A stretch of 64,000 nucleotides of DNA from NCBI GenBank assembly GCA_000526575.1, contig JAGI01000002.1, positions 1,736,001-1,800,000 of the forward strand, given 5' to 3'. The notes under the pieces were generated by a model. It was not told where the DNA came from. It saw only the letters and a list, made by a program, of their open reading frames with translations, and made no database searches. Below are positions 1 through 64,000 of the stretch, piece after piece. This DNA comes from Clostridium sp. 12(A). GTDB taxonomy: Bacteria; Bacillota; Clostridia; Lachnospirales; Lachnospiraceae. The position numbers and the translations under genes are program-made. Each line of letters begins with the position of its first letter. Positions within the stretch are counted from its first letter, which is position 1.

Positions 1-19
1 AAATGTCGATTAGAAATAG
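1..19 (+). repeat. Left copy of a 19-bp direct repeat
   Basis: AAATGTCGATTAGAAATAG is repeated exactly at 1169-1187, just upstream of tRNA-Val. The left copy touches the window edge, so the match may continue outside. The two copies flank the cold-shock gene and the acetyltransferase gene. Confidence 0.7.
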
Positions 20-55
20 GCTCTATTTATTATTTATTACTTTTCAAAATCCTTA

Positions 56-84
56 TTGACTTATACTAATTATTGTGTTACATT
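56..84 (+). promoter_or_regulatory. Probable promoter of the cold-shock gene
   Basis: A -35 TTGACT (56-61) is followed after 17 bp by TACATT (79-84). This would give a leader of about 120 nt, which is usual for csp mRNAs. The -10 is only moderately good. Confidence 0.4.
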
Positions 85-112
85 AAAATAGTATTTTAAT
101 AAAGTCTTGATT

Positions 113-163
113 TCGCATATATTGGTAAGTCATTATTCTATTGATGATTTACTTATATATGCG
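113..163 (+). promoter_or_regulatory. Long leader hairpin before csp
   Basis: The arm starting CGCATATAT and reading on through GTAAGTCAT (113-133) pairs with ATGATTTAC and ATATATGCG (143-163). The hairpin lies between the likely promoter and the csp ribosome site. It could be a temperature-responsive leader fold or a terminator for upstream transcription, because GATTTTTAG follows it. Confidence 0.45.
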
Positions 164-210
164 ATTTTTAGTTTTAGCTAATATAAATTTAATTTAAGGA
201 GGTATCTTTC

Positions 211-411
211 ATGAATAAAGGTACTGTAAAATGGTTTAATTCACAAAAAGGATTTGGTTTTATCAGCGATGGACGAGGCACAGAATATTTCGTTCATTTC
301 TCAGGTCTTGCTATGGACGGTTATAAATCATTAGAAGATGGACAATCTGTAACATTTGATATTGCAGAGGGTAATCGTGGGCCACAGGCCGTTAATGTTT
401 GTCTCGCATAA
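211..411 (+). CDS. Cold-shock protein (CspA family)
   Basis: This 66-residue protein is a single cold-shock domain, which binds single-stranded RNA and DNA and keeps mRNA unfolded at low temperature. The RNP1 motif KGFGFI and the RNP2-like motif YFVHFS are intact, and the N-terminus has the usual GTVKWFN. The length matches the family (65-70 aa). A strong AAGGAGGT ribosome site lies 9 nt before the ATG. The gene stands alone, with a long structured leader upstream and an intrinsic terminator right after the stop codon. Which csp paralog this is cannot be decided from the sequence. Confidence 0.97.
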
Positions 412-420
412 ACTAAGTGA

Positions 421-453
421 TAAAAAGACTGCTCATGAGTGGTCTTTTTTTTG
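421..453 (+). terminator. Terminator of csp
   Basis: AAAAAGAC and GTCTTTTT enclose a short CTCATGAG-containing loop and run into a T tract. Confidence 0.8.
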
Positions 454-644
454 TTATCTAAACAGAAGCGAAAGAACCATTTCTTAGCTATAAATTATTC
501 TTAATTCTCTTATATACATCACTTGGAACAATATTTTGATTGCCGAAATTATATTTTATGAATACTGCTTTAAAATAGTGTTCTATACAGTCATAAGATA
601 TTTTGTTATTCGCATAATCGTAAGAAACATAAGGAGGTCATAAT

Positions 645-1070
645 ATGAATTTTATTAATATTAGTGGTAATCTTCATGATAAGCGCATTTTAGATATTAT
701 CTCCCTTAGTCAGTACATGCCTACGGAAGAAAAAATGAATAGTCTTGCCCACAAATATGAGACAGACGCCGATATTTTTGCTTTTGCCTGTAATGTTAAT
801 GGCATTCCTTGCGGTGTAATTATTCTGAAGCACCTAATCAATGACGAATATGAAATTATGAGCATTGCTACCAATCCATCTGTTAGAAGTAAAGGGGTTG
901 CATCAAAACTGATAGCCTTTGCGTCGAAAAATCTCAATTGTAGTATAATAAAAGCTGAAACAGACGATGACTCTATTGGATTCTACCGAAAATGTGGCTT
1001 TCAGATAGTATCCTTAGGTGAAAAATATCCGGACACTGTTCGTTATCTCTGTACCTTCAAATTACCGTGA
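645..1070 (+). CDS. GNAT family N-acetyltransferase
   Basis: A 141-residue protein with a GNAT fold. The acetyl-CoA pyrophosphate loop appears as SVRSKGVASKL (R-x-x-G-x-A type), followed by the C-terminal GFYRKCGF motif of small-molecule acetyltransferases. The substrate cannot be read from the sequence. AAGGAGGT lies 8 nt before the ATG. It stands alone between the csp gene and tRNA-Val, within the segment flanked by the 19-bp direct repeats. About 190 nt of AT-rich DNA without a gene precede it. Confidence 0.9.
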   Translation: MNFINISGNLHDKRILDIISLSQYMPTEEKMNSLAHKYETDADIFAFACNVNGIPCGVIILKHLINDEYEIMSIATNPSVRSKGVASKLIAFASKNLNCSIIKAETDDDSIGFYRKCGFQIVSLGEKYPDTVRYLCTFKLP

Positions 1071-1245
1071 TTTGCTGTCTTCTTTATATTGATATCTTAC
1101 ACTCGGACTTTCTAAGCATCGCCCATTGCCGGTATTTTTTATATAAAAGCCTTGCGAAATTGCAAATAAAATGTCGATTAGAAATAGTCGCTATAACAAC
1201 AATATTGCTTGCCTTTTTCTACTCTTTCAGTTACAATTCCTATAT

Positions 1246-1318
1246 GGAGACATAGCTCAGCTGGGAGAGCATCTGCTTGACGTGTAGAGGGTCGCAGGTT
1301 CGAGTCCTGTTGTCTCCA
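1246..1318 (+). tRNA. tRNA-Val (anticodon GAC)
   Basis: A 73-nt cloverleaf. The acceptor stem GGAGACA pairs with TGTCTCC, and the discriminator base is A. The D-arm is AGCTCAGCTGGGAGAGC. The anticodon stem TCTGC/GTAGA carries the loop TTGACGT, so the anticodon is GAC. The T-arm contains GGTTCGAGTCC. The 3' CCA is not encoded. Confidence 0.96.
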
Positions 1319-1326
1319 CTTTTCAA

Positions 1327-1368
1327 CCCTGGTATATGCAAGAGATTATTGTATATATCAGGGCTTTT
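1327..1368 (+). terminator. Terminator after tRNA-Val
   Basis: CCCTG...TATATGCA pairs with TGTATATA...CAGGG and is followed by CTTTTG. The T tract is weak. Confidence 0.55.
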
Positions 1369-2141
1369 GCGTTTCCAGATTTATTAATTTTTAATTAAAA
1401 GGCATGAATTTACCCATCAACACAACACGTGATTGCACGAAATATGAAATCTAAAATGATATTGTTTCTTTATTAAGCCCGGCTCCGAATTACCACCCTT
1501 TCCCAGGTGTGCACAGAACAGCGTTTTTGAATTTGACGATACAAAGCCCGATTTTGAGTTTTATAATGAGCGTTGTCATGAATTTTAACATGCGGTAATG
1601 GTCATATATACACCTATCATCTCTAAATCACCCTGATAAAACAAATATACTTTATTCAACTAATGCTTACCTCGAAATCGTGGACAACTCAGCTATCTTG
1701 AAGTTGCCCACTTTCTTTTTATATCCCAATATAGATATCGTCTGGAACAGGATACGACCTATGAGTATATATTAGAAAATCAATATTGATATTTGAAATT
1801 ATAAGGAGTATTATCTCATTAAGATAGTAGAAATAATAACTATCTCATTTCAAAATAATAAATAAAAAAATGACTTAATGCTTCCTTAATGTTCAAAACT
1901 CATACACCATATCCAAACTAATTTCAAGGCAAATTTGCTTACCCCTTATCTTTTATCGTTAAGTGAGCAAATTATCGTTGATTTTCTCTTCATAAGAGTG
2001 GATATCTCACCATGTGTCATTATGGAAAGCTGGGTGGTGCTTTACACTGTAAAAAGGAAACGTTTTACCCCAAAAGCTACGGAACACTCTACACAAAGCA
2101 TTATCAACGGATCAATAACATTATAGTAGGAGGAATTATTT
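1369..2141. other. 773-bp intergenic region, no convincing gene
   Basis: A hairpin GTGGaCAACT / AGTTGcCCAC followed by TTTCTTTTT (1680-1720) looks like a plus-strand terminator. An open stretch of about 36 codons at 1478-1588 ends with YNERCHEF and a stop. It has no start or ribosome site and may be the tail of a decayed gene. Small ORFs at 1935-2126 and 2012-2242 lack ribosome sites. The promoter of the flotillin gene is probably in the last 150 bp, but I cannot place it. Confidence 0.4.
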
Positions 2142-4235
2142 ATGGAACAATGGCTAATGATAGCAGGAACTACTGTTGGAATACTTGTGTTGCTTTACCT
2201 GCTCATTTTCAAAATCCTTGGGTTAAGAGTCATCAGTTCTAATGAGGTGGCTGTCGTTGAAAAATGGTGGAGTCCCAAGGGTTCTCTTAAGGATTCCATT
2301 ATAGCGCTGAACGGGGAGGCTGGTTATGCGCCTGGATTGCTGCGTGGTGGTATCCATTTCAAGTCCGTTCTAATGTACAAAATACATAAATACCCTCTTA
2401 TTACTATCCCCCAGGGACAAATTGCCTATTTATTTGCCCGTGACGGTTCTCCCCTCTCCCCGGTTCAGACGTTGGGACGTATCGTGGAGGAAGCAAACAA
2501 TTTTCAGGATGTCTCGGGATTTCTTAAAAACGGTGGTCAGCGGGGTCCTCAGAGAGGGATTTTGAGAGAAGGAACATATGCCATCAATCTGGCTCAGTTT
2601 ATTGTAATTACCCCCAATAGCATTAAATTTATATCCGGTAATTCCAAGCAGGAGCAAAATGAATTGGTGAGTATGCAGAAAACCTTGATTGACAGGGATG
2701 GGTTTACACCTGTCGTTATCATGGGCAAAGGCAATGAGTCCAGTGATATGATGGGCATTGTCACGGTGCATGACGGAACGTCGATTCAGCAGGGAGAGAT
2801 TATTGCTCCGGATATGGGCGAAGAGCATGCCAGCTTTCAGGACCCTGAGAAATTTCTGGAACTTGGCGGCAGACGAGGAAAACAGATTCAGGTATTAACG
2901 GATGGTACCTATTATATTAACCGCCTGTTTGCTACGGTGGAATTCCGGCCTAAAACAGTCGTCCCCATTGGCTTTGTAGGCGTTGTAGTTTCTTTCTTTG
3001 GCCGCGAAGGCGTGGATACCTCGGGAGAAAACTATAAGCACGGGGAACTTGTCAGCGTTGGATCAAAAGGCGTACTTGAAAAACCTCTGATGCCTGGTAA
3101 ATATGCGTTTAATACCGATGCTGGTAAAGTTGTACTCGTTCCAACTACTAATATTATTTTAAAATGGAACAAAACAGAAACTGGAGATCATAAGTATGAT
3201 GAAAATCTCACTGAGGTGGATATTATCACCAAGGATGCATTTGAGCCGTCACTCCCTCTCTCCGTTGTAATGCATATTGACTACAAGCAGGCACCATGGG
3301 TCATTCAGCGCTTTGGTGATATTGGTATGCTGGTAAACCAGTCGCTCGATCCGCTGGTCAGCGCATATTTTAAAGATGTGGCACAGACGAAAACGCTGAT
3401 TGAGCTGATACAGGAACGTAGTGCCATTCGAGAGCGGGCTGTCTTAGAAATGAAGGAAAAATTCGAAAAATATAATCTTCAATTAGAGGAAGTTTTAATT
3501 GGCACCCCTAAAACAACAGTAGCCGATACCCAAATTGAAAACATTTTGATGCAGCTTAGGGAACGTCAGATTGCCGAAGAAAAAAAGGTCACCTACCAAA
3601 AGCAGCAATCCGCAGCGGAAAGTGAAAAATCCCTGCGTGAAGCACAGGCCATTGCAGAACAGCAGAGCTTCCTCACCAAATCCAAAATTCAGATTGAAAT
3701 AGAGGGTAACAATGGTGCGGCTCTTGCAAGCCGTGCAGAACAGGAGTCGAATCAGATTATTGCACTGGCAAAAGCTAATGCTTCCAAGATCAAGCTGGAA
3801 GGCGAAGCAGAAGCTTTAAAGGAATCAAATGTCGGTCTGGCCAAGGCTCAGGCCATTGAGGCCCAGGTCAAAGCTTATGGTGGTGCTGAATTTAGAGTCA
3901 TTCAAGAGGTTACCGATAAGCTGACTGATGCAATTAAAAACACAACAGTCGATATCGTTCCTAAGACTGTTGTACAGATGGGAAGTAGCGAAAACGGTTC
4001 TGCAAACAATTCCGGCGGAAATAGCACCGTTATGGATACCCTGCTTAAATTCATTACATTGGATAAGCTTGGCGTATCTTTGGAACATAATTCTCAATCC
4101 TCTGCTAAAACTAATACTACTACTGCTCAAGCAATTGGTTCTATCGCAAAGCCAAACCAAGGCCAGGGTGTAGATCGTACGGAAATAGAATCTACAAAAA
4201 ATGCAGAAGCTAATATCGACAAGGCTAATGAATAA
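2142..4235 (+). CDS. Flotillin-like SPFH/band 7 membrane protein
   Basis: A 697-residue protein. An N-terminal membrane helix (residues ~5-27) is followed by a long extracytoplasmic or insert-like region (~30-255) and an SPFH/band-7 domain (~255-430). Next comes an Ala/Glu/Gln-rich coiled coil (~430-590) with the repeated flotillin-type EA-rich heptads, and a low-complexity Ser/Asn/Thr tail. Flotillins scaffold membrane microdomains and oligomerise through the coiled coil. AGGAGG lies 10 nt before the ATG. The protein is longer than FloT (~510 aa) because of the region between the helix and the SPFH domain. It is closer to the long SPFH/YqiK-like proteins of Firmicutes. It is monocistronic, with no neighbouring NfeD-type gene, which FloT often has. 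Confidence 0.85.
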   Translation: MEQWLMIAGTTVGILVLLYLLIFKILGLRVISSNEVAVVEKWWSPKGSLKDSIIALNGEAGYAPGLLRGGIHFKSVLMYKIHKYPLITIPQGQIAYLFARDGSPLSPVQTLGRIVEEANNFQDVSGFLKNGGQRGPQRGILREGTYAINLAQFIVITPNSIKFISGNSKQEQNELVSMQKTLIDRDGFTPVVIMGKGNESSDMMGIVTVHDGTSIQQGEIIAPDMGEEHASFQDPEKFLELGGRRGKQIQVLTDGTYYINRLFATVEFRPKTVVPIGFVGVVVSFFGREGVDTSGENYKHGELVSVGSKGVLEKPLMPGKYAFNTDAGKVVLVPTTNIILKWNKTETGDHKYDENLTEVDIITKDAFEPSLPLSVVMHIDYKQAPWVIQRFGDIGMLVNQSLDPLVSAYFKDVAQTKTLIELIQERSAIRERAVLEMKEKFEKYNLQLEEVLIGTPKTTVADTQIENILMQLRERQIAEEKKVTYQKQQSAAESEKSLREAQAIAEQQSFLTKSKIQIEIEGNNGAALASRAEQESNQIIALAKANASKIKLEGEAEALKESNVGLAKAQAIEAQVKAYGGAEFRVIQEVTDKLTDAIKNTTVDIVPKTVVQMGSSENGSANNSGGNSTVMDTLLKFITLDKLGVSLEHNSQSSAKTNTTTAQAIGSIAKPNQGQGVDRTEIESTKNAEANIDKANE

Positions 4236-4277
4236 AAAATGAGACATTGCATTGAATTTTTTTAAATTTTATTACGC

Positions 4278-4315
4278 AAAAATCCCTTCAGACTTACTAG
4301 TTTGAAGGGATTTTT
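4278..4315 (+). terminator. Terminator of the flotillin gene
   Basis: AAAATCCCTTCA pairs with TGAAGGGATTTTT around a loop of about 13 nt. Confidence 0.85.
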
Positions 4316-4594
4316 ATGACTTAATACGCTAGATTTGATATAGAAAAGAGGAATGAGAAAAAATCATTCTATTACGCATTAAGAACACAGTCCTGTCCAC
4401 AAGCACTTCCCCACTTAGGAAGGAATGTAACAAATTTATCTAAGCAGTAGAACACATATTGCTACTGGACGGTTGGCAAAGGTTCAACAAAACGATGTTT
4501 CAAACACGTAACATATTCTTAAAGCATCTAAATTAATGGTAGCATTGCAAATCTTCTTTCATAATATATATCAAAGATCATAAGGTCGAAAACC

Positions 4595-5254
4595 ATGTAT
4601 ATGTATACCCATCAAGGAAACTCTTATTTTTCCATGCAGCCTGCATATCAGATGTCATTCATAAGAATTCTTCACGCTTCCCCTGATGCTCCTGCCGTGG
4701 ACATCTATGCAAATAATAATTTAATTGCAGAAGGACTTTCCTATAAACAATTAACCAGTTATCTTCCTATTGTACCTGGTAATTACCAGATACAGGTATT
4801 TCCCGCAGGCAATCAAACAAACGCTGTCATAGATACAAATGTGACAATTCCTCAAGACAGCGCATTTACGGTTGCGGCTGCAGGCGAATTAGCCAATATA
4901 GGTTTAATGGCTATTCCTGAAATGTTCACGCCAAATATGCCAATGGGAATGGGAAATGCTTCCTATGTACGTTTTGTACATCTGTCTCCAAATGCTCCAG
5001 CTGTAGACATCACACTGACAGATGGAACGAAACTCTTTGAAAATGTGTCCTATGCTCAATTTACTGATTACATTGCTGTAAATCCTGGAACCTATACCCT
5101 TCAAGTCAGACCAGCAGGAGGCAATCAAGTTGTATTAACAATACCAGATGTGTATCTTACGCCAGGTGCTATTTATACCATTTTCGCAGTCGGTCTTGTT
5201 GGAGATACGCCACCACTGGAAGCAGTTATTGCTACTGATGGTGAATACCAATAA
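4595..5254 (+). CDS. DUF4397 domain protein (two repeats)
   Basis: A 219-residue protein made of two tandem ~100-aa beta-rich repeats. Each begins with a variant of R(I/F)(L/V)H(A/L)SP(D/N)APAVD (residues ~24 and ~127), the hallmark of DUF4397 (TTR-like). No signal peptide is visible at the N-terminus, although many family members are envelope proteins. In clostridia such proteins are sometimes spore- or surface-associated, but no function is established. The ribosome site is weak (AAGG), and either of two in-frame ATGs (4595, 4601) could be used. A strong terminator follows. About 280 bp upstream hold no gene. Confidence 0.85.
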   Translation: MYMYTHQGNSYFSMQPAYQMSFIRILHASPDAPAVDIYANNNLIAEGLSYKQLTSYLPIVPGNYQIQVFPAGNQTNAVIDTNVTIPQDSAFTVAAAGELANIGLMAIPEMFTPNMPMGMGNASYVRFVHLSPNAPAVDITLTDGTKLFENVSYAQFTDYIAVNPGTYTLQVRPAGGNQVVLTIPDVYLTPGAIYTIFAVGLVGDTPPLEAVIATDGEYQ

Positions 5255-5268
5255 AATGAATTCAATGG

Positions 5269-5312
5269 CCCACATAAATACGTTTCTAAAAAACGCTGTT
5301 TATGTGGGTTTT
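5269..5312 (+). terminator. Terminator after the DUF4397 gene
   Basis: CCCACATAAA pairs with TTTATGTGGG and is followed by TTTTAA. Confidence 0.8.
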
Positions 5313-5693
5313 AATGAATCACTAATCCCATAAGTTTATCTAATTCTTATCTCGTCTCTTCCATCAAAAATAACCTCCTCTCTTTTAAATGAACAATATA
5401 AAATCATCCGATAAACGGGGTAACCTTTCAAGAATAATAATGAACGCTTTAGAATATTTTCATGATAGTTTAAGAATACTTTCGTTGTAGTTTTCATGAT
5501 TATTATATACAATAAAAATGTTATTTCAAAAAATAAAGTATTTTTGTATAAATTAGCTGTCAAAAATTCAGAATGAAACTTGTAATGTACATTATGATTC
5601 ACGACTTAATCATAGATAATTCTACATTTTGAAGCATATTACGATTATGGAAGATGTTCTATAAGTCCGGTAAAAATATCAATGAGGTGCAGC
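5313..5693. other. Intergenic region, nothing clear
   Basis: AT-rich DNA. A minus-strand open frame of 88 codons (5336-5602) has no ribosome site and reads like non-coding sequence. The promoter of the P-type ATPase should be here but is not obvious. Confidence 0.4.
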
Positions 5694-8087
5694 ATGAACA
5701 ATCTATCAGATGAAGTAAAAAATAACATAATAAATGGACTGTCAGAAGCAGAAGTTCAGGAAAGAGTTGAGGAAGGGCTTGTAAATCGCTCCACCATCAC
5801 AACAGGAAAATCAGTCAAAGAGATTATCCTGTCTAATACTCTGACCTATTTTAATCTGATTTTTCTCATTATATCCATTTTATTAATCTACGTAGGTTCA
5901 TTTCGGAATCTTACATTTTTGCCCATCATCATTGGCAATACCATAATCGGAATTGTACAAGAGCTTAGGGCAAAACAAATACTGGATAAAATGAATATTA
6001 TCAATGCTCCCCACTCCATCGTAATCAGAAACGGGGCGCAGGAGCAAATCCTATCTGAAAATCTGGTAAGGGACGATATCATTTTACTAACAGCAGGAAA
6101 TCAGATATGTGCAGATGCCGTGGTAATGGAAGGAACGGTACAAGTCAACGAAGCTCTTTTAACCGGGGAAGCAGATGAGATCGAAAAGACTACCGGAAGT
6201 AAGCTCTTATCGGGCAGTTATGTAGTAGCCGGACAATGCTATGCTAAATTAGAGCATGTTGGAAATGACTCTTATATAACAAAGCTGACTGCAGAAGCAA
6301 AAGCTATGGGTAACGATGAACAGTCGGAAATGATTCGTTCTATCAATCAGCTGGTTAAATGGATTGGAATCGGAATCATACCCATTGGTGCACTTTTATT
6401 TTACCAGGGATATGTTGTGAATCAGGAAACCATGCAAAAAAGCATTGTTTCCATGGTGGCAGCCCTGATTGGAATGATTCCCGAGGGACTTTACCTTCTT
6501 ACAACCATCGCACTGGCCTTAAGTACTATGAGATTAGCGAAAAGACATATCCTGCTTCATGATATGAAGAGTATAGAAGCACTGGCGCGCGTCGATGTGC
6601 TTTGTGTGGATAAGACAGGAACCATAACTGAAACAAGAATGGAAGTGGATGAGTTTATTAAAAGCATGACCAACCAGGAGCTTTCAATTACGGAAGATCC
6701 GGAACAACTTTTAGTGGACTATGCGTTTTCAATGGCCAACGATAATGCTACCATCCATGCCATAAAAGAGTACACTGAAAAATTAAATATAAACGTAGAA
6801 AGGCGAAAGCCTATAAACATCATTCCCTTTTCTTCCACCACCAAGTACAGCGCTATAGCCTTCGAGGACGGAAACTTTGTCCTTGGTGCGCCTGAATTTG
6901 TTATGCGGGAGGATTATAATACCATTGCACCAGAAATCAGTTCCTATGTTAAAAATGGACACCGAGTCCTTGTATTAGGCAAATACTGCGGCAGCAATAT
7001 GAAGGATGGGCTTACGGACAAAGTTGTGCCTTTGGGATACATTGTTTTAACAAATCCCATACGAGAAAATGCAAAAACCACTTTCTCTTATTTTAAAGAA
7101 CAAGGGGTCACCGTCAAAGTCATATCTGGAGATAATCCGGAAACGGTATCAGAGGTTGCTAAACGTGCAGGCATTGAGAACGCAGAACGGTTTATAGATG
7201 CAGGAACCCTTAATACTGATCGCAAGCTGGCTGATGCACTGGAACAGTACACTGTATTTGGACGGGTCACTCCAAAGCAAAAACAATTGCTTGTACAGGC
7301 ACTGAAAAATGCAGGACATACTGTTGCAATGACCGGAGATGGTGTAAATGATATTCTTGCTATGAAGGACGCTGACTGCAGCGTGGCAATGGCCTCAGGC
7401 AGTGAAGCTGCAGCTCAGGCAGCCCAGGTTGTTCTTCTGGATTCGGATTTCGCTCATATGCCGGACGTGGTGCTGGAAGGAAGGCAAGTAGTCAACAACG
7501 TGCAACGCTCTTCCGTTTTGTTTTTGGTTAAGAATATATTTTCCCTGTTACTGGCCTTGTTGTCTCTGTGGTTTTCCTTCACATATCCATTGGAGCCTTC
7601 TCAGATTTCATTAATCAGCATGTTTACCATTGGTATTCCTGGATTCTTGCTAGCTTTAGAGCCAAATAAAAAGCGGATTGAAGGTCATTTCCTTAAAAAT
7701 GTTATGTTAAAAGCATTACCAGCTGGTCTGACCGATGTACTGGCAGTGGCCTCTCTTGTGATTTGCGGCCAGGTCTTTTCCCTTCCGAAAAATGATATAG
7801 CAACAGCATCCACCATGCTCCTTGCAGTGGTAGGTTTTATCATACTGTTTAAGATCAGTGAACCTTTCAATCGGATTAAATACGGGATTCTTATTTTTAA
7901 TATATTTGGATTGGTATTTTGCGGTATCTTTCTCAACCAGCTGTTTGCAATAAGCGAAATGTCCAAGATATGTGTATTGTTACTCATAGTCTTTTCCTTT
8001 GCTGCAGAGTCCTTGTTCCGGTATCTTACAATACTTATAGAGAAACTGGATGAATTGTATTCCAGAATAAAGCACAGAAAAAAATAA
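5694..8087 (+). CDS. Cation-translocating P-type ATPase (CtpE/Exp7-like, probably Ca2+)
   Basis: A 797-residue P-type ATPase that pumps cations across the membrane. The actuator motif LTGEADE lies near residue 156. The phosphorylation motif DKTGTIT is near residue 306 and is preceded by the M4 motif MIPEGL. The hinge motif TGDGVND is intact. No N-terminal HMA domain is present, so this is not a copper or zinc P1B pump. The MIPEGL...DKTGT architecture and length resemble mycobacterial CtpE and streptococcal Exp7/CaxP, which export calcium. The ion assignment is by resemblance only. I chose the ATG at 5694, because GAGG ends 6 nt before it, rather than the ATG 12 nt upstream that overlaps this ribosome site. 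A bidirectional terminator follows. Confidence 0.88.
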   Translation: MNNLSDEVKNNIINGLSEAEVQERVEEGLVNRSTITTGKSVKEIILSNTLTYFNLIFLIISILLIYVGSFRNLTFLPIIIGNTIIGIVQELRAKQILDKMNIINAPHSIVIRNGAQEQILSENLVRDDIILLTAGNQICADAVVMEGTVQVNEALLTGEADEIEKTTGSKLLSGSYVVAGQCYAKLEHVGNDSYITKLTAEAKAMGNDEQSEMIRSINQLVKWIGIGIIPIGALLFYQGYVVNQETMQKSIVSMVAALIGMIPEGLYLLTTIALALSTMRLAKRHILLHDMKSIEALARVDVLCVDKTGTITETRMEVDEFIKSMTNQELSITEDPEQLLVDYAFSMANDNATIHAIKEYTEKLNINVERRKPINIIPFSSTTKYSAIAFEDGNFVLGAPEFVMREDYNTIAPEISSYVKNGHRVLVLGKYCGSNMKDGLTDKVVPLGYIVLTNPIRENAKTTFSYFKEQGVTVKVISGDNPETVSEVAKRAGIENAERFIDAGTLNTDRKLADALEQYTVFGRVTPKQKQLLVQALKNAGHTVAMTGDGVNDILAMKDADCSVAMASGSEAAAQAAQVVLLDSDFAHMPDVVLEGRQVVNNVQRSSVLFLVKNIFSLLLALLSLWFSFTYPLEPSQISLISMFTIGIPGFLLALEPNKKRIEGHFLKNVMLKALPAGLTDVLAVASLVICGQVFSLPKNDIATASTMLLAVVGFIILFKISEPFNRIKYGILIFNIFGLVFCGIFLNQLFAISEMSKICVLLLIVFSFAAESLFRYLTILIEKLDELYSRIKHRKK

Positions 8088-8112
8088 GCTTCACAATCCC
8101 CATAGTACAAAT

Positions 8113-8153
8113 AAAAACGGGCCTGATTGAAATAAATCAGATGCCCGTTTTTA
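8113..8153. terminator. Bidirectional terminator between convergent genes
   Basis: AAAAACGGGC pairs with GCCCGTTTTT and has A and T tracts on both sides. It can serve the ATPase and the convergent membrane protein gene. Confidence 0.85.
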
Positions 8154-8179
8154 TTAACTTCAATTCTAAATTTTGATTT

Positions 8180-8608
8180 TTATTGTGGTCCTATGTATCT
8201 AGAACTGTCAAACCCAAGAATCGGGAAAAAGATGACTGGCAGTACAACCAGACCAACGGTAAAACCAATGCTCTTTTGAAATGCTTTGGAAATCTTAGCA
8301 CAGTAAATGATATATAAAACCAACTGTGCCAAGCTTGCGAGACTGGATATAAAATCAATACTAGAAATGTTTCCAATAAAGGAAACCACCCACACAACAA
8401 TGAGAGCGATAAAATATATGGCGCTTCCAAATGCAATCTGAGACATAACATAAACATTATAAAATGGTATCAATGTGGCCCAGCCTGGTTGGCCTGCTTT
8501 CGTAAAAATCTTCCAATTGGCCACGATTAATAAAATACCGATTGCTATAACTAATACAAATACAAATGCGCCAAATGCAGCCAATGATGCATATAAACTA
8601 CTATCCAT
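8180..8608 (-). CDS. DUF5684-type small membrane protein
   Basis: A 142-residue integral membrane protein with about four hydrophobic helices. It contains the family-typical phrase GQPGWATLIPFYNVYV after the first helix. Such proteins occur widely in Firmicutes, and their function is unknown. The start at 8608 is chosen because AAAGGGGGAA sits at the right distance; an in-frame ATG 36 nt upstream has no ribosome site. It is monocistronic and converges on the P-type ATPase gene. Confidence 0.8.
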   Translation of the reverse strand: MDSSLYASLAAFGAFVFVLVIAIGILLIVANWKIFTKAGQPGWATLIPFYNVYVMSQIAFGSAIYFIALIVVWVVSFIGNISSIDFISSLASLAQLVLYIIYCAKISKAFQKSIGFTVGLVVLPVIFFPILGFDSSRYIGPQ

Positions 8609-8762
8609 GAACAATTCCCCCTTTATTTTTTTATTATTATACAATAAAGGACTTTATTTTACAATATATTCCATAATAATATTTATTATTATTTTTAAAA
8701 TTATGATTCATTTCCTTAGGAGCACTAATAAAAAGAAGAACTGATTTCATTTGCAACAGAGG

Positions 8763-8972
8763 TTAGGAAACTATCTTATTGAAGATAACGGTCTTTTCCT
8801 TTAATGAAATTTTACCTACCTCATAACCGTAGGCAATCAGCTCTTTCTTATAATTTAAAAAAGAATGATCTATCTCAAATCCAAGGATATCCTGTACTTG
8901 GGCGAATGTTAGTTTGAAAGACATATCCTCCTTCTTGCCTACATATTCCCATAACTCATTATACTTACTCAT
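8763..8972 (-). CDS. Small conserved clostridial protein, function unknown
   Basis: A 69-residue soluble protein beginning MSKYNELWEYV. It contains LTFAQVQDILGFEIDHSFL, a pattern I associate with a common but uncharacterised family of small clostridial proteins. AGGAG lies 9 nt before the chosen ATG at 8972; the longer frame from 8999 lacks a ribosome site. It may be a nucleic-acid-binding fold, but nothing decides this. Confidence 0.65.
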   Translation of the reverse strand: MSKYNELWEYVGKKEDMSFKLTFAQVQDILGFEIDHSFLNYKKELIAYGYEVGKISLKEKTVIFNKIVS

Positions 8973-9129
8973 AATACCTGTCTCCTCTCTCATATCCATT
9001 TATCTTGTCTCTTATAGAATAAAAGCTTATAATGTTATCATTTTATCTCAAATAATCCCAGCTATCAACAAGAGAATGAATCGTAGGGATATTTTCTCCT
9101 TCACAGACTCTTCACAGTTTTCTCAAATT

Positions 9130-9240
9130 CTCGTCACAGTTTTCATCTATATTAATATTTACAAAGAGGTGAAAGACCTTTTACATATAACTTTTTTCAT
9201 AGAGCCGGCAGAAGTTCCCCCCTTTTGCCGGCTTCCTCCC
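9130..9240 (+). other. GCCGGC hairpin module, copy A
   Basis: The hairpin AGCCGGC...GCCGGCT (9203-9233) is preceded by ACTTTTTTCATA and followed by TTCCTCC. A -10-like CTATATTAATA (9148-9158) lies about 50 nt upstream. Similar modules lie at 23142, 49408 and 54206. The rest of 8973-9455 holds no gene. A promoter-like TAGACT / TATATT pair (about 9329-9357) probably drives the gene at 9456. Confidence 0.45.
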
Positions 9241-9455
9241 CTGATTCCAGCTTTAAATCAGAACACATCTTAGTTACCAGTTATTTGGGGTGCTTAATTC
9301 TCGTTACGATTTTAAATAAATATAGACTTGAATCTCCAGTCTTGGTATATTATAAGTAGTTACCTTAGTAAGCAGCCACTTAAAAAGGCAGCAATATTGC
9401 TCGAATTTAGTCAAGAGCCTGATTGGGCCAGAGATAAGAAAAGGAGTTGATACAT

Positions 9456-9740
9456 ATGCCAAAGCTTAATGACCTGACCAAAGAAATAACAGCAAAAGTA
9501 ATCAATCAAAATATGGATTATGTAATAGAAAAAGTGAGCACTACCGTATCCAGCAGTTCCTATAAGCACATGGAGATCACTCCGGATACTGCTGCACTGA
9601 TTGGATGTGTTACAGCAGCTTCTGTCAGCGTTTCCGTTGAGCTTGCTACCATCGCAACCCTCTCTATTCTATCGGAATTAGGTCTTCTGGAGATTGATGA
9701 GAAACCATCTCTCCATATAGTTTCTGCCAAAGAAGAATAG
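9456..9740 (+). CDS. Hypothetical small protein
   Basis: A 94-residue protein starting MPKLNDLTKEI. A central hydrophobic stretch rich in Ala, Ser, Val and Thr (ALIGCVTAASVSVSVELATI) could be one or two short membrane helices. The C-terminus is acidic. I do not recognise the family. AAGGAG lies 9 nt before the ATG at 9456; the upstream TTG at 9447 abuts this ribosome site and is not favoured. A strong terminator follows immediately, so the gene is a single unit. Confidence 0.6.
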   Translation: MPKLNDLTKEITAKVINQNMDYVIEKVSTTVSSSSYKHMEITPDTAALIGCVTAASVSVSVELATIATLSILSELGLLEIDEKPSLHIVSAKEE

Positions 9741-9742
9741 AT

Positions 9743-9783
9743 AAAACAGCCGGTCATGTCCATTCTCATGACCGGCTGTTTTT
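9743..9783 (+). terminator. Strong terminator
   Basis: AAAACAGCCGGTCATG pairs with CATGACCGGCTGTTTTT. Confidence 0.92.
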
Positions 9784-9801
9784 ACGGACAGATTCTGCTT
9801 G

Positions 9802-9830
9802 TTCACAAGTACAGGATTCCTACATATAAT
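9802..9830 (+). promoter_or_regulatory. Sigma-A promoter of the ncRNA candidate
   Basis: TTCACA (9802-9807), a 17-bp spacer, then TATAAT (9825-9830). The expected start is near 9837. Confidence 0.6.
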
Positions 9831-9836
9831 ACTATT

Positions 9837-10041
9837 ACAAAACAACTTATCGAGCAGAGAGGGAGGGGTACACGGCCAGTGTAAAAACCGCCGCGTTACT
9901 GCCTTACTACAGATAAACAACTCATTTTCTGCACGCCCTTGTGCTCCTTCCTTCGGTAAGAAGTTTTGTAAAACTGCCCGATCATAAGTATGGAACTTCA
10001 AAAGGGTGGAAGCCAACGCATCCTGGCCTCCACCTTTTTTT
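9837..10041 (+). ncRNA. Structured RNA of ~205 nt, possibly 6S-like
   Basis: The predicted transcript starts with TTACAAAACaacTTA, which pairs with TAAGaaGTTTTGTAA (9957-9971). The inner segment GAGCA...AGGG pairs with CCCT..TGCTC, giving a rod-like fold. A clean terminator follows (GGTGGAaGCCA / TGGCcTCCACC, then seven T, 10005-10041). There is no open frame with a ribosome site. The length and the long closed rod recall 6S RNA (ssrS), but I see no diagnostic conserved bases, so the identity is open. Confidence 0.5.
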
Positions 10042-10084
10042 ATTATATAGGAAAGTTCTGCGAACTCCCCTATATAATAAAAAG
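10034..10084. terminator. Bidirectional hairpin
   Basis: TTTTTATTATATAGG pairs with CCTATATAATAAAAA, with an inner AGTTC/GAACT stem. It probably terminates the minus-strand small gene that ends at 10108 and backs up the ncRNA terminator. Confidence 0.7.
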
Positions 10085-10107
10085 CACGACCTGCAGGATG
10101 CATCTTG

Positions 10108-10260
10108 TTAATCCGACCTTCTCTTCGTATTAGGCCCCATGCCTTCCCTGCGTGAATTATGGGTCTGATTCTGATTTTCTACTTTTCCCTTATCATTGGT
10201 ATTGTTGTGCACTTCAAATTCATTTTTTATTACGTGCTTGTCTTTTTTATTTTTGTCCAT
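10108..10260 (-). CDS. Small hydrophilic protein (50 aa)
   Basis: A short open frame of 50 residues, highly charged (Lys, Asn, Asp), beginning MDKNKKDKHVIKNEF and ending GMGPNTKRRSD. GAGGTG lies exactly 6 nt before the ATG at 10260; an upstream ATG at 10266 abuts the ribosome site. The composition and size resemble small spore-associated proteins, but I do not recognise a family. It shares a GPNT motif with the 52-aa protein at 21606-21764. Confidence 0.65.
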   Translation of the reverse strand: MDKNKKDKHVIKNEFEVHNNTNDKGKVENQNQTHNSRREGMGPNTKRRSD

Positions 10261-10367
10261 TTCCATCACCTCAATCTTAGTATGGCTGGGAGCATAAATT
10301 TTATGTGAATCATCAAATAATGTATAATTGATTTACAAGTGCACAGTATAATGGTGAGGTGATGACC

Positions 10368-10511
10368 ATGTCCTATATAGCTCCCGCCGTTCAGGCAAAG
10401 TTTGAAACGCTTTCCATCGATCTAAAGAATGAGATTCTGGAGCGGAATGTTCAGATTAACACCATTTACGACTTAATCCAGGTGCTGGAGGAAATCGTAA
10501 ACGGGAAATGA
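10368..10511 (+). CDS. Small helical protein (47 aa)
   Basis: An open frame of 47 residues starting MSYIAPAVQAKFETLS. It is predicted to be almost entirely amphipathic helix, with acidic and hydrophobic heptad spacing (DLKNEILERNVQINTIYDLI). GAGGTG lies 6 nt before the ATG at 10368. It was probably missed by standard gene callers because of its size. Function unknown. It is divergent from the 50-aa gene, with about 107 bp between them. Confidence 0.6.
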   Translation: MSYIAPAVQAKFETLSIDLKNEILERNVQINTIYDLIQVLEEIVNGK

Positions 10512-10517
10512 TTTTCC

Positions 10518-10553
10518 CAAAAAAACAGGCCGAACGATTACCGTCCGGCCTGT
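10518..10553 (-). terminator. Terminator of the Cys-rich secreted protein gene
   Basis: On the minus strand ACAGGCCGgACGG...CGGCCTGT is followed by seven T. It faces the gene ending at 10572. Confidence 0.85.
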
Positions 10554-10571
10554 CATAATGTGTTATTTAAA

Positions 10572-10853
10572 TTATCTGCAGAATCTTGCGAAAGAACCAC
10601 ACTGGCTGAAATTGATATTACAAGTTGTTTTACCCTTTGTGCAGTTGCTGGTATTTTTGTTTCCAGTATTGCAGTTGCTTCCCTTTATTCCGTAGCAGTT
10701 TAATAAATCATTAATATTTCCGTACTGTGTGCTGCAGTTTGATGAATAACGAACGGCTGGGCTGGAACAGGTTGCTGCCTGTGCTGTCATAGGTACACCT
10801 GCTACGGTAAGTACGGTTGCTGCTGCTAAAACAAGTGTTGATAACTTCTTCAT
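10572..10853 (-). CDS. Secreted Cys/Asn-rich small protein
   Basis: A 93-residue protein with a clear Sec signal peptide (MKKLSTLVLAAATVL, cleavage after AQA at ~27). The mature part has ten cysteines and many Asn, Ser and Thr residues, which suggests a disulfide-bonded or coat/envelope protein. No family is recognised. AGGAGG lies before the ATG, and a good terminator follows on the same strand. It stands alone. Confidence 0.75.
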   Translation of the reverse strand: MKKLSTLVLAAATVLTVAGVPMTAQAATCSSPAVRYSSNCSTQYGNINDLLNCYGIKGSNCNTGNKNTSNCTKGKTTCNINFSQCGSFARFCR

Positions 10854-10951
10854 GGTAATATCCTCCTTAAATGTTACATATTGATTACATTTCTGTTACA
10901 AACATATGATAACATACAGGAAATGGAATTACATTAGGAGAAAAATGGCAA

Positions 10952-11836
10952 TTAACCTTTCATTTCCAGTTGATATTCGTCCAGTCCCAGCTTAAGCGCT
11001 CCCATAATTCCCTGATTGTCATTTAAGCTTGGTAATACGATATACTGATCGATATCAGAAAGCTCTTTTGTATCAATATATCCGGCAAGCTGACGCTTTA
11101 CTTCTTCCCTGATTAACGGCATCAGATGCTCCTGATGCATGACACCGCCGCCAATAACGATTCTCTGTGGTGAAATGACCATAATATAATCAACAAGTGC
11201 CTGAGCGATGTAATAGGCCTCTAATTCCCATACCTCCTTGCGGTCTGCCAGCTGCGTCCCCTTTTCTCCCCAGCGGGCCTCGATGGCAGGTCCGGCAGCT
11301 AGTCCTTCCAGACAGTTCTTGTGGTAAGGACACGTTCCTTCAAAGGAGTCTTTTGGATGTCTCGATAAAAGAAGATGCCCCCCCTCCGGATGAAGCATTC
11401 CGTGAAGAAGCCCTCCATTTGTAATGATTCCGGTTCCAACACCAGTTCCAATGGTAATGTACATGCTGTTTGGAAGCCCCTTGGTAATTCCCCAGGTAGC
11501 TTCTCCAAGGGCAGAGCCATTGACATCGGTATCAAACCCCACCGGCACACTTAAAGCGTCTTGGAATGCTTTTACAATATTATAATTTTTCCATGCAAGC
11601 TTCGGAGTGGTTGTAATACAGCCATAAGTTTCTGAATTTCTGTTTAAGTCAATGGGTCCGAAACAGCCAATACCAAGTGCCTCAATTTCCTTATCAGCGA
11701 AATACGCAATCAGCTTCGGCATGGTTACATCAGGTGATTCTGTTGGTATGGATACGCGTTCAAATATTTCCCCATTTTCATTTCCAATGGCACAAACCAT
11801 CTTTGTGCCGCCTGCTTCTAATGCCCCAAGTCTCAT
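10952..11836 (-). CDS. ROK family fructokinase
   Basis: A 294-residue sugar kinase that phosphorylates fructose to fructose-6-phosphate. The ATP-binding N-terminus GALEAGGTKMVCAIG, the catalytic DTDVNGSALGE region and the ROK zinc site with a Cys/His cluster (HPEGGH...CPYHKNCLEG) are present. The GLAAGPAIEARWG phrase is typical of ScrK/GmuE-type fructokinases. The start at 11836 follows AGGAGGA at good spacing; the longer frame runs into manA. It sits 13 nt after manA, forming a two-gene operon for fructose/mannose-6-phosphate conversion. Whether the true substrate is fructose or mannose cannot be decided. Confidence 0.88.
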   Translation of the reverse strand: MRLGALEAGGTKMVCAIGNENGEIFERVSIPTESPDVTMPKLIAYFADKEIEALGIGCFGPIDLNRNSETYGCITTTPKLAWKNYNIVKAFQDALSVPVGFDTDVNGSALGEATWGITKGLPNSMYITIGTGVGTGIITNGGLLHGMLHPEGGHLLLSRHPKDSFEGTCPYHKNCLEGLAAGPAIEARWGEKGTQLADRKEVWELEAYYIAQALVDYIMVISPQRIVIGGGVMHQEHLMPLIREEVKRQLAGYIDTKELSDIDQYIVLPSLNDNQGIMGALKLGLDEYQLEMKG

Positions 11837-11849
11837 AGTCTCCTCCTGC

Positions 11850-12782
11850 TTATTCTGGATTGGAACAGATGATTGACATCGTTCCTTCAAATCTGCACAC
11901 TCCACTCTCTGCCGGTACAATAAAATGCTGCCCTGCCATAACAGAGATACCATTGACGGATCCTTTTCCGCTTAACACACTTACATTGGTAAAATACTTA
12001 TGAAACTCTATAGAAAATACACCGTTTATATCATATTTGTCCACGGAGTAATAGGGACAGCTTACAAAATGAGTGTGATCTGCTCCCTCAAGTGACTCTG
12101 TCACCGGTTTGCTCTCATCGGCTTTAAAGGGTGCGTTTATGGTATCAATGCTTTGTTCTATATGAAGCTGCCTTGGTTTTCCGTCCTGCAAGCGGTCATA
12201 ATCATACACCCGGTAAGTGATATCACTGCTCTGCTGGGTTTCTAAAATCATGGTTCCGCCCTTTATGGCATGAACGCAGCCTGGATTGATCTGAAAAAAA
12301 TCACCTTTATGAACCGGAACTTTACGGATAAACTCATCCCACTTGCCGCTTCGGATCATAGATTCCATCTCTTTCTTATCCTTAGCATAATGACCGATGA
12401 CGATTTCCGTATCAGGTTCACAGTCTAAGATATACCAGCATTCTGTTTTTCCAAGGGAACCATTTTCGTGGATACCGGCATATGCGTCATCGGGATGAAC
12501 CTGAATACTTAGGTCCTGCTTGGCATCTATGATCTTTACGAGAAGAGGAAACTGCTCTCCTTTATAATGGCCGAAAAGCTCTGGTCTCTCCTTCCACAAA
12601 CTGCCCAGCAGCTTTCCATCGTATCTTCCCCCTGCGATTTGACATTCCCCATTCTTATGAGCGCTGATTGCCCAGCATTCTCCTGTGGTATCGCCAGGAA
12701 TATCATAACCAAATACATCTCGCAGCCTGGTGCCTCCCCAGATGGCCTCTTTAAAGACAGGCTCTAAAAACAAAAATTCCAT
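11850..12782 (-). CDS. manA: Mannose-6-phosphate isomerase, class I
   Basis: A 310-residue cupin-fold enzyme interconverting mannose-6-phosphate and fructose-6-phosphate. The Zn-binding QVHPDD motif, the downstream glutamate (KTECWYIL) and the PGCVHAI histidine are visible. The N-terminus EPVFKEAIWGGTRL is typical. The length matches Bacillus ManA (~315). AGGAGGAAGC precedes the ATG. It is the first gene of an operon with the ROK fructokinase, linking mannose and fructose use. Confidence 0.93.
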   Translation of the reverse strand: MEFLFLEPVFKEAIWGGTRLRDVFGYDIPGDTTGECWAISAHKNGECQIAGGRYDGKLLGSLWKERPELFGHYKGEQFPLLVKIIDAKQDLSIQVHPDDAYAGIHENGSLGKTECWYILDCEPDTEIVIGHYAKDKKEMESMIRSGKWDEFIRKVPVHKGDFFQINPGCVHAIKGGTMILETQQSSDITYRVYDYDRLQDGKPRQLHIEQSIDTINAPFKADESKPVTESLEGADHTHFVSCPYYSVDKYDINGVFSIEFHKYFTNVSVLSGKGSVNGISVMAGQHFIVPAESGVCRFEGTMSIICSNPE

Positions 12783-12888
12783 CTGCTTCCTCCTTATGTG
12801 GTCAATTTTCTATCTGACATTATTTTAACTGAATCTATACAAAAGGGAAAGAGGTATTTCTATATTCTCTCAAATTTACCACAATAAA

Positions 12889-12935
12889 AAAGTGCTCAAA
12901 CGTTGCCTGGCTTGGCTCATTTCAACACTTTTTAA
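12889..12935 (-). terminator. Probable terminator of the sugar dehydrogenase operon
   Basis: On the minus strand AAAAAGTG...CACTTTTTT encloses an imperfect stem just after the stop at 12942. Confidence 0.5.
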
Positions 12936-12941
12936 CCTTAT

Positions 12942-13736
12942 TTACTGAGAATCTTTTCCATATACCTCAATCTGAGTCAAAGCTGGGAACGGGGATGGAT
13001 CGTCTGCCTTTATGAGATTGCTTAACCGTATCCAGGTGATATGTTCGCGCTTTATTTCAAATACATGGGGTTTACTGCTCTTTTCCATTTCTACTACTTC
13101 TGATGTCCCGTCAGAGAATGTAAAGGTTGCCTTTACCCACCAGTTATCGTGAGGGAAATCCGAACGTGTGTAGAGAATCAGGGTATCAAAATCCACAGGA
13201 CGGCCAAATTCAAGAGTAAGCTCTGCATCATCCTGACGGTTGATGCCCCAGGACTCATAAGGCCATTCCCCATGGGATTCGCCGGCAAGAACCCCGTCAA
13301 TGGCGTTGCGGGCTGCAAATACCGCTTCTCCTCTTGTTTCTACATTCGCAAAGGCATGTGGGTAACAGCCAGTATCCCCATGCTGGTCCATTACATTCTT
13401 TCCTAAATTCCGGTAGGATTCCTCTTCATACGAAGTGGCAGTCCGTATGGTAAGATAATGGCGTTCTCCTGTAAATGCTTTTGGATTATAGGATACCTTT
13501 TTCTCCCCAAAGGGAATGAAATATGTTACTTCCCGCTTTGTTATATAGACCAGGGATTCGTCCATACAGTCATCAATCCTGACAACATAATGGGCGTCTG
13601 TTTTTTCCGTAGATAGAACGATTACGTCCCCTTCCTCATATTGTCCTTCAAATACGAGGATTGCCTGATTCTCTCCTGATGCCAGAGCTTTTTCCCTGCC
13701 ATCTTTATCTTTCACAGCAATTGAAACCGAAGCCAT
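12942..13736 (-). CDS. Hypothetical protein with galactose-binding-like C-terminal half
   Basis: A 264-residue cytoplasmic protein with no signal peptide. The C-terminal ~130 residues (AARNAIDGVLAGESHGEWPY...WWVKATFTFSDGTS...IRLSNL) have the beta-sandwich pattern of F5/8C or galactose-binding domains. The N-terminal half is beta-rich and unrecognised. The ATG shares one base with the stop codon of the GntR gene (TAATG), so the two are translationally coupled. The context suggests a role in hexuronate or gluconate use. No catalytic residues can be named. Confidence 0.65.
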   Translation of the reverse strand: MASVSIAVKDKDGREKALASGENQAILVFEGQYEEGDVIVLSTEKTDAHYVVRIDDCMDESLVYITKREVTYFIPFGEKKVSYNPKAFTGERHYLTIRTATSYEEESYRNLGKNVMDQHGDTGCYPHAFANVETRGEAVFAARNAIDGVLAGESHGEWPYESWGINRQDDAELTLEFGRPVDFDTLILYTRSDFPHDNWWVKATFTFSDGTSEVVEMEKSSKPHVFEIKREHITWIRLSNLIKADDPSPFPALTQIEVYGKDSQ

Positions 13737-14440
13737 TAGAATTCCTCCTGCTCTTCCTGCTCAAAATAGTCTTTGTATTCTACTTCAATCTGGTACTTCA
13801 TTCTCTTCATGCTATAATACAGATGCTCTCTTAGAGATCGTTCCAGGCCCTCTATATCCTTCTTTTCCAGAAGCTCGAACAGCTCTGTGTGTTCTCTTAT
13901 GATTCTGGTAAAATCCGTTTCAGTTACAAAATCAAGCATACGGAACCTTGTATAATGTAACTGTTGAGCCTGTATCATGTCCCACAGCTTATTCTTACCT
14001 GTGGCCCGGTACCAGATGGCGTGCATCTGCGCATCCATACGGTAAAACTGCTCCGGTTCAAATCCCTTTTCCTGAATCAGCGCCTGCTGCTTTCGGATTA
14101 AATAACGGACTTCTTCCATCCACATGGGAGTAGCCATTTCCACAAAATCCCGCATCACCATAGTTTCAACAGCAACCCTCATATAGATCATCTGCTTTAT
14201 GTTATCCAGGTTTAAAAGGGTTACCTGAGTTCCGGAATACGGTACGGAAATGACAAAGCCCTGCTCCTGCAGTCTTCGTACAGCCTCCCTGACCGGAGTC
14301 CGGGAAACGCCAAAACGTTCGCATATTTCATTTTCACCGATCATCTGTCCAGGCTTTAATTCCAGGTCTAAAATCTCCTGTTTTAAAGTCTCAAACACCA
14401 GCTCACCACGGTTTTTATAGGTCTTTGTTTTTCCTTCCAT
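13736..14440 (-). CDS. GntR/FadR-family transcriptional regulator
   Basis: A 234-residue regulator. The N-terminal winged HTH (LKPGQMIGENEICERFGVSRTPVREAVRRL) is followed by an all-helical FCD effector domain with metal-ligand histidines (MHAIWYRATG, REHTELFELL). FCD regulators usually respond to sugar acids. The start at 14440 follows GGAG; the longer frame has no ribosome site. It lies between the dehydrogenase gene and the galactose-binding-like gene in one operon. Three phased TTTGTATACAAA-like sites upstream of the operon are its likely operators, implying autoregulation. Confidence 0.88.
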   Translation of the reverse strand: MEGKTKTYKNRGELVFETLKQEILDLELKPGQMIGENEICERFGVSRTPVREAVRRLQEQGFVISVPYSGTQVTLLNLDNIKQMIYMRVAVETMVMRDFVEMATPMWMEEVRYLIRKQQALIQEKGFEPEQFYRMDAQMHAIWYRATGKNKLWDMIQAQQLHYTRFRMLDFVTETDFTRIIREHTELFELLEKKDIEGLERSLREHLYYSMKRMKYQIEVEYKDYFEQEEQEEF

Positions 14441-14526
14441 GGATCTCTCTCCGTCCTCTATATTATCAGCATTAAAAAAAACAGGGGCAAACCATCGAAG
14501 CCTGCCCCCATTAAAAATCAATCTGA

Positions 14527-15339
14527 TTACTGCGGCTGCTTGCCGATGTAAGCTAAAATACCGCCATCTACGTACAGAATATGTCCATTTACAAAGTTGG
14601 AAGCATCGGATGAAAGGAATACAGCCGGACCGGATAAGTCCTCAGCCTCTCCCCAACGTCCTGCTGGAGTTTTTGCAAGAATGAACTGGTCAAATGGATG
14701 CTTGGAACCATCTGGCTGAGTCTCACGAAGTGGTGCTGTCTGAGGAGTTGCGATGTAGCCAGGTCCAATGCCGTTACACTGGATGTTGAATTCACCGTAC
14801 TCAGAAGCAATGTTCTTTGTCAGCATCTTAAGACCGCCCTTAGCTGCTGCATAAGCAGAAACAGTCTCACGACCCAGCTCAGACATCATGGAGCAGATGT
14901 TGATAATCTTTCCGTGACCTTTTTTAATCATTGATGGAATAACAGCCTTTGCTACGATAAATGGTGCATTTAAGTCAACATCAATAACCTGTCTGAAGTC
15001 TGCTGCAGACATCTCGATCATAGGAACTCGCTTGATGATACCTGCATTGTTAACCAGAATGTCGATTACGCCTACTTCCTTTTCAATCTGAGCTACCATA
15101 GCATTAACGCCATCTTCGCTGGTAACGTCACAAACATATCCGTGAGCTGTGATGCCCTCTTCCTTATAGGCAGCAATGCCCTTATCTACTAATTCCTGTT
15201 TAATATCATTAAAAACGATGGTAGCGCCTGCTTCTGCAAGAGATTTTGCAATGGCAAATCCAATACCATAGGAAGCACCTGTTACTAAGGCTACCTTTCC
15301 TTCAAGGGAAAACTGGCTTGTTAAGTAATCCTTATTCAT
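14527..15339 (-). CDS. Gluconate 5-dehydrogenase / KduD-like SDR oxidoreductase
   Basis: A 270-residue short-chain dehydrogenase. The NAD(P)-binding TGASYGIG, the NNAG motif and the catalytic Ser (INICSMMS) with YAAAK are all present. The SELGRETVSAYAAAKG stretch is typical of gluconate 5-dehydrogenases (IdnO/KduD group), which interconvert gluconate and 5-ketogluconate or act on keto-deoxyuronates. The substrate is inferred from family resemblance and the GntR-FCD neighbour. AAAGGAG precedes the ATG at 15339. It is the first gene of a three-gene operon under the phased operators at 15401-15453. Confidence 0.88.
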   Translation of the reverse strand: MNKDYLTSQFSLEGKVALVTGASYGIGFAIAKSLAEAGATIVFNDIKQELVDKGIAAYKEEGITAHGYVCDVTSEDGVNAMVAQIEKEVGVIDILVNNAGIIKRVPMIEMSAADFRQVIDVDLNAPFIVAKAVIPSMIKKGHGKIINICSMMSELGRETVSAYAAAKGGLKMLTKNIASEYGEFNIQCNGIGPGYIATPQTAPLRETQPDGSKHPFDQFILAKTPAGRWGEAEDLSGPAVFLSSDASNFVNGHILYVDGGILAYIGKQPQ

Positions 15340-15400
15340 GATTCAATTCTCCTTTTCCTGTGTTTTTTTTGGTCAGTTATTTCGTCATTGCTGTAAACGA

Positions 15401-15453
15401 GTTTGTATTCAAACTTTATTATTTGTATACAAACTTAATGACTTGTATATATG
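15401..15453 (-). promoter_or_regulatory. Three operators phased at 20 bp (probable GntR sites)
   Basis: TTTGTATTCAAA (15402-15413), TTTGTATACAAA (15422-15433) and the half-symmetric CTTGTATATATG (15442-15453) have centres at 15407.5, 15427.5 and 15447.5. That is exactly two helical turns apart. A minus-strand -35 TTGAAA (15474-15479) lies upstream, so the sites overlap or follow the promoter. The divergent side has no gene nearby. Confidence 0.75.
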
Positions 15454-15554
15454 CTAACATATTGCACATACTTTTTCAATGTACATTATTGCCAAACAAT
15501 GGTGTTTTTATTTAGTCATAATTTTTCATGTGATAGAATGGAGTTTCCTAATAT

Positions 15555-15590
15555 AAAAAAACCGGCTCCCATAAAGGGAACCGGAATCTT
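15555..15590 (-). terminator. Terminator of the Gly/Tyr-rich small protein gene
   Basis: On the minus strand CCGGTTCCC...GGGAGCCGG is followed by TTTTTTT. Confidence 0.85.
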
Positions 15591-15604
15591 TTATTTATGA
15601 TGGA

Positions 15605-15859
15605 TTATCTGCAGCTGCAGTTCGTATCGGTATCACCCATAACTGTATTTTTAGTACAACCAGTTGCTGTCCAGAAGCCATCACGGAATCCTGTCTCATA
15701 ACCATCTTTAAAACCGGCTGCATAACCCTGACGATAGCACGCATTCATGTTGGCATCGCTGACAGCTGGTTTACAGTTATTGCTGGCGTTGCTGGTACAG
15801 CAGTTGGAGTTCCAGTTATTATTACTGCATCCGCAGTTATTCCAATTATTACAACTCAT
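15605..15859 (-). CDS. Cys/Asn-rich small protein, possibly spore-coat-like
   Basis: An 84-residue protein. The N-terminus is rich in Cys, Asn and Trp (MSCNNWNNCGCSNNNWN). It is followed by the repeat YRQGYAAGFKDGYETGFRDGFW (a GY/GF-x-DG pattern every 4 residues) and a Cys-containing tail. Such composition is common in spore-coat or exosporium proteins, but no family is recognised. The start at 15859 is 10 nt after AGGAG. It stands alone with its own terminator. Confidence 0.65.
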   Translation of the reverse strand: MSCNNWNNCGCSNNNWNSNCCTSNASNNCKPAVSDANMNACYRQGYAAGFKDGYETGFRDGFWTATGCTKNTVMGDTDTNCSCR

Positions 15860-16010
15860 TTTATATTTACTCCTCATTTATCAGGCTTGTAATGTATTTT
15901 ATGCTGATATACTTAAGATGTGAGTTTTAGAACAACTTTTTATCAATTTTTTCCTTATTTTTTCGAGTTCTCTTTTGTCTCCATAGGAGTGCGGAAAAAT
16001 TGTAAATTTT

Positions 16011-17966
16011 CTATACCTGATAAATTTTAATACTGTCTCTGCTATGTAATTCCTGCTGAAAATATCCGCTCTCTCCGTTAATCTCTAGCATAACCTGTCT
16101 GGTCAGATTCTTAAAATCAAGACCCGAATATTCCAATATGTCCATGAGATAATAAGGCTGGTTGTCAGGCTTCGGAGGCAGTGTTAATGGTTTTTCATTG
16201 AGAAAAACAGTAAGCTCTCCCCTTACTTCCTCCTTGTTTTGAGATTCCAAAACCGGTTCAAGATGTATGGATGTGGACTTCATCTCAGCCGGAGCGGAAT
16301 GAATTCCAGGTACAGGTATGACATCTGTCTCGTCCTCTTCTATGGACAGATCCTCATCTTCTATAACTTCTTCTATCGTAATACTGTCACCGGATTTAAG
16401 TGGGATATCGGAATGTATTCTTTCCTCATTTATAAAAATCAGCTTATCCGGGCCAAGTTTTGTTACATCGGAAAGTTTGGCCTTAGCACTTTTTCCATGG
16501 GTGGCTGGTACAAATACGATCCAGTCTTCTGAGTTTACAGGATCAGAAAGCTGGGCTTCCTCTCCATTGACCTTTAATACAGATGGCTCTGCTTTTTCTC
16601 CATAAAATATAGTTCTTTTTCCATTTACAGAAACCACCAGATTTTGTCCGGAACGGCCAATCATATCCTGATAATTGTAGCCGTTCATCATAAGCACATC
16701 CATTACTGTAAAGCTGCCATTTCTAAATATTTTAGCCGGACGGTCATTTAAAACAATCCGGTAACTGTCATTTATAATGTTAAAGCCTGCGGAAATAACG
16801 ATACCCAGGGGAGTTGCATACTCTGGATTTTCCAGATCGTACTCCTCGGAAAATGCATTTATCTTAAAATTATTACCTGCAATGGCAACTCGTTTGGAAT
16901 CTATTTTCAGATGCTCTACGATACCTTCTTTTAACCCTGACAAGCGGCTACCGCCTCCGGCCAGGAATACTGCTGATGGCATTCCTCCGTTGATTTCAAG
17001 AATCTTTTCAGATATCTCTTCGCATAGCCTTGAGGAGGCCTCCTGGATACTTTGAAAAATTGAGTCTTTGGTAATGGTCTGTTCAAATCCAAGAATATCA
17101 GTAAACTGGATCTCTTCTGCCTCGTCTATCTCTGCCTTTATCTTTTCTGCGGTTTCAAAATCCACCAGATATTCTTTCATAATGGATTCTGTTATCTCAT
17201 CCCCTGCAAGAATAGCCATAGTATATCCGGTCACGCTTCCATCCCGGCACACGGCAATATCTGAGGTTCCTGCGCCAATATCCACCATTGCCAGATTTAA
17301 CAGACGGATATTCTGGGGAATTGCCGCATTGATGGCAGCAATGGGCTCTAACGTGAGGCTTGCTACTTCCAAATTGATCTTATGCATAGCGGAATAAAGA
17401 CTCTCCACCACCTCTGTTGGAAGGAAGGTGGCGATGATATCAGCCTTTAATACACGTCCATGATGATCGATTAAGTTGGATATCATGTAGTTGTCCAGAT
17501 AATATCGGCTTACGGTATAACCTACCAGATAAAACTGCCGGTCAGAATCTTTTCCTTCCCGGTCCATAAACATCTTTTCAGCTTCACTGATTGCTCCTGC
17601 TTCCAGCTTGCTGACGGATTCTGCATCAATTTTCTGGGCTCTGGAAAGCTCCATCTCAAAGGTAACACTTTCTGTACGAAGCGCCCTTCCTGCTGCAGCC
17701 ACACACACCTTATTAAGCTTACAGCCCAGCTTTCTCTCAAGCCTGTCCTTTACCTGTCCTGCGATTTTTGCGACCTGCTCTATGTCTTCAATCTGTCCAT
17801 CAATCATCGCACGCTTCGTATGCTCGGCCCTCTCTATGGCAACGATATGAATTCTCTCCCCATCCGGCATGCCTACCATGCCGATAATACTCCGGGTTCC
17901 GATATCCAGTGCGAAAATAGCCTGATCCGGAAGTGTGTCTGTCAAAATGCTATTTCTGTTATCCAT
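16011..17966 (-). CDS. FtsA-like actin-family protein with long C-terminal extension
   Basis: A 651-residue ASKHA-fold ATPase. The N-terminus FALDIGTRSIIGMVG is the phosphate-1 motif. The SHS2 insertion (1C domain, ~90-170) is followed by phosphate-2 VDIGAGTSDIAV and the adenosine motif VFLAGGGSRLSGL. This is the FtsA/PilM group, which links cytoskeletal or pilus machinery to the membrane. It is about 230 residues longer than divisome FtsA (~420). The extension (~400-651) contains several small ubiquitin-like/SLBB-type modules with VNG and NGE turns. No ftsZ is next to it, so this is likely a paralog of uncertain role rather than the division FtsA. Confidence 0.75.
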   Translation of the reverse strand: MDNRNSILTDTLPDQAIFALDIGTRSIIGMVGMPDGERIHIVAIERAEHTKRAMIDGQIEDIEQVAKIAGQVKDRLERKLGCKLNKVCVAAAGRALRTESVTFEMELSRAQKIDAESVSKLEAGAISEAEKMFMDREGKDSDRQFYLVGYTVSRYYLDNYMISNLIDHHGRVLKADIIATFLPTEVVESLYSAMHKINLEVASLTLEPIAAINAAIPQNIRLLNLAMVDIGAGTSDIAVCRDGSVTGYTMAILAGDEITESIMKEYLVDFETAEKIKAEIDEAEEIQFTDILGFEQTITKDSIFQSIQEASSRLCEEISEKILEINGGMPSAVFLAGGGSRLSGLKEGIVEHLKIDSKRVAIAGNNFKINAFSEEYDLENPEYATPLGIVISAGFNIINDSYRIVLNDRPAKIFRNGSFTVMDVLMMNGYNYQDMIGRSGQNLVVSVNGKRTIFYGEKAEPSVLKVNGEEAQLSDPVNSEDWIVFVPATHGKSAKAKLSDVTKLGPDKLIFINEERIHSDIPLKSGDSITIEEVIEDEDLSIEEDETDVIPVPGIHSAPAEMKSTSIHLEPVLESQNKEEVRGELTVFLNEKPLTLPPKPDNQPYYLMDILEYSGLDFKNLTRQVMLEINGESGYFQQELHSRDSIKIYQV

Positions 17967-18209
17967 AAATAATGCCCCACCTCTTGTATATTTGTTTTTA
18001 TTTTACTAGCATAAATTGGCTCCGTCAATCAAATAAAGGAAATATTTGTGGAAAAAACGCTGAATTTGGCGAATAAAATATGACTGAGGCATCGATTTAC
18101 GTTACTCGAAGTTAATTCGTTACTCAAATAATTCTTTTATATCTTTCATTGCCTCCTATTACCATTTTTTGTATAATAAGATATAAATAACATAATTATG
18201 GGGGAAGCT

Positions 18210-18905
18210 ATGAAAAAATTAAAAGTATTATTAACTGCAGCATGTTTTTCTTTCCTGTTTTCAATGGAAGCCTTTGCAAATTGGGTGCAGGTTGATAGTG
18301 GACAATGGAAGTATGATTTATTTGGTACTTATATATCCAATCAGTGGGTTGAAGATGAAGGAAACTGGTATTATCTAGATGATAACGGCATTATGTTGGC
18401 AAATATTACACAGGAAATCAACAGTGCCAGCTATACATTTGATACCTCCGGGAAATGTATGAATCCCGGCACAATAGATTATAAAAATACAAAAGCATTT
18501 ATAAGGGAAGATATTGGGTTTTCAGTAGATATTCCGACAAAAGTGACTACAGATGCATTTAATACAACAGATGAAAATTTTTCCATCGAATCTGAAGATT
18601 TTTATATTAATTTGGGATTTGCTAATATCGAACCAGACCTAAATCCTTGGGGTTATGGACTTCAAGCAGAAACTCAGTTTTGTAAAGATTACCAAAATGA
18701 TGCCGTTCAAGTTAGTACCTCATATAAAAAATTAGGCGATTTTTATATGTATTATAGAGAATATCTATTATATAACTCTGCCTATATTGACTTCTATAGT
18801 TATGTAGAAGATCATAAGGTAATTTCTATCGTTCAAGTTTCATACAGTAAATCTAGCAGGGAAAGATCAACGGATATTTTAAATACACTTAAAAAGATAT
18901 CATAG
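18210..18905 (+). CDS. Secreted protein with choline-binding-type repeat
   Basis: A 231-residue exported protein. The signal peptide (MKKLKVLLTAACFSFLFS) has a cleavage site after EAFA. The next ~60 residues resemble cell-wall-binding repeats (WVQVDSGQWKYD, NQWVEDEGNWYYLDDNG). The remaining ~150-residue domain has no family I recognise. The start at 18210 is preferred because GGGGGA precedes it. It is monocistronic with a strong terminator. It probably sits in the cell wall. Confidence 0.75.
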   Translation: MKKLKVLLTAACFSFLFSMEAFANWVQVDSGQWKYDLFGTYISNQWVEDEGNWYYLDDNGIMLANITQEINSASYTFDTSGKCMNPGTIDYKNTKAFIREDIGFSVDIPTKVTTDAFNTTDENFSIESEDFYINLGFANIEPDLNPWGYGLQAETQFCKDYQNDAVQVSTSYKKLGDFYMYYREYLLYNSAYIDFYSYVEDHKVISIVQVSYSKSSRERSTDILNTLKKIS

Positions 18906-18924
18906 TTTACACTAAAATCGATTT

Positions 18925-18967
18925 GGACTTGTGTCAGTAATATGTAGACACAAGTCCAAGTATTTTT
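18925..18967 (+). terminator. Terminator
   Basis: GGACTTGTGTC pairs with GACACAAGTCC and is followed by TATTTTTT. Confidence 0.9.
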
Positions 18968-18985
18968 TACCTTCTATAAAAGATA

Positions 18986-19861
18986 CTATATAAAAGTAAT
19001 TGCTGCATCTCCCGCACGAGGAAAAAAGCCAGTTTGACCTGTATTTACAATTTGAACATAATCATAAACTTGATATCCTCCTCTTGGTCCCTCCTCTTCT
19101 AAATTGGGGACAAACCATTTCAATACTACTATCTCAGATCCCTCTGGCACTTCTATTGTATCTGATTCTGTTGATAAGTACGAATTGTTCATAGTGATAT
19201 GGACTCTATCTAATCCCATAGATTTTAATCCGATTCTTCTTATCGCAATTTTAGCAAAATCTGATATATAATCTTCATTTTTAGTAATTGGAATCAAAGC
19301 CTTCAACACTTTGCCATTAAGAGCAAGCCTCCCTAGGCTGATTATTGCATTTAACTGTACATCTTCGCATGGATTTGCTAATAACTCTAATAAAGGCTGT
19401 ATAGATGCCTCACCATAAGCTAACCATTGAAATGAACCGAGATAATAAATTCCATGATCGGCCATACCGTTTATAAAACAATCGCCGCCCGGAGTAGTTT
19501 CCCATAATCTTTTAAGGTCTTCTGGGTTGTCATAATATAAGTCAGTGATTAACAATTCACTTCCACTGTATAAGACATTGGGATTTTGTATGTTATTTAT
19601 TATAGCTAATAATTCAGTTGACATTCCAACTTGATTTGCTATGCAGTCTAACGTATCACCAGGTCTGGTAATATAAAATGGACCAGCCCCTGCCTTAGGA
19701 ATATCTGATTTGGATATGTCATCGGGTATTAGCAAAGGCTCACCCTCTGCGATAAAATCTGGATTGCAGATTATATTCGCATCTAAAATGGAAGGAACTG
19801 TAGTTTTAAATCTTTCAGCAATTTTAAATAAAGTATCATTTGATTTTACAACATATATCAT
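18986..19861 (-). CDS. Double-LysM protein with HEAT-like segment
   Basis: A 291-residue protein. Two LysM modules (residues ~1-47 and ~63-108; YVVKSNDTLFKIAERF and YITRPGDTLDCIANQV) bind peptidoglycan or related glycans. A region resembling HEAT repeats follows (ASIQPLLELLANPCEDVQLNAIISLGRLA), then a beta-rich C-terminus with GGYQVYDYVQIVNTG. There is no signal peptide, which fits LysM proteins that act on spore cortex or coat from the mother cell (for example SafA- or YaaH-like), although this is inferred. AAAGGA precedes the ATG at 19861. Confidence 0.75.
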   Translation of the reverse strand: MIYVVKSNDTLFKIAERFKTTVPSILDANIICNPDFIAEGEPLLIPDDISKSDIPKAGAGPFYITRPGDTLDCIANQVGMSTELLAIINNIQNPNVLYSGSELLITDLYYDNPEDLKRLWETTPGGDCFINGMADHGIYYLGSFQWLAYGEASIQPLLELLANPCEDVQLNAIISLGRLALNGKVLKALIPITKNEDYISDFAKIAIRRIGLKSMGLDRVHITMNNSYLSTESDTIEVPEGSEIVVLKWFVPNLEEEGPRGGYQVYDYVQIVNTGQTGFFPRAGDAAITFI

Positions 19862-20281
19862 ATTAATTCCTTTAATCTTTTTATTATTATATTCTGATAT
19901 AAAAGATAGTGGAACATTTATTGGCAACATAACTTAGCGTTGCTTATAGATTTCGTACAAAAAAATCTTAACATATTAAGTAATTATGAGGGTTGCAAAA
20001 AGCTCCAAGAATAGATTTGCACTATATGCTATCGAATGTATGATACTAAAGGAATACAAATATTGTCTCAGTTTGGCGTCCTGTCCAGTCAAAAAAGACC
20101 TGTCTCCACATGCTTCCAGTTGTTTTTTCGGGGCTAGCAAACTCACATCTTTTATGGTTAGAAGTTGTTTATATGATTATAGGCTTTAATATTTCTCCTA
20201 TTCAAAAAGGCCGTATAGTCTTTGATAAGACAAAAAGAGCGGGGATTCTTCCTCGCTCTTTCTATCATGAATATAAAATAT
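19862..20281. other. Intergenic region with a terminator at its end
   Basis: AAAGAGCG...CGCTCTTT (20232-20261) followed on the minus strand by TTTTT is a terminator for the gene ending at 20282. The rest (19862-20230) shows only a 67-codon frame without a ribosome site, so I call no gene. Confidence 0.55.
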
Positions 20282-20572
20282 CTACATACTATCTTTATTT
20301 AATTCATTATTCATTTGATCATATAAGGAAGCGATTTTATCTCTATTTTCATATTCAGTAGTTAAGATTTCTCCAATAAAAATAAATATGATTCCAAATA
20401 AAATACTTGCTATTATACCACTAATTGCAACACCAAAATTATAAGATCCATTAACATATCCACTACTGCTATATGACACTAATCTGTATGCATTACCTGC
20501 AAGAAAACTTCCTATAATACCAATTACTATTACTCCCCAACCTAATGCATTTGCTAAATCATTCTTACTCAC
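20282..20572 (-). CDS. Small membrane protein
   Basis: A 96-residue protein with two strong hydrophobic segments (GWGVIVIGIIGSFLAG and ISGIIASILFGIIFIFIG) and a charged C-terminus (EYENRDKIASLYDQM). The start is probably the GTG at 20572, because GGGAGG lies 8 nt before it. The ATG 120 nt upstream would add a segment that does not read as coding. Function unknown. Confidence 0.65.
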   Translation of the reverse strand: MSKNDLANALGWGVIVIGIIGSFLAGNAYRLVSYSSSGYVNGSYNFGVAISGIIASILFGIIFIFIGEILTTEYENRDKIASLYDQMNNELNKDSM

Positions 20573-21016
20573 AATTATTTCCTCCCATACTTTTAATACT
20601 CCTATAATATCATCTATTAAAATAAATTGGAAGCTAAATGGAGATTTAAAGCTGTTTTTAAAGGATAGGAATATGTCCTTGCTATTCTTCATCCTTTATA
20701 AAACAATCAAATTAAAAGAATATAATTATATAACCATTCTAATTTTTTAAACTATATGTACCACGTTAATTTCAAATTTATCTTTATGGTACTGCTCGTA
20801 TTTGCTGAGAAATTAATTACTTATTCCCCTTCATTATTGTTATTTTTTAACTCCTCTAATACGTATAAATAAATTTAATATTTTAATATTTTAATATATA
20901 AAGCTAGCATCCAAAATTAAATTAATATCATATAAACTCTATTTTATCGGTTATTCCTTTTTATTACTAAATATAAAAAGCGGCTGCAGCATAAATACGC
21001 TGCAGCCCGATCATTT
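20573..21016. other. AT-rich intergenic region with the cotJC terminator
   Basis: GGCTGCAGC (20982-20990) pairs perfectly with GCTGCAGCC (20999-21007). The minus strand continues into TTTTTATA, so this terminates the split cotJC gene. The remaining ~400 bp are over 75% A+T by eye and contain no gene I can support. Confidence 0.7.
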
Positions 21017-21538
21017 TTAGCATGGTTTTCTAATATCAAAACTTGGATTAAATGCGTAGAAGTTCTTGCTATCCAGATTATCCTGAGTGATGCGGAGTGC
21101 TTCACCGAATCTCTGGAAATGAACGACTTCTCTTTCTCTTAAGAAACGTATCGGATCACATATTTCGGGATCTGTTATGACACGCAGAATGTTATCATAA
21201 GTACTGCGCGCTTTCTGCTCTGCTGCCATATCTTCTACTAAATCAGTAATGGGATCACCCTTTGACTGGAATTCACAAGCATTCTGGGGAATTCCACCTG
21301 CTGCCTGAGGCCAGATACCTGTTGTATGATCAATATAGTACGGTCCAAAGCCAGATTCTACTACCTGCTCTGGTGTAAGGTTTCTGGTAAGCTGGTGAAC
21401 AATTGCTGCTACGATCTCCATATGAGCTAATTCTTCCGTCCCGATATCCGTCAAAAGGCCTTTACACTCTTTATACGGCATAGCATATCTTTGAGAAAGA
21501 TATCGCAAGGAGGCACTTATCTCTCCATCGGGTCCACC
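21017..21538 (-). CDS. cotJC: cotJC, 3' segment (split spore-coat gene)
   Basis: This is the C-terminal ~170 codons of CotJC, a manganese-catalase-like spore-coat protein. GGPDGEISASLRYLSQRY, GTEELAHMEIV (di-metal ligands E and H) and EREVVHFQRFGEAL (second ligand set) are intact. The open frame continues upstream to 21643, but those codons (PPVCFQYLFLNS) do not match CotJC and belong to the inserted element. The missing N-terminus lies at 24943-25038 after cotJB. Joining at the shared GGnCCnCC core restores an in-frame protein of ~202 residues that reads SQYGGPDGEIS across the joint. In its present state the gene cannot make CotJC. Confidence 0.9.
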   Translation of the reverse strand, partial: GGPDGEISASLRYLSQRYAMPYKECKGLLTDIGTEELAHMEIVAAIVHQLTRNLTPEQVVESGFGPYYIDHTTGIWPQAAGGIPQNACEFQSKGDPITDLVEDMAAEQKARSTYDNILRVITDPEICDPIRFLREREVVHFQRFGEALRITQDNLDSKNFYAFNPSFDIRKPC

Positions 21539-21556
21539 TGAGTTCAAAAACAGATA
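21531..21556 (+). other. attL-type junction of the cotJC element
   Basis: The core GGTCCACC (21531-21538) is followed inside the element by TGAGTTCAAAAACAGATA (21539-21556). The reverse complement of this arm begins TATCTG at the same distance from the core as the arm at the other junction. Confidence 0.75.
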
Positions 21557-21605
21557 TTGAAAGCAAACAGGAGGAAGTTTATAATGGACTTCCTCCTGCT
21601 TGTCA

Positions 21606-21764
21606 TTATTCCTCATTTTCATATTGTTTACGGTTCTCTTCATATCTCAGGGTATTGGGACCTAGAAATTTACCGGTTTCCCAGTGGTTTTGGAAGGTCT
21701 CAGGCCTGTTGTCTGTCTTTTTCGCATTTTCTTGTGCTTTGGCTTTTTCTTCTTCTTTTTTCAT
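21606..21764 (-). CDS. Small hydrophilic protein in the cotJC element
   Basis: A 52-residue Lys/Glu-rich protein (MKKEEEKAKAQENAKK...) with NHWETGKFLGPNTLRYEEN near the C-terminus. GAGGTG lies 6 nt before the ATG at 21764. It reads leftwards out of the element toward the 3' half of cotJC and ends inside the element. The GPNT motif recurs in the 50-aa protein at 10108-10260. Small spore proteins often look like this, but the function is unknown. Confidence 0.65.
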   Translation of the reverse strand: MKKEEEKAKAQENAKKTDNRPETFQNHWETGKFLGPNTLRYEENRKQYENEE

Positions 21765-21877
21765 AATCATCACCTCATAATTAGTCTGTCCCGTTGACAG
21801 GGAATTATGTAAAACAAAAACTCATAATCTTTTAAACTTATCCATATATTGTAGAAACATTCCTTTGCGAGGCATTT

Positions 21878-22543
21878 ATGCAGACGATTACGAATAAGAC
21901 ACTTGCAGATACCCTTTATTATGAGGATATCCCTGTTCTTACCTATACAATTCACTATCCATACTTTACTACCACCTGTGGTTACACAACTGCCTGGAGG
22001 ATTAACAACTTTTATAGATTTCAGGCGAAACAAAAAGAGAATTACGCTCGTACCACACTTTATAAGGAGGCAGTGGAGCAGGCAAAGTATCAAAAGGAAA
22101 ATAATTACCCATTTAACAACTATGAAGTTCTTTCCATCTATCAAATTACATACAACAATAACTGTATCGTTAGTCTCTATACTGATTATTATACGTATTT
22201 GGGCGGAGCCCATGGAACTACAGAGAGAACGTCTGAGACCTGGGACTTTCAAACAGGGAAACGCCTCAGTCTTTCTGATTATTTTCCTGATGATCCTATG
22301 TTTATGGAATCCATTCTTGCTGAAATCAGCAGGCAGGTAACAGATCGTCTGGAAAAAGAACCTTCTACCTATTTTGAAGATTACCCTTCTCTAATACAGG
22401 GGAACTTTAATATAGAAGGATTCTACGTGACACCTGAGGGAATCGTCATTTATTACCAGCAGTATGACATAGCCCCCTACTCAACAGGAATACCAGAATT
22501 TTTATTACCATTTCAGAACTGCACGAAAAATTCTAATACATAG
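21878..22543 (+). CDS. DUF3298 (RsiV-like) protein
   Basis: A 221-residue protein built of a DUF4163-like N-terminal part and a C-terminal DUF3298 domain, with the hallmark YLGGAHGTT followed by the TGKRLSLSDYF phrase. This domain pair is found in RsiV (lysozyme-binding anti-sigma factor) and PdaC. Here neither a signal peptide nor a membrane helix is seen, so the protein may act inside the cell or be a reduced form. It lies inside the cotJC element as cargo. The ribosome site is weak. An in-frame terminator hairpin follows. Confidence 0.75.
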   Translation: MQTITNKTLADTLYYEDIPVLTYTIHYPYFTTTCGYTTAWRINNFYRFQAKQKENYARTTLYKEAVEQAKYQKENNYPFNNYEVLSIYQITYNNNCIVSLYTDYYTYLGGAHGTTERTSETWDFQTGKRLSLSDYFPDDPMFMESILAEISRQVTDRLEKEPSTYFEDYPSLIQGNFNIEGFYVTPEGIVIYYQQYDIAPYSTGIPEFLLPFQNCTKNSNT

Positions 22544-22547
22544 ATAA

Positions 22548-22578
22548 CAGCCCTGGCCAAGTGTTCCAGGGCTTTCCT
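22548..22578. terminator. Terminator between convergent genes
   Basis: AGCCCTGG pairs with CCAGGGCT and is followed by TTCCTTATTT. It is shared with the minus-strand HAD gene. Confidence 0.7.
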
Positions 22579-22928
22579 TATTTCTTATTCCAGGGTTTAA
22601 AAGAACGTATTTGGCTTAACAGTGTAGATGGATCTCCCTGAAAGCAAATAGCTCTGTCGTCTATATAGCAGATGGCTGGAACCTTTTCCCATTTAATATC
22701 ATCCACCTGGATCTTGTACTCTTTTAAATACTCTTCAATTGCCTTTTTTCCTTCTGCACTTGATGCCCTGGAAGAGACGACCACTACGTCATAGCCTGCA
22801 GCTCTGATGCTATGGATGGCCTCCCTGATTCCTTCTACCGGCTCATCCGGTATCACTTCCGCACTTACGTAACGCTGTTTATAGCTATGGATCACACCAT
22901 CAAAGTCAAATACCACTGTCCTTTTCAC
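22578..22928 (-). CDS. HAD-like phosphatase domain protein
   Basis: A 116-residue protein with HAD motif I DFDGVIHSY, motif II VVVVSSRAS and a motif IV-like ICYIDDRAI. This resembles the minimal HAD hydrolases often carried by phages and mobile elements. The probable start is the GTG at 22928, with AGGAGG 9 nt upstream. It is cargo of the cotJC element. The substrate is unknown. Confidence 0.75.
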   Translation of the reverse strand: MKRTVVFDFDGVIHSYKQRYVSAEVIPDEPVEGIREAIHSIRAAGYDVVVVSSRASSAEGKKAIEEYLKEYKIQVDDIKWEKVPAICYIDDRAICFQGDPSTLLSQIRSFKPWNKK

Positions 22929-23074
22929 GTTTTTCCTCCTTTAATCCCACATCAAATTTTCTCTACTCATTACATTTTGGCCCCTTTGATACAATCCTAT
23001 TCCTTGGAGGAAATGACTCCACCATTTGCATCATCTATTTCACTAAAACATCACATTTTCTACAAATTATCAAC

Positions 23075-23178
23075 ACATATAACCTGTATATTAACATGTA
23101 TAGAAGGTAATAACCCTTTTATTCAAAACTTTTTCATACTCAGCCGGCAGGATGGTATCATTCTGCCGGCTTCCTCCA
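23075..23178 (+). other. GCCGGC hairpin module, copy B
   Basis: A -10-like TGTATATTAAC (23085-23095) is followed, after ~40 nt, by ACTTTTTCATA and the hairpin AGCCGGCAG...CTGCCGGCT (23142-23171), then TTCCTCC. It lies between the HAD gene and the 52-aa gene, inside the cotJC element. Compare copies at 9203, 49408 and 54206. Confidence 0.45.
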
Positions 23179-23184
23179 TTTAAC

Positions 23185-23343
23185 CTATTTTAGTGTCTTA
23201 ATACGCTGATATCCCATGGATTCCATAAATTTGTCCTGTAGCACTTCTGCTATTTCCTCTCTTTTTTCCTTTGGCAATGAATCTATAAGAATCGTTTTAC
23301 CATTTATTTCTATGTAATTTTCTATTACCGGCATTTTATTCAT
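23185..23343 (-). CDS. 52-aa protein divergent from the recombinase (candidate directionality factor)
   Basis: A 52-residue protein, MNKMPVIENYIEINGKT..., with a beta-hairpin-like start and an amphipathic helix (LPKEKREEIAEVLQDKFM). The start at 23343 follows GGAG. It is separated from the recombinase gene by only ~62 bp of shared divergent promoter region. Small proteins next to large serine recombinases can be recombination directionality factors, but there is no sequence proof for this one. Confidence 0.65.
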   Translation of the reverse strand: MNKMPVIENYIEINGKTILIDSLPKEKREEIAEVLQDKFMESMGYQRIKTLK

Positions 23344-23405
23344 AATCTCCGCCCCTTCCTGATAAAATGTATGTGACATGGATTGTACTTGTTTCGCCAT
23401 TTTCC

Positions 23406-24884
23406 ATGGGGCAAGCAGAAAGAAGTGATTATAGATTGAAAAGATATGAATCCAATGAAACCGGGGCTGCTTATGTAAGGGTAAGCACCAATGATCAGAC
23501 TGAATTATCACCAGCTGCTCAGGTAAGAGAAATTATGAAGGCTGCAAAAGCAGATGGTATTATCATTCCAAAAGAATATATTTTTATAGAAGAAAGAGGA
23601 GTAAGCGGCCGCCGTGCTGATAATCGGAAAGAATTTCAGCGAATGATTTCCATTGCAAAATCACAGCCCTCTCCCTTTCAGTATCTTTATCTATGGAAAT
23701 TTTCCAGATTTGCAAGAAACCAGGAGGAAAGTACCTTTTACAAAAGTGTTCTCCGTAAGAAATGCGGGGTAACCATCAAAAGTGTATCAGAGCCTATTAT
23801 GGAAGGCATGTTCGGACGTTTGATTGAAAGCATTATTGAATGGTTTGATGAGTACTACTCATTTAATCTCTCCGGAGAGGTAACGCGGGGCATGACAGAA
23901 AAGGCCCTAAGGGAAGGATATCAGACTACCCCTTGCCTTGGTTATACTGCCCGGGGAGGTGGAAAGCCGTTTCTTATTCAGGAGGAAGAATATAAAATTG
24001 TGGAATTCATTCACCAATCCTACCATAACGGCATGGATTTATCTTCCATTGCCAGAGAAGCGAACGAAAGAGGGTATTTGACCAAGAGAGGAAATTCATT
24101 TGACAGACGTTCCATCGAACGTATATTGACCAATCAGTTTTATAACGGGATTGTCATATGGAAAGACATATCCTTTCATGGGTCTCATGAAGTAAGAAGC
24201 TCCGTGACCTCTGTCTTTCATGACAATCAGAGCCGGCTTCAAAGGGAATTTCGCCCCAGAAACAGAAGAGAAAGCTCCGATTGCAGGCATTGGGCCTCAG
24301 GTCTCCTGACTTGTGGTTATTGCGGGGCAAGCCTGGGGTGCAACAGAGCTGGTAAAACAAATCTTAAAAATGGTTATTTTCAATGCTGGCGGTATGCCAA
24401 GGGGACTCACTCCCAATCCTGTAGTATTACCGTAAGCAAAGCAGAGACTCTTATTCTGGAGTCCTTAAAAAATGTCCTTGATTTTGGGGAACAAGAATGT
24501 GAATATAAAAAGAAGCCAGATTTAATAAAGGATGACGAAGCAGAAAAAAATAAAGCAGCCCGTCTGAGGAATGCGGCTAAGCTGGCAAGAATTAAGGAAG
24601 CATACGAAAAAGGAATTGATTCCATAGAGGAATATAAATGCAGCAAAGAGCGCTTAGAGAGCGAAAGAATGGAATTAGACAGACAATATAATGATATAAA
24701 AAGAAAACTGGTTGATAATGTCGGTAAGAAAAACAGCCGGCAGCTGTTCAAAATCAAAAGTGCTTATGAAATATTATCCGACCCAGATACCGATAACACG
24801 ATTAAAGGGACTGCTTTAAGGACTATTGTAAAAAGAATCGTTTATGATAAGGAGCGTAATACGGTGAGGTTCTTCTATTATTAA
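23406..24884 (+). CDS. Large serine recombinase of the cotJC element
   Basis: A ~492-residue site-specific recombinase. The N-terminal resolvase domain has AYVRVSTNDQTELSP (catalytic Ser in RVS). KFSRFARNQEES supplies the active-site arginines, and a recombinase DNA-binding domain follows (~170-290). The zinc ribbon GYCGASLGC...CWRYAKGTHSQSC and a coiled-coil motif (~380-440, rich in K, E and R) come next. This is the domain set of SpoIVCA and phage integrases. The ATG at 23406 is the likely start, although no good ribosome site is seen and an upstream start at 23367 is possible. The protein is expected to excise the element between the two cotJC junctions. Confidence 0.9.
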   Translation: MGQAERSDYRLKRYESNETGAAYVRVSTNDQTELSPAAQVREIMKAAKADGIIIPKEYIFIEERGVSGRRADNRKEFQRMISIAKSQPSPFQYLYLWKFSRFARNQEESTFYKSVLRKKCGVTIKSVSEPIMEGMFGRLIESIIEWFDEYYSFNLSGEVTRGMTEKALREGYQTTPCLGYTARGGGKPFLIQEEEYKIVEFIHQSYHNGMDLSSIAREANERGYLTKRGNSFDRRSIERILTNQFYNGIVIWKDISFHGSHEVRSSVTSVFHDNQSRLQREFRPRNRRESSDCRHWASGLLTCGYCGASLGCNRAGKTNLKNGYFQCWRYAKGTHSQSCSITVSKAETLILESLKNVLDFGEQECEYKKKPDLIKDDEAEKNKAARLRNAAKLARIKEAYEKGIDSIEEYKCSKERLESERMELDRQYNDIKRKLVDNVGKKNSRQLFKIKSAYEILSDPDTDNTIKGTALRTIVKRIVYDKERNTVRFFYY

Positions 24885-24924
24885 AGTACTATAACCAGTA
24901 GAACCAGGGTTCTTTTGTGAAAAC

Positions 24925-25038
24925 TTATCTGCTGTTACAATAAGGCCCGCCGTACTGACTCATAATGAAAGTGGCAATCTTGGGATTGGGAGTGGTAATG
25001 TTTACCGGATACTGTAATCTTTTTTCATATCTCCACAT
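24925..25038 (-). pseudogene. cotJC: cotJC, 5' segment (codons 1-32 plus element-derived tail)
   Basis: MWRYEKRLQYPVNITTPNPK... is the conserved CotJC N-terminus. After SQYGGP the frame runs into element sequence (YCNSR) and stops at 24925. The ATG overlaps the cotJB stop codon (TGATG), the usual cotJB-cotJC coupling. The shortened 37-aa product lacks all metal ligands. It becomes a full gene only when joined to 21017-21538. Confidence 0.9.
24926..24951 (+). other. attR-type junction of the cotJC element
   Basis: The inner arm TATCTGCTGTTACAATAA (24926-24943) precedes the core GGCCCGCC (24944-24951). Combined with the left junction this makes a 44-bp near-palindromic attP (18+8+18) with a central CC dinucleotide at 24947-24948 and 21534-21535. 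Confidence 0.75.
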
Positions 25039-25361
25039 CAGCCGCACACTCCTTCCCATGGCCATGGATCATTAATCCAGGTCCAATAATTTTTATCCAT
25101 AACACCATCTGTCATCAGAGGGCCACACTGCTCTTCATACGCCTCAACTGCTCTTCTTCTTAAATCTGAAACATAATAATAAAAGTTTAATGCATCCTTA
25201 TCACAGGGATGAGTGTCAAGATACAATACCACGTCATCCAATGCAAAACTGGCTTGGTAAACATGTTTTAATAACATATCGCAATCCACGTTACTGCCCA
25301 TGGTATTGCCCATGTTACAATCGATGTTACAATCCATGTTACAATTCATATTACAACTCAT
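25038..25361 (-). CDS. cotJB: Spore coat protein CotJB
   Basis: A 107-residue protein. The core LLKHVYQASFALDDVVLYLD...YYYVSDLRRRAVEAYEEQ and the C-terminal WTWINDPWPWEG motif are characteristic of CotJB, which assembles with CotJA and CotJC in the inner spore coat. The N-terminal ~30 residues are an unusual Met/Asn/Cys repeat (CNMNCNMDCNIDCNMGN). GGGAGG precedes the ATG, which overlaps the stop of the upstream CotJA-like gene (TGATG). Expression is expected in the mother cell. Confidence 0.92.
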   Translation of the reverse strand: MSCNMNCNMDCNIDCNMGNTMGSNVDCDMLLKHVYQASFALDDVVLYLDTHPCDKDALNFYYYVSDLRRRAVEAYEEQCGPLMTDGVMDKNYWTWINDPWPWEGVCG

Positions 25362-26620
25362 CAGCGGCACCCTCCCATCGTAAATGGTTTAAATAAATCA
25401 GGGAAAATTGTACCCATATTTATTGCTGTTTCAACAGAATAAACCTGCTGCCAGTTCTGCCATGGCACATAAGCCATTCCAACTGGATATTGGTCAATGC
25501 ATTCGGTAGCTGCTTCAGCAGCGGGAGGCGGACACCAGCCCGGACATACGTTGGGAGCTGGAGACCAGCAGGGACTCGTAGCTGGAGATGTGAATGAGGG
25601 CTCAGGACATTTTGCCGGCATTACGCAGCTTGGTTTTTCTGGACATTTTGCTGGTTTTACACAGGAAGGTTTTTCTGGACATCTTGCCGGCATCACACAA
25701 GAGGGTTTCTCCGGGCATTTTGCTGGCATTACACAAGAAGGTTTCTCTGGACACTTTGCTGGCATTACACAAGAAGGTCTTTCCGGACATCTTGCCGGTT
25801 TCACACAGGAAGGCTTTTCTGGACATCTTGCCGGCATCACACAGGAGGGTTTCTCTGGACATTTTGCTGGCATTACGCAGGAGGGCTTCTCTACACATTT
25901 TGCTGGCATTACGCAGGAAGGCTTTTCTATACATTTTGCTGGCATTACGCAAGAGGGTTTTTCTACACATTTTGCTGGCATTACGCAGGAAGGCTTCTCA
26001 ACACATTTTGCTGGCATTACGCAGGAGGGCTTCTCTACACATTTTGCTGGCATTACGCAAGAGGGTTTTTCTACACATTTTGCTGGCATCACTCTTGCTG
26101 GCATCACGCAGGAAGGTTTCTCCGGACACTTTGCCGGCATCACGCAAGAAGGTTTCTCTGGACATCTTACTGGCATCACACAGCTTGGTTTTTCTACACA
26201 TTTTGCTGGCATTACGCAGCTTGGTCTCTCCGGGCATTTTGCCGGCATTACGCAGCTTGGTCTCTCCGGGCATTTTGCCGGCATTACGCAGCTTGGTCTT
26301 TCCGGACATTTTGCCGGCATTACGCAGCTTGGTCTTTCCGGACATTTCATGGTACAATTATTTGCAGCGCTGTTTGATACGTTACAGCATGGTCTTTGGT
26401 TCCAGGAACATGGGCCAACAGAAATATCCTGGCGGCTCAATGGTATGGGAGCTGGTACTGGATCATTGGTCCTTGCCGGGCCTGAGCCAAGAGGCATATC
26501 AGGGCGGATTACCGTACCGGGGCTCATAGACATATCAAAGCCCATAGCAGGCTCCCATGGGTAGGATGTACCGTTACGGTCGTAGCCGTCGGGATATCCT
26601 TGTTTTGCATAACAATCCAT
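25361..26620 (-). CDS. CotJA-like coat protein with long Cys-Pro repeat array
   Basis: A 419-residue protein. The last ~60 residues (YPVGMAYVPWQNWQQVYSVETAINMGTIFPDLFKPF) match CotJA, which is normally only 75-85 aa. Before it comes a tandem array (residues ~93-337) of 20 full 12-residue units of the form CPEKPSCVMPAK or CVEKPSCVMPAK, plus partial units. The N-terminal ~90 residues are Pro/Gly/Met-rich. About 40 Cys in the array could allow dense cross-linking or metal binding. The start at 26620 lies 11 nt after AAAGGAG; the TTG at 26641 overlaps this site. It is first in cotJA-cotJB-cotJC. Confidence 0.88.
   Translation of the reverse strand: MDCYAKQGYPDGYDRNGTSYPWEPAMGFDMSMSPGTVIRPDMPLGSGPARTNDPVPAPIPLSRQDISVGPCSWNQRPCCNVSNSAANNCTMKCPERPSCVMPAKCPERPSCVMPAKCPERPSCVMPAKCPERPSCVMPAKCVEKPSCVMPVRCPEKPSCVMPAKCPEKPSCVMPARVMPAKCVEKPSCVMPAKCVEKPSCVMPAKCVEKPSCVMPAKCVEKPSCVMPAKCIEKPSCVMPAKCVEKPSCVMPAKCPEKPSCVMPARCPEKPSCVKPARCPERPSCVMPAKCPEKPSCVMPAKCPEKPSCVMPARCPEKPSCVKPAKCPEKPSCVMPAKCPEPSFTSPATSPCWSPAPNVCPGWCPPPAAEAATECIDQYPVGMAYVPWQNWQQVYSVETAINMGTIFPDLFKPFTMGGCR
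25610..26344 (-). repeat. 36-bp tandem repeat array inside the CotJA-like gene
   Basis: Twenty full 36-bp units plus a partial 15-bp unit, which is an in-frame deletion product. Units fall into CPER, CVEK and CPEK subtypes arranged in blocks, which suggests block duplication. Long antisense open frames over this region are products of the repeat. Confidence 0.9.
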
Positions 26621-26660
26621 AGGATGTTTGACTCCTTTCAATTATGAAAAGTTTCTACTA

Positions 26661-27995
26661 TCAATCTATGAAAGGAAGACTCTGTTGTGCAGGGCCAGCA
26701 GAAATTTTTCCACTTATTTCAAAGCCTGAGCCATGGCAGGGGCATTCCCAGCGCTTGTCATATTGGTTCCAGATCAATCTGCACCCCATATGGGGGCAAT
26801 TGACTGCTCCAGGCTTAACTCCTGCTGACAATCCTTTTACTGACTCCAGGCCATGTTCTGCAAACCGCAGAGCGGACGCTTTTATATGATGTCTCTGAGG
26901 AGAAAATACGGCGTCATAAGGCGTTCTCTTACCAGTTATATGCATAGAAAGCATTTTAGCGGCTACCATGGAAGAGCTCATCCCCCATTTGCCAAAGCCG
27001 GTGGCAACGTACCAGTCCGGGCGGAAGGCTGAAAATGTTCCAATATAGGGAATGCTGTCTAAAGTCATGCAGTCCTGAGCCGTCCAGCTTCGAAACTCTT
27101 CTGCCTGATGAAATAAATGCTCTGCCGTATGCCGCATCGTAATAAATGGGTCCGTATCCGGTGCTTTCCCCGTCCGATGGCTCCCATAGCCCAGGAGAAG
27201 CTTTCCATCGTAATTTCTAAAAGAATAGGCTTTTTTATCCACTCCCAGATACATTCCCTCAAGATCCTCTACCGGACCAAGTTCCATAACATAGCTTTTC
27301 TCCTGATACATTTTTGCAAAATAAAATCCAGGCACATTAACGAAAGGATAGTGGGAAGCAAAAACAATCTTTTCTGCCTTTACTACACCTCTGTCCGTGA
27401 TTACATCATGTCCCTGTACTTTTAATACTTTTGTCCGTTCATATACAGTGATCCCGGAGGAAATCTCTTTTATAAATTCCAGTGGGTTAAATTGTGCCTG
27501 ACCGGTAAATCGAACAGCCCCGCAAACTGGAAATGGCAGCTTTGTCTCTCTGACAAAAGAGGCTGGCATACCAAGCTCTTTTGCTGACTGGACTTCCTCT
27601 AAAAGTTTTTTTGATTCCTGTACGGAATAAAGATAAGCATCTTTTTTCTCATAATGGCACTGAATGGAGTATCGTTTGATCAGCTTTCCATACTCCTCCA
27701 CAGCTAACTGATTTGCCTTTCCGTATAGTCTGGCAGATTCTTTACCAACGGATTTTTCCAGTTTATGATAAATTAAATTGTGCTGAGATGTGATTTTTGC
27801 AGTGGTAAAGCCTGACTGTCCGCTTCCTATGCGGTTCGCCTCCAATACAACGACGTGAACTCCATGTCTTTGCAAATAAAATGCAGTCAAAATTCCAGCC
27901 ATTCCAGCTCCTATGATCACAACCTCAGTCCGTTTGTTTCCTGTCAGGGAATTACGTCTGGGAATTAATGTTGAATCCATCCAAATTGATTTCAT
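26661..27995 (-). CDS. FAD oxidoreductase with C-terminal Rieske domain (YhfW-like)
   Basis: A 444-residue flavoprotein. The N-terminal FAD/NAD fold has VVIIGAGMAGILTAFYL and EANRIGSGQSG, the DAO family pattern. The C-terminus is a Rieske [2Fe-2S] domain with both ligand pairs, C-P-H-M-G-C and C-P-C-H-G-S. The architecture is that of Bacillus YhfW, whose role is not established. AGGAGG precedes the ATG at 27995. It lies upstream of the cotJ genes on the same strand, with only ~40 bp between, so it may be co-transcribed with them. Confidence 0.88.
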   Translation of the reverse strand: MKSIWMDSTLIPRRNSLTGNKRTEVVIIGAGMAGILTAFYLQRHGVHVVVLEANRIGSGQSGFTTAKITSQHNLIYHKLEKSVGKESARLYGKANQLAVEEYGKLIKRYSIQCHYEKKDAYLYSVQESKKLLEEVQSAKELGMPASFVRETKLPFPVCGAVRFTGQAQFNPLEFIKEISSGITVYERTKVLKVQGHDVITDRGVVKAEKIVFASHYPFVNVPGFYFAKMYQEKSYVMELGPVEDLEGMYLGVDKKAYSFRNYDGKLLLGYGSHRTGKAPDTDPFITMRHTAEHLFHQAEEFRSWTAQDCMTLDSIPYIGTFSAFRPDWYVATGFGKWGMSSSMVAAKMLSMHITGKRTPYDAVFSPQRHHIKASALRFAEHGLESVKGLSAGVKPGAVNCPHMGCRLIWNQYDKRWECPCHGSGFEISGKISAGPAQQSLPFID

Positions 27996-28148
27996 GTTTA
28001 ACCTCCTGCATGCGTTCCATACCAATAGTATTCTCCCAATTTTTAGAATAATGCTTATGAATTTCCTGCCAATTATTTCTTGCTTTCACCCATTAATTGT
28101 CATACAATAACTTAAGACACAGACTGAAGAAAACAGGAGGCAGATTCA

Positions 28149-29543
28149 ATGAGTTGGTTCCGAAAAACAAAAAACAAACCAGACGGGACGGTGGTTAAAC
28201 CACAGGTTGAATCACAGGCCGAATCAACGGCTGAATCAGCAGCTGAGAAATATAAGCTGGAACGGGATACCTTCTATAAGCATTTAAATCAAGCCATGGA
28301 ATCAGGAGAACGAGGCGTTGTATTAAAGCTTTACATTGAAAACTTCAAGCGCCTGAATCAGATTTTCGGATATGATTACTGTGAATCTCTTTTAGAACAG
28401 ATCCTTGATTTTTTAAGGGAATTGACACAAAAGAACGTTTATCATTATATTGGTGTGGAGTTCATCATTATTTTGGACGGATATACCCAGGGTCAGGCTC
28501 TTTATCTGGCAGAAGATGTGGCAGAACGGTTTGACCGGGCATGGAAAGTGAATGGTACCGACTGTCTATGCTCAGCTCAAATGGGAATTTGTTCCTATCC
28601 CGGCCATGCGGAAACGACGGATCAGATGCTTAAATGTCTGGATCTTGCTGTTTCAAAAGCGGGAGAAGGTGGACCTAACCAGGCCGTTGTTTTTGATACC
28701 GCTTTGTATCAGCAGCTTCTGAGAAGACAAACCATTGCACATTATCTAAAGACAGCTCTTGAAAACGATGAGGTGGAAATTCGTTACAGGCCTACTCTAA
28801 ATGCAGGTACAAAGGTATTTGTCCGGGCTGAGCTTTATATGCGCATCTTTATTAAGGGTCTTGGACTGATCGGTGCAGGTGAATTCCTGCCCGTGGCGGA
28901 AGATTCCGGGCAGATCAAAGCTATACAGTATTACGGACTGAAACAGGTGTGTGAGTGTATTTCAGAGCTTCTAAAAAAGGGGTGTGAGTTTGAATCGGTG
29001 GCTCTTCCCATCTCCCCGGTACTTCTTTTGCAGGAAGACTTTCCCCAGGAAGTGAAACGGGAGCTGGAAGAATATGGGATTCCCAAGGGAAAGCTGGCTT
29101 TGGAAATTCAGGAATCTGCTCTGACCACGGGATACTTAAATGCAAATGTCACCTTGCAGACCTTAAAGGATTTCGGGGTTGAGCTGATTCTTAATGAATT
29201 CGGTTCCGGCTATTCGGGAATTTCCACGATTTTAGACCTTCCGGTGGATACGTTAAAACTGGAGCGTTTATTTGTTTGGCAGCTGGAAACCAATCCAAAA
29301 TCCCGGTATATTATGGAAGGCCTCATCCGAATGGCAAGAGATTTAAACCTTACCATAATTGCTGAGGGTGTGGAAACAGAAAACCAGGTAACACTTCTCA
29401 CAGAAGCAGGGTGTAATTACCAGCAGGGATTTTACTACTCTCCTACTTTGGAGAAACAGGCGTTGTTACGAATCCTTGGTATGTCCTTAGATGATTCCAT
29501 TCCTCTCCTGTCAGAAGAAAAGCAAAAGATGAGCCGATCATAA
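28149..29543 (+). CDS. GGDEF-EAL protein with degenerate active sites
   Basis: A 464-residue cytoplasmic protein. The N-terminal charged linker is followed by a GGDEF-like domain (~55-180) whose signature is GVEF instead of GGDEF. An EAL domain (~190-445) follows. In the EAL domain the first motif reads ELYMR, the usual Asn of the NxS motif is absent (ALPISP), and DDFG is replaced by NEFG. KID is replaced by KLE, while EIQES, AEGVE and QGF remain. Active cyclic-di-GMP turnover is therefore unlikely; a binding or receptor role fits better. AGGAGG precedes the ATG. It is monocistronic. Confidence 0.85.
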   Translation: MSWFRKTKNKPDGTVVKPQVESQAESTAESAAEKYKLERDTFYKHLNQAMESGERGVVLKLYIENFKRLNQIFGYDYCESLLEQILDFLRELTQKNVYHYIGVEFIIILDGYTQGQALYLAEDVAERFDRAWKVNGTDCLCSAQMGICSYPGHAETTDQMLKCLDLAVSKAGEGGPNQAVVFDTALYQQLLRRQTIAHYLKTALENDEVEIRYRPTLNAGTKVFVRAELYMRIFIKGLGLIGAGEFLPVAEDSGQIKAIQYYGLKQVCECISELLKKGCEFESVALPISPVLLLQEDFPQEVKRELEEYGIPKGKLALEIQESALTTGYLNANVTLQTLKDFGVELILNEFGSGYSGISTILDLPVDTLKLERLFVWQLETNPKSRYIMEGLIRMARDLNLTIIAEGVETENQVTLLTEAGCNYQQGFYYSPTLEKQALLRILGMSLDDSIPLLSEEKQKMSRS

Positions 29544-29545
29544 AA

Positions 29546-29587
29546 AAGAAGCGCTTCCAGCCACCGGGGCGGGAAACGCTTCTTTTT
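29546..29587. terminator. Terminator between convergent genes
   Basis: AAGAAGCGcTTCC pairs with GGAAaCGCTTCTT and continues TTTTT on the plus strand. Confidence 0.8.
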
Positions 29588-30038
29588 AATATTCATTTCC
29601 AATCACTGGCTGGCTTTTCACCGCCAGCTTTTGTACTTCCTGAGACTTTTCATAGAAATAGCGGATAATATCCTTGCGAGTAATTATCCCGATGAAATTC
29701 TTCTGGTCATCTACCACAGGGACGAAATTTTGCTTTAGTGCTTTATCGATTAAGCCTTCCATATCAGAATCCGCATAGACCGGACGATTGTCAGATCTTC
29801 TGTCAATGGCCGCCACAGTTACCCGCTCTGATTCTTTCAGGCTTAGATTCAGCTTGTTCTTAATCCCCCAAAGCATGTCCCCTTCAGTTATGGTACCAAC
29901 GTATTTCCCCGTACGATTAATAACAGGTATGGCTGAGTACTTATGATACTCCATCTTCTCCAGCGCCTGGCGCAGAGAATCATCCTCGTAAATATAAGCC
30001 ACTTCGTTCTTAGGTGTTAAAAAAAATAATATGTTCAT
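29586..30038 (-). CDS. CBS-domain pair protein
   Basis: A 150-residue protein consisting of two CBS domains (~1-65 and ~75-140; AIPVINRTGKYVGTITEGDML and FVPVVDDQKNFIGIITRKDII). CBS pairs bind adenine nucleotides and regulate partners. No other domain is attached. The start at 30038 is chosen because GGGGAG lies 7 nt upstream; the GTG two codons earlier overlaps less well. Function unknown. Confidence 0.85.
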   Translation of the reverse strand: MNILFFLTPKNEVAYIYEDDSLRQALEKMEYHKYSAIPVINRTGKYVGTITEGDMLWGIKNKLNLSLKESERVTVAAIDRRSDNRPVYADSDMEGLIDKALKQNFVPVVDDQKNFIGIITRKDIIRYFYEKSQEVQKLAVKSQPVIGNEY

Positions 30039-30144
30039 AGCCACACTCCCCGTTTATTGTTCGGTATCAGTATAGCAGATGACTCTTAATCGTGTATGAA
30101 CAATTTATTATTTTTTTATAACTTTTTTCCAGAAGTTTTTATTG

Positions 30145-30903
30145 TTATTTCATCTGATTCAGAGGATCAATGGCTTTGTCCTCATGGGTAATTTCAAAGA
30201 ATATGTTTGCTCCTTCTACGGAATAATACTTGGTAGGTTCAGCCACATAGCCTAATACCTGACCTTCTTTCACATATTCATTTTCCTTTACCTGCATCTC
30301 TTTTAACTGACCGCAGACAGCAGTATATTTGTTGCCCATATCAAGAACAACGTAGTTACCAATTTCTTCATTGGCTCCGATTTCTTTCACCTTAGCATTA
30401 GCTGGTGCGACAACCGGTGTGCTCACATCTCCCTGGATCACAACGCCTGGATTGCATTTATACTGGTCCAGAGTTGGGAAGTAGATGGTGGAATCCATGC
30501 TGTAGTCTAAAATGACATTTCCCTTTACCGGCCATGTCATTCTGGTTGCATCGGTAAAATTAAGTACCATAGACTTTGCAGCATTTTTGTCTGTTCCGGC
30601 TTTTACTGCTGGTGCCTGTGTTTCCTGCTTTGCAGTTGCTTTTGCTGAATCAACTGCCTGCATTTCTTCTTTGCTCTTGGTTGCATTGGAATCTCCTGCA
30701 ACGGCTACTTGTGTTTCCTGGGGAACTGATTCCTGAACAATCATATTGCTCTGATCCGGAACTTTGAGATAAGGGCTTTCTCCTCCACCATTTCCTCTTT
30801 GTACAGTAATAACTCCTGCTGCAGCTACTATAGTCAGCAGGCCTAGAACCAACAGGACAAGGAATACTTTATCCTTGAACATTTGACCTATTCTCTCTTT
30901 CAC
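30145..30903 (-). CDS. SpoIIQ-like LytM/M23 protein, metal ligands lost
   Basis: A 252-residue membrane protein. The N-terminal helix (~12-32) is followed by a Thr/Ala/Lys-rich linker and a LytM (M23) domain (~115-245). The first Zn site HxGxD reads NPGVV, the YxHL ligand is CGQL, and the last HFE motif is FFE, so all zinc ligands are gone. Bacillus SpoIIQ is also inactive and forms the zipper with SpoIIIAH. The position directly after spoIID supports the SpoIIQ assignment. The start at the GTG 30903 follows GAGGTG. Expression is probably in the forespore. Confidence 0.8.
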   Translation of the reverse strand: MKERIGQMFKDKVFLVLLVLGLLTIVAAAGVITVQRGNGGGESPYLKVPDQSNMIVQESVPQETQVAVAGDSNATKSKEEMQAVDSAKATAKQETQAPAVKAGTDKNAAKSMVLNFTDATRMTWPVKGNVILDYSMDSTIYFPTLDQYKCNPGVVIQGDVSTPVVAPANAKVKEIGANEEIGNYVVLDMGNKYTAVCGQLKEMQVKENEYVKEGQVLGYVAEPTKYYSVEGANIFFEITHEDKAIDPLNQMK

Positions 30904-30943
30904 GTTTATCACCTCGGTAATATTCTTACCAAGTGTGAAAGAG

Positions 30944-31864
30944 TTATACAGGATTAATCACAATATTTTTATAAAAATATGAGAGAATTTTTTCTGCGGT
31001 CCACCCCTCCTCTGCTTTGCATTTTGCCCCGAACTGGCTCATGCCGTACCCATGGCCGATTCCCTGGCATACAATGCGGATTCCTCCCTCATATTCTTCA
31101 AAGGAATAGGAAGTGGACGGCAGCCCAAGGGCACGCTGGATATCTTCTCCGCTGTATGTTTTGGTACCAATCTGAATCTGTCCCACATAGCCACCTTCAT
31201 CCCGGCTGATAATCTGAATGCTTCCTGGAATCTGATCTGCCTTTACTGGCACATCTCCTGCTATCTGATTGATTTTTCCTGCAAAATCTTCTTTGCTTAA
31301 TTCATTCACCGATAAATATCCCTCTGCTTCCACATCTCTTTTGCATTCAACAGGCTGCAGATAAGGGTGATTATCATCTCCCTTTCTTGTCTTACCGGTG
31401 CTGGCACGATGAAACAGGGGATCTATCAAGGTATCATTATAGGTCATAACCATCTTTGACGTAGAGCGCACGGCATCCTCAATGAGTGTATAGCTTGCCA
31501 CAAATGATTCGCTGCCCCAAAGCCGCTCCATCTGCTTTTTTTCCAGGTACTCCATGTGAAGCTCTGATTCGTTAATTTCATTTTTGCCATTCATTTTACC
31601 ATAGATATAAGTCCTTGCAATGATTGCCTGGGCTCTTAGGGCTTCTTTTCCATAGTCAGCTGGCATCTGTTTTGCGACTACTCCCGGGAGATATTCTTCC
31701 ACATCCATGGACGAAGATGCGCCTTTTCTATCAAGGATAATGGTCTTTCCGCTCATTTCCAAAGGAAAGCTCTTTTTTTCTTCTATTTTACCCGTCCAGG
31801 CCAAAGTTATTATATAAGGAAATAACAGAGCGATGATGCATGCCATTGTTATTTTTTTCACCAT
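30944..31864 (-). CDS. spoIID: Stage II sporulation protein D (lytic transglycosylase)
   Basis: A 306-residue membrane-anchored SpoIID. The N-terminal helix (MACIIALLFPYIITLAW) is followed by EEYLPGVVAKQMPADYGKEALRAQAIIARTY, which contains the catalytic Glu (VAKQM...E region) of the SpoIID fold. The C-terminal GIGHGYGMSQFGA motif is intact. SpoIID degrades septal peptidoglycan for engulfment with SpoIIM and SpoIIP. The ATG at 31864 follows AAAGGTGG. It is first in a two-gene operon with the SpoIIQ-like gene, as in many clostridia. Regulation by sigma-E is expected but no promoter was identified. Confidence 0.93.
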   Translation of the reverse strand: MVKKITMACIIALLFPYIITLAWTGKIEEKKSFPLEMSGKTIILDRKGASSSMDVEEYLPGVVAKQMPADYGKEALRAQAIIARTYIYGKMNGKNEINESELHMEYLEKKQMERLWGSESFVASYTLIEDAVRSTSKMVMTYNDTLIDPLFHRASTGKTRKGDDNHPYLQPVECKRDVEAEGYLSVNELSKEDFAGKINQIAGDVPVKADQIPGSIQIISRDEGGYVGQIQIGTKTYSGEDIQRALGLPSTSYSFEEYEGGIRIVCQGIGHGYGMSQFGAKCKAEEGWTAEKILSYFYKNIVINPV

Positions 31865-31933
31865 AAACATACCACCTTTCTGCCTGGATAGAGAGTGTAA
31901 CTTTATTTTGTCCAAGGCCTCTTTCAATATATG

Positions 31934-31967
31934 CAAAAAAACGCCCCGGAATCACTTCCGAAGCGTT
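31934..31967 (-). terminator. Terminator of glgP
   Basis: AAAACGCttCGGAA pairs with TTCCGgggCGTTTT and has a T run on the minus strand. Confidence 0.8.
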
Positions 31968-31974
31968 TTAATCT

Positions 31975-34434
31975 TTATTCTTCCAGCTCAACTTTTACCT
32001 TACTTAAGTGCCAGATATCATTGACATATTCTGTTATGGTTCGGTCTGAGGTGAATTTGCCGCTTGAGGCCACATTTAAAATCGCTGCCTTGGCCCACCA
32101 TGCTTCATCCTGGTATGCAGAAGCGATTCTGCTTCTTGCCTCTGCGTAGGACTTAAAATCCTTCAGGATAAAATAGGTATCTGCCCGGTCGCTGCTTATG
32201 GTATTTAATAAGGAATTGTAAATGTCGCGGAACAGCTCCGGGTCTTCCGGGGAATAGTAGCCGTTAATCAGCTGCATAAGCACCCGGCGGATCTCATAAT
32301 CCTGATTGAAGATTTCCATGGGGTCGTATCCGCCTTCTTTTTCATAACGGATCACTTCATCCGAAGTCATGCCAAAGATGAAGGCATAATCACTTCCTAC
32401 TTCCTCTACAATCTCCACATTGGCTCCATCCATAGTTCCAAGAGTGAGAGCGCCGTTTAACATAAATTTCATGTTGCCGGTACCAGAGGCTTCCTTACTG
32501 GCTGTGGAAATCTGCTCGCTGACATCAGCCGCCGCAAAAATAATTTCTGCATTGGAAACCTTATAATCTTCAATAAAAACTACTTTGATCTTGCCATTAA
32601 TACTCCGGTCATTGTTGATTACCTCAGCAACTGCATTGATCAGTTTTATGGTCAGCTTCGCTCTCTTATATCCGGCGGCTGCTTTGGCTCCAAAGATAAA
32701 GGTTCTTGGAACCATCTCCAAATTTGGATTATCCTTTAACTGATTGTATAAGTACATAACATGAAGTATGTTTAGCAGCTGGCGTTTATACTCATGAAGC
32801 CGCTTCACCTGTACATCAAAGATGGATCTTGGGTCTATCTCGATTCCGTTATGTTCCCTGATATAGTCTGCCAGACGGACCTTGTTCTGATACTTGATAT
32901 CCATAAATTCCTGCTGGCATTTAGGATCCTCTGCATAAACGGCCAGACGGCGAATGTGAGGAAGGTCAACAATCCAGTCCTTCCCGATCTTCTTTGTCAC
33001 CCAGTCCGCAAGGAGAGGATTTCCATGAAGAAGAAACCTTCTTTGGGTAATGCCGTTTGTTTTATTGTTGAATTTATCCGGCATCATCTGATAAAAATCT
33101 TTTAATTCCTGATTCTTTAAAATCTCTGTATGAAGCCTTGCAACTCCGTTGACGGAAAAGCCGCCTACAATGGCCAGATTAGCCATGCGGACCTGCCCGT
33201 CATAGATGATAGCCATGCTTTTTACTTTATCCTGATTGCCGGGATACATCTCCATGATCGTTAGCTGGAACCGGCGGTTTATTTCTTCTACAATCTGATA
33301 GATTCTTGGAAGGAGTCTGGAAAACAGCTCAATGGGCCATTTTTCAAGAGCTTCCGACATAATGGTGTGGTTGGTGTATGCACAGGTCTTTGTGGTGATC
33401 TCCCATGCCTCATCCCAGCCCAGGCCATACTCATCAAGAAGGATTCGCATGAGCTCTGGAACGGCTACGGTCGGGTGGGTATCATTAAGCTGGAATACGG
33501 TCTTTTCATAGAACTTATGGATGTCCTCATGGGCTTCCATATATTTTTTCACGGCTCTTTGAACGCTTGCAGAGATAAAGAAATACTGCTGCTTTAAGCG
33601 TAATTCTTTTCCAGCATAGTGGTTGTCATTGGGATATAAGACTTCTACAATGGTCTTTGCCAGGTTTTGCTGCTCCACAGCCTTTTGATAATCGCCTTTA
33701 TCAAAGGAATCCAGGCTAAAGGTGTTGATGGCTTCTGCATCCCAGATACGAAGGGTATTCACCACGTTGTTTCCATAGCCTACAATGGGCATGTCATAAG
33801 GCACGGCACGGACGGACTGATATCCCTCCTGCACAAAACGTTCCTTTCCATTTTCCCATACAGTATTGACGTAACCGCCGAATTTTACTTCGGTGGCATA
33901 TTCGGCCCGGCGGATTTCAAATGGATAGCCATTTTTCAGCCAGTCATCCGGTACCTCTAACTGGTATCCATTCTCGATCTTCTGTTTAAACATACCGTAA
34001 CGATAGCGGATTCCGCATCCGTATGCCGGATAGCCAAGAGTTGCCAGGGAGTCTAAAAAGCAGGCCGCAAGACGGCCAAGGCCGCCATTGCCAAGAGCCG
34101 GGTCCGGCTCCTGGTCTTCGATGGCGTTTAAATCAAAGCCCAGCTCATCTAAAACTTCCTTTACCTCTGGCTGCGCCATAATGTTTATGATATTGTTTCC
34201 AAGTGCACGGCCCATTAAAAATTCCATGGAAAGGTAGTAAAGCGTTTTTACATCCTGCTTTTCATACTCCTTATGGGTCGCGATCCATTCATCGATAATC
34301 ACATCTTTTACTGCATAGGCAACTGCCTGGTACATCTGCTCTTTCGTTGCCTCATCTACTGTCCTGCGAAACACGTTCTTCATATTAAAGAGAACGCTTT
34401 TTTTAAAGGTTTCCTTATCAAATCCCATGCCCAT
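31975..34434 (-). CDS. glgP: Glycogen/maltodextrin phosphorylase
   Basis: An ~819-residue GT35 enzyme that releases glucose-1-phosphate from alpha-1,4-glucans. The PLP-lysine region KEASGTGNMKFMLNGALTLGT and the substrate/phosphate segments are intact, and the length matches the family. The chosen ATG (34434) is 9 nt after AGGAGG; the GTG at 34452 is inside the ribosome site. It stands alone between spoIID and ileS, with no glg synthesis genes next to it. Confidence 0.95.
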   Translation of the reverse strand: MGMGFDKETFKKSVLFNMKNVFRRTVDEATKEQMYQAVAYAVKDVIIDEWIATHKEYEKQDVKTLYYLSMEFLMGRALGNNIINIMAQPEVKEVLDELGFDLNAIEDQEPDPALGNGGLGRLAACFLDSLATLGYPAYGCGIRYRYGMFKQKIENGYQLEVPDDWLKNGYPFEIRRAEYATEVKFGGYVNTVWENGKERFVQEGYQSVRAVPYDMPIVGYGNNVVNTLRIWDAEAINTFSLDSFDKGDYQKAVEQQNLAKTIVEVLYPNDNHYAGKELRLKQQYFFISASVQRAVKKYMEAHEDIHKFYEKTVFQLNDTHPTVAVPELMRILLDEYGLGWDEAWEITTKTCAYTNHTIMSEALEKWPIELFSRLLPRIYQIVEEINRRFQLTIMEMYPGNQDKVKSMAIIYDGQVRMANLAIVGGFSVNGVARLHTEILKNQELKDFYQMMPDKFNNKTNGITQRRFLLHGNPLLADWVTKKIGKDWIVDLPHIRRLAVYAEDPKCQQEFMDIKYQNKVRLADYIREHNGIEIDPRSIFDVQVKRLHEYKRQLLNILHVMYLYNQLKDNPNLEMVPRTFIFGAKAAAGYKRAKLTIKLINAVAEVINNDRSINGKIKVVFIEDYKVSNAEIIFAAADVSEQISTASKEASGTGNMKFMLNGALTLGTMDGANVEIVEEVGSDYAFIFGMTSDEVIRYEKEGGYDPMEIFNQDYEIRRVLMQLINGYYSPEDPELFRDIYNSLLNTISSDRADTYFILKDFKSYAEARSRIASAYQDEAWWAKAAILNVASSGKFTSDRTITEYVNDIWHLSKVKVELEE

Positions 34435-34455
34435 TCCACAAAACCTCCTCACCGT

Positions 34456-37400
34456 TTACTGAATCTTTTCCACTCCTAAGGTCACGTTTTCCCCGTTAAT
34501 GTTCCATTCTTTCACATATCCGGCTGCTGTTCCAAATTGAATGCTGTCTGCAAGGACCTCGCTCTTTACTTCCTCTTCGTTGTCCTTTAAGATTCCTTCA
34601 ATGGCTTCATTGTCCTTACTGTACACCAGAATGTGGTCCATGACTTCAAAACCAGCTTCCTTACGCATGGTCTGAATCTTGCTGATCAGCTCACGCACAA
34701 AGCCTTCTGCTAAAAGCTCTGGTGTCAGATTGGTATCCAGTACTACGGTTATGGTATTATCTCCCTCAGATACATATCCTTCTGTCTGAGCGGTATCAAT
34801 GAGTAAATCTTCTTTGGTGAGCACTACTTCTGTTCCGTCAAAGGTAAAGGTGAGCGCTCCGGTTTCATTTAAGGTATCCATTGCCTCATTTCCGTTGATT
34901 TCAGAAAGGGCATTTTTAATGCTTCCAAGCTGTTTGCCGTATTTTGGACCTACGGTCTTTAACTGTGGCTTGAAGCTGTAGGAAGTGAAATCACGTACAT
35001 CATCGGTAAATACTACCTTTTTCACGTTCAGCTCTTCCTCAATGATCTCCTGATAAAAAACAGGCAGGCTGTGAGGTGCTTTTACGAACATCTGGCCGAT
35101 AGGCTGACGGTTTTTGATGTTAGCTGTATTTCTTGCAGCACGGCCCATTACTACGATTTTTAACACTTCATCCATATCTACTTCTAACTGCTTGTCGATA
35201 AAGGATTCTTCTGCAACAGGATAATCGCAAAGGTGAATGCTTTCCGGTGCTGTTTTATCCACTGCGCAGACCAGATTCTGATAAATCTGCTCGGTCATAA
35301 ATGGAATGAGAGGAGCTGCGATCTTACTTACGGTCACAAGGGCTGTGTAAAGAGTCATATAAGCATTGATTTTATCCTGCTCCATTCCCTTTGCCCAGAA
35401 ACGCTCTCTGCTTCTGCGGACATACCAGTTACTCATATCATCTACAAATTCCTGAAGAGCTCTTGCGGATTCTGGAATCTGATAGTTCTCAAGGCAGGTA
35501 TCCACTGTTTTTACCAGTGTATTTAACTTGGAAAGCAGCCATTTATCCATGACTGGAAGCTTTTCATAATCCAGAGAGTATTTTGTCGGGTCAAATTCAT
35601 CAATATTCGCGTAGAGCACAAAGAATGCATAGGTATTCCAAAGAGTACCCATAAACTTACGCTGTCCTTCCATAACTGCTTTTCCATGGAAACGGTTTGG
35701 AAGCCATGGGGCACTGTTTACATAGAAGTACCAACGGATGGCATCGGCTCCATATGTCTCAAGAGCATCAAACGGATCCACCGCATTGCCCTTTGACTTA
35801 CTCATCTTCTGACCATTCTCATCCTGGACGTGGCCAAGAACGATAACATTCTTATAGGGTGCCTGATTGAAAATAAGGGTGGAGATGGCAAGAAGGGAAT
35901 AGAACCAGCCTCTTGTCTGATCCACAGCCTCGGAAATAAAGTTAGCCGGGAACTGCTGTTCAAATAAGTCCTTGTTTTCAAATGGATAATGATGCTGTGC
36001 AAATGGCATGGAACCAGAATCGAACCAGCAGTCAATGACTTCCGGGACTCTCTTCATCTCTTTGCCACATTCCGGACAGGAGATGGTCACTGCATCAATA
36101 TATGGGCGGTGAAGCTCAATTTCATCCGGACAATTACCAGACATCTTCTTTAATTCTTCAATGCTTCCAATGGCGTGCTGATGGCCGCATTCACATTCCC
36201 ATACATTAAGAGGAGTTCCCCAATAACGGTTTCTGCTGATTCCCCAGTCCTGAACGTTTTCCAGCCAGTCGCCGAAACGTCCTTTGCCGATGCTTTCCGG
36301 AATCCAGTTGATGGTATTGTTGTTGCGGATTAAATCCTCTTTTACAGCAGTCATCTTGATGAACCAGGATTCTCTTGCATAATAGATGAGAGGAGTGTCG
36401 CATCTCCAGCAATGTGGATAGCTATGTTCAAAGACTGGAGCCGAGAACAGGAGTCCCCTTTCTTCTAAATCCTTTAAAATCATTGGATCTGCCTTTTTAC
36501 AGAACACACCGGCCCACTTGGTCTCCTTTGTCATCTCTCCTGCTGCATTCACCAGCTGTACAAAAGGAAGATCGTATTTTCTGCCTACCTTATTATCATC
36601 CTCACCAAAGGCTGGAGCGATATGAACCACACCGGTACCATCGGTCAGAGTTACATAGGTATCACAGGTAACAAAGAAAGCTTTTTTATCAGGATTTACA
36701 AAGTCAAATAGTGGCTCGTATTCCTTATACTCTAAATCCTTGCCCACAAAGGTCTCAAGGATAGAATAGCCTTCTTCTAACACCTTTTCGCAAAGAGCTT
36801 CTGCCATATAGTAGGTATATTCTCCGCTTTTTACTTTTACATAAGTCTCGTTTGGATTCACACAAAGACCTACATTGGAAGGAAGGGTCCAAGGAGTTGT
36901 GGTCCATGCTAAAATATAAGCATCTTCCCCTTTTACCTTAAAACGCACGATTGCGGAGCGTTCTTTTACATCCTTATAGCCCTGAGCAACCTCGTGGCTG
37001 GAAAGAGGAGTTCCACAGCGCGGGCAGTAGGGAACGATTTTAAAGCCTTTATAAAGAAGACCTTTTTCCCAGATCTGCTTTAATGCCCACCATTCTGATT
37101 CTATAAAGTTATTTTCATAGGTAACATAGGGGTCATCCATATCGGCCCAAAAGCCAACCGTCTTTGAAAAATCCTCCCACATCCCTTTGTATTTCCAAAC
37201 GCTTTCCTTACAATATTTAATAAATGGCTCCAGACCATATTCCTCGATCTGCTCTTTACCGTCAAGTCCAAGGTGCTTCTCCACTTCCAGCTCTACCGGA
37301 AGTCCGTGAGTATCCCAGCCTGCTTTACGTGGTACGTCATACCCTTTCATGGTACGGTATCTTGGGATCATATCTTTAATAACACGGGTTAACACATGCC

Positions 37401-37569
37401 CGATGTGAGGCTTACCATTGGCCGTTGGGGGACCGTCGTAAAACGTATAGGTCTCCGCTTCTTTCCGGTTCTCCATGCTCTTTTTAAAGATTTCACGGTC
37501 CTCCCAGAATTTTTCAACCTCTTTTTCTCTCGCTACGAAATTCAAGTCTGTAGGGACTTTTCTGTACAT
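34456..37569 (-). CDS. ileS: Isoleucyl-tRNA synthetase
   Basis: A 1037-residue class I aminoacyl-tRNA synthetase charging tRNA-Ile. PHIGH (HIGH motif) and KMSKSKGNAVDP (KMSKS) are intact. A CP1 editing domain (~200-400) and the anticodon-binding C-terminus (~680-1037) follow the usual order. The length and sequence style fit the eukaryote-like IleRS group (~1040 aa). GGAGG lies 8 nt before the ATG at 37569. It is preceded by a T-box leader. Confidence 0.97.
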   Translation of the reverse strand: MYRKVPTDLNFVAREKEVEKFWEDREIFKKSMENRKEAETYTFYDGPPTANGKPHIGHVLTRVIKDMIPRYRTMKGYDVPRKAGWDTHGLPVELEVEKHLGLDGKEQIEEYGLEPFIKYCKESVWKYKGMWEDFSKTVGFWADMDDPYVTYENNFIESEWWALKQIWEKGLLYKGFKIVPYCPRCGTPLSSHEVAQGYKDVKERSAIVRFKVKGEDAYILAWTTTPWTLPSNVGLCVNPNETYVKVKSGEYTYYMAEALCEKVLEEGYSILETFVGKDLEYKEYEPLFDFVNPDKKAFFVTCDTYVTLTDGTGVVHIAPAFGEDDNKVGRKYDLPFVQLVNAAGEMTKETKWAGVFCKKADPMILKDLEERGLLFSAPVFEHSYPHCWRCDTPLIYYARESWFIKMTAVKEDLIRNNNTINWIPESIGKGRFGDWLENVQDWGISRNRYWGTPLNVWECECGHQHAIGSIEELKKMSGNCPDEIELHRPYIDAVTISCPECGKEMKRVPEVIDCWFDSGSMPFAQHHYPFENKDLFEQQFPANFISEAVDQTRGWFYSLLAISTLIFNQAPYKNVIVLGHVQDENGQKMSKSKGNAVDPFDALETYGADAIRWYFYVNSAPWLPNRFHGKAVMEGQRKFMGTLWNTYAFFVLYANIDEFDPTKYSLDYEKLPVMDKWLLSKLNTLVKTVDTCLENYQIPESARALQEFVDDMSNWYVRRSRERFWAKGMEQDKINAYMTLYTALVTVSKIAAPLIPFMTEQIYQNLVCAVDKTAPESIHLCDYPVAEESFIDKQLEVDMDEVLKIVVMGRAARNTANIKNRQPIGQMFVKAPHSLPVFYQEIIEEELNVKKVVFTDDVRDFTSYSFKPQLKTVGPKYGKQLGSIKNALSEINGNEAMDTLNETGALTFTFDGTEVVLTKEDLLIDTAQTEGYVSEGDNTITVVLDTNLTPELLAEGFVRELISKIQTMRKEAGFEVMDHILVYSKDNEAIEGILKDNEEEVKSEVLADSIQFGTAAGYVKEWNINGENVTLGVEKIQ

Positions 37570-37721
37570 ATTTGCGACCTCCATTTCTTTTATATAAAGA
37601 GTCTGACTTGTCAGACTCAGGCGCTGACGCGCTGTCACTTCAGTGACATCTTCCTCTTAAGCGTCATGTGCATCCTGCCCGGCAGGGCTTTTTACGTAAT
37701 AAGAAGTACTTAATATTACAT
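37570..37721 (-). promoter_or_regulatory. Leader segment between T-box and ileS with short hairpins
   Basis: Four small inverted repeats follow one another: CTGCCCGGCAG, GTCACTTCAGTGAC, GCGCTGACGCGC and AGTCTGACTTGTCAGACT. All lie between the T-box terminator and the ribosome site. Their role is unknown. They could stabilise the mRNA 5' end after T-box readthrough. Confidence 0.5.
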
Positions 37722-37993
37722 AAAAAAAAGCCACGTCCCGTAATCAGGACGAAGGCTATACTTACGCTTCGTTATACCACCTATTACCGCATACCAACAT
37801 ATGCTTTTCTTTAACGCAGAAACTACGTCCTGACCTAATGCCAAAGCGTTCAGCCGGAAACTCCGGAGTGATATTCGATTCCAGCTACTTTCACCAGGTT
37901 TCCACCCTCCCCGGCTCTCTGTCCATTTCGCTGAGACCTACTGTCTCCATCAACGTTTTTATTTTTAATATAAGGAGATATTTTTCTTATATA
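37722..37993 (-). promoter_or_regulatory. T-box riboswitch (Ile)
   Basis: Minus-strand leader of ileS. The antiterminator sequence TAGGTGGTATAACGAAGCG sits before a terminator (CGTCC...GGACG, eight T at 37722-37729). The stem I features include AGAGAGCC, the GGTGGAAACCTGG distal loop and a specifier-loop region GAATATCAC, with ATC as the probable Ile codon. Uncharged tRNA-Ile binding would favour antitermination and ileS expression. Confidence 0.9.
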
Positions 37994-38000
37994 CTTCCTA

Positions 38001-38029
38001 ATTATAGGGATTTGGAAATGAAATGTCAA
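38001..38029 (-). promoter_or_regulatory. Consensus promoter of the T-box/ileS transcript
   Basis: Minus strand TTGACA (38024-38029), a 17-bp spacer, then TATAAT (38001-38006). The start is near 37993. Confidence 0.9.
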
Positions 38030-38069
38030 GGCCATTTTAGATTGGAAACAGGAAGGCAAAAAAGAAGAA

Positions 38070-38528
38070 CGGGTACCGAATCATATTCATGAAATCCGAT
38101 ACCCGCCCTACATGCTTTCATCCATTCGTTTCTAATTACCTTTCTCTCGTTATTTTCCTTTGGCAATCCTTGGATGCTCTATATGAATTTGTTCCGTTCC
38201 CTTTTGTCTTTATAGCCTTATCTACCATCTTACTTTAACTGCTTTCCTGATTTATTCTTCTATCTTGTTATTTTACTGCCTGGGTTAATTTGATTACATG
38301 AATCAAATAAGTTGATTCGGGGAATATTCCCTTGCAGTTATAACGAATGATAGGCATATATGAGATTGGTAAATATTTGTTCTGCAAAAGTGAAACGGTT
38401 GGTCCTATTGCCTGATGTTTTAAAAAATCAGGCTAAGTTTACATTTTTGGTGGAATCGACCTCCTTTTCTACCTGCCATCTTTCGTAATAGCATTGGAAA
38501 AATGGATTTGTTTTTATCTTTTGTTGAT
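38070..38528 (-). ncRNA. Apparent minus-strand transcript of unknown nature
   Basis: A strong promoter at 38535-38563 points into this segment, and a terminator-like hairpin (GGGTAtCGG / CCGgTACCC, then TTCTTCTTTTTT) lies at 38056-38106. Inside are several stems: GCCTGA/TCAGGC, ATTTGATT/AATCAAAT and TTGCAG/CTGCAA. The only coding trace is a short frame ending ERWQVEKEVDSTKNVNLA-stop (38428-38505) with no usable start, possibly the tail of a decayed gene. This may be a structured RNA or the remnant of a mobile element. Confidence 0.4.
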
Positions 38529-38534
38529 GACTTT

Positions 38535-38563
38535 ATTATATACCATACTCTTCTATTTTGCAA
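38535..38563 (-). promoter_or_regulatory. Promoter pointing leftward, no gene assigned
   Basis: TTGCAA (38558-38563), a 17-bp spacer, then TATAAT (38535-38540). Confidence 0.65.
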
Positions 38564-38698
38564 GTCTTTTTTAAATTATTTTAAAAATAAATTATTAATT
38601 GTCATATTGTATAGCTTTATTCTGATAATTTAAACTGTTTCGAAAATTTATTTATTGTTTCTGATCTTGTCGATATTGTTATTTTTTTATCAATTCCA

Positions 38699-38726
38699 TT
38701 GTTTTTTTGTAATCTTGTGGTATAAT
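38699..38726 (+). promoter_or_regulatory. Promoter of pncB
   Basis: TTGTTT, a 16-bp spacer and the extended -10 TGTGGTATAAT (TATAAT 38721-38726). Confidence 0.7.
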
Positions 38727-38758
38727 GTGCGAAAAGGATTTGTAAAAGGAGAAAAACT

Positions 38759-40222
38759 ATGAGCCAGCGAAATTTGACTTTATTAACAGATCTCTATGAA
38801 TTAACCATGATGCAAGGGTATTTTAAAGAAAAGGACGCCAACGAGACTGTCATATTTGATGCTTTCTACCGCAGTAATCCAAGCGGTAACGGATATGCTA
38901 TCTGCGCTGGCTTAGAGCAGGTCATTGAATATATAAACGAGCTAAGCTTTAACCAGGAGGATCTTGATTACTTAAAATCAACCGGACTCTTTGAAGATGA
39001 CTTTCTTGAATACCTTCGCCATTTTAAATTTTCCGGCGATATTTATGCCATTCCGGAAGGAACCGTGGTATTCCCAAGAGAGCCACTTATTAAAGTGATT
39101 GCTCCCATTATGGAAGCGCAGCTGATTGAAACAGCTCTCTTAACCATCATCAATCACCAGAGTCTGATAGCAACGAAAACCGCCAGAGTGGTTTATGCTG
39201 CTGACGGGGATGGGGTCATGGAATTTGGTCTTCGCCGTGCCCAGGGCCCGGATGCCGGAATCTATGGGGCCAGGGCTGCCATGATCGCAGGCTGTGTGGG
39301 AACCTCCAATGTTTTGGCGGGAAAGATGTTCAACGTTCCCATTCGGGGAACCCACGCACATAGCTGGATCATGAGCTTCCCTGATGAGCTGACTGCATTC
39401 CGTAACTATGCAAGGCTATATCCTACCTCCTGTATTCTTCTGGTCGATACTTATGATACATTAAAATCCGGTGTTCCAAATGCCATTCAGGTGTTTAAGG
39501 AAATGAAGGAGGCCGGAATTCCACTTAAGAATTATGGAATCCGGCTGGACAGCGGAGATTTGGCTTACCTTTCCAAGAAGGCAAAGCGAATGCTTCATGA
39601 AGCAGGCTTTTCCGATGCCATTATTTCTGCTTCCAATGATCTCGATGAGACCCTCATTAACAGCTTAAAGATTCAGGGAGCCACCATCAATTCCTGGGGC
39701 GTTGGAACCAATTTAATTACTTCCAAGGACTGCCCTTCCTTTGGAGGCGTATATAAGCTGGCTGCGATCCTTGACCGAAAGACAGGGGAATTTGTACCTA
39801 AAATCAAGCTATCAGAAAATGCGGAGAAAATAACCAATCCAGGAAATAAGGTCATTAAGCGTATTTACAGCAAGGAAACCGGAAAAATCATTGCTGATTT
39901 GATCTGCCTGGACGGAGAGACCATTAAAGAAAGCCATTCCCTTTTACTTTTTGATCCCATTGAGACATGGAAGAAGACCCATCTGGCGCCTGAGACCTAT
40001 ACCATACGTGATCTTATGGTTCAGGTATTTAAAAAGGGAGAATGTATCTACCACTCTCCTGCTGTTATGGATATCCAGGCTTACTGTACCAAAGAGCTTA
40101 ACACCCTTTGGGAAGAGTCGAGACGTCTTGTAAACCCTCACGAAGTCCATGTGGATTTATCAAAGAAGCTTTGGGAGATGAAAAATGAACTGCTGGACAG
40201 CTATCATTTTACAAACTCCTGA
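38759..40222 (+). CDS. pncB: Nicotinate phosphoribosyltransferase
   Basis: A 487-residue enzyme of the NAD salvage pathway that makes nicotinate mononucleotide from nicotinate and PRPP. The catalytic/regulatory histidine region (IRGTHAHSWIMSF), the phosphoribosyl-binding segment (IRLDSGDLAYLS) and GVGTNLITS are intact. The length is normal for the bacterial PncB group. AAAAGGAG precedes the ATG. It is a single-gene unit with its own promoter and a bidirectional terminator. Confidence 0.95.
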   Translation: MSQRNLTLLTDLYELTMMQGYFKEKDANETVIFDAFYRSNPSGNGYAICAGLEQVIEYINELSFNQEDLDYLKSTGLFEDDFLEYLRHFKFSGDIYAIPEGTVVFPREPLIKVIAPIMEAQLIETALLTIINHQSLIATKTARVVYAADGDGVMEFGLRRAQGPDAGIYGARAAMIAGCVGTSNVLAGKMFNVPIRGTHAHSWIMSFPDELTAFRNYARLYPTSCILLVDTYDTLKSGVPNAIQVFKEMKEAGIPLKNYGIRLDSGDLAYLSKKAKRMLHEAGFSDAIISASNDLDETLINSLKIQGATINSWGVGTNLITSKDCPSFGGVYKLAAILDRKTGEFVPKIKLSENAEKITNPGNKVIKRIYSKETGKIIADLICLDGETIKESHSLLLFDPIETWKKTHLAPETYTIRDLMVQVFKKGECIYHSPAVMDIQAYCTKELNTLWEESRRLVNPHEVHVDLSKKLWEMKNELLDSYHFTNS

Positions 40223-40241
40223 TTATGAATTTACAGCAAAA

Positions 40242-40285
40242 GAACAGGAGCATGACCAAAAAAGGGACATGCTCCTGTTCTTTTT
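40242..40285. terminator. Bidirectional terminator
   Basis: GAACAGGAGCATG pairs with CATGCTCCTGTTC, with flanking A and T tracts. It serves pncB and the convergent ROK gene. Confidence 0.9.
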
Positions 40286-40288
40286 ATA

Positions 40289-41200
40289 TTATTTCCTGTT
40301 AAGAAAATGATAGAGCGCTCCTCTTAAATTGGAGTCGTTATAATACTGACATGCTGTGATTTTAGGCTTTTTTACCGCCATTCCATAGGATGAACTTGGG
40401 TGGGCTTCAAACAGGTAATCAATCTCTTTTTTTATCTCTTCTAATAAGACTGGCTGCTGGCTGATGCCTCCGCCTATGGCGAAGATCTCCAGATCCAAAA
40501 GTGTCTGGAAATTATAGATGCTCCCTGCAAGCTTTTGCACATAATTACGAAGGACCCGGCAGGCTGTCTCATCTCCTTCATTGATCAATTCAAACATTCT
40601 GTGTCCGTCAATCTCAGATGGGTCAATCCCTGTCTCTTTGGCATAGGTACGTCCCAAAGCCAGAGAAGAACCGTTTACTGCCATATAGCTGTCTGAATGC
40701 TTTGGCTTATCGATATACAGGTTCAAAAAGCTGATTTCTCCAGCCGTATAATTAGTACCCCGGTATAGCTTGCCATCAATGATAATGCCCATTCCAACAC
40801 CGGTTCCAAGAACAATAACCGCTCCGTTCTTTACACCCTTAAGGCTTCCATTCCATTGCTCTGCCATGGCAGCGCATTTTGCGTCATTGTCTACGGAAGA
40901 GGGCAGATGGTATCGTTTCTCTATCTCCTCACACAGGTTAAGGCCCATAAGGTATACAAGACCGCCTGCGGTATGCAAAAAGCCCGTTAAAACATCTACC
41001 TGTCCGGGCGTGCTGAACGCAATCCCTTCCATCTCCTGTTTTCTGGGCAGAACAATCTGATCTAAGACATGAAAGTAATCTTCTGCTGTTTTTTTATGGT
41101 CCGGGGTAGGCTCTTTGCCTTTCTCCAAAATATTGCCGGACTCATCCATTACAGCATACTTGATAAAAGTTCCTCCGTTGTCAATTGCCAAGTATTTCAT
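40289..41200 (-). CDS. ROK family sugar kinase (no zinc motif)
   Basis: A 303-residue ROK kinase. N-terminal LAIDNGGTFIKYAVMD binds the phosphates. DNDAKCAAMAE contains the catalytic Asp, and VIVLGTGVGMGIIIDG and AGEISF are present. The ROK zinc site (CxCGxxGC) is missing. That is typical of the beta-glucoside or N-acetylmannosamine-type subset, so the substrate cannot be assigned. AGGAGGAG precedes the ATG. It is monocistronic, next to but not in the siderophore operon. Confidence 0.85.
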   Translation of the reverse strand: MKYLAIDNGGTFIKYAVMDESGNILEKGKEPTPDHKKTAEDYFHVLDQIVLPRKQEMEGIAFSTPGQVDVLTGFLHTAGGLVYLMGLNLCEEIEKRYHLPSSVDNDAKCAAMAEQWNGSLKGVKNGAVIVLGTGVGMGIIIDGKLYRGTNYTAGEISFLNLYIDKPKHSDSYMAVNGSSLALGRTYAKETGIDPSEIDGHRMFELINEGDETACRVLRNYVQKLAGSIYNFQTLLDLEIFAIGGGISQQPVLLEEIKKEIDYLFEAHPSSSYGMAVKKPKITACQYYNDSNLRGALYHFLNRK

Positions 41201-41351
41201 CCTTCTCCTCCTGTCATTCTGATTCGTAACATGATTCTGAAACCATTGGTATCAGGAATCCATACCCCCTCCCGGATTCTTCTTACGGCTTCAGATATGT
41301 CCTATCTTATTATTTTGTGAAATAAAAGGCAATATGTTTTTGTTATATTTT

Positions 41352-43076
41352 TTAGTTTTTTGACGCCTCATGCAGTCTGGCATAGAGACCGCCCCGGGCA
41401 ATCAGCTCCTCGTGAGTGCCGGTTTCTGCAATTCCGGTTCCCTCTAAAACAACAATCTGATCTGCATTTCGAATGGTAGAAAGTCTGTGAGCGACCACCA
41501 GCGTGGTCCTCTCCTTGGAGACTTCATCAAGTGCCTCCTGAATCTCCTGCTCTGTTTTTGTATCCAGGGCAGAGGTTGCTTCATCAAGGATTAAGATAGG
41601 AGAATTACGAAGTATAGCCCTGGCAATGGAGATTCGCTGCTTTTGGCCGCCTGAGAGCCGGATTCCCCGCTCTCCGATTTCTGTCTCATATCCCTGTTCC
41701 AGTTCTTTTATGAAGCTGTGTGCATTGGCAGCCTCAGCGGCTGCAATGACCTGTTCTCTCGTGGCTTCCTTCCAGCCATAGGCGATGTTCTCATACACAG
41801 TGCCATGAAATAAAAAGGTATCCTGAAGCACCATGGAAATGTTATCTCTGAGACTTTCTAAGGTCACATCCCGGATATCTACTCCGTCCACTAAAACAGC
41901 TCCCTTTTGGGGGTCGTAGAACCGGTTCACAAGATTGGCAATGGTACTTTTGCCAACACCTGTAGCTCCAACCAGGGCTACGGTCTGGCCGGGTTTTATG
42001 GTAAGGTCGACATTCTCTAAAATGGGGATTTCCTCATTGTATGAGAAGGATAAGTTCTTAAGCTGAATCTCACCCTTAACACGAGGCAGCTCCCTGGCTT
42101 GCTCCACTTCCTTAACATCAGAAACCTCGTCTATGACCTCAAAGACACGGCGGCACCCTGCGGCTGCCTCTCCTGCCTTTTCCACGAGACTTGAGAAGTT
42201 TTTGACCGGGCCGTAAAACATGGAAAGGTACATAACAAAGCCCACGATATCAGCAATGGAAACGGTACCAACGCTGATTAAATGGCCTCCATATACAATC
42301 ACAATTACAGTTCCAAGGGCTGTTACAAAGGATAACAGGGGGTATGTAGTCTCAAAAAAGAAGCTGGCGCGAAGGTATGCCATGCTGTGCTTTTTTGCTA
42401 ACTCGGTTACTTTTAATTCCTCCTGCTTTTGCTGGTTAAAAATCTGAATTTCCTTAATTCCAGACAGGTTATCCTGTACGGTTCCGGCTAACTCTCCTCT
42501 TATTCTGGAATTTTCTTTCCATACGGGAGAGACATGATTGCTCTGCCAGATGGTGATCCATACCAGTATGGGAACCGTTATAAGGCTCACAATGGAAAGT
42601 CTCCAGTTAATAGTAAAAAGAAGGGCTCCGACCCCTAAAAAGGTCAGGATATTCGTAACAAAATCAGGGATCACATGAGCCAGTAAAACTTCTGCATCCA
42701 GTGCGTCTATGACCACACGGCCGGTTAAGTCTCCGGTACGGCTTTTGTGGAAATACTTAAGGCTCATGCGCTGCAGCTTGCCATAAAGCCGGGTTCTTAA
42801 ATCAGCCACATAATGTAAGGCTGCATAGTGATTTAAGTATCCGGAGGCGGAACTTCCTGCTGCCTGAAGGGCAGTGGCAAATAAAAGAAAAAGGCCGATG
42901 CGGAGAGCTTCTTTCCCGAAATCAGCAGTGCCCTCTGTGGCTAGCTTCGTCAGTTCCCGAAGGGCCCAGGGCGTATAAAAGCCTGCTGCGGTTGAAACAA
43001 TCAGGGAAAGCAGAGCTGCGATCAAATGTACCCAATATTTTTTTGCTTCTCTGAAAATTCGAAGGGAGGTCTCCAT
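41352..43076 (-). CDS. ABC transporter, fused permease-ATPase (exporter type)
   Basis: A 574-residue half-transporter. Six membrane helices (~15-305) with LRTRLYGKLQRMS and FHKSRTGDL couple to an ATPase domain with Walker A GATGVGKST, signature LSGGQKQR and Walker B ILILDEATSALD. Exporter-type half transporters linked to siderophore operons may export or process siderophores, or form importers of the IrtAB/YbtPQ kind. Only one half is present here, so it would act as a homodimer. The ATG at 43076 lies 5 nt after the FecE stop codon with AAGGAGG. Confidence 0.9.
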   Translation of the reverse strand: METSLRIFREAKKYWVHLIAALLSLIVSTAAGFYTPWALRELTKLATEGTADFGKEALRIGLFLLFATALQAAGSSASGYLNHYAALHYVADLRTRLYGKLQRMSLKYFHKSRTGDLTGRVVIDALDAEVLLAHVIPDFVTNILTFLGVGALLFTINWRLSIVSLITVPILVWITIWQSNHVSPVWKENSRIRGELAGTVQDNLSGIKEIQIFNQQKQEELKVTELAKKHSMAYLRASFFFETTYPLLSFVTALGTVIVIVYGGHLISVGTVSIADIVGFVMYLSMFYGPVKNFSSLVEKAGEAAAGCRRVFEVIDEVSDVKEVEQARELPRVKGEIQLKNLSFSYNEEIPILENVDLTIKPGQTVALVGATGVGKSTIANLVNRFYDPQKGAVLVDGVDIRDVTLESLRDNISMVLQDTFLFHGTVYENIAYGWKEATREQVIAAAEAANAHSFIKELEQGYETEIGERGIRLSGGQKQRISIARAILRNSPILILDEATSALDTKTEQEIQEALDEVSKERTTLVVAHRLSTIRNADQIVVLEGTGIAETGTHEELIARGGLYARLHEASKN

Positions 43077-43081
43077 AATCC

Positions 43082-43894
43082 TTACACCTCCTTTACGCCG
43101 GCTGGTTCTGTGGATAATAAGTCGTAGGTAAGACAAACCGGCCGTCCGGTCTTTGGCTCAAGAACAATCTGAGCCTCTATGGAGAACGCTTCTTTCAGTA
43201 CCTCCGGCACCATAACCTCTTCTGGCGCTCCATGTTTGATCACCTTGCCGGACCGGATTGCAATCATATAGTCGGAAAAACGAGCGGCTAAGTTTAAATC
43301 GTGAAGCACCATGGCTATGGTGCAGCCCTGCCTGCGGTTTAAATCGTATAACAGCTCCAATACCTCAAGCTGATGGGCAAGGTCCAAGTAAGTCGTAGGC
43401 TCGTCCAGAAGAATCAAATCAGTCTGCTGGGCAAGGGCCATGGAAATCCATACTCTCTGTCTTTGTCCGCCGGAAAGGGTATCCACCTCCCGGTTCTCAA
43501 ATTCTGTGAGCTTTGTCACAGAAAGAGCCCACTGTATGATTTTTTTATCCTCTGGTGTCAGCTTTCCAAACCCTTTTTGATGAGGAAATCTTCCGTAGGC
43601 AACCAGTTCACTGACGGTCAGACCGCTTGGAGCTGTTGGAGTCTGTGGAAGAATCGCCATTTTTTTGGCTATTTCTTTGGTCGGAAGCTTTCTGATATCG
43701 TCGCCATTTAAATAGACCATTCCGTTCTTTGGTTTTAAAATACGGCCCACGGCTTTTAATACCGTTGATTTTCCGCAGCCATTGGGACCAATGATGGTTG
43801 TTACCTTTCCCTTCGGTATATTTATATCCAGGGATTTTACAATCATGGCATCTTCATATGCAATATCCAGATCTTCTGTCGTAATGCTGTTCAT
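43082..43894 (-). CDS. FecE-type siderophore ABC ATPase
   Basis: A 270-residue ATP-binding subunit of an iron-siderophore importer. Walker A GPNGCGKST, Q-loop LPQTP, signature LSGGQRQRVWI, Walker B LILLDEPTTYLD and the H-switch are all present. The DEPTTYLDLAHQ phrase is typical of FecE/FhuC. It is placed after two FecCD permease genes and before the exporter-type ABC gene in one operon. AAAGGAGG precedes the ATG. Confidence 0.93.
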   Translation of the reverse strand: MNSITTEDLDIAYEDAMIVKSLDINIPKGKVTTIIGPNGCGKSTVLKAVGRILKPKNGMVYLNGDDIRKLPTKEIAKKMAILPQTPTAPSGLTVSELVAYGRFPHQKGFGKLTPEDKKIIQWALSVTKLTEFENREVDTLSGGQRQRVWISMALAQQTDLILLDEPTTYLDLAHQLEVLELLYDLNRRQGCTIAMVLHDLNLAARFSDYMIAIRSGKVIKHGAPEEVMVPEVLKEAFSIEAQIVLEPKTGRPVCLTYDLLSTEPAGVKEV

Positions 43895-43915
43895 AAATCC
43901 TCCTTTTCTAAAAAG

Positions 43916-44932
43916 CTACCCGTTTGATTTTCCTAATAGATATAAGAAGTAAGGGGTGCTTAATACGGTAATGACAATTCCTGTAGGCACGTCAGTGCCA
44001 AGGCTTATGGTTCTTGTTATGGTGTCGGCAATGAGGATAAGGATCGCTCCTGATAAGCAGGATGCAGGCATTAAAAGCTTATGGTTTGGTCCCACCAGCT
44101 TTCTTGCCATATGAGGGGTTATCATTCCCACAAAGAAAAAATTGCCGCCAAGTGCAACACCGCCGGAAGCAAGAGCCACGGCTGCAATGGAAAGCCCTAT
44201 GAATTCAGGCTTTACTGCTACACCAAGTCCAGAGGCGGTTTCATTTCCAAGGTGAAGCGTATTGATGATACGTGATTTATAAATTACGTACAGGATTAAA
44301 ATGAGGGTCCAGGGAGCCAGCACTGCTAAATATTTCCAGTCATCTCCCCAAAGGCTTCCGGCGCTCCAGCGCTGTATAAAATCCATCTGATTCTGATCCA
44401 GCTTTAACGTCAGAAGTGTAGTGAGGGCACTGTAGCCGCTTGATAAGGCAACACCCGTTAAAATCAGTCCAGTGGGCGAAATATCTCTTCCTCTCCGATA
44501 GGAAAGTATGAATATCAGTCCTGCGGCAGTCAGACCTCCGATAAAGGCAAGAAGGGGGAGGACAAAGGCTGAGGATACTCCTTTGGAAGCAAACATTACG
44601 ACAAATATAAGTACGAAAAGACCGGAGCCTGAGCTGATTCCCAGGGTACCCGGACTTGCCATATCATTTCTTAAAAGACTTTGCATAATACAGCCGGAGG
44701 CTCCCATACCAAAGCCAACAAGGATAGCCAGGATAATACGGGGAAGGCGGAATTCAAATACAATGAGATTTTGCTTATCCGTTCCTTCTCCCATGAGAAC
44801 ACGAAATACTTCAGAGACGGACAAGCTCATTTTGCCCGTATTGATGCTGATGATTGCAGCTAACACCATAATAAAGACCATTAATAGGAGAATCGTAATT
44901 CCCCGGCCATAGGTAAACCGTTTCTTTTTCAT
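43916..44932 (-). CDS. FecCD-type siderophore permease (second)
   Basis: A 338-residue BtuCD-like permease with ~9-10 helices and the family features PRIILAILVGFGMGASG and GMITPHMARKLVG. It overlaps the upstream permease by 4 bases (ATGA), so translation is coupled. Together the two permeases form the channel for FecE and the lipoprotein. Confidence 0.93.
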   Translation of the reverse strand: MKKKRFTYGRGITILLLMVFIMVLAAIISINTGKMSLSVSEVFRVLMGEGTDKQNLIVFEFRLPRIILAILVGFGMGASGCIMQSLLRNDMASPGTLGISSGSGLFVLIFVVMFASKGVSSAFVLPLLAFIGGLTAAGLIFILSYRRGRDISPTGLILTGVALSSGYSALTTLLTLKLDQNQMDFIQRWSAGSLWGDDWKYLAVLAPWTLILILYVIYKSRIINTLHLGNETASGLGVAVKPEFIGLSIAAVALASGGVALGGNFFFVGMITPHMARKLVGPNHKLLMPASCLSGAILILIADTITRTISLGTDVPTGIVITVLSTPYFLYLLGKSNG

Positions 44933-45951
44933 TCGAATTCCCTCCTTTGCTTTCTTGCAAGATAGAGGAAATAGGGAACTCCAATGACTGCGAAGATAAT
45001 GCCGATGGGAGTCTCATACGGTTTATTGATCAGACGTCCTGTGAGATCTGCAAACACAGTTAAAAGGGCTCCGTAAAGCCCTGAGGCTGGAATGATGTAA
45101 CGGTAATCCACGCCAACCATATAGCGGACAATATGAGGGGTAATTAAGCCGACAAAGCCAACAGGCCCTACCACGACTACGGAAAGACCGGTTAAGACCA
45201 GAACGATGACAGTGGAAATTATTTTTAATAATCCGGTGTTGAGCCCAAGTCCGATTGCCACATCCTCTCCTAAGCTCATGAGGGTAACCTGGGAAGACAC
45301 TCCTATGGCAATCAGGAGACCGCACACAAAAAAGGGAGCAACGATGGCAAGCTCACTCCATTTAGCGCCCGCGGTCCCGCCTGCGGTCCAGTAGGCCAGT
45401 GCCTGTCCTAAATGGTACCGAATAGACAGGTATTGGCTGAATGCCCCAAATAACATGGAGATGGAGATACCTGCGAGTACCAGTCTTTGAGGCGTCATCC
45501 CCCGTTTTCCCAGGGAGGCAATGAAATATGTGATCCCAGTGGCGATTGCTGCTCCCAAAAAGGCAAATGCCATGGTCTGACCATAGGTACGTGCCGGAAA
45601 AAATGCCATAGCAACCGCAATGGCAAAGGTAGCGCCGCTGCTGATTCCCATAAGTCCGGAATCAGCCAGCGGGTTTCTGGTGGTTCCCTGCATCAGGGCA
45701 CCGCAGACTGCAAGACTGCATCCCACGATAATATCCGCCACGGTCCTTGGAAACCGCAGGGACTGAATGATCTGATGTTCTGTGGATGTGGGATCAAAGT
45801 TAAAAACCGCACCCCAGGCGGTGGACAAACGCATATCGGCAGCGCCAAAAGAAATGGATGCTGCCGATACCAGTATAAGTAGTCCAACCCCCAATATCAT
45901 ATAGAAGGAAAAGCGGGCCACGCCTTTCCACTTGTTGGGGAAATTCTGCAT
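44929..45951 (-). CDS. FecCD-type siderophore permease (first)
   Basis: A 340-residue BtuC/FecC-like permease. LRFPRTVADIIVGCSLAVCGALMQGTTRNPLADSG and FVGLITPHIVRYMVG are diagnostic. The ribosome site is modest (AGGAA). It lies directly after the substrate-binding lipoprotein gene and forms the heterodimer with the next gene. Confidence 0.93.
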   Translation of the reverse strand: MQNFPNKWKGVARFSFYMILGVGLLILVSAASISFGAADMRLSTAWGAVFNFDPTSTEHQIIQSLRFPRTVADIIVGCSLAVCGALMQGTTRNPLADSGLMGISSGATFAIAVAMAFFPARTYGQTMAFAFLGAAIATGITYFIASLGKRGMTPQRLVLAGISISMLFGAFSQYLSIRYHLGQALAYWTAGGTAGAKWSELAIVAPFFVCGLLIAIGVSSQVTLMSLGEDVAIGLGLNTGLLKIISTVIVLVLTGLSVVVVGPVGFVGLITPHIVRYMVGVDYRYIIPASGLYGALLTVFADLTGRLINKPYETPIGIIFAVIGVPYFLYLARKQRREFE

Positions 45952-45971
45952 TATTTTCGTTCCTTTCCGGT

Positions 45972-46973
45972 CTATTTTGTTATGGAATTGATGGCATCTA
46001 CGATATAATCCATCTGGGCGGTCAAGCTTAACACATCTGAATAATAGAAGAGACCAGACTTACTGCTTGGTATGCTTATCACCTGATTGTTCACCACTGC
46101 CGGAAGGCTTTTCCATATGTCAGACTTTTCATATTCGCTGGGCTCTCCCTCAGCGGAATCATAGGGGTGAAACCAAAGCATGTAATCACCAAAATAATTG
46201 GCTGCCACTTCATAGCTTAAGCCTTCTCGATTTTCCCCTTTTTCTTTAATGAGCTGCTCCAGCTTTTCCGGCTTCTTTAAGCCAAGATATTTATAAACAA
46301 GAGTGCCTCCTCTTGATTCTGTTTCATAAAAAATGCCATAAGAGCCAGAACCCCAATCCTCATTGATGCTGAATGTTTTGTCTTTAAACTTATCGCTTTG
46401 AAGAGTTTCCTTTGCAGCCGCCAGTTTTGTTTCAAAGGTGTCTACCACTGACTGGGCTTTTTCTTTTGTGCCGGTTGCTTCTCCCAGAAACAATACCCTG
46501 TCGATGGAACTTAAGTCTCCCTCAGGAATTACAATAACAGGAGCAATGCTTTTAAACTTATCGTAATCTTCATCACTATAGGTTACAATAAGGTCCGGAT
46601 CCAAGGCCATGACCTCTTCCTGCTCCCAGTTTTGGATTTTTGTTGTAGCCATCATCTTATCATAGTAAGGCATACCTTCATGTTCCCAGCCATAATATCC
46701 AACTATATTTAAATCAAGTGCTACTACATCTCCAACATACCAATTTACTACTACCCGCTTTGGGTCTGTTGGCACTTCAATTTCTCCCTTTACCGTCTGT
46801 ACCTTCCGGGTCCCTTTTGCCTCAGACTGAGTCGGTTGTTCTGTCTCTGTCCCAGTGCCCGCCTGTGTGCTGGTACTGGAAGCTTGTTTTGTGTTTTGAC
46901 AGCCAGTTACTGCCAGTAACATGGTCATACCTAAAATAGCAGTAAGAATTCGTTTGCTGCTTCTCTTCATCAT
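45972..46973 (-). CDS. Iron-siderophore-binding lipoprotein 1
   Basis: A 333-residue lipoprotein. The lipobox is MLLAVTGC, then Gln/Ser/Thr-rich linker and a Periplas_BP_2 domain (PKRVVVNWYVGDVVALDLNIVGYY...PDLIVTYSDEDYDKFKSIAPVIVI). It should capture an Fe3+-siderophore for the two FecCD permeases that follow. AAGGAG precedes the ATG. A DtxR-like operator (47030-47047) lies upstream, and the AraC regulator is divergent. Confidence 0.93.
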   Translation of the reverse strand: MMKRSSKRILTAILGMTMLLAVTGCQNTKQASSTSTQAGTGTETEQPTQSEAKGTRKVQTVKGEIEVPTDPKRVVVNWYVGDVVALDLNIVGYYGWEHEGMPYYDKMMATTKIQNWEQEEVMALDPDLIVTYSDEDYDKFKSIAPVIVIPEGDLSSIDRVLFLGEATGTKEKAQSVVDTFETKLAAAKETLQSDKFKDKTFSINEDWGSGSYGIFYETESRGGTLVYKYLGLKKPEKLEQLIKEKGENREGLSYEVAANYFGDYMLWFHPYDSAEGEPSEYEKSDIWKSLPAVVNNQVISIPSSKSGLFYYSDVLSLTAQMDYIVDAINSITK

Positions 46974-47027
46974 AATATCTCCTTTAATCCTTATCCCTGA
47001 AATGGTATTTATTATATTGCACGAACA

Positions 47028-47049
47028 TTAGTTAGACTTAGCTAACTCG
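47028..47049. promoter_or_regulatory. DtxR-like operator 1
   Basis: AGTTAG-ACTTAG-CTAACT (47030-47047), a perfect 6-6-6 dyad. It lies 57 bp upstream of lipoprotein 1 and ~240 bp from the AraC gene. Same architecture as sites at 49214 and 53940. Confidence 0.75.
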
Positions 47050-47286
47050 CGGTGATATTCTATCATGTTACCTCTATTCTGTCAATGAGGAAGAGCAATT
47101 ATAAGGGTAGGTGGATTCCGATGATATAGATTGGATTTATCCCGTTATATATAGCTTTCTATCTATAATTCACTTTTTTTATATTATTATTTTGGATTAC
47201 CCTTATCACATTTTGGATTATATCAGCTTGAAAGCTCCGGGGAAAGCATGATATACTTTTAAGAACTGACGGAAGGAGGGATTGAC

Positions 47287-48258
47287 TTGGAATATACCGA
47301 TGAATACAATTTAGGCTGGGGCGCTTTTTCAAAGCATTTTGGTTTTGATACAAAAAGAGAGGGAAATTATGCCATGCATACGGTACCTGGCAACTGGGAA
47401 AACGGCTGGATCACAGAGGTGAATCCTGCCAAGGGTCTGTTTATTGCCAGTGCCTGGTTTAAAGCGGATGAAAAGCTGGATTATAAGATGTTTACAGAAA
47501 AACCATGTCTTCTTATTCTCTGCATAGATACGGGTGATATGACGATTACGCAGAAAGGCAAGAAGGCAAAAACCCTAAGTCCTTTCACTCAACTGATCAG
47601 CAGCAAAGGGACCCCTTTGCGCCTGACCATACCGGCAGGTATGCATATGTGCTTTACCAGTGTGCTGATCTTTGATTCCTGCATTGATAATTTTCTCTCT
47701 GCCACAGGATATTCCTACCCCATACGGGTTCTTGATGCAGTCAAATGGAAACCTGGGAATATAGACGCCCCCAATGTCATGCTGGTCATGGAGCAGCTCC
47801 GCTGGGGTGTCCGCGGAAACCGGCTTCCTCTCCCGGCATACCTTTTAAAGGCCATGGAGCTTCTTTTCCTTTTTGCACATAACAAGGACAAGGAAGCGAA
47901 GAAGCCAGAACGCCGCAAATACGTCACCTGGAGCGATGAAATAAAGCTTTACCGGGTCAAGGAGCGGATTGATGAGTCTCCTCTCTCCCTCCCCTCCAAC
48001 GAGGAATTATGCCGCATCGCTCAAATGAGTGAAAGCAAGCTGCGCATTTCCTTTAAGAGCCTCTACGGCAAAACACTTTATTCATATATCAGGGAATCCA
48101 TCATGAAACGGGCCATGCAGATGCTGGCTGATGACGATTTGAACATCAAAAACATAGCCCATCTTTGTGGATATGAAAATGCCGCAAAATTCGCTGCGGC
48201 ATTTAAAGAGGTTCACGGAATCACACCAAGTGAATTCCGGAAAGGATTTGGTTTGTAG
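47287..48258 (+). CDS. AraC family regulator (siderophore type)
   Basis: A 323-residue regulator. The C-terminal HTH_18 domain (~205-320) has two HTH motifs (LCRIAQMSESKLRISFKSLYG and IKNIAHLCGYENAAKFAAAFKEVHGITPSEFRK). The N-terminal part has no known domain but resembles YbtA/PchR-type regulators, which bind siderophores as activators. The start codon is probably TTG at 47287, with GGAGG 6-7 nt before it. It is divergent from the siderophore uptake operon, which it likely activates. Confidence 0.88.
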   Translation: MEYTDEYNLGWGAFSKHFGFDTKREGNYAMHTVPGNWENGWITEVNPAKGLFIASAWFKADEKLDYKMFTEKPCLLILCIDTGDMTITQKGKKAKTLSPFTQLISSKGTPLRLTIPAGMHMCFTSVLIFDSCIDNFLSATGYSYPIRVLDAVKWKPGNIDAPNVMLVMEQLRWGVRGNRLPLPAYLLKAMELLFLFAHNKDKEAKKPERRKYVTWSDEIKLYRVKERIDESPLSLPSNEELCRIAQMSESKLRISFKSLYGKTLYSYIRESIMKRAMQMLADDDLNIKNIAHLCGYENAAKFAAAFKEVHGITPSEFRKGFGL

Positions 48259-48268
48259 GGTTTTTCAT

Positions 48269-49192
48269 TTATTTCCCGGTCAGCTCTTTCATGAGGAAAT
48301 CAAGCTGTACATTGGATGAATATAAATCAATGTCATAGAAAAGGTCGTGGTCAATCCGGATAACATGGCCTGCCTTCACTGCAGGAATGGAGTTCCAGAC
48401 AGGATTATCGGAAAGAAATCCCAGTTCACCGCTTAATATGATATAGTCACCGGCATACTCTTTGACAGACTCTATGGAAAGCTCCCGGTACTGGTCTTTC
48501 CCTATGATATCTTTCTGGATCACATCAGGTGCTTTCAGTTTAAGCTGGCTGTAAATCAAATCTCCTCCCCGGCCCCACTTATCACCATAGACAAAAATGC
48601 GTCCATCGCTGCTGGTGTCAAAAATACTATAGGTCATGGTATCAAGACCGCTCTCTTTCATGGTTTCCTTTGCTTTTCCTATCTTTTCCTTAAATTCTGA
48701 AAGAGCTTTCTTTGCCTCTTCCTCTTTATTAAGGACTTCTCCCAGGTATGTAACACGTTCCTCCAGGGATAGCTCTGTGAAAGGAATCATAATAGTTGGT
48801 GCAATTTTAGAAACCTTGTCATACTGCTCTTGATTGACGACAAAAATCAAATCCGGATCATATGACATTATCTCTTCTGACTCAAACTTATCCCAGACCG
48901 GCAAATCTGCCACTTCTTTTTCGTAGGCGGTTCCCCTGGCATTATAGGTGGCTACCGGCTTTACCCCCAGTGCCAGCAAATCTCCCATTCCGTAGGTAGC
49001 AATCACCCGTTTGGGTTCTGCGGGCACCTCCACATCTCCCTGGGAAGTGTTAACAATTCTCCCTGAAGTTTTTAAATCATTGGAAGCTTCCGTAACAGCA
49101 TTGGCTGCCGGAGCCTTGCTGCATCCAGAAATAATGAGGGTAAGGGATATTGCAGACACAAATGCTGTAGCAATTTTTTTCATTTTGTACAT
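48269..49192 (-). CDS. Iron-siderophore-binding lipoprotein 2 (orphan)
   Basis: A 307-residue lipoprotein with lipobox LIISGC and a Periplas_BP_2 domain similar in plan to lipoprotein 1 (PKRVIATYGMGDLLALGVKPVATY). No permease or ATPase gene accompanies it, so it probably feeds the FecCD/FecE transporter next door with another substrate. AAGGAG precedes the ATG. Its DtxR-like operator lies 22 bp upstream of the start. Confidence 0.9.
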   Translation of the reverse strand: MYKMKKIATAFVSAISLTLIISGCSKAPAANAVTEASNDLKTSGRIVNTSQGDVEVPAEPKRVIATYGMGDLLALGVKPVATYNARGTAYEKEVADLPVWDKFESEEIMSYDPDLIFVVNQEQYDKVSKIAPTIMIPFTELSLEERVTYLGEVLNKEEEAKKALSEFKEKIGKAKETMKESGLDTMTYSIFDTSSDGRIFVYGDKWGRGGDLIYSQLKLKAPDVIQKDIIGKDQYRELSIESVKEYAGDYIILSGELGFLSDNPVWNSIPAVKAGHVIRIDHDLFYDIDLYSSNVQLDFLMKELTGK

Positions 49193-49212
49193 GATAGTTA
49201 CTCCTTTTATAT

Positions 49213-49232
49213 GAGTTCGTTATGACTAACTC
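49213..49232. promoter_or_regulatory. DtxR-like operator 2
   Basis: GAGTTcGT-TATG-ACTAACTC, a dyad with one mismatch. Written as AGTTCG-TTATGA-CTAACT it has the same 6-6-6 layout as the other two sites. Confidence 0.65.
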
Positions 49233-49339
49233 GAAAAAGTATATCATGGAAGGGAATAAAAGTACACCATGTCAGTGGACAATGTTCACATTCTGGTCAT
49301 AATCTTTTTACAACATGGTCAAACTCTCTTCATATTTGA

Positions 49340-49440
49340 CCGATATACTAAGTTTATCAGATAAAGATGTTGCCAACATACTTTAAGAAAAAATTTTTTT
49401 CATAATTGCCGGTGTTCCAGATTGGAATACCGGCTCCTCC
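49340..49440 (+). other. GCCGGC hairpin module, copy C
   Basis: A -10-like CGATATACTAAG (49341-49352) is followed by an AT-rich stretch with ATTTTTTTCATA and the hairpin GCCGGTgTTCC...GGAAtACCGGC (49408-49434), then TCCTCC. Confidence 0.45.
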
Positions 49441-49460
49441 CTTTTTACAGGGCTTTTTTT

Positions 49461-49643
49461 TTATATCTGCTTTCTTACTATGGTGTACTCATCTCCGAAT
49501 TTGTAGTACGGACACTGCCTGGACGAGCTGGTGATAAAACGCATATACTCGTCCTCATCTAAATTCATTTCACATTCGTAGTACTCATATTCTTCGTTAT
49601 AATTATAATACATACAGCTTTCGCAGCTATCTTTTCCTGCCAT
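49461..49643 (-). CDS. DUF6472 family small Cys protein
   Basis: A 60-residue protein with a Cys pattern CESCMYY...YYECEM...CPYYKFGDEYT, matching the DUF6472 family common in Lachnospiraceae. Four Cys suggest metal binding, but the role is unknown. AAAAGGAG precedes the ATG. Its ATG follows the acyltransferase stop codon by only 2-3 nt, so the two are co-translated. Confidence 0.85.
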   Translation of the reverse strand: MAGKDSCESCMYYNYNEEYEYYECEMNLDEDEYMRFITSSSRQCPYYKFGDEYTIVRKQI

Positions 49644-49645
49644 GT

Positions 49646-50713
49646 CTAATTCTCCTTTTTTAACTTCCCTTTGCTTTTGAGAGCCTCCGCTCCCCTTTTT
49701 AACAGCTTTACCACTGTTTCATCTAAAATGACCGCCACTGCCAGGGAAATCAAAAAGGTCAGTGCTGTCTCAATCAGTATCCTTGGGATATAGTAATGAC
49801 GAAATCCTGTTCTTTCTATGATTCCTTTGACCACCTGATTTAAGATCAGGTAATGAATCAAATAGATAGAAAAGCTGTAACGGCTGATGATGGTCACAAG
49901 TTTCCTAAAAACCAGAATTTTAATATCGCCGTAATACTCAAACAATAAGAGTATGGATATTGACATGGCTATCATGGGATAAGCCATATCGTGGATTCCG
50001 GGAGTAAAGCCAGGAGTGACAATTTTTTGAAATAAGGTAATGAAAAAGCCTGCCGCCCCAAGGACTCCAAAGGGCAGATACGTTTTTTTTCCGTATAAAC
50101 GAATGATGATGTATCCTAAAACAAAATATATCAGCCAGCCTTTAAATATCAGGTATTCCATAACCGGTGAAACCTCCAGGCCAAGAGCCGGCAAATAGGT
50201 ATTAATTCCCTGAACCAAAAGAATCATGATGAAAAAGCTTTTTAATTCCCGGTCCGTCATGGCATGGAACATACGGGCAAGAAACGGGGTGCACACGTAA
50301 AGCGCTATGATGACATACATAAACCACAGATGGGGTGCCGAAGGGATTGACTCTGTAATGAACTCCCGGATAAAGAGTCCTGCATGTTCATGTAAGGGGC
50401 GCGGTGTCAGGGACAGATTTACGTTATAATACCAGTAATAGATTCCACTATAGACTATAAATGGAATGAGTATTCCCAAAAATCTCTTCCAGTAAAATTC
50501 TTTGATATCCTGTTTGTAGGATTGCAATAAAAAAAGGCCGCTTAGCATAAAAAAGATGCCCACTGAGGTTAAGAGCAGTGGAGTTAGGGCAGCAGAAAAC
50601 AGCCATTGCTTTTCATTTGCCGTCTCTCCAGGAATGGCATGAACCATGATAACTGCAAGGACAGCCAGGGTTCTTAAATAGTCATATTTGATTTCACGTT
50701 TCTTAGATTCCAT
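49646..50713 (-). CDS. Acyltransferase family 3 membrane protein (OafA/YrhL-like)
   Basis: A 355-residue membrane protein with about 10 helices. The N-terminal YDYLRTLAVLAVIMVHAI contains the conserved catalytic-type His of acyltransferase 3, which transfers acetyl or other acyl groups to surface polysaccharides or lipids. The typical FFMLSGLFLL loop follows. The start at 50713 follows AGGTG. It is upstream of the DUF6472 gene in one operon. Confidence 0.88.
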   Translation of the reverse strand: MESKKREIKYDYLRTLAVLAVIMVHAIPGETANEKQWLFSAALTPLLLTSVGIFFMLSGLFLLQSYKQDIKEFYWKRFLGILIPFIVYSGIYYWYYNVNLSLTPRPLHEHAGLFIREFITESIPSAPHLWFMYVIIALYVCTPFLARMFHAMTDRELKSFFIMILLVQGINTYLPALGLEVSPVMEYLIFKGWLIYFVLGYIIIRLYGKKTYLPFGVLGAAGFFITLFQKIVTPGFTPGIHDMAYPMIAMSISILLLFEYYGDIKILVFRKLVTIISRYSFSIYLIHYLILNQVVKGIIERTGFRHYYIPRILIETALTFLISLAVAVILDETVVKLLKRGAEALKSKGKLKKEN

Positions 50714-50798
50714 GGCAGCTTTCACCTCCCTTTTTAGTAGAAAGTATATCATAAAAATACGGTCATTGACAAATTTTTTATTTTTTTCAAAAAAAGTG

Positions 50799-50827
50799 TA
50801 GACAAACGAAAAATCCTATGGTATTAT
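50799..50827 (+). promoter_or_regulatory. Promoter of tRNA-Glu
   Basis: TAGACA (50799-50804), a 17-bp spacer, then TATTAT (50822-50827), giving a start ~25 bp before the tRNA. Confidence 0.7.
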
Positions 50828-50860
50828 TATGAAGCTGTCAGCAAGGACAGAGAAAAAAAC

Positions 50861-50932
50861 GGCCTATTGGTCAAGCGGTCAAGACGCCGCCCTCTCACGG
50901 CGGAAACCCGGGTTCGATTCCCGGATAGGTCA
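50861..50932 (+). tRNA. tRNA-Glu (anticodon CTC)
   Basis: Acceptor stem GGCCTAT pairs with ATAGGTC (one G-U), discriminator A. The anticodon stem CCGCC/GGCGG carries loop CTCTCAC, giving CTC. T-arm GGGTTCGATTCCC. The encoded 3' CCA is absent. Confidence 0.96.
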
Positions 50933-50933
50933 T

Positions 50934-50974
50934 AAAACCTGATTTTCCTTTTTGGAAAATCAGGTTTTTTTTTG
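50934..50974 (+). terminator. Terminator of tRNA-Glu
   Basis: AAAACCTGATTTTCC pairs with GGAAAATCAGGTTTT and runs into nine T. Confidence 0.95.
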
Positions 50975-51030
50975 CGTTCCTTACTGATTGATTAAAGGCT
51001 AGAGAACGTTGGATATGAATCCATCTAAAA

Positions 51031-51117
51031 GGAATAATAAGGAATATAATTTTTCAAAATACGCCTTGACTTATTCCTTATTGTTCCCTATAATCAGATT
51101 ACAAGTAACAATAAGGA
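51031..51117 (+). promoter_or_regulatory. Promoter and putative autoregulatory operators of the HTH gene
   Basis: -35 TTGACT (51066-51071), 17-bp spacer, -10 TATAAT (51089-51094). The spacer is one arm of a large inverted repeat: GGAATAATAAGGAATA (51031-51046) and TATTCCTTATTGTTCC (51072-51087), one mismatch. A third copy AACAATAAGGA (51107-51117) overlaps the ribosome site. The HTH protein downstream is the likely ligand. Confidence 0.75.
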
Positions 51118-51127
51118 GCAAAAATAT

Positions 51128-51607
51128 ATGAATGAGACATACTACTCTGTGGAACAGATTTCAGAAATGCTTCACATTCACCCGAAGACAGTTCAGCGTT
51201 ATATCCGGGAAGGAAAGCTTCGGGCTTCCAAGCTGGGGAAAAGCTGGCGAGTAACAGGACATGATTTAAGTATTTTTATGGAGCTTACGAAAACAACCGT
51301 TGATTTTGATAGAGACAAGAAGGAAGTGAAAGGACAGTATGATATAAAGGTATCTTCTGTGATTGATATTGAAGTAAAAGGAATTGACGAAGCTGACCGC
51401 ATCACAAATATGCTTCTCGCGGCCCTTAACTCCCCTCACACCGATTACGATTATCCAGCCGTTCACGCTCTGTTCATCCAGCCAGAAAGTAAGGTTAGAA
51501 TTACGTTATATGGAAACTTGAAGCTGGCTCAGGATGTGCTTCACTTTATTGATACTTTGACAGAAGGAATGAAAGGAGAAGATTCTTATGAATCATCAGA
51601 CCAATAA
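51128..51607 (+). CDS. HTH_17 (excisionase-type) DNA-binding protein
   Basis: A 159-residue protein. The N-terminal MerR/excisionase-like HTH (YYSVEQISEMLHIHPKTVQRYIREGKLRASKLGKSWRV) is followed by a ~100-residue domain that I do not recognise (VIDIEVKGIDEADRITNMLLAAL...). Proteins with this HTH and no phage context often act as transcriptional repressors. AAGGAG precedes the ATG. It overlaps the downstream hydrolase gene by 20 bases and starts a three-gene operon. The repeated AATAAGGAAT sites at its promoter suggest autorepression. Confidence 0.82.
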   Translation: MNETYYSVEQISEMLHIHPKTVQRYIREGKLRASKLGKSWRVTGHDLSIFMELTKTTVDFDRDKKEVKGQYDIKVSSVIDIEVKGIDEADRITNMLLAALNSPHTDYDYPAVHALFIQPESKVRITLYGNLKLAQDVLHFIDTLTEGMKGEDSYESSDQ

Positions 51608-52442
51608 GGTGTTTAAAACACCAGAAGGAAAAGAAAAATTTTTAACTTATTACAATCAGATTATAAACCATCTTCCCGGAGAATCTATTTATCTTGATAC
51701 CACATATGGAAAAACGTTTGTGCTTGCCTGTGGACAGCCTCATCTTCCGCCTATGGTATTGTTGCATGGTTCCTGCAGCAACAGTGCATTCTGGGCTGCT
51801 GAGATTTCCCGGTTTTCAGAAAAATACCGGGTGTATGCCATTGATACCATCGGTGAAGCTGGTAACAGTGAGGAGAATCGGTACGATGTAAACGACAGCG
51901 CCTACTCCCTTTGGCTGAAAGAGGTATTTGACCAGCTTATGATTTCCCATGCTGTTATTATAGGGAATTCTTTTGGCGGATGGATGGCTCTTAAATTTAC
52001 AACTGCATTTCCGGAATATGCTGATAAACTGGTGCTGATCTCCCCTTCCGGACTATCTCCCATTAAGCCTGAATTCTTATCAAAATCATCTGAGTATGTA
52101 GCTCAGGGTTCTGATGAGCTGGAGTCTTTTGACGATTCCATTATTGGAGAGAGCGATATACCAGATAAAGCAAAAGAATTTATTATGCTGATACTAAGGA
52201 ACTTTAACCCTATGACAGATCCTCTTCCCGCATTTTCAGAGGAAGAAATAAGAAAACTTCGTATGCCGGTTCTTTTGATTGCAGGAGAACAGGATGTGAC
52301 CATTGATGTTCATCAGGTGGCTAACCGGCTCACTGCTCTTACACTTTCCCCTGAAATCCATATTCTTTCCGGTTATGGTCATATCATTGGGGATGCAGGT
52401 GACATCATCGCCCCATTTCTTGAAAAGGAGGGTAACAAATGA
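51588..52442 (+). CDS. Alpha/beta hydrolase
   Basis: A 284-residue hydrolase. The oxyanion-hole motif LLHGSCSNSAFW and the nucleophile elbow GNSFGG are present, followed by the acid (AGEQDVTID) and the C-terminal His (GYGHIIGDAG). The catalytic triad looks complete. The substrate is unknown. AAAGGAG precedes the ATG, which lies inside the end of the HTH gene. It overlaps the DUF4180 gene by 4 bases (ATGA). Confidence 0.88.
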   Translation: MNHQTNKVFKTPEGKEKFLTYYNQIINHLPGESIYLDTTYGKTFVLACGQPHLPPMVLLHGSCSNSAFWAAEISRFSEKYRVYAIDTIGEAGNSEENRYDVNDSAYSLWLKEVFDQLMISHAVIIGNSFGGWMALKFTTAFPEYADKLVLISPSGLSPIKPEFLSKSSEYVAQGSDELESFDDSIIGESDIPDKAKEFIMLILRNFNPMTDPLPAFSEEEIRKLRMPVLLIAGEQDVTIDVHQVANRLTALTLSPEIHILSGYGHIIGDAGDIIAPFLEKEGNK

Positions 52443-52792
52443 ATGTGATTATAAGAAACAATCGGTCCATCGGAGTGGTGGATAAGGAAATGAAAATCAA
52501 AGACGTTCAGACCATGCTTGATGTTATGGCTTCTGCTCATTACAACAGTGAGTGCATGGGTGTTGTTTTATATAAGGAGAGTCTGGATGAAAGCTTTTTT
52601 GATCTTAAGACTGGCTTTGCAGGTGAGATTTTGCAGAAATTTGCTAATTATAATATGAAGCTGGCAGTGATCGGGGATTATTCCCATTATACCAGCAAAA
52701 GTCTGAGAGATTTTATATATGAGAGCAATCATGGGAATCTGGCTTTCTTTAAGGGAAGTCTGGATGAGGCACTATTGGCACTTGTTCCTTAG
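52439..52792 (+). CDS. DUF4180 protein
   Basis: A 117-residue protein matching DUF4180 (MNVIIRNNRSIGVVDK...LQKFANYNMKLAVIGDYS). The fold is alpha/beta with no catalytic residues that can be named. Translation is coupled to the hydrolase. Its HTH-hydrolase-DUF4180 context suggests a small stress or detoxification operon, but this is inferred. Confidence 0.85.
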   Translation: MNVIIRNNRSIGVVDKEMKIKDVQTMLDVMASAHYNSECMGVVLYKESLDESFFDLKTGFAGEILQKFANYNMKLAVIGDYSHYTSKSLRDFIYESNHGNLAFFKGSLDEALLALVP

Positions 52793-52810
52793 ACCAGATA
52801 TCATTCCATC

Positions 52811-52861
52811 AAATAAACCATGGATTACTGCTAAGCGCTAGCAATGATCCATGGTTTATTT
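52811..52861. terminator. Bidirectional terminator
   Basis: AAATAAACCATGGAT pairs with ATCCATGGTTTATTT, shared by DUF4180 and the convergent flavodoxin gene. Confidence 0.85.
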
Positions 52862-52871
52862 TCATTAAAAG

Positions 52872-53294
52872 TTATGCAAGTGCCTTTCCAAGCTCTACAC
52901 ACTGTGCTTCTCCATCTGCATCTGGCTCATTGTTACAGATTACGCTTTCATGAGCGAGCACTGCGCCATCCTTTTTACAGGTTTCTTCCCAGTCTCTCAT
53001 CCATTCGCCGTCTCCCCAGCCGTAGGAACCGAATAAAGCAATCTTTTTTCCTGACAGCTTTGGCTCACAGCCCTTGAACATTGGTTCAAATTCGCCGTCT
53101 TCTAATTCTTCGCTTCCCATGGATGGACATCCAAAGGCAATCGCATCGAATTCATCCACCTGTTCTGGCTGAAAATCAGATGCTGTAAATAAAGATACTT
53201 CTGCGCCCGCTTCCTTCGCTCCATCCGCTACCTTCTTTGCCATTGCTTCTGTATTTCCTGTGCCGCTCCAAAAAACAACTGCTACTTTACTCAT
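52872..53294 (-). CDS. Flavodoxin
   Basis: A 140-residue FMN protein with the phosphate loop FWSGTGNTEAMA and the isoalloxazine-flanking YGWGDGEW. Flavodoxin replaces ferredoxin as a low-potential electron carrier under iron limitation. It is the second gene of an operon with DUF3793, driven by a DtxR-like operator at 53940. Confidence 0.92.
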   Translation of the reverse strand: MSKVAVVFWSGTGNTEAMAKKVADGAKEAGAEVSLFTASDFQPEQVDEFDAIAFGCPSMGSEELEDGEFEPMFKGCEPKLSGKKIALFGSYGWGDGEWMRDWEETCKKDGAVLAHESVICNNEPDADGEAQCVELGKALA

Positions 53295-53326
53295 CTTATC
53301 CTACCTCTTCTTTCCTCTTTATTTGC

Positions 53327-53881
53327 TCAGGCAGCCACTGTTAACTGCCAGACCGTTCTGCCATTTTTCCATAAACGCGAGTAAATGACTCTGCATTTGC
53401 GGTATCTTGCAAATTTTTTCTCCGCCTCGCATTCATTGCAATAAACCTTCCAGCAGCCGATGCATTTGCAGTTTTTACCTGCATTGTTAATAAATCCGAT
53501 TACATCACCCAAAGGATATCCAAGAAAGAGTCCTATTTCATGAGGGAAGGAGCCGGATTCCTTCAACCGCTCTGTCAGCCTGCTAAGAGCATACTCTACA
53601 TCCATATGCTCATAACCGTATTTTTTAAGAAATCTGCACACACCGGGTCGATTTAAATCAGCTTCTAAATGAGTTTTCCGATAAACATAGATCAGCGCCT
53701 TGTTATTGCGACGGTATAATTCTATGAGAGATATTCCTTTTTCACCCAGCTGGTTGTTTAAGTGATCCAGCTGTTTTTGAAGCTCTTCTTCCGATGTGAA
53801 GGAATGATTAAACAGACTGGCTGTCTTTAAGGAAGCCAGCGTTGGGGAACAATATTCGATTAGATGTCTTTCCAATAGCAT
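53327..53881 (-). CDS. DUF3793 protein
   Basis: A 184-residue DUF3793 protein with many Cys in the C-terminal half (CKCIGCWKVYCNECEAEKKF). It also has the family phrases SFPHEIGLFLGYPLGDVIGFI and CSPTLASLKTASLF. The family is regularly found beside flavodoxin and iron genes. GGAGG precedes the ATG. The DtxR-like operator lies ~58 bp upstream. Confidence 0.88.
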   Translation of the reverse strand: MLLERHLIEYCSPTLASLKTASLFNHSFTSEEELQKQLDHLNNQLGEKGISLIELYRRNNKALIYVYRKTHLEADLNRPGVCRFLKKYGYEHMDVEYALSRLTERLKESGSFPHEIGLFLGYPLGDVIGFINNAGKNCKCIGCWKVYCNECEAEKKFARYRKCRVIYSRLWKNGRTVWQLTVAA

Positions 53882-53937
53882 TTCAATACCTCCACAGTCA
53901 AATTGTTGTTTCCCATTATTCCATTTTTTGCAGGTTT

Positions 53938-53960
53938 TAGGTTAGTTTTGGCTAACTAAT
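53938..53960. promoter_or_regulatory. DtxR-like operator 3
   Basis: GGTTAG-TTTTGG-CTAACT (53940-53957) inside TTAGGTTAG...CTAACTAA. Matches sites 1 and 2 in layout. It precedes the DUF3793-flavodoxin operon. Confidence 0.75.
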
Positions 53961-54119
53961 ATATAAATATCATATTTTGCACCTACAGGCAATACTGAAT
54001 TTGCTTAATGGGAAATTTTCTACTATATCATATTATCTGCAACATAGGCTCGTATACTTTTCCAATTTTTTACAGAAATTCTTCATTAATTTTATGCTTT
54101 CTTTAGGAGCAGGACAAAA

Positions 54120-54250
54120 TTTCTTCACAATTTTACGGTATGATATTAATACGAACATAGAAAAAACCCAAAGCAGTCAGAGAGCTTACTACATATGTTT
54201 TTCTAAGTCGGCGGAGTCGTCCTGAATGGCCTCTTTGCCGGCTCAACCTA
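54120..54250 (+). other. GCCGGC hairpin module, copy D
   Basis: A -10-like TGATATTAATAC (54141-54152) precedes AGTCGGC...GCCGGCT (54206-54243); the loop is longer and the flank CAACC differs from the TTCCTCC of the other copies. The remaining 53960-54302 carries no gene. Confidence 0.4.
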
Positions 54251-54302
54251 ATGATTAAGACTGATTCCTGAATTTCAAACACTTGGAACAGTCTTTTATA
54301 TA

Positions 54303-54334
54303 GAGAAAGAAGAAGCCTAGGCTTCTTCTTTTTT
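54303..54334 (-). terminator. Terminator of the M20 peptidase operon
   Basis: A palindrome AGAAGAAGCC/GGCTTCTTCT with T tracts on both sides. Confidence 0.8.
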
Positions 54335-55481
54335 ATTGGTCGTATTCTACGGTGATCAATCCCAGGGCAAGAGAAGCTGTTTTCTCAAGCTGATCCACCG
54401 TGGTATATTCCTTTGTGGTATGGACTTCATTCATGCCGCAGGCAACTACAATTCCGCGGATACCATTCTTTACAAAATGATTATTATCGCTTCCTCCTAA
54501 CGTAACCTGAGTCACAGGAGTGAGACCAAGCTGGCCGCAGACCTTGCGGAATCGTTTTACCACTTCCTCTTCGTCACCGATTTCATAGGCTTCAATCTGC
54601 TTCTCATAAATAAATTCTATACTTCCCTCATAAAGAGCTGCTGTCTTTGAGAATATTTCTCTTAATTTTTCCAGCTGCTCAAGTGCCCTTTCATCCTTTA
54701 GGCTTCTGATTTCTCCCAGTATGATGCAGTCATCCGGTACAATATTGGTCTGTTTTCCGCCGCTTATTTTTCCGATATTCACCGTTGTCACTTCATCCAC
54801 CCAGCCCTGCTTTAACTGGGAGATGGCATGGGCTCCTATTTCAATGGCATTGATTCCAAGCTGGGGACAAAATCCCGCATGAGCATTTCTCCCCTGTATT
54901 CTGATTTCAAAAGAAATGAGGGTTGGAGCTGCCGTGGCGGCCAGACCGATCTCTCCGCTTAAATCAAAGACGTATGCCAGATTGGAACTGACTTTAGAAT
55001 AGTCAAAGATCTGACTTCCTTTTCCATAGTTTTCTTCTGCCACTGGGAAAAGTATTTCAATGTCCGGATGAGACAGATTTTCTTCCTTTATGACCCGGAC
55101 TGCCTCTAAAATGGCCGCTACTCCAGAAAGATCGTCAGCACCAAGGATGGTCTCGCCTTCTGAAGTAATGACTCCGTGTTCGTCCTCAATGGCCCGTTTT
55201 CCTATGCCCGGACGTACGGTATCCATATGGGCTGATAAAAGAACCGGGCTGCCCTCTGTGTTTCCTTTTAATCGTCCATAGAGATTTCCGGTGGGGGACT
55301 GATTTCCGTATCCGGTAATACGCTCTTTTAGCTGTATTCCGGCATCATCTTCCTCTACCTCAAATCCCAATTCCTTTAACTGAAGAGTCAGATAGTCTGC
55401 AATCTCTCTTTCGTGGTAAGTTTCAGAATCAAACTCTACCATTGTTTTAAATTGGCTGACAAGCCTGTTTGTGTTTATCAT
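54333..55481 (-). CDS. M20 family metallopeptidase (PepT-like)
   Basis: A 382-residue zinc peptidase. The first metal site SAHMDTVRPG, the bridging Asp (ADDLSGVAA), the catalytic Glu region (VAEENYGKGS) and the histidine of HTTKEYTT are in order. PepT-type enzymes cleave tripeptides or Cys-Gly; in this operon it could also remove an N-acyl group. AGGTG precedes the ATG. It is the last gene of the nine-gene sulfur-salvage operon. Confidence 0.85.
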   Translation of the reverse strand: MINTNRLVSQFKTMVEFDSETYHEREIADYLTLQLKELGFEVEEDDAGIQLKERITGYGNQSPTGNLYGRLKGNTEGSPVLLSAHMDTVRPGIGKRAIEDEHGVITSEGETILGADDLSGVAAILEAVRVIKEENLSHPDIEILFPVAEENYGKGSQIFDYSKVSSNLAYVFDLSGEIGLAATAAPTLISFEIRIQGRNAHAGFCPQLGINAIEIGAHAISQLKQGWVDEVTTVNIGKISGGKQTNIVPDDCIILGEIRSLKDERALEQLEKLREIFSKTAALYEGSIEFIYEKQIEAYEIGDEEEVVKRFRKVCGQLGLTPVTQVTLGGSDNNHFVKNGIRGIVVACGMNEVHTTKEYTTVDQLEKTASLALGLITVEYDQ

Positions 55482-55498
55482 ACGATCACCTGCCTGGA

Positions 55499-56524
55499 TT
55501 ATTCATTTCCCTTTCCATGGCGTTTGAACTTCTCCTCTGGAGTTTTGCTTAATTCCTTCCGGTTTTGAGGGGCAGACCAAATACCTTCGTAATCAATCTG
55601 ATTCACAAAACGGGAATTAAAGTCCTGGAAAAGGGATTTATTCTCTGACCGGGGCGCCGCAATATCCCGGAAATATGTGTTATTGCGGAAAGCCGGAATT
55701 ACATATAAGTCTCTTAAGTATGCCCATATATTCTCGTAATCCACCACCCGTCGCTTAATCGGGCCGAGATTGCGGTAATAATGGGTGTCAAACCTCGCTA
55801 ATGTAACAAAAAGCCGGACATCACTGTCTGTGACATAATCGCCGAATAAAAAGCGGTTCTTTGACAGTCTCTCTTCTATCTCATCCAGAGCCTTGTAGAA
55901 ATCTTCAAATGCCTCTTCATAGGCTTCAAGGGACTGGGCAAACATCATACGGTAGGTAGCATTGTTTACATTGGGAAAAAGCCAGTCATTGTAATCATCG
56001 ATTTCCTGACGTATTTCTTCCGGATATAAGTCCGGAGCATCCGGAGCCTGGAACGGCCGGAAGGCTGTTTCAAAATAGTTGGTGAGTCTGTGATAATCAT
56101 TGTTCACTACCTGCTTTGTTGTGATGTCTACAAGAGCTGGAACCGTGCAGCGTCCCTGATAATCCGGATCAGCGTTATAATAAAATTCACTTAAGAACTG
56201 AGCCCCCAGTACCGGATCTTTTCTGTCCTCATTATACACGAATTCCCATCCAAATGCACTGTTTTCCTTGCTGTGTCCCACAAGATTGATTCCAATGGCA
56301 TCCGTAAGCCCAAGAAGCTCCCTTACAATGGAGGCCCGGTTGGACCAATGACAGCCCTTGGCCCAGAAGAGACGGTATCTTCCGGCTTCCGCCTTTAGCT
56401 CACCTTCTCCCTCTCCAAAAGGAGTTGTAAAATGATTGGGCTGGCGGATGAATGCCCCTCTTTCATCAATTTCATTTTCGATTTCTTTTGGACGCAGTCT
56501 CTGTTTCGTACTCAAGCTTGACAT
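55499..56524 (-). CDS. GHR-like GST protein 1 (CHWS)
   Basis: A 341-residue Xi-class GST homolog (YqjG/glutathionyl-hydroquinone reductase group). The characteristic FTTPFGEGEGELKAEAGRYRLFWAK leader, the catalytic Cys (GCHWSNR in place of CPWAHR) and the C-terminal helical domain (~160-330) are present. It differs from paralogs 2 and 3 in the active-site motif, which suggests a changed substrate. AAAGGAGG precedes the ATG at 56524. The operon position suggests work on thiol or thioether compounds. Confidence 0.88.
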   Translation of the reverse strand: MSSLSTKQRLRPKEIENEIDERGAFIRQPNHFTTPFGEGEGELKAEAGRYRLFWAKGCHWSNRASIVRELLGLTDAIGINLVGHSKENSAFGWEFVYNEDRKDPVLGAQFLSEFYYNADPDYQGRCTVPALVDITTKQVVNNDYHRLTNYFETAFRPFQAPDAPDLYPEEIRQEIDDYNDWLFPNVNNATYRMMFAQSLEAYEEAFEDFYKALDEIEERLSKNRFLFGDYVTDSDVRLFVTLARFDTHYYRNLGPIKRRVVDYENIWAYLRDLYVIPAFRNNTYFRDIAAPRSENKSLFQDFNSRFVNQIDYEGIWSAPQNRKELSKTPEEKFKRHGKGNE

Positions 56525-56540
56525 ATCAAATCCTCCTTTT

Positions 56541-56975
56541 TCAGACATATTTTTCCGTATGGATAATCTGAAAGATTCCTCCATCTATCTTTACTCCATA
56601 ATCCGGCTGATAGCCCAGGGCTTCATAAAAGCCCACGGCTTCATCCCGGCTGGTGATAACAATTTTTTTAACGCCCCATTCCCGGATCCAATTCTCCGCT
56701 TCGTCAATCAAAAGCCTTCCGACTCCCTTACTACGGTATTCACTTAAAACACTGACACGCTCAATTTTTGCTATGTTCTCTTCCTCCAGAAGATGAATTC
56801 TGCAGGTTGCCACAGGGTAAATGCCGTCAAGAACTAAAACATACAGAGGTTCGTTAAAATCTCCCTCATCGAATTCTTTGTCCATGGGGACACGAAATCC
56901 TTTCACCATGGTTTCTACTCTGACATAATAGACACCTGCATACTGCCAGTTTTCCGATACTCTTACTGCCTTCAC
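56541..56975 (-). CDS. GNAT N-acetyltransferase A
   Basis: A 144-residue GNAT with YRSKGVGRLLIDEAE (acetyl-CoA loop) and DEAVGFYEALGY. The probable start is the GTG at 56975, with GGGAGG 7 nt before it. It lies between two GHR-like genes. It may N-acetylate an S-substituted cysteine, as SnaA/SnaB in B. subtilis sulfur salvage; this is context inference. Confidence 0.85.
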   Translation of the reverse strand: MKAVRVSENWQYAGVYYVRVETMVKGFRVPMDKEFDEGDFNEPLYVLVLDGIYPVATCRIHLLEEENIAKIERVSVLSEYRSKGVGRLLIDEAENWIREWGVKKIVITSRDEAVGFYEALGYQPDYGVKIDGGIFQIIHTEKYV

Positions 56976-56988
56976 CCTTTCGCCTCCC

Positions 56989-57945
56989 CTATTTATAATG
57001 GATGGTATCTCTACCATGAGGTTTTAACAAGCCGGATAGATCAGGGCCTTTTGGCACAATACCGTAGGGATTATTGGATACGGCGCAGAGATGGTAATGC
57101 TTTTTAATGGCATCAAGATCTGTGGTATCCCCAAAGCCTTTCTGGGAATATAAGTCTCTTACATAGCCCCAAAGATTGGGAAATTCAGAAATCCGGTTAC
57201 GATTTAAGAAAAAGCCGTTATAGTATGCGACGTCAAACCGAACCAGTGTAACATATAGTCTTACATCCGATTCTGTGATTTTATCTCCAAATAAATAACG
57301 GCTGTGGCTTAAACGCTCTTCCAGCCAATCCAGGCGGTTAAATACGAGGGAATAAGCCTCTTCATACGCCTCCTGGCTTCTGGCAAATCCAGCCTTGTAT
57401 ACCCCGTTGTTGATCTCGTCAAAAAGAATCTGGTTTAATGCGTCAATCTCTTCTCTTAATGCTTCAGGATAGAGGTCAGGGGCATCCGGCTTATGGTATT
57501 TGCTCCACTCTACCTCCCAGTATCTGGTCAGGTGATAGTAATCATTATTTACTACGGTTCCTGTTGCCACCTCCACTACGGCTGGAACGGTAAATCTACC
57601 TGTGTAATCCGGGTCCGCTTTTAGATAAGCCTCGCTTATATAATGAATCTTTAATACCGGGTCCACCTCACCAGCATCTAAGGTAAATGCCCAGTCCGTC
57701 CGCTCTACATCTGGCCTTACAGGGTCTAAGGTACCCAGGCTTATGACATCATGAAGGCCTAAAAGGCTTCGAACTATCACAGATCTGTGGGCCCATGGAC
57801 AGGCAGGTGACCAAAGCAGGCGGTATCTGGAAGGTTCTATGGGGAGCTGCCCCTCCTCTATTCCAAAGGGAGTGGTAAAACGATTCTCCTGTCGTTTAAA
57901 CTTCCCGTCTTTTTCTACTTCATTGGTGATAAATCTCTTTGACAT
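56989..57945 (-). CDS. GHR-like GST protein 2 (CPWAHR)
   Basis: A 318-residue Xi-class GST homolog with the active-site Cys in SPACPWAHRS, leader FTTPFGIEEGQLPIEPSRYRLLWSP, and conserved C-terminal helices (YLFGDKITESDVRLYVTLVRFD). Catalytic Cys preserved. It is a paralog of the proteins at 55499 and 60970. AGAGGAAA precedes the ATG. Confidence 0.9.
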   Translation of the reverse strand: MSKRFITNEVEKDGKFKRQENRFTTPFGIEEGQLPIEPSRYRLLWSPACPWAHRSVIVRSLLGLHDVISLGTLDPVRPDVERTDWAFTLDAGEVDPVLKIHYISEAYLKADPDYTGRFTVPAVVEVATGTVVNNDYYHLTRYWEVEWSKYHKPDAPDLYPEALREEIDALNQILFDEINNGVYKAGFARSQEAYEEAYSLVFNRLDWLEERLSHSRYLFGDKITESDVRLYVTLVRFDVAYYNGFFLNRNRISEFPNLWGYVRDLYSQKGFGDTTDLDAIKKHYHLCAVSNNPYGIVPKGPDLSGLLKPHGRDTIHYK

Positions 57946-57972
57946 GGCAATTTCCTCTTTTCCTATTGGCTT

Positions 57973-58464
57973 TTATGACCTTTTCATATCTTCCCTTCCA
58001 TACTCATCCACGAACCGGTATGATTCCGGAAGCATAAATCCTTCCTCCTCCATAAAGGCTCTGGACTCTTCGGAACCGTTAAAGATACACATGGCGGTCT
58101 TGCTTCTTCGAAATCCCATTTTTTCATATAGGGCTACTGTTCTTGGGTGGGTATAAAGAATTACATTCTGGCCTTTTACCTGATCAAGAAGAAGAGTGAT
58201 CAGCTTTCTGCCCACTCCATTTCCCTGAAATTCTTCCTCAAGGGCTATGTTATAAATGGCTGCCTGGCAGACTCCGTCGGATAAGGCTCTCCCCACTCCG
58301 ATAAGTCTTTCCCCATGGTAAACAAATACCACGGCGTAGCTGTTCGTGAAGATGGTCTCCTGCTCCTCCTTCGTATGGTCCGAAAGTCCGGACCGGCGGA
58401 GGATATCAGAAACTTCCTGCCAGTTCACATGTTCTTTTGTTGTCTTATAGATAATATCGTTCAT
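57973..58464 (-). CDS. GNAT N-acetyltransferase B
   Basis: A 163-residue GNAT protein with QGNGVGRKLITLLLDQ and TVALYEKMGF. It has a distinctive N-terminus (IIYKTTKEHVNW) and a C-terminal tail unlike acetyltransferase A. GGGAGG precedes the ATG. It lies between the ABC ATPase gene and GHR-like 2 in the operon. Substrate unknown; cysteine derivatives are likely by context. Confidence 0.85.
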   Translation of the reverse strand: MNDIIYKTTKEHVNWQEVSDILRRSGLSDHTKEEQETIFTNSYAVVFVYHGERLIGVGRALSDGVCQAAIYNIALEEEFQGNGVGRKLITLLLDQVKGQNVILYTHPRTVALYEKMGFRRSKTAMCIFNGSEESRAFMEEEGFMLPESYRFVDEYGREDMKRS

Positions 58465-58495
58465 GAAAATACCTCCCGAGGCTTAAACTTTTTTC

Positions 58496-59260
58496 CTATA
58501 TTGTAAAATCCGGGCTTTCCAGCATATGAATCTTCACCAGGAACTCTTTTAAGCGTTCATTTCGAGGATTATCAAAAATTTCCTTTGGGGTTCCATCCGC
58601 TACAATTTTTCCATTTTCCAGAAATAGGATTCGGTTTGCTACGTTTTTAACAAAGTTCATTTCATGGGTGACCAGTAATATGGTGTTTCCCTCTTTGGCC
58701 GCATTCCGGATAGTGGTCAGTACTTCACTGACTAATTCCGGGTCAAGAGCAGAGGTTGGTTCATCCATGAGAAGAAGTCCCGGGTCCATGGCAAGCGCTC
58801 TGGCTATGGCGACCCGCTGCTGCTGTCCGCCAGACAAGTGTCTGGGATAATGAAAGAGGCGGTCTCCCATTCCTACCTTTTGAAGGTGCTTAACTGCAAT
58901 CTCTTTTGCTTCGTTCTTTTTTAACTTCTTTACTACCATTAAGCCTTCCATTACATTTTCAAGCGCCGTTCGGTTCTTAAAAAGATTGAACTGCTGGAAA
59001 ACCATTTCCGTGTATCGCCTCAGCTCCAGCTTTTCTTTGGAGGATTTGGTGGTTAAATCAATGGTTCTGCCATTGATGATTACAGTGCCCTGTTCTGGCT
59101 TCTCCAGGAGATTAATGGAGCGTAAAAGGGTTGACTTTCCCGTACCGGAAGGACCGATGATAGCAACCACATCTCCCTTATTAACGGTTAAATCCATGTT
59201 ATCGAGTACCACGTTTTCACCGTACTTTTTACTTAATCCGCGGATTTCAATTGCGCTCAT
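58496..59260 (-). CDS. Amino-acid ABC transporter ATPase (GlnQ/TcyC/YxeO-like)
   Basis: A 254-residue ATPase. Walker A GPSGTGKST, Q-loop MVFQQFNLF, signature LSGGQQQRVAIARALA and Walker B LLLMDEPTSALDP are intact. The start at 59260 is 8 nt after GGAGG and overlaps the permease end by 14 bases. The transporter triplet in this setting is most likely for cystine or an S-modified cysteine. Confidence 0.92.
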   Translation of the reverse strand: MSAIEIRGLSKKYGENVVLDNMDLTVNKGDVVAIIGPSGTGKSTLLRSINLLEKPEQGTVIINGRTIDLTTKSSKEKLELRRYTEMVFQQFNLFKNRTALENVMEGLMVVKKLKKNEAKEIAVKHLQKVGMGDRLFHYPRHLSGGQQQRVAIARALAMDPGLLLMDEPTSALDPELVSEVLTTIRNAAKEGNTILLVTHEMNFVKNVANRILFLENGKIVADGTPKEIFDNPRNERLKEFLVKIHMLESPDFTI

Positions 59261-59990
59261 TTCCTGCACCTCCTTTTACCACTGTGACCTGCTCCGGTAC
59301 GCTCATCCTTTTTTCTATGTATGCAAACAGTCTTTCAATGAAGATTGTCAGCACCCAGTAGATGATGGCAAGAGAACAGTAAATCTCAAAATATCGGTAG
59401 CTGCTGCCGGCTAAAATCTTACCCTGAGCGGTTATTTCCACCACCGAACAGGTAAATGCAAGAGACGTGCCTTTTACCAGACCGATGAGGGAGTTTCCAA
59501 GGGACGGTATGGCAACCGTTACAGCCTGGGGAAACAGCACTCTCCGAAAGATCTGGAAGCCGTTCATCCCTAAGGATTTAGCGGCTTCCACCTGGCCTTT
59601 TTCCACGGACTGGATGGCAGCACGTATGGTTTCCGAGTCAAAAGCGGACTGATTTAAGCCCAATGCCACGATGGCAAAAATAATTGGCGGTATCCCGTTG
59701 ACGTTATATTCGGTTCCATTGTAGAAATTGTAGTATTTTAAGGCAATGGGAATCCCAAAGTAGGTTAAGTAGAGCTGAACGATAATAGGGGTTCCTCTTA
59801 CTACCGAAACGAACAGCGAACAAATCTGCCGTAAGACCGGAATGTTGTGAATTTTTACAAATGCAATCAAAAGCCCTACTACCCAGCCGATCACCAGGGC
59901 GATTACCGTCAGTTTTAAGGTTACGGGCAAGTATTTCAGTAATGCGGGAATTTCCGTAAATACCAGCTGCCAATCAAATATTTTGCTCAT
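59247..59990 (-). CDS. Amino-acid ABC transporter permease
   Basis: A 247-residue His/Glu-type permease with 4-5 helices and the EAA loop AAIQSVEKGQVEAAKSLGMNGFQ. RGTPIIVQLYLTYFG is family-typical. AGGAGG precedes the ATG. It works with the ATPase that overlaps it and the lipoprotein upstream. Confidence 0.92.
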   Translation of the reverse strand: MSKIFDWQLVFTEIPALLKYLPVTLKLTVIALVIGWVVGLLIAFVKIHNIPVLRQICSLFVSVVRGTPIIVQLYLTYFGIPIALKYYNFYNGTEYNVNGIPPIIFAIVALGLNQSAFDSETIRAAIQSVEKGQVEAAKSLGMNGFQIFRRVLFPQAVTVAIPSLGNSLIGLVKGTSLAFTCSVVEITAQGKILAGSSYRYFEIYCSLAIIYWVLTIFIERLFAYIEKRMSVPEQVTVVKGGAGNERN

Positions 59991-60014
59991 CTTGTTCCTC
60001 CAGCTAATCCTTCT

Positions 60015-60947
60015 TTATTTATAGGAAGGGGAATAATCGTTACCAAACCATTTTAAGTTAATTTCCTTTGAGGTTCCGTCTTCAATGACTTCTTTTAAGG
60101 CTTTATTTAAATCTTCTACCAGTGTTTCATTTCCTTTGCTGACAATTAAGTAGCTGAATGGCTCTCCCATCAGATCCTTGGAAACATCATTATTTAAAGA
60201 AACGCCGGTTACATTAAAGTTAAACTCTTTCTGGTAATACTCAAACATTGGTTTATCCATTAAAACGAAATCGTATTTTCCGGCCTCTACATCCTGAATC
60301 TGAAGAACAAGGTCTTCTTCGCTGTATTCGATGTTGATTGGCTTTGATGGATTGGCTGCATTATAATTTTCAAGTGCAGTGGTTATGTTGATGCCTGCCT
60401 GGGAAATGGTCTTTAAGCCTGAAAGGTCATCCCATGATTCAATGGTTTGTGCTTTGGCATTGTCTTTTTTAAAAATGGCAACGTATTCATTGGCAAAAAT
60501 CGGGTCTGTAAATAAGTACTTTTCTTTTCGCTTTTCATTCTTTGCAAAGTTGTTTACACCAATCTGATAACGGTCAGAATCCAGGCCGGCAAAGATGGAT
60601 GGAAAATCAGTCACTTCAATTTCAAGCTTATACTGGGGAAGACGTTCAAATATAGCTTTGATTAATTCAATGTTATGTCCTGTCAGCGTATTGTCCTTAT
60701 CTACGAAGGTAAATGGCTTTGGGGAGCCGCCTGTAGCTGCGTAGATAGTGATTGGCTCTGTTTTATTCTCTCCTGCTGCTGTTGTGCTTTCCGCTGTCTT
60801 TGTTCCTTCTGAGGCAGCCTCACTGGCTTTACTCGTCTGGGCTTCTGATGGTTTGCTCTCCTGCTTTGCGCAGCCTGCCAATGCGCCGATTACGGCTGCT
60901 GCTGTAAGGAATCCTAATACTGTCTTTTTCGCAAAATTTTTCTTCAT
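60015..60947 (-). CDS. Amino-acid ABC substrate-binding lipoprotein
   Basis: A 310-residue SBP_bac_3 lipoprotein. Lipobox IGALAGC, then a Ser/Thr/Glu linker and the family N-lobe (YAATGGSPKPFTFVDKDNTLTGHNIELIKAI) followed by LDSDRYQIGVNNFAKNEKR. It captures an amino acid, probably cystine or a cysteine derivative (context). GAGGAG precedes the ATG at 60947. Confidence 0.92.
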   Translation of the reverse strand: MKKNFAKKTVLGFLTAAAVIGALAGCAKQESKPSEAQTSKASEAASEGTKTAESTTAAGENKTEPITIYAATGGSPKPFTFVDKDNTLTGHNIELIKAIFERLPQYKLEIEVTDFPSIFAGLDSDRYQIGVNNFAKNEKRKEKYLFTDPIFANEYVAIFKKDNAKAQTIESWDDLSGLKTISQAGINITTALENYNAANPSKPINIEYSEEDLVLQIQDVEAGKYDFVLMDKPMFEYYQKEFNFNVTGVSLNNDVSKDLMGEPFSYLIVSKGNETLVEDLNKALKEVIEDGTSKEINLKWFGNDYSPSYK

Positions 60948-60969
60948 AACTTTTCTCCTCATATTTAGT

Positions 60970-61959
60970 TTAATATTGAACTAGTCTTTTTCCAAATTTT
61001 TCATCTCTGTTATGTGGTTCGGTCCAAATGGAAGTATCCGGGCCAAGGGGAAGGATATTGTAAGGATTATGGGCGTGATTACCCAGGAGGTATCCTTTCT
61101 TAATGGATTCAAAATCCGTTGCTTCTTTAAAAGCTTGAATGGAATATAAGTCCTTTGCATAATTCCACAGGTTCTCAAAATCGGTAAGCCGGTTTCTGTT
61201 TGTCTTAAAGCAGAAATAATAGGCTATATCGAATCTTGCCAGGGTCACGTATAGGCGGATATCGGAATCTGTGATCTGATCTCCAAACAGATACCTGCTT
61301 TTTGACAGGCGTTCCTCCAACCAGTCAAGCCGTTCAAACAACACCTCATAGGCTTTTTCATATTCCTCCTGGGACTGGGCAAAGCCGGACTTATAAACTC
61401 CGTTATTCACATCATGGAACAAAATAACATTCAGTTCATCGATTTCTTTTCTTAATTCTTCTGGGTATAGATCAGGCGCTCCTTCCTTATGAAGCGGCTT
61501 CCATGCCGTTTCCCAATGGTTCGTCAGGTGGTGGTAATCGTTATTTACCACCTTTCTGGTCTTTACATCTACTACAGTTGGAACCGTTGCTCTTCCCTCA
61601 TACTCCGGTGCTGTCTCTGCATAGATTTCTGGAAGATAGCGAATCTGTAATACGGGATCAACGCCTCCTTCATCTAAGGAAAATTCCCAGCCCTGCTCTG
61701 TTCGTATGGGGCTTACGGTTCCTACGCTGATTGCATCCTCTAAGCCAAGAAGCTTTAATGCAATGATCTGTCTCGTGGCCCAGGGACAAAGGGGAGTCCA
61801 GATAAGGCGGTACCGTCCGGCCTCCACCGGAAGTTCTCCTTCCCCATCTCCAAATGGGGTAATAAAGTAATTTTCCTGTCTTACAAATGCTCCTGTTTTT
61901 GATACTTCGTATGCATCTTCCGAGGTTACCACCTTGCCAAATTTCTCATCTATTGCCAT
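60970..61959 (-). CDS. GHR-like GST protein 3 (CPWATR)
   Basis: A 329-residue Xi-class GST homolog with CPWATRQ (catalytic Cys kept) and FITPFGDGEGELPVEAGRYRLIWTPL. It is the first gene of the operon and lies 30 bp after the attenuator. The ATG at 61959 follows AAGGA; the longer frame in the leader starts in the leader peptide region and is not used. Clostridia usually lack glutathione, so the thiol partner is unclear. Confidence 0.88.
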   Translation of the reverse strand: MAIDEKFGKVVTSEDAYEVSKTGAFVRQENYFITPFGDGEGELPVEAGRYRLIWTPLCPWATRQIIALKLLGLEDAISVGTVSPIRTEQGWEFSLDEGGVDPVLQIRYLPEIYAETAPEYEGRATVPTVVDVKTRKVVNNDYHHLTNHWETAWKPLHKEGAPDLYPEELRKEIDELNVILFHDVNNGVYKSGFAQSQEEYEKAYEVLFERLDWLEERLSKSRYLFGDQITDSDIRLYVTLARFDIAYYFCFKTNRNRLTDFENLWNYAKDLYSIQAFKEATDFESIKKGYLLGNHAHNPYNILPLGPDTSIWTEPHNRDEKFGKRLVQY

Positions 61960-61990
61960 TATTTTTTCCTTCTTTCTGATTTTTGGGTAC

Positions 61991-62020
61991 AAAAAAAGCA
62001 GATGCCGTCTGACGCCTGCT
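61991..62020 (-). terminator. Attenuator of the GHR/ABC operon
   Basis: Minus strand AGCAGGCGTC pairs with GGCATCTGCT (one mismatch), loop AGAC, followed by seven T. It lies between the Cys-rich leader ORF and the first gene. Confidence 0.8.
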
Positions 62021-62050
62021 CCCCATAGCATTTTTTCTATGCATAGGATA

Positions 62051-62134
62051 TCAGGTTTCGCCATTGGTACAGCATAAAGAGAGTCTGCACATGACGATTA
62101 AATGATTGTTTGATTTCATGTTCCAACACTTCAT
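62051..62134 (-). CDS. Cys-rich leader peptide of the GHR/ABC operon (27 aa)
   Basis: A short ORF starting MKCWNMKSNN and containing VMCRLSLCCTN; four of 27 codons are Cys, two of them adjacent. AAAGGAG lies 7 nt before the ATG. The stop is 31 nt before the attenuator hairpin. An extended -10 TGGTATGAT (TATGAT at 62174-62179) lies ~40 bp upstream. Ribosome stalling at the Cys codons when cysteinyl-tRNA is scarce would allow readthrough. Confidence 0.75.
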   Translation of the reverse strand: MKCWNMKSNNHLIVMCRLSLCCTNGET

Positions 62135-62210
62135 TTGAAAACTCCTTTCTGTACTTTCTTTATTCTTTCTTAAATCATACCATTCCTATAGGTTTTTGTA
62201 TAATATATAA

Positions 62211-62253
62211 AAAATACAGCTGGCAATAAGATTTACTTATAACCAGCTGTAAA
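62211..62253 (-). terminator. Terminator of cysK
   Basis: ATACAGCTGG pairs with CCAGCTGTAT and is followed on the minus strand by TTTTTTATA. Confidence 0.9.
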
Positions 62254-62284
62254 TACCACCAGTCACCTTGTATGTCAGATCTCT

Positions 62285-63217
62285 TTAGCCAAATAATGGG
62301 GTGGACAGATAGCGGTCACCGGAATCAGGTAATACCACAACAATGGTTTTTCCCTTGTTTTCAGGTCTTTCTGCTAATATTTTTGCTGCTCTCAATGCTG
62401 CACCAGATGAAATACCTACCAGGATTCCCTCGGTAACTGCAAAGGTCTTTCCTTCTGCAAATGAATCTTCATTCTCTACTGTGATGACCTCATCGTAAAT
62501 TTTTGTATCCAATACCTCTGGTACGAATCCTGCTCCGATTCCCTGAATCTTATGAGGGCCTGGGTTTCCTCCGGAAAGTACCGGGCTGCTAGCAGGCTCT
62601 ACAGCTACGATCTTAATATCCGGATTCTTTTCCTTTAAGTAGGAGCCTGCTCCAGTAATGGTTCCGCCAGTTCCTACGCCTGCGACAAAGATATCTACGC
62701 TTCCATCGGTCTGCTCCCAGATCTCTGGTCCGGTGGTAGCTCTGTGCACCTTAGGGTTTGCTGGATTTACGAACTGACCAAGGATGACGGAACCAGGAAT
62801 GGACTCCTTTAATTCCTCTGCCTTTGCAATGGCGCCCTTCATGCCCTTGGCTCCTTCTGTCAGTACCAGCTCTGCGCCGTATGCTTTCAATAAGTTTCTT
62901 CGTTCCACACTCATGGTATCCGGAAGCGTAAGTATCGTCTTATAGCCCTTTGCCGCTGCAACCGCTGCAAGGCCGATTCCTGTATTGCCGGAGGTTGGCT
63001 CGATTATGGTAGCGCCTTCCTTTAATACGCCGCTTGCTTCTGCATCCTCGATCATGGCAAGCGCGATACGATCTTTTACAGAGCCTGCCGGATTTAAGTA
63101 TTCCAGCTTCGCAAGTATGGTAGCGTCCTTAATTCCTTCCTTTGCACTGTAGCGGTTTAATTTAAGTAACGGTGTTCCTCCAATTAATTCTAATGCACTT
63201 TCTTTGATTGCTCCCAT
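62285..63217 (-). CDS. cysK: Cysteine synthase A (O-acetylserine sulfhydrylase)
   Basis: A 310-residue PLP enzyme making cysteine from O-acetylserine and sulfide. The PLP lysine region [11 protein letters not shown], substrate loop TSGNTGIG, the [10 protein letters not shown] phosphate-binding loop and GISSGAA are intact. The ATG at 63217 follows GGAGG; the in-frame ATG at 63232 overlaps the ribosome site. The mRNA carries a Cys-rich leader ORF and an attenuator, so cysK is probably induced by cysteine limitation. Confidence 0.96.
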
Positions 63218-63249
63218 GATATGTTCCTCCATTTTTTAGTTTGATTATG

Positions 63250-63285
63250 AAAAAAGAGCAGCTGCCACTTTGGCACCTGCTCTTT
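63250..63285 (-). terminator. Attenuator of cysK
   Basis: Minus strand AAAGAGCAGGTGCC pairs with GGCAGCTGCTCTTT and continues TTTT. It lies between the leader ORF and cysK. Confidence 0.88.
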
Positions 63286-63345
63286 GGTGTTTATGAAATA
63301 AACTGCTATTTCATCCCTTTAAGCTGTCAGGCAACGCAAATGGCA

Positions 63346-63444
63346 TTACAATAAAACTGTATCACTCTCCATACATACAGCCTGACAACAACATTTATTA
63401 TTAAAATAGATCCGATTAGAGATAACATTCGTATTATATTTCAT
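63346..63444 (-). CDS. Cys-rich leader peptide of cysK (32 aa)
   Basis: An ORF of 32 codons starting MKYNTNVISNRIYF. Codons 18-20 are three consecutive TGT Cys, followed by QAVC with a fourth Cys. AGAGGTG lies 7 nt before the ATG. The segment TGTCAGGC, which includes the third Cys codon (63380-63387), pairs with GCCTGACA at 63325-63332, and that segment (TGCCTG) can pair with CAGGTG in the 5' arm of the attenuator. This is the 1:2, 2:3, 3:4 scheme of the trp leader. Confidence 0.85.
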   Translation of the reverse strand: MKYNTNVISNRIYFNNKCCCQAVCMESDTVLL

Positions 63445-63499
63445 ATGTGACCACCTCTTCTATTTACATACATGTTTAATATGTTTATATGTTATAATT

Positions 63500-63528
63500 A
63501 TATTAATACATGAAAAGGTGTGTGTCAA
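63500..63528 (-). promoter_or_regulatory. Promoter of the cysK leader
   Basis: Minus strand TTGACA (63523-63528), 17-bp spacer, TAATAT (63500-63505). Confidence 0.8.
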
Positions 63529-63546
63529 TAACTTTTTAATATTTTT

Positions 63547-64000
63547 TTAAAGTTCTGCTATGGCAGCCTTCAGCTTATCAAGAGCCTGCTTTAACGTTGA
63601 CTTCGGACATGCAATGTTAATCCGCTCAAACCCTTCTCCGGCTTCTCCGAAAATGGCTCCGCTGTCCAGCCAGAGGCCTGCTTTTGTTACAATCATTGAC
63701 TCCCGCTCTTCTTCTGTGAGTCCAAGCTCCCGAAAATCCAACCATACAAGATAGGTACCCTCTGGCTCGATCAGCTTGATTTGAGGCAAATGTTTCTTTA
63801 GATACTCCCTTACAAAGCCGAGATTTTCTTTTAAGTATTCCATCAGCTCCTCATGCCACGCTTCTCCATGGCGGTAAGCCGCCTCACAAGCCGTAAGTCC
63901 CAGGGTGTTTAGCTGACTGTAGCCTGCGGCTGCAATTTCTTTTTTAAACCTTCTTCTGATATCAGCGTTTGATATAAAAATATTGGAGACCTGAAGACCG
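63547..64000 (-). CDS. PatB/MalY-type pyridoxal C-S lyase (partial, runs off the window)
   Basis: The C-terminal ~150 residues of an aminotransferase-fold enzyme, continuous in frame to the window edge (start outside). The segment reads GLQVSNIFISNADIRRRF...GYSQLNTLGLTACEAAY, then EGTYLVWLDFRELGL and RINIACP, which is the PatB/MalY/cystathionine beta-lyase group that releases thiols from cysteine thioethers. It lies directly upstream of the cysK leader and thus in the same sulfur pathway. No terminator is seen between its stop and the cysK promoter. Confidence 0.88.
   Translation of the reverse strand, partial: GLQVSNIFISNADIRRRFKKEIAAAGYSQLNTLGLTACEAAYRHGEAWHEELMEYLKENLGFVREYLKKHLPQIKLIEPEGTYLVWLDFRELGLTEEERESMIVTKAGLWLDSGAIFGEAGEGFERINIACPKSTLKQALDKLKAAIAEL

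Follow-up and report, generated by a model that had tools for sequence, protein, structure and literature searches.

So far, a handful of genes in spore formers are known to undergo programmed reassembly. In the parts of the literature cited here, the closest described systems are skin in sigK of Clostridioides difficile, with the recombinase CD1231 and the directionality factor CD1234, the latter reported to be mother-cell specific and under sigma-E and SpoIIID (PMC5025042); gin, which interrupts gerE in Bacillus cereus ATCC 10987 (GirC, GirX) and is reported to span 28.6 kb and carry 31 genes and three recombinases (PMC5595907); SPbeta, an active prophage that interrupts spsM in Bacillus subtilis (SprA, SprB; PMC4191935); and yin, described as a prophage that interrupts yabG in Clostridium botulinum V73 and is confined to one strain, with integrated and circular forms coexisting and a possible sigma-K promoter upstream of its putative directionality factor (PMC10747680). 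Our literature search, which covered few subscription journals and does not prove absence, found no paper describing a split cotJC.

Anatomy of the split cotJC and its element

All coordinates are positions within the window, the whole 64,000-nt stretch of DNA that was analysed. Insertion of an element splits cotJC at codons 31/32, with the following features in and around it.

25361..26641, minus strand: cotJA-like gene, first of the cotJ operon (CotJA Pfam match, E 4.7e-16)
25038..25370, minus strand: cotJB (CotJB Pfam match, E 9e-29)
24925..25038, minus strand: cotJC 5' part; codons 1-32 end at 24943, then 5 element codons and a stop
24925..24970, minus strand: attL with core GG at 24947-24948, limits approximate (from comparing att sites across species and from core placement)
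21536..24948: excisable element, 3413 bp, by core placement
23436..24884, plus strand: Rec1, large serine recombinase (Pfam; PHROG integrase, 8.9e-80)
23366..23392, minus strand: conserved, sigma-K-like promoter of sm52, AC-N17-CATACATT
23185..23343, minus strand: sm52, encoding 52 aa, our candidate for the recombination directionality factor (co-occurrence with Rec1; homologs in related elements)
22578..22928, minus strand: HAD-family phosphatase-like cargo gene (Pfam and NCBIfam)
21878..22543, plus strand: PdaC/DUF3298 (RsiV-like) cargo gene (Pfam and NCBIfam)
21606..21773, minus strand: sm55, small ORF kept in several closer relatives (comparison of relatives)
21510..21560, minus strand: attR with core GG at 21534-21535 and P arm TATCTGTTTTTGAACTCA, limits approximate
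21017..21538, minus strand: cotJC 3' part, GGPDGE... to the stop (Mn_catalase Pfam, E 4.4e-37)

An earlier note on this DNA placed the CotJC N-terminus right after cotJB and the remainder 3.4 kb away on the same strand, and the coordinates confirm this arrangement, with the N-part at 24943-25038 on the minus strand directly following cotJB through a TGATG overlap. The common core is the dinucleotide GG, present at 24947-24948 and at 21534-21535. Excision from GG to GG deletes exactly 3413 bp, the size that the note had given, and yields a rejoined cotJC frame of 202 codons and a stop, matching both intact relatives and the ~202-aa CotJC that the note had expected from joining at the shared core. 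In the comparison with intact strains that the note had proposed, the rejoined gene matches over its whole length the unsplit cotJC found at the corresponding cotJB-cotJC locus of four genomes, with nucleotide identities of 86 % (G002), 86 % (G010), 81 % (G020) and 81 % (G021). Precise removal of the element thus restores the cotJC frame, as for sporulation gene-intervening elements of the skin/gin/spsM class, and the codon 31/32 join falls within an active-site motif. Upstream in the operon, the cotJA-like gene contains ~20 copies of a 36-bp repeat (tandem repeats of 13.5 and 7 copies). Another contig of the same genome carries a second cotJB-cotJC pair, which is intact and shares 66 % identity with the C-part.

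The large serine recombinase that the note had seen between the two parts is borne out by Pfam, which finds Resolvase, Recombinase and Zn_ribbon_recom domains in Rec1, all above cut-off. Its TTG start at 23436 is inferred from sequence, the frame being open from 23367; it matches the phage integrase family phrog_95 in PHROGs, its dN/dS against C. aerotolerans is 0.108, and a PDB search returned two resolvase-domain entries and nothing further. The P' arm of attL and the arm of attR pair as inverted partners, and the element combines a common core in attL and attR with a site-specific recombinase of its own. Searches with Pfam and NCBIfam, and with PHROGs on the recombinase and sm52 only, found no phage structural genes in the element, nor the set of structural and lysis genes that marks a complete prophage. 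These results support the note's description of a coat-catalase gene interrupted by an excisable element that encodes a serine recombinase, lacks phage body genes and is much smaller than skin. We regard the element as gene-intervening, with a recombinase of the prophage-integrase kind, and probably a shrunken, domesticated prophage.

Recurrence and selection in relatives

A close Rec1 was present in 16 of 25 genomes of the genus and adjoined a cotJC half in 15 of these, the sixteenth being a free contig of G001; at the level of genome-contig loci, a cotJC piece was found at 43 of 47. In a survey of 160 genera, 102 of which had a CotJC N-terminal match, cotJC was cut at codons 30-38 in 20 of the 102 (the N-part of G168 stops at a contig edge), and Rec1 occurred at E <= 1e-60 in 19 of these 20 genera versus 7 of the 140 others. 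Because the identical split recurs in many species, chance resemblance of the halves is ruled out. Two further cut sites occur in relatives, making three different sites in all. Four of the 25 genus genomes have an intact cotJC, and the element is therefore not essential to the genus; two of them, G002 and G010 (the latter 67 % complete), have no Rec1 match and retain element remnants directly downstream, which we read as escape from the split. An apparent full CotJC beside Rec1 at loci L050 and L055 was read as alignment run-on because the attR arms look normal. Rec1 distances correlate with CotJB distances (r = 0.80 over 39 loci) and with distances of the CotJC 3' part (r = 0.80 over 31 loci), values reached by 0 of 2000 permutations in either case. 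Several loci, G015 among them, come from metagenome bins, in which strain mixtures could therefore mimic branch points.

Both separated halves carry the mark of purifying constraint in low dN/dS. For the 3' part, values were 0.000-0.042 in those window pairs for which dS could be computed (L109 gave 0.084) and 0.000-0.049 in seven split-split pairs, and for the N-part 0.000-0.054 (0.120 for L116), with dS saturated in many pairs and a share of the pairwise divergence that may predate insertion. The integrity count took in 61 loci, 41 of them with a 3' part (38 distinct), and the filter dropped none; 31 of the 41 are full length, one has 157 codons and 9 are cut at one of the two further shared sites. 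Low dN/dS and intact frames rule out a recent pseudogene, and the extra cotJC copies at L104 and L102 have decayed. The note had held that the proposal would fail if a second intact gene supplied CotJC while this locus stayed split: such a copy does exist, and the low dN/dS of the split gene argues that it does not simply replace it. The second copy could nevertheless make the excision event dispensable.

These data bear on whether the insert is an ordinary phage-like parasite that uses a conserved cotJC motif as its attachment site, leaving a broken gene for which the second copy compensates. The phrog_95 match and the intact second cotJC are both as this would predict, in three genera related inserts reach ~36, ~39 and ~87 kb, and Rec1 also occurs on viral contigs, two of which (L179 and L186) carry a complete attP. 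We nonetheless consider parasitism improbable, given the low dN/dS in both halves, the lack of cuts other than at shared sites in all 41 of the 3' parts, the correlation of Rec1 with the host cotJ genes, the decay of the extra copies at L104 and L102, and the sigma-K-like promoter that precedes sm52.

Recombination products appear in the assemblies of relatives, not of this strain, and carry no cell-type information. In C. aerotolerans a free 3417-bp contig of the element has GGTGG common to its two ends and overlaps the attR contig exactly over 95 nt, and G019 contains an exact attP junction between tandem copies; both forms could also stem from tandem copies. The complete attP of the viral contigs L179 and L186 counts among these products as well, which makes three records with exact attP junctions besides the free contig. 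A junction in G007, which lies at the tail of a contig and has a single extra base as well as mismatches at 9 of 168 positions, was left out as proof. The existence of excision products in relatives speaks against a permanently split gene whose two peptides are translated separately and then assemble, with the DNA never rearranged. The window does offer that arrangement an opening, in that the open frame of the 3' part extends upstream to an ATG at 21643 and would enter the C-part as a 208-aa ORF. However, in 28 of the 41 related loci the GGP that begins the 3' part is preceded, within 20 codons, by an in-frame stop, the N-part comprises 32 codons only, and the join falls inside an active-site motif; we judge separate translation highly improbable.

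sm52, its promoter and the proposed excision

In the 160-genus sample, sm52 was found in 15 of 26 Rec1-positive genera versus 0 of 134 Rec1-negative ones, and was not found in the other 11 Rec1-positive genera. It has no Pfam, NCBIfam or PHROG match, and from its co-occurrence we propose it as the candidate directionality factor of Rec1. In C. difficile, according to the cited part of PMC3789822, sigma-K promoters have AC as their -35 box and sigma-E promoters have ATA, and the sigma-K regulon includes the catalases CotCB and CotD. Upstream of sm52, in sequences anchored on the protein motif, CATAnnnT occurred in 28 of 28 cases (3.3 expected) and AC-N16-18-CATAnnnT in 23 of 28 (0.5 expected by shuffling), the AC box being absent in five; the shuffles overstate this significance because the upstream sequences are related. 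A sigma-E promoter is unsupported, with the ATA box in 0 of 28 at the tested spacing (0.46 expected).

A promoter of the form AC-N17-CATACAnT fits a sporulation sigma factor, and this weighs against a stochastic phase-variation switch, in which the element would excise and reinsert, or invert, in growing cells with no link to development. Free-element and attP forms do come from assemblies of cultures, and orientation differs among near-identical elements (L055 versus L052, L056 and L063). Yet cotJC stays split when the element inverts, and excision by serine integrases often requires a directionality factor, at least in the account of PMC5025042, so that free toggling is not expected; such a switch seems to us quite improbable. 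As to how inverted elements arise, a palindromic core was rejected because core agreement between attL/attR pairs, judged by eye, is partial (only positions 1, 2, 4, 5 and 7 always agree) and the arm symmetry is centred on GG.

We consider it likely that programmed excision in the mother cell restores cotJC, as with skin in sigK; its sigma-K timing, its restriction to the mother cell and the role of sm52 are what we infer, together with a function of CotJC in the coat. In growing cells, the element in codons 31/32 would keep the gene off. In the sporulating mother cell, the sigma-K-type promoter would activate sm52, which would make Rec1 excise rather than integrate; attL and attR would then recombine at the GG core, the element leaving as a circle and cotJC being restored in frame. 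The spore would retain the split copy, and the deletion would not be inherited because the mother cell dies.

A separate observation concerns sigK of the same genome, which looks split in three by two recombinase-bearing inserts, the third piece being a short motif match alone. We would give even chances to a wider scheme in which a deletion cascade runs from reassembled sigK through sigma-K and sm52 to cotJC, and in which cotJC of Lachnospiraceae is a hotspot with three insertion sites, each in a conserved metal-binding motif, three recombinase families and some genes cut twice, its prophages having shrunk to units of ~2.5-3.4 kb kept for gene reassembly.

Comparison with known systems

If programmed excision at cotJC is real, programmed reassembly reaches a coat catalase and many genera of one gut-bacteria family, and ties a spore-coat oxidative-stress enzyme to a developmental decision at the level of DNA. 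The minimal unit, one recombinase, one 52-aa partner and two att sites, is simple enough for direct testing, and the split could account for cotJC seeming absent or broken in annotated genomes of related bacteria.

Set against the cited accounts, the cotJC element resembles C. difficile skin in its large serine recombinase, in the restoration of the gene by excision and in a small separate protein with a sporulation-type expression pattern, both predicted here; it differs in targeting a coat catalase rather than a sigma factor, in its length of 3.4 kb and in a promoter for sm52 that is sigma-K-like rather than sigma-E-like (PMC5025042). With gin it shares a gene-intervening character, the lack of phage-related genes and the pairing of a serine recombinase with a directionality factor (a candidate in the cotJC element), whereas it holds one recombinase and four other ORFs and interrupts another gene (PMC5595907). 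Like SPbeta, it interrupts a spore-envelope gene that excision restores, by prediction in the case of cotJC, and its larger relatives reach prophage-like lengths; unlike SPbeta, it is without phage body genes (PMC4191935). Yin likewise interrupts a clostridial spore gene and has a possible sigma-K promoter before its putative directionality factor, yet it is reported from one strain, whereas many genera have the cotJC split (PMC10747680).

Structure of the split cotJC locus

The interruption of cotJC involves the following features:
25370-25038, minus strand: cotJB, overlapping the cotJC start through TGATG
21538-21017, minus strand: cotJC C-part, the 3' piece (GGPDGEISAS...)
23436-24884, plus strand: Rec1, large serine recombinase whose domains are Resolvase, Recombinase and a zinc ribbon; it probably starts at the TTG at 23436
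23185-23343, minus strand: sm52, 52 aa, divergent from Rec1
21606-21773, minus strand: sm55, a small ORF
also within the element: a HAD phosphatase-like gene and a PdaC/DUF3298 gene

The earlier note had placed the cotJC N-terminus after cotJB with a TGATG overlap and the rest of the gene on the same strand, and both pieces were located: the minus-strand N-part (the 5' piece) reads MWRYEKRLQYPVNITTPNPKIATFIMSQYGGP and then departs from the family sequence (YCNSR, stop), and the C-part lies across the element. Excision at the two GG cores (24947-24948 and 21534-21535) deletes 3413 bp and leaves 202 codons plus a stop, reproducing the CotJC (spore-coat catalase) of ~202 aa expected from joining at the common core. 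The proposed comparison with intact strains also held, the joined product aligning end to end with the intact same-locus cotJC of four relatives (G002, G010, G020 and G021), and the domains of Rec1 confirm a large serine recombinase between the halves. Rec1 matches the phage integrase family phrog_95. Nearby, a cotJA-like protein carries ~20 tandem 12-residue repeats of the CPEKPSCVMPAK type (25605-26347) preceding its CotJA domain.

Recombination sites and products

In many species attR, one element end, has a TTATCTGTTTTTG-type arm ahead of the core, and attL, the other, has the matching inverted arm (AAAAACAGATAA type) past it. The symmetry centre of these arms is the GG opening the second glycine codon of GGP, and the attP sites (joined ends of the excised element) observed in C. 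aerotolerans and G019, a relative, are consistent with exchange there. The GG core is non-palindromic, although both orientations relative to cotJC occur (16 codirectional and 39 convergent among 55 loci). Near-identical elements lie in opposite orientations in locus L055 versus L052, L056 and L063.

Products of recombination, as attP or free element, came from relatives in every case and never from the window's own strain. In C. aerotolerans DSM 5434 (G001) a 3417-bp contig is exactly the element, with GGTGG common to both ends, and its overlap with the attR contig is exactly 95 nt, which we presume to reflect an assembler k-mer of 96; no N-part contig was found in this assembly. In our reading, the assembly graph branches at this point, one path being the integrated element and the other a circular (or tandem) one. 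A precise attP separates two tandem element copies in G019, and complete attP sites occur in viral contigs L179 and L186. Locus L122 of G019 shows a tandem array of the element and the cotJB-cotJC N-part, either real or an assembly artefact.

Recurrence, further insertion sites and selection

Rec1 was detected at E <= 1e-180 in 16 of the 25 genus genomes searched and adjoins a cotJC half in 15 of these, G001 having it on the free contig. Four of the nine genomes outside this set have intact cotJC (G002, G010, G020, G021); G016 retains the attR side and sm52 only, cotJC of G005 is split at the second site only, contigs of G007 are broken at the cotJC site, and the search of G014 and G017 found nothing but a cotJC paralog. 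The span between cotJC parts is ~2.5-3.4 kb in 12 of 13 genus loci (~5 kb in L109), and a cotJC piece is present in 43 of 47 genome_contigs loci. Among 160 sampled genera, 102 gave a CotJC N-terminal match, which stops at codons 30-38 in 20; Rec1 (E <= 1e-60) occurs in 19 of these 20 split genera versus 7 of the 140 others. In the twentieth, G140, the Rec1 match is weaker and partial and lies where a contig begins; in G062, one of the seven, a single contig carries Rec1 beside a match resembling the C-part. Where both halves share a contig, inserts range from ~2.7 kb (G155) to 87 kb (G060), and all ten genera fetched for site 1 (codons 31/32) carry an enzyme of the Rec1 type, though L156 and L166 show it in part.

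Two further insertion sites were found in cotJC:
second site, around codon 66 (GTEE), whose recombinase, Rec2, differs from Rec1: L033, L106/L107, L108, L109, L118/L119, L169
third site, MAAE|QKAR: L036 7862-9427, L038, L039 11608-13227, L050

Among seven second-site genera fetched, the CotJC match ends at codons 62-68 in six, and Rec2 is visible in the fetched stretch of one of the seven; another serine recombinase lies near the third site in L036 and L039. The second-site insert of G004 (~41 kb) appears to be a prophage with holin and endolysin genes, and cotJC is cut at two sites in G004, G006, G015 and L033. We take all three positions to coincide with manganese-ligand motifs. In G015 the site-2 core is the exact starting point of a contig, and the overlap is 77 nt (C55/C61; L118, L119), which suggests integrated and excised (or empty) site-2 forms within one sample.

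C-part dN/dS between the window and C. aerotolerans was 0.009, against a same-species genome (L101) 0.000, against six other split relatives 0.021-0.042 and against L109 0.084, dS being saturated in the remaining window pairs; N-part values were 0.000-0.054, with L116 at 0.120. Seven split-split pairs gave 0.000-0.049, and two intact pairs 0 (dS 0.027) and 0.136 (dS 0.055). Of 41 C-parts (38 distinct) found in the 61 loci given, 31 have at least 160 codons and one has 157; five, of 38-47 codons, end at the second site and four, of 111-120 codons, at the third; the stretches fetched for the other 20 loci contained none. In contrast to the C-parts, the extra cotJC copies that G002 (L104) and C. 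aerotolerans (L102) carry show truncation or internal deletion.

Loci L104 and L114 (G002 and G010) hold a recombinase-free element fossil next to intact cotJC: a hairpin-like stretch downstream of the gene leads directly to sm52, HAD, PdaC and sm55. The G010 sm52 carries a stop; attR and a truncated C-part copy lie beyond the remnants in G002, a copy not found in the G010 stretch. Rec1 had no match at 1e-40 in either genome (G010 being 67% complete), and we suggest loss of the enzyme from loci whose cotJC can now do without it.

sm52 and its upstream motifs, sigK and comparison with skin

An iterated profile matched 42 sm52 ORFs among 59 loci scanned. The gene is present in 15 of the 160 genera, every one Rec1-positive, and in none of the 134 Rec1-negative genera. 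CATAnnnT occurs in 28 of 28 distinct sm52 upstreams (letter shuffles, 3.3), AC-N16-18-CATAnnnT in 23 (0.5) and ATA at sigma-E spacing in none (0.46), a contrast with shuffles exceeding that of independent data because these upstreams are related. According to PMC3789822, sigma-E and sigma-K have a common -10 and differ at -35 (ATA and AC, respectively), and the catalases CotCB and CotD are listed as sigma-K dependent.

The strain's own sigK also appears to be in three pieces (G000:C2:976300-989409; loci L142, L153):
C2:989128-989409: first piece
C2:984556-984933: second piece
near C2:976357: C-terminal piece, a short motif match only

The first gap (~4.2 kb insert) holds one recombinase with cytochrome-b5-like and alpha-galactosidase-like genes; the second (~8 kb) holds three tandem serine recombinases.

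Programmed excision as for skin is our best reading of the cotJC element, with sm52 the candidate directionality factor. What the element works like is well supported, and its excision would presumably be confined to the mother cell. What is new is the target gene, the very small unit, the wide spread and the several sites.
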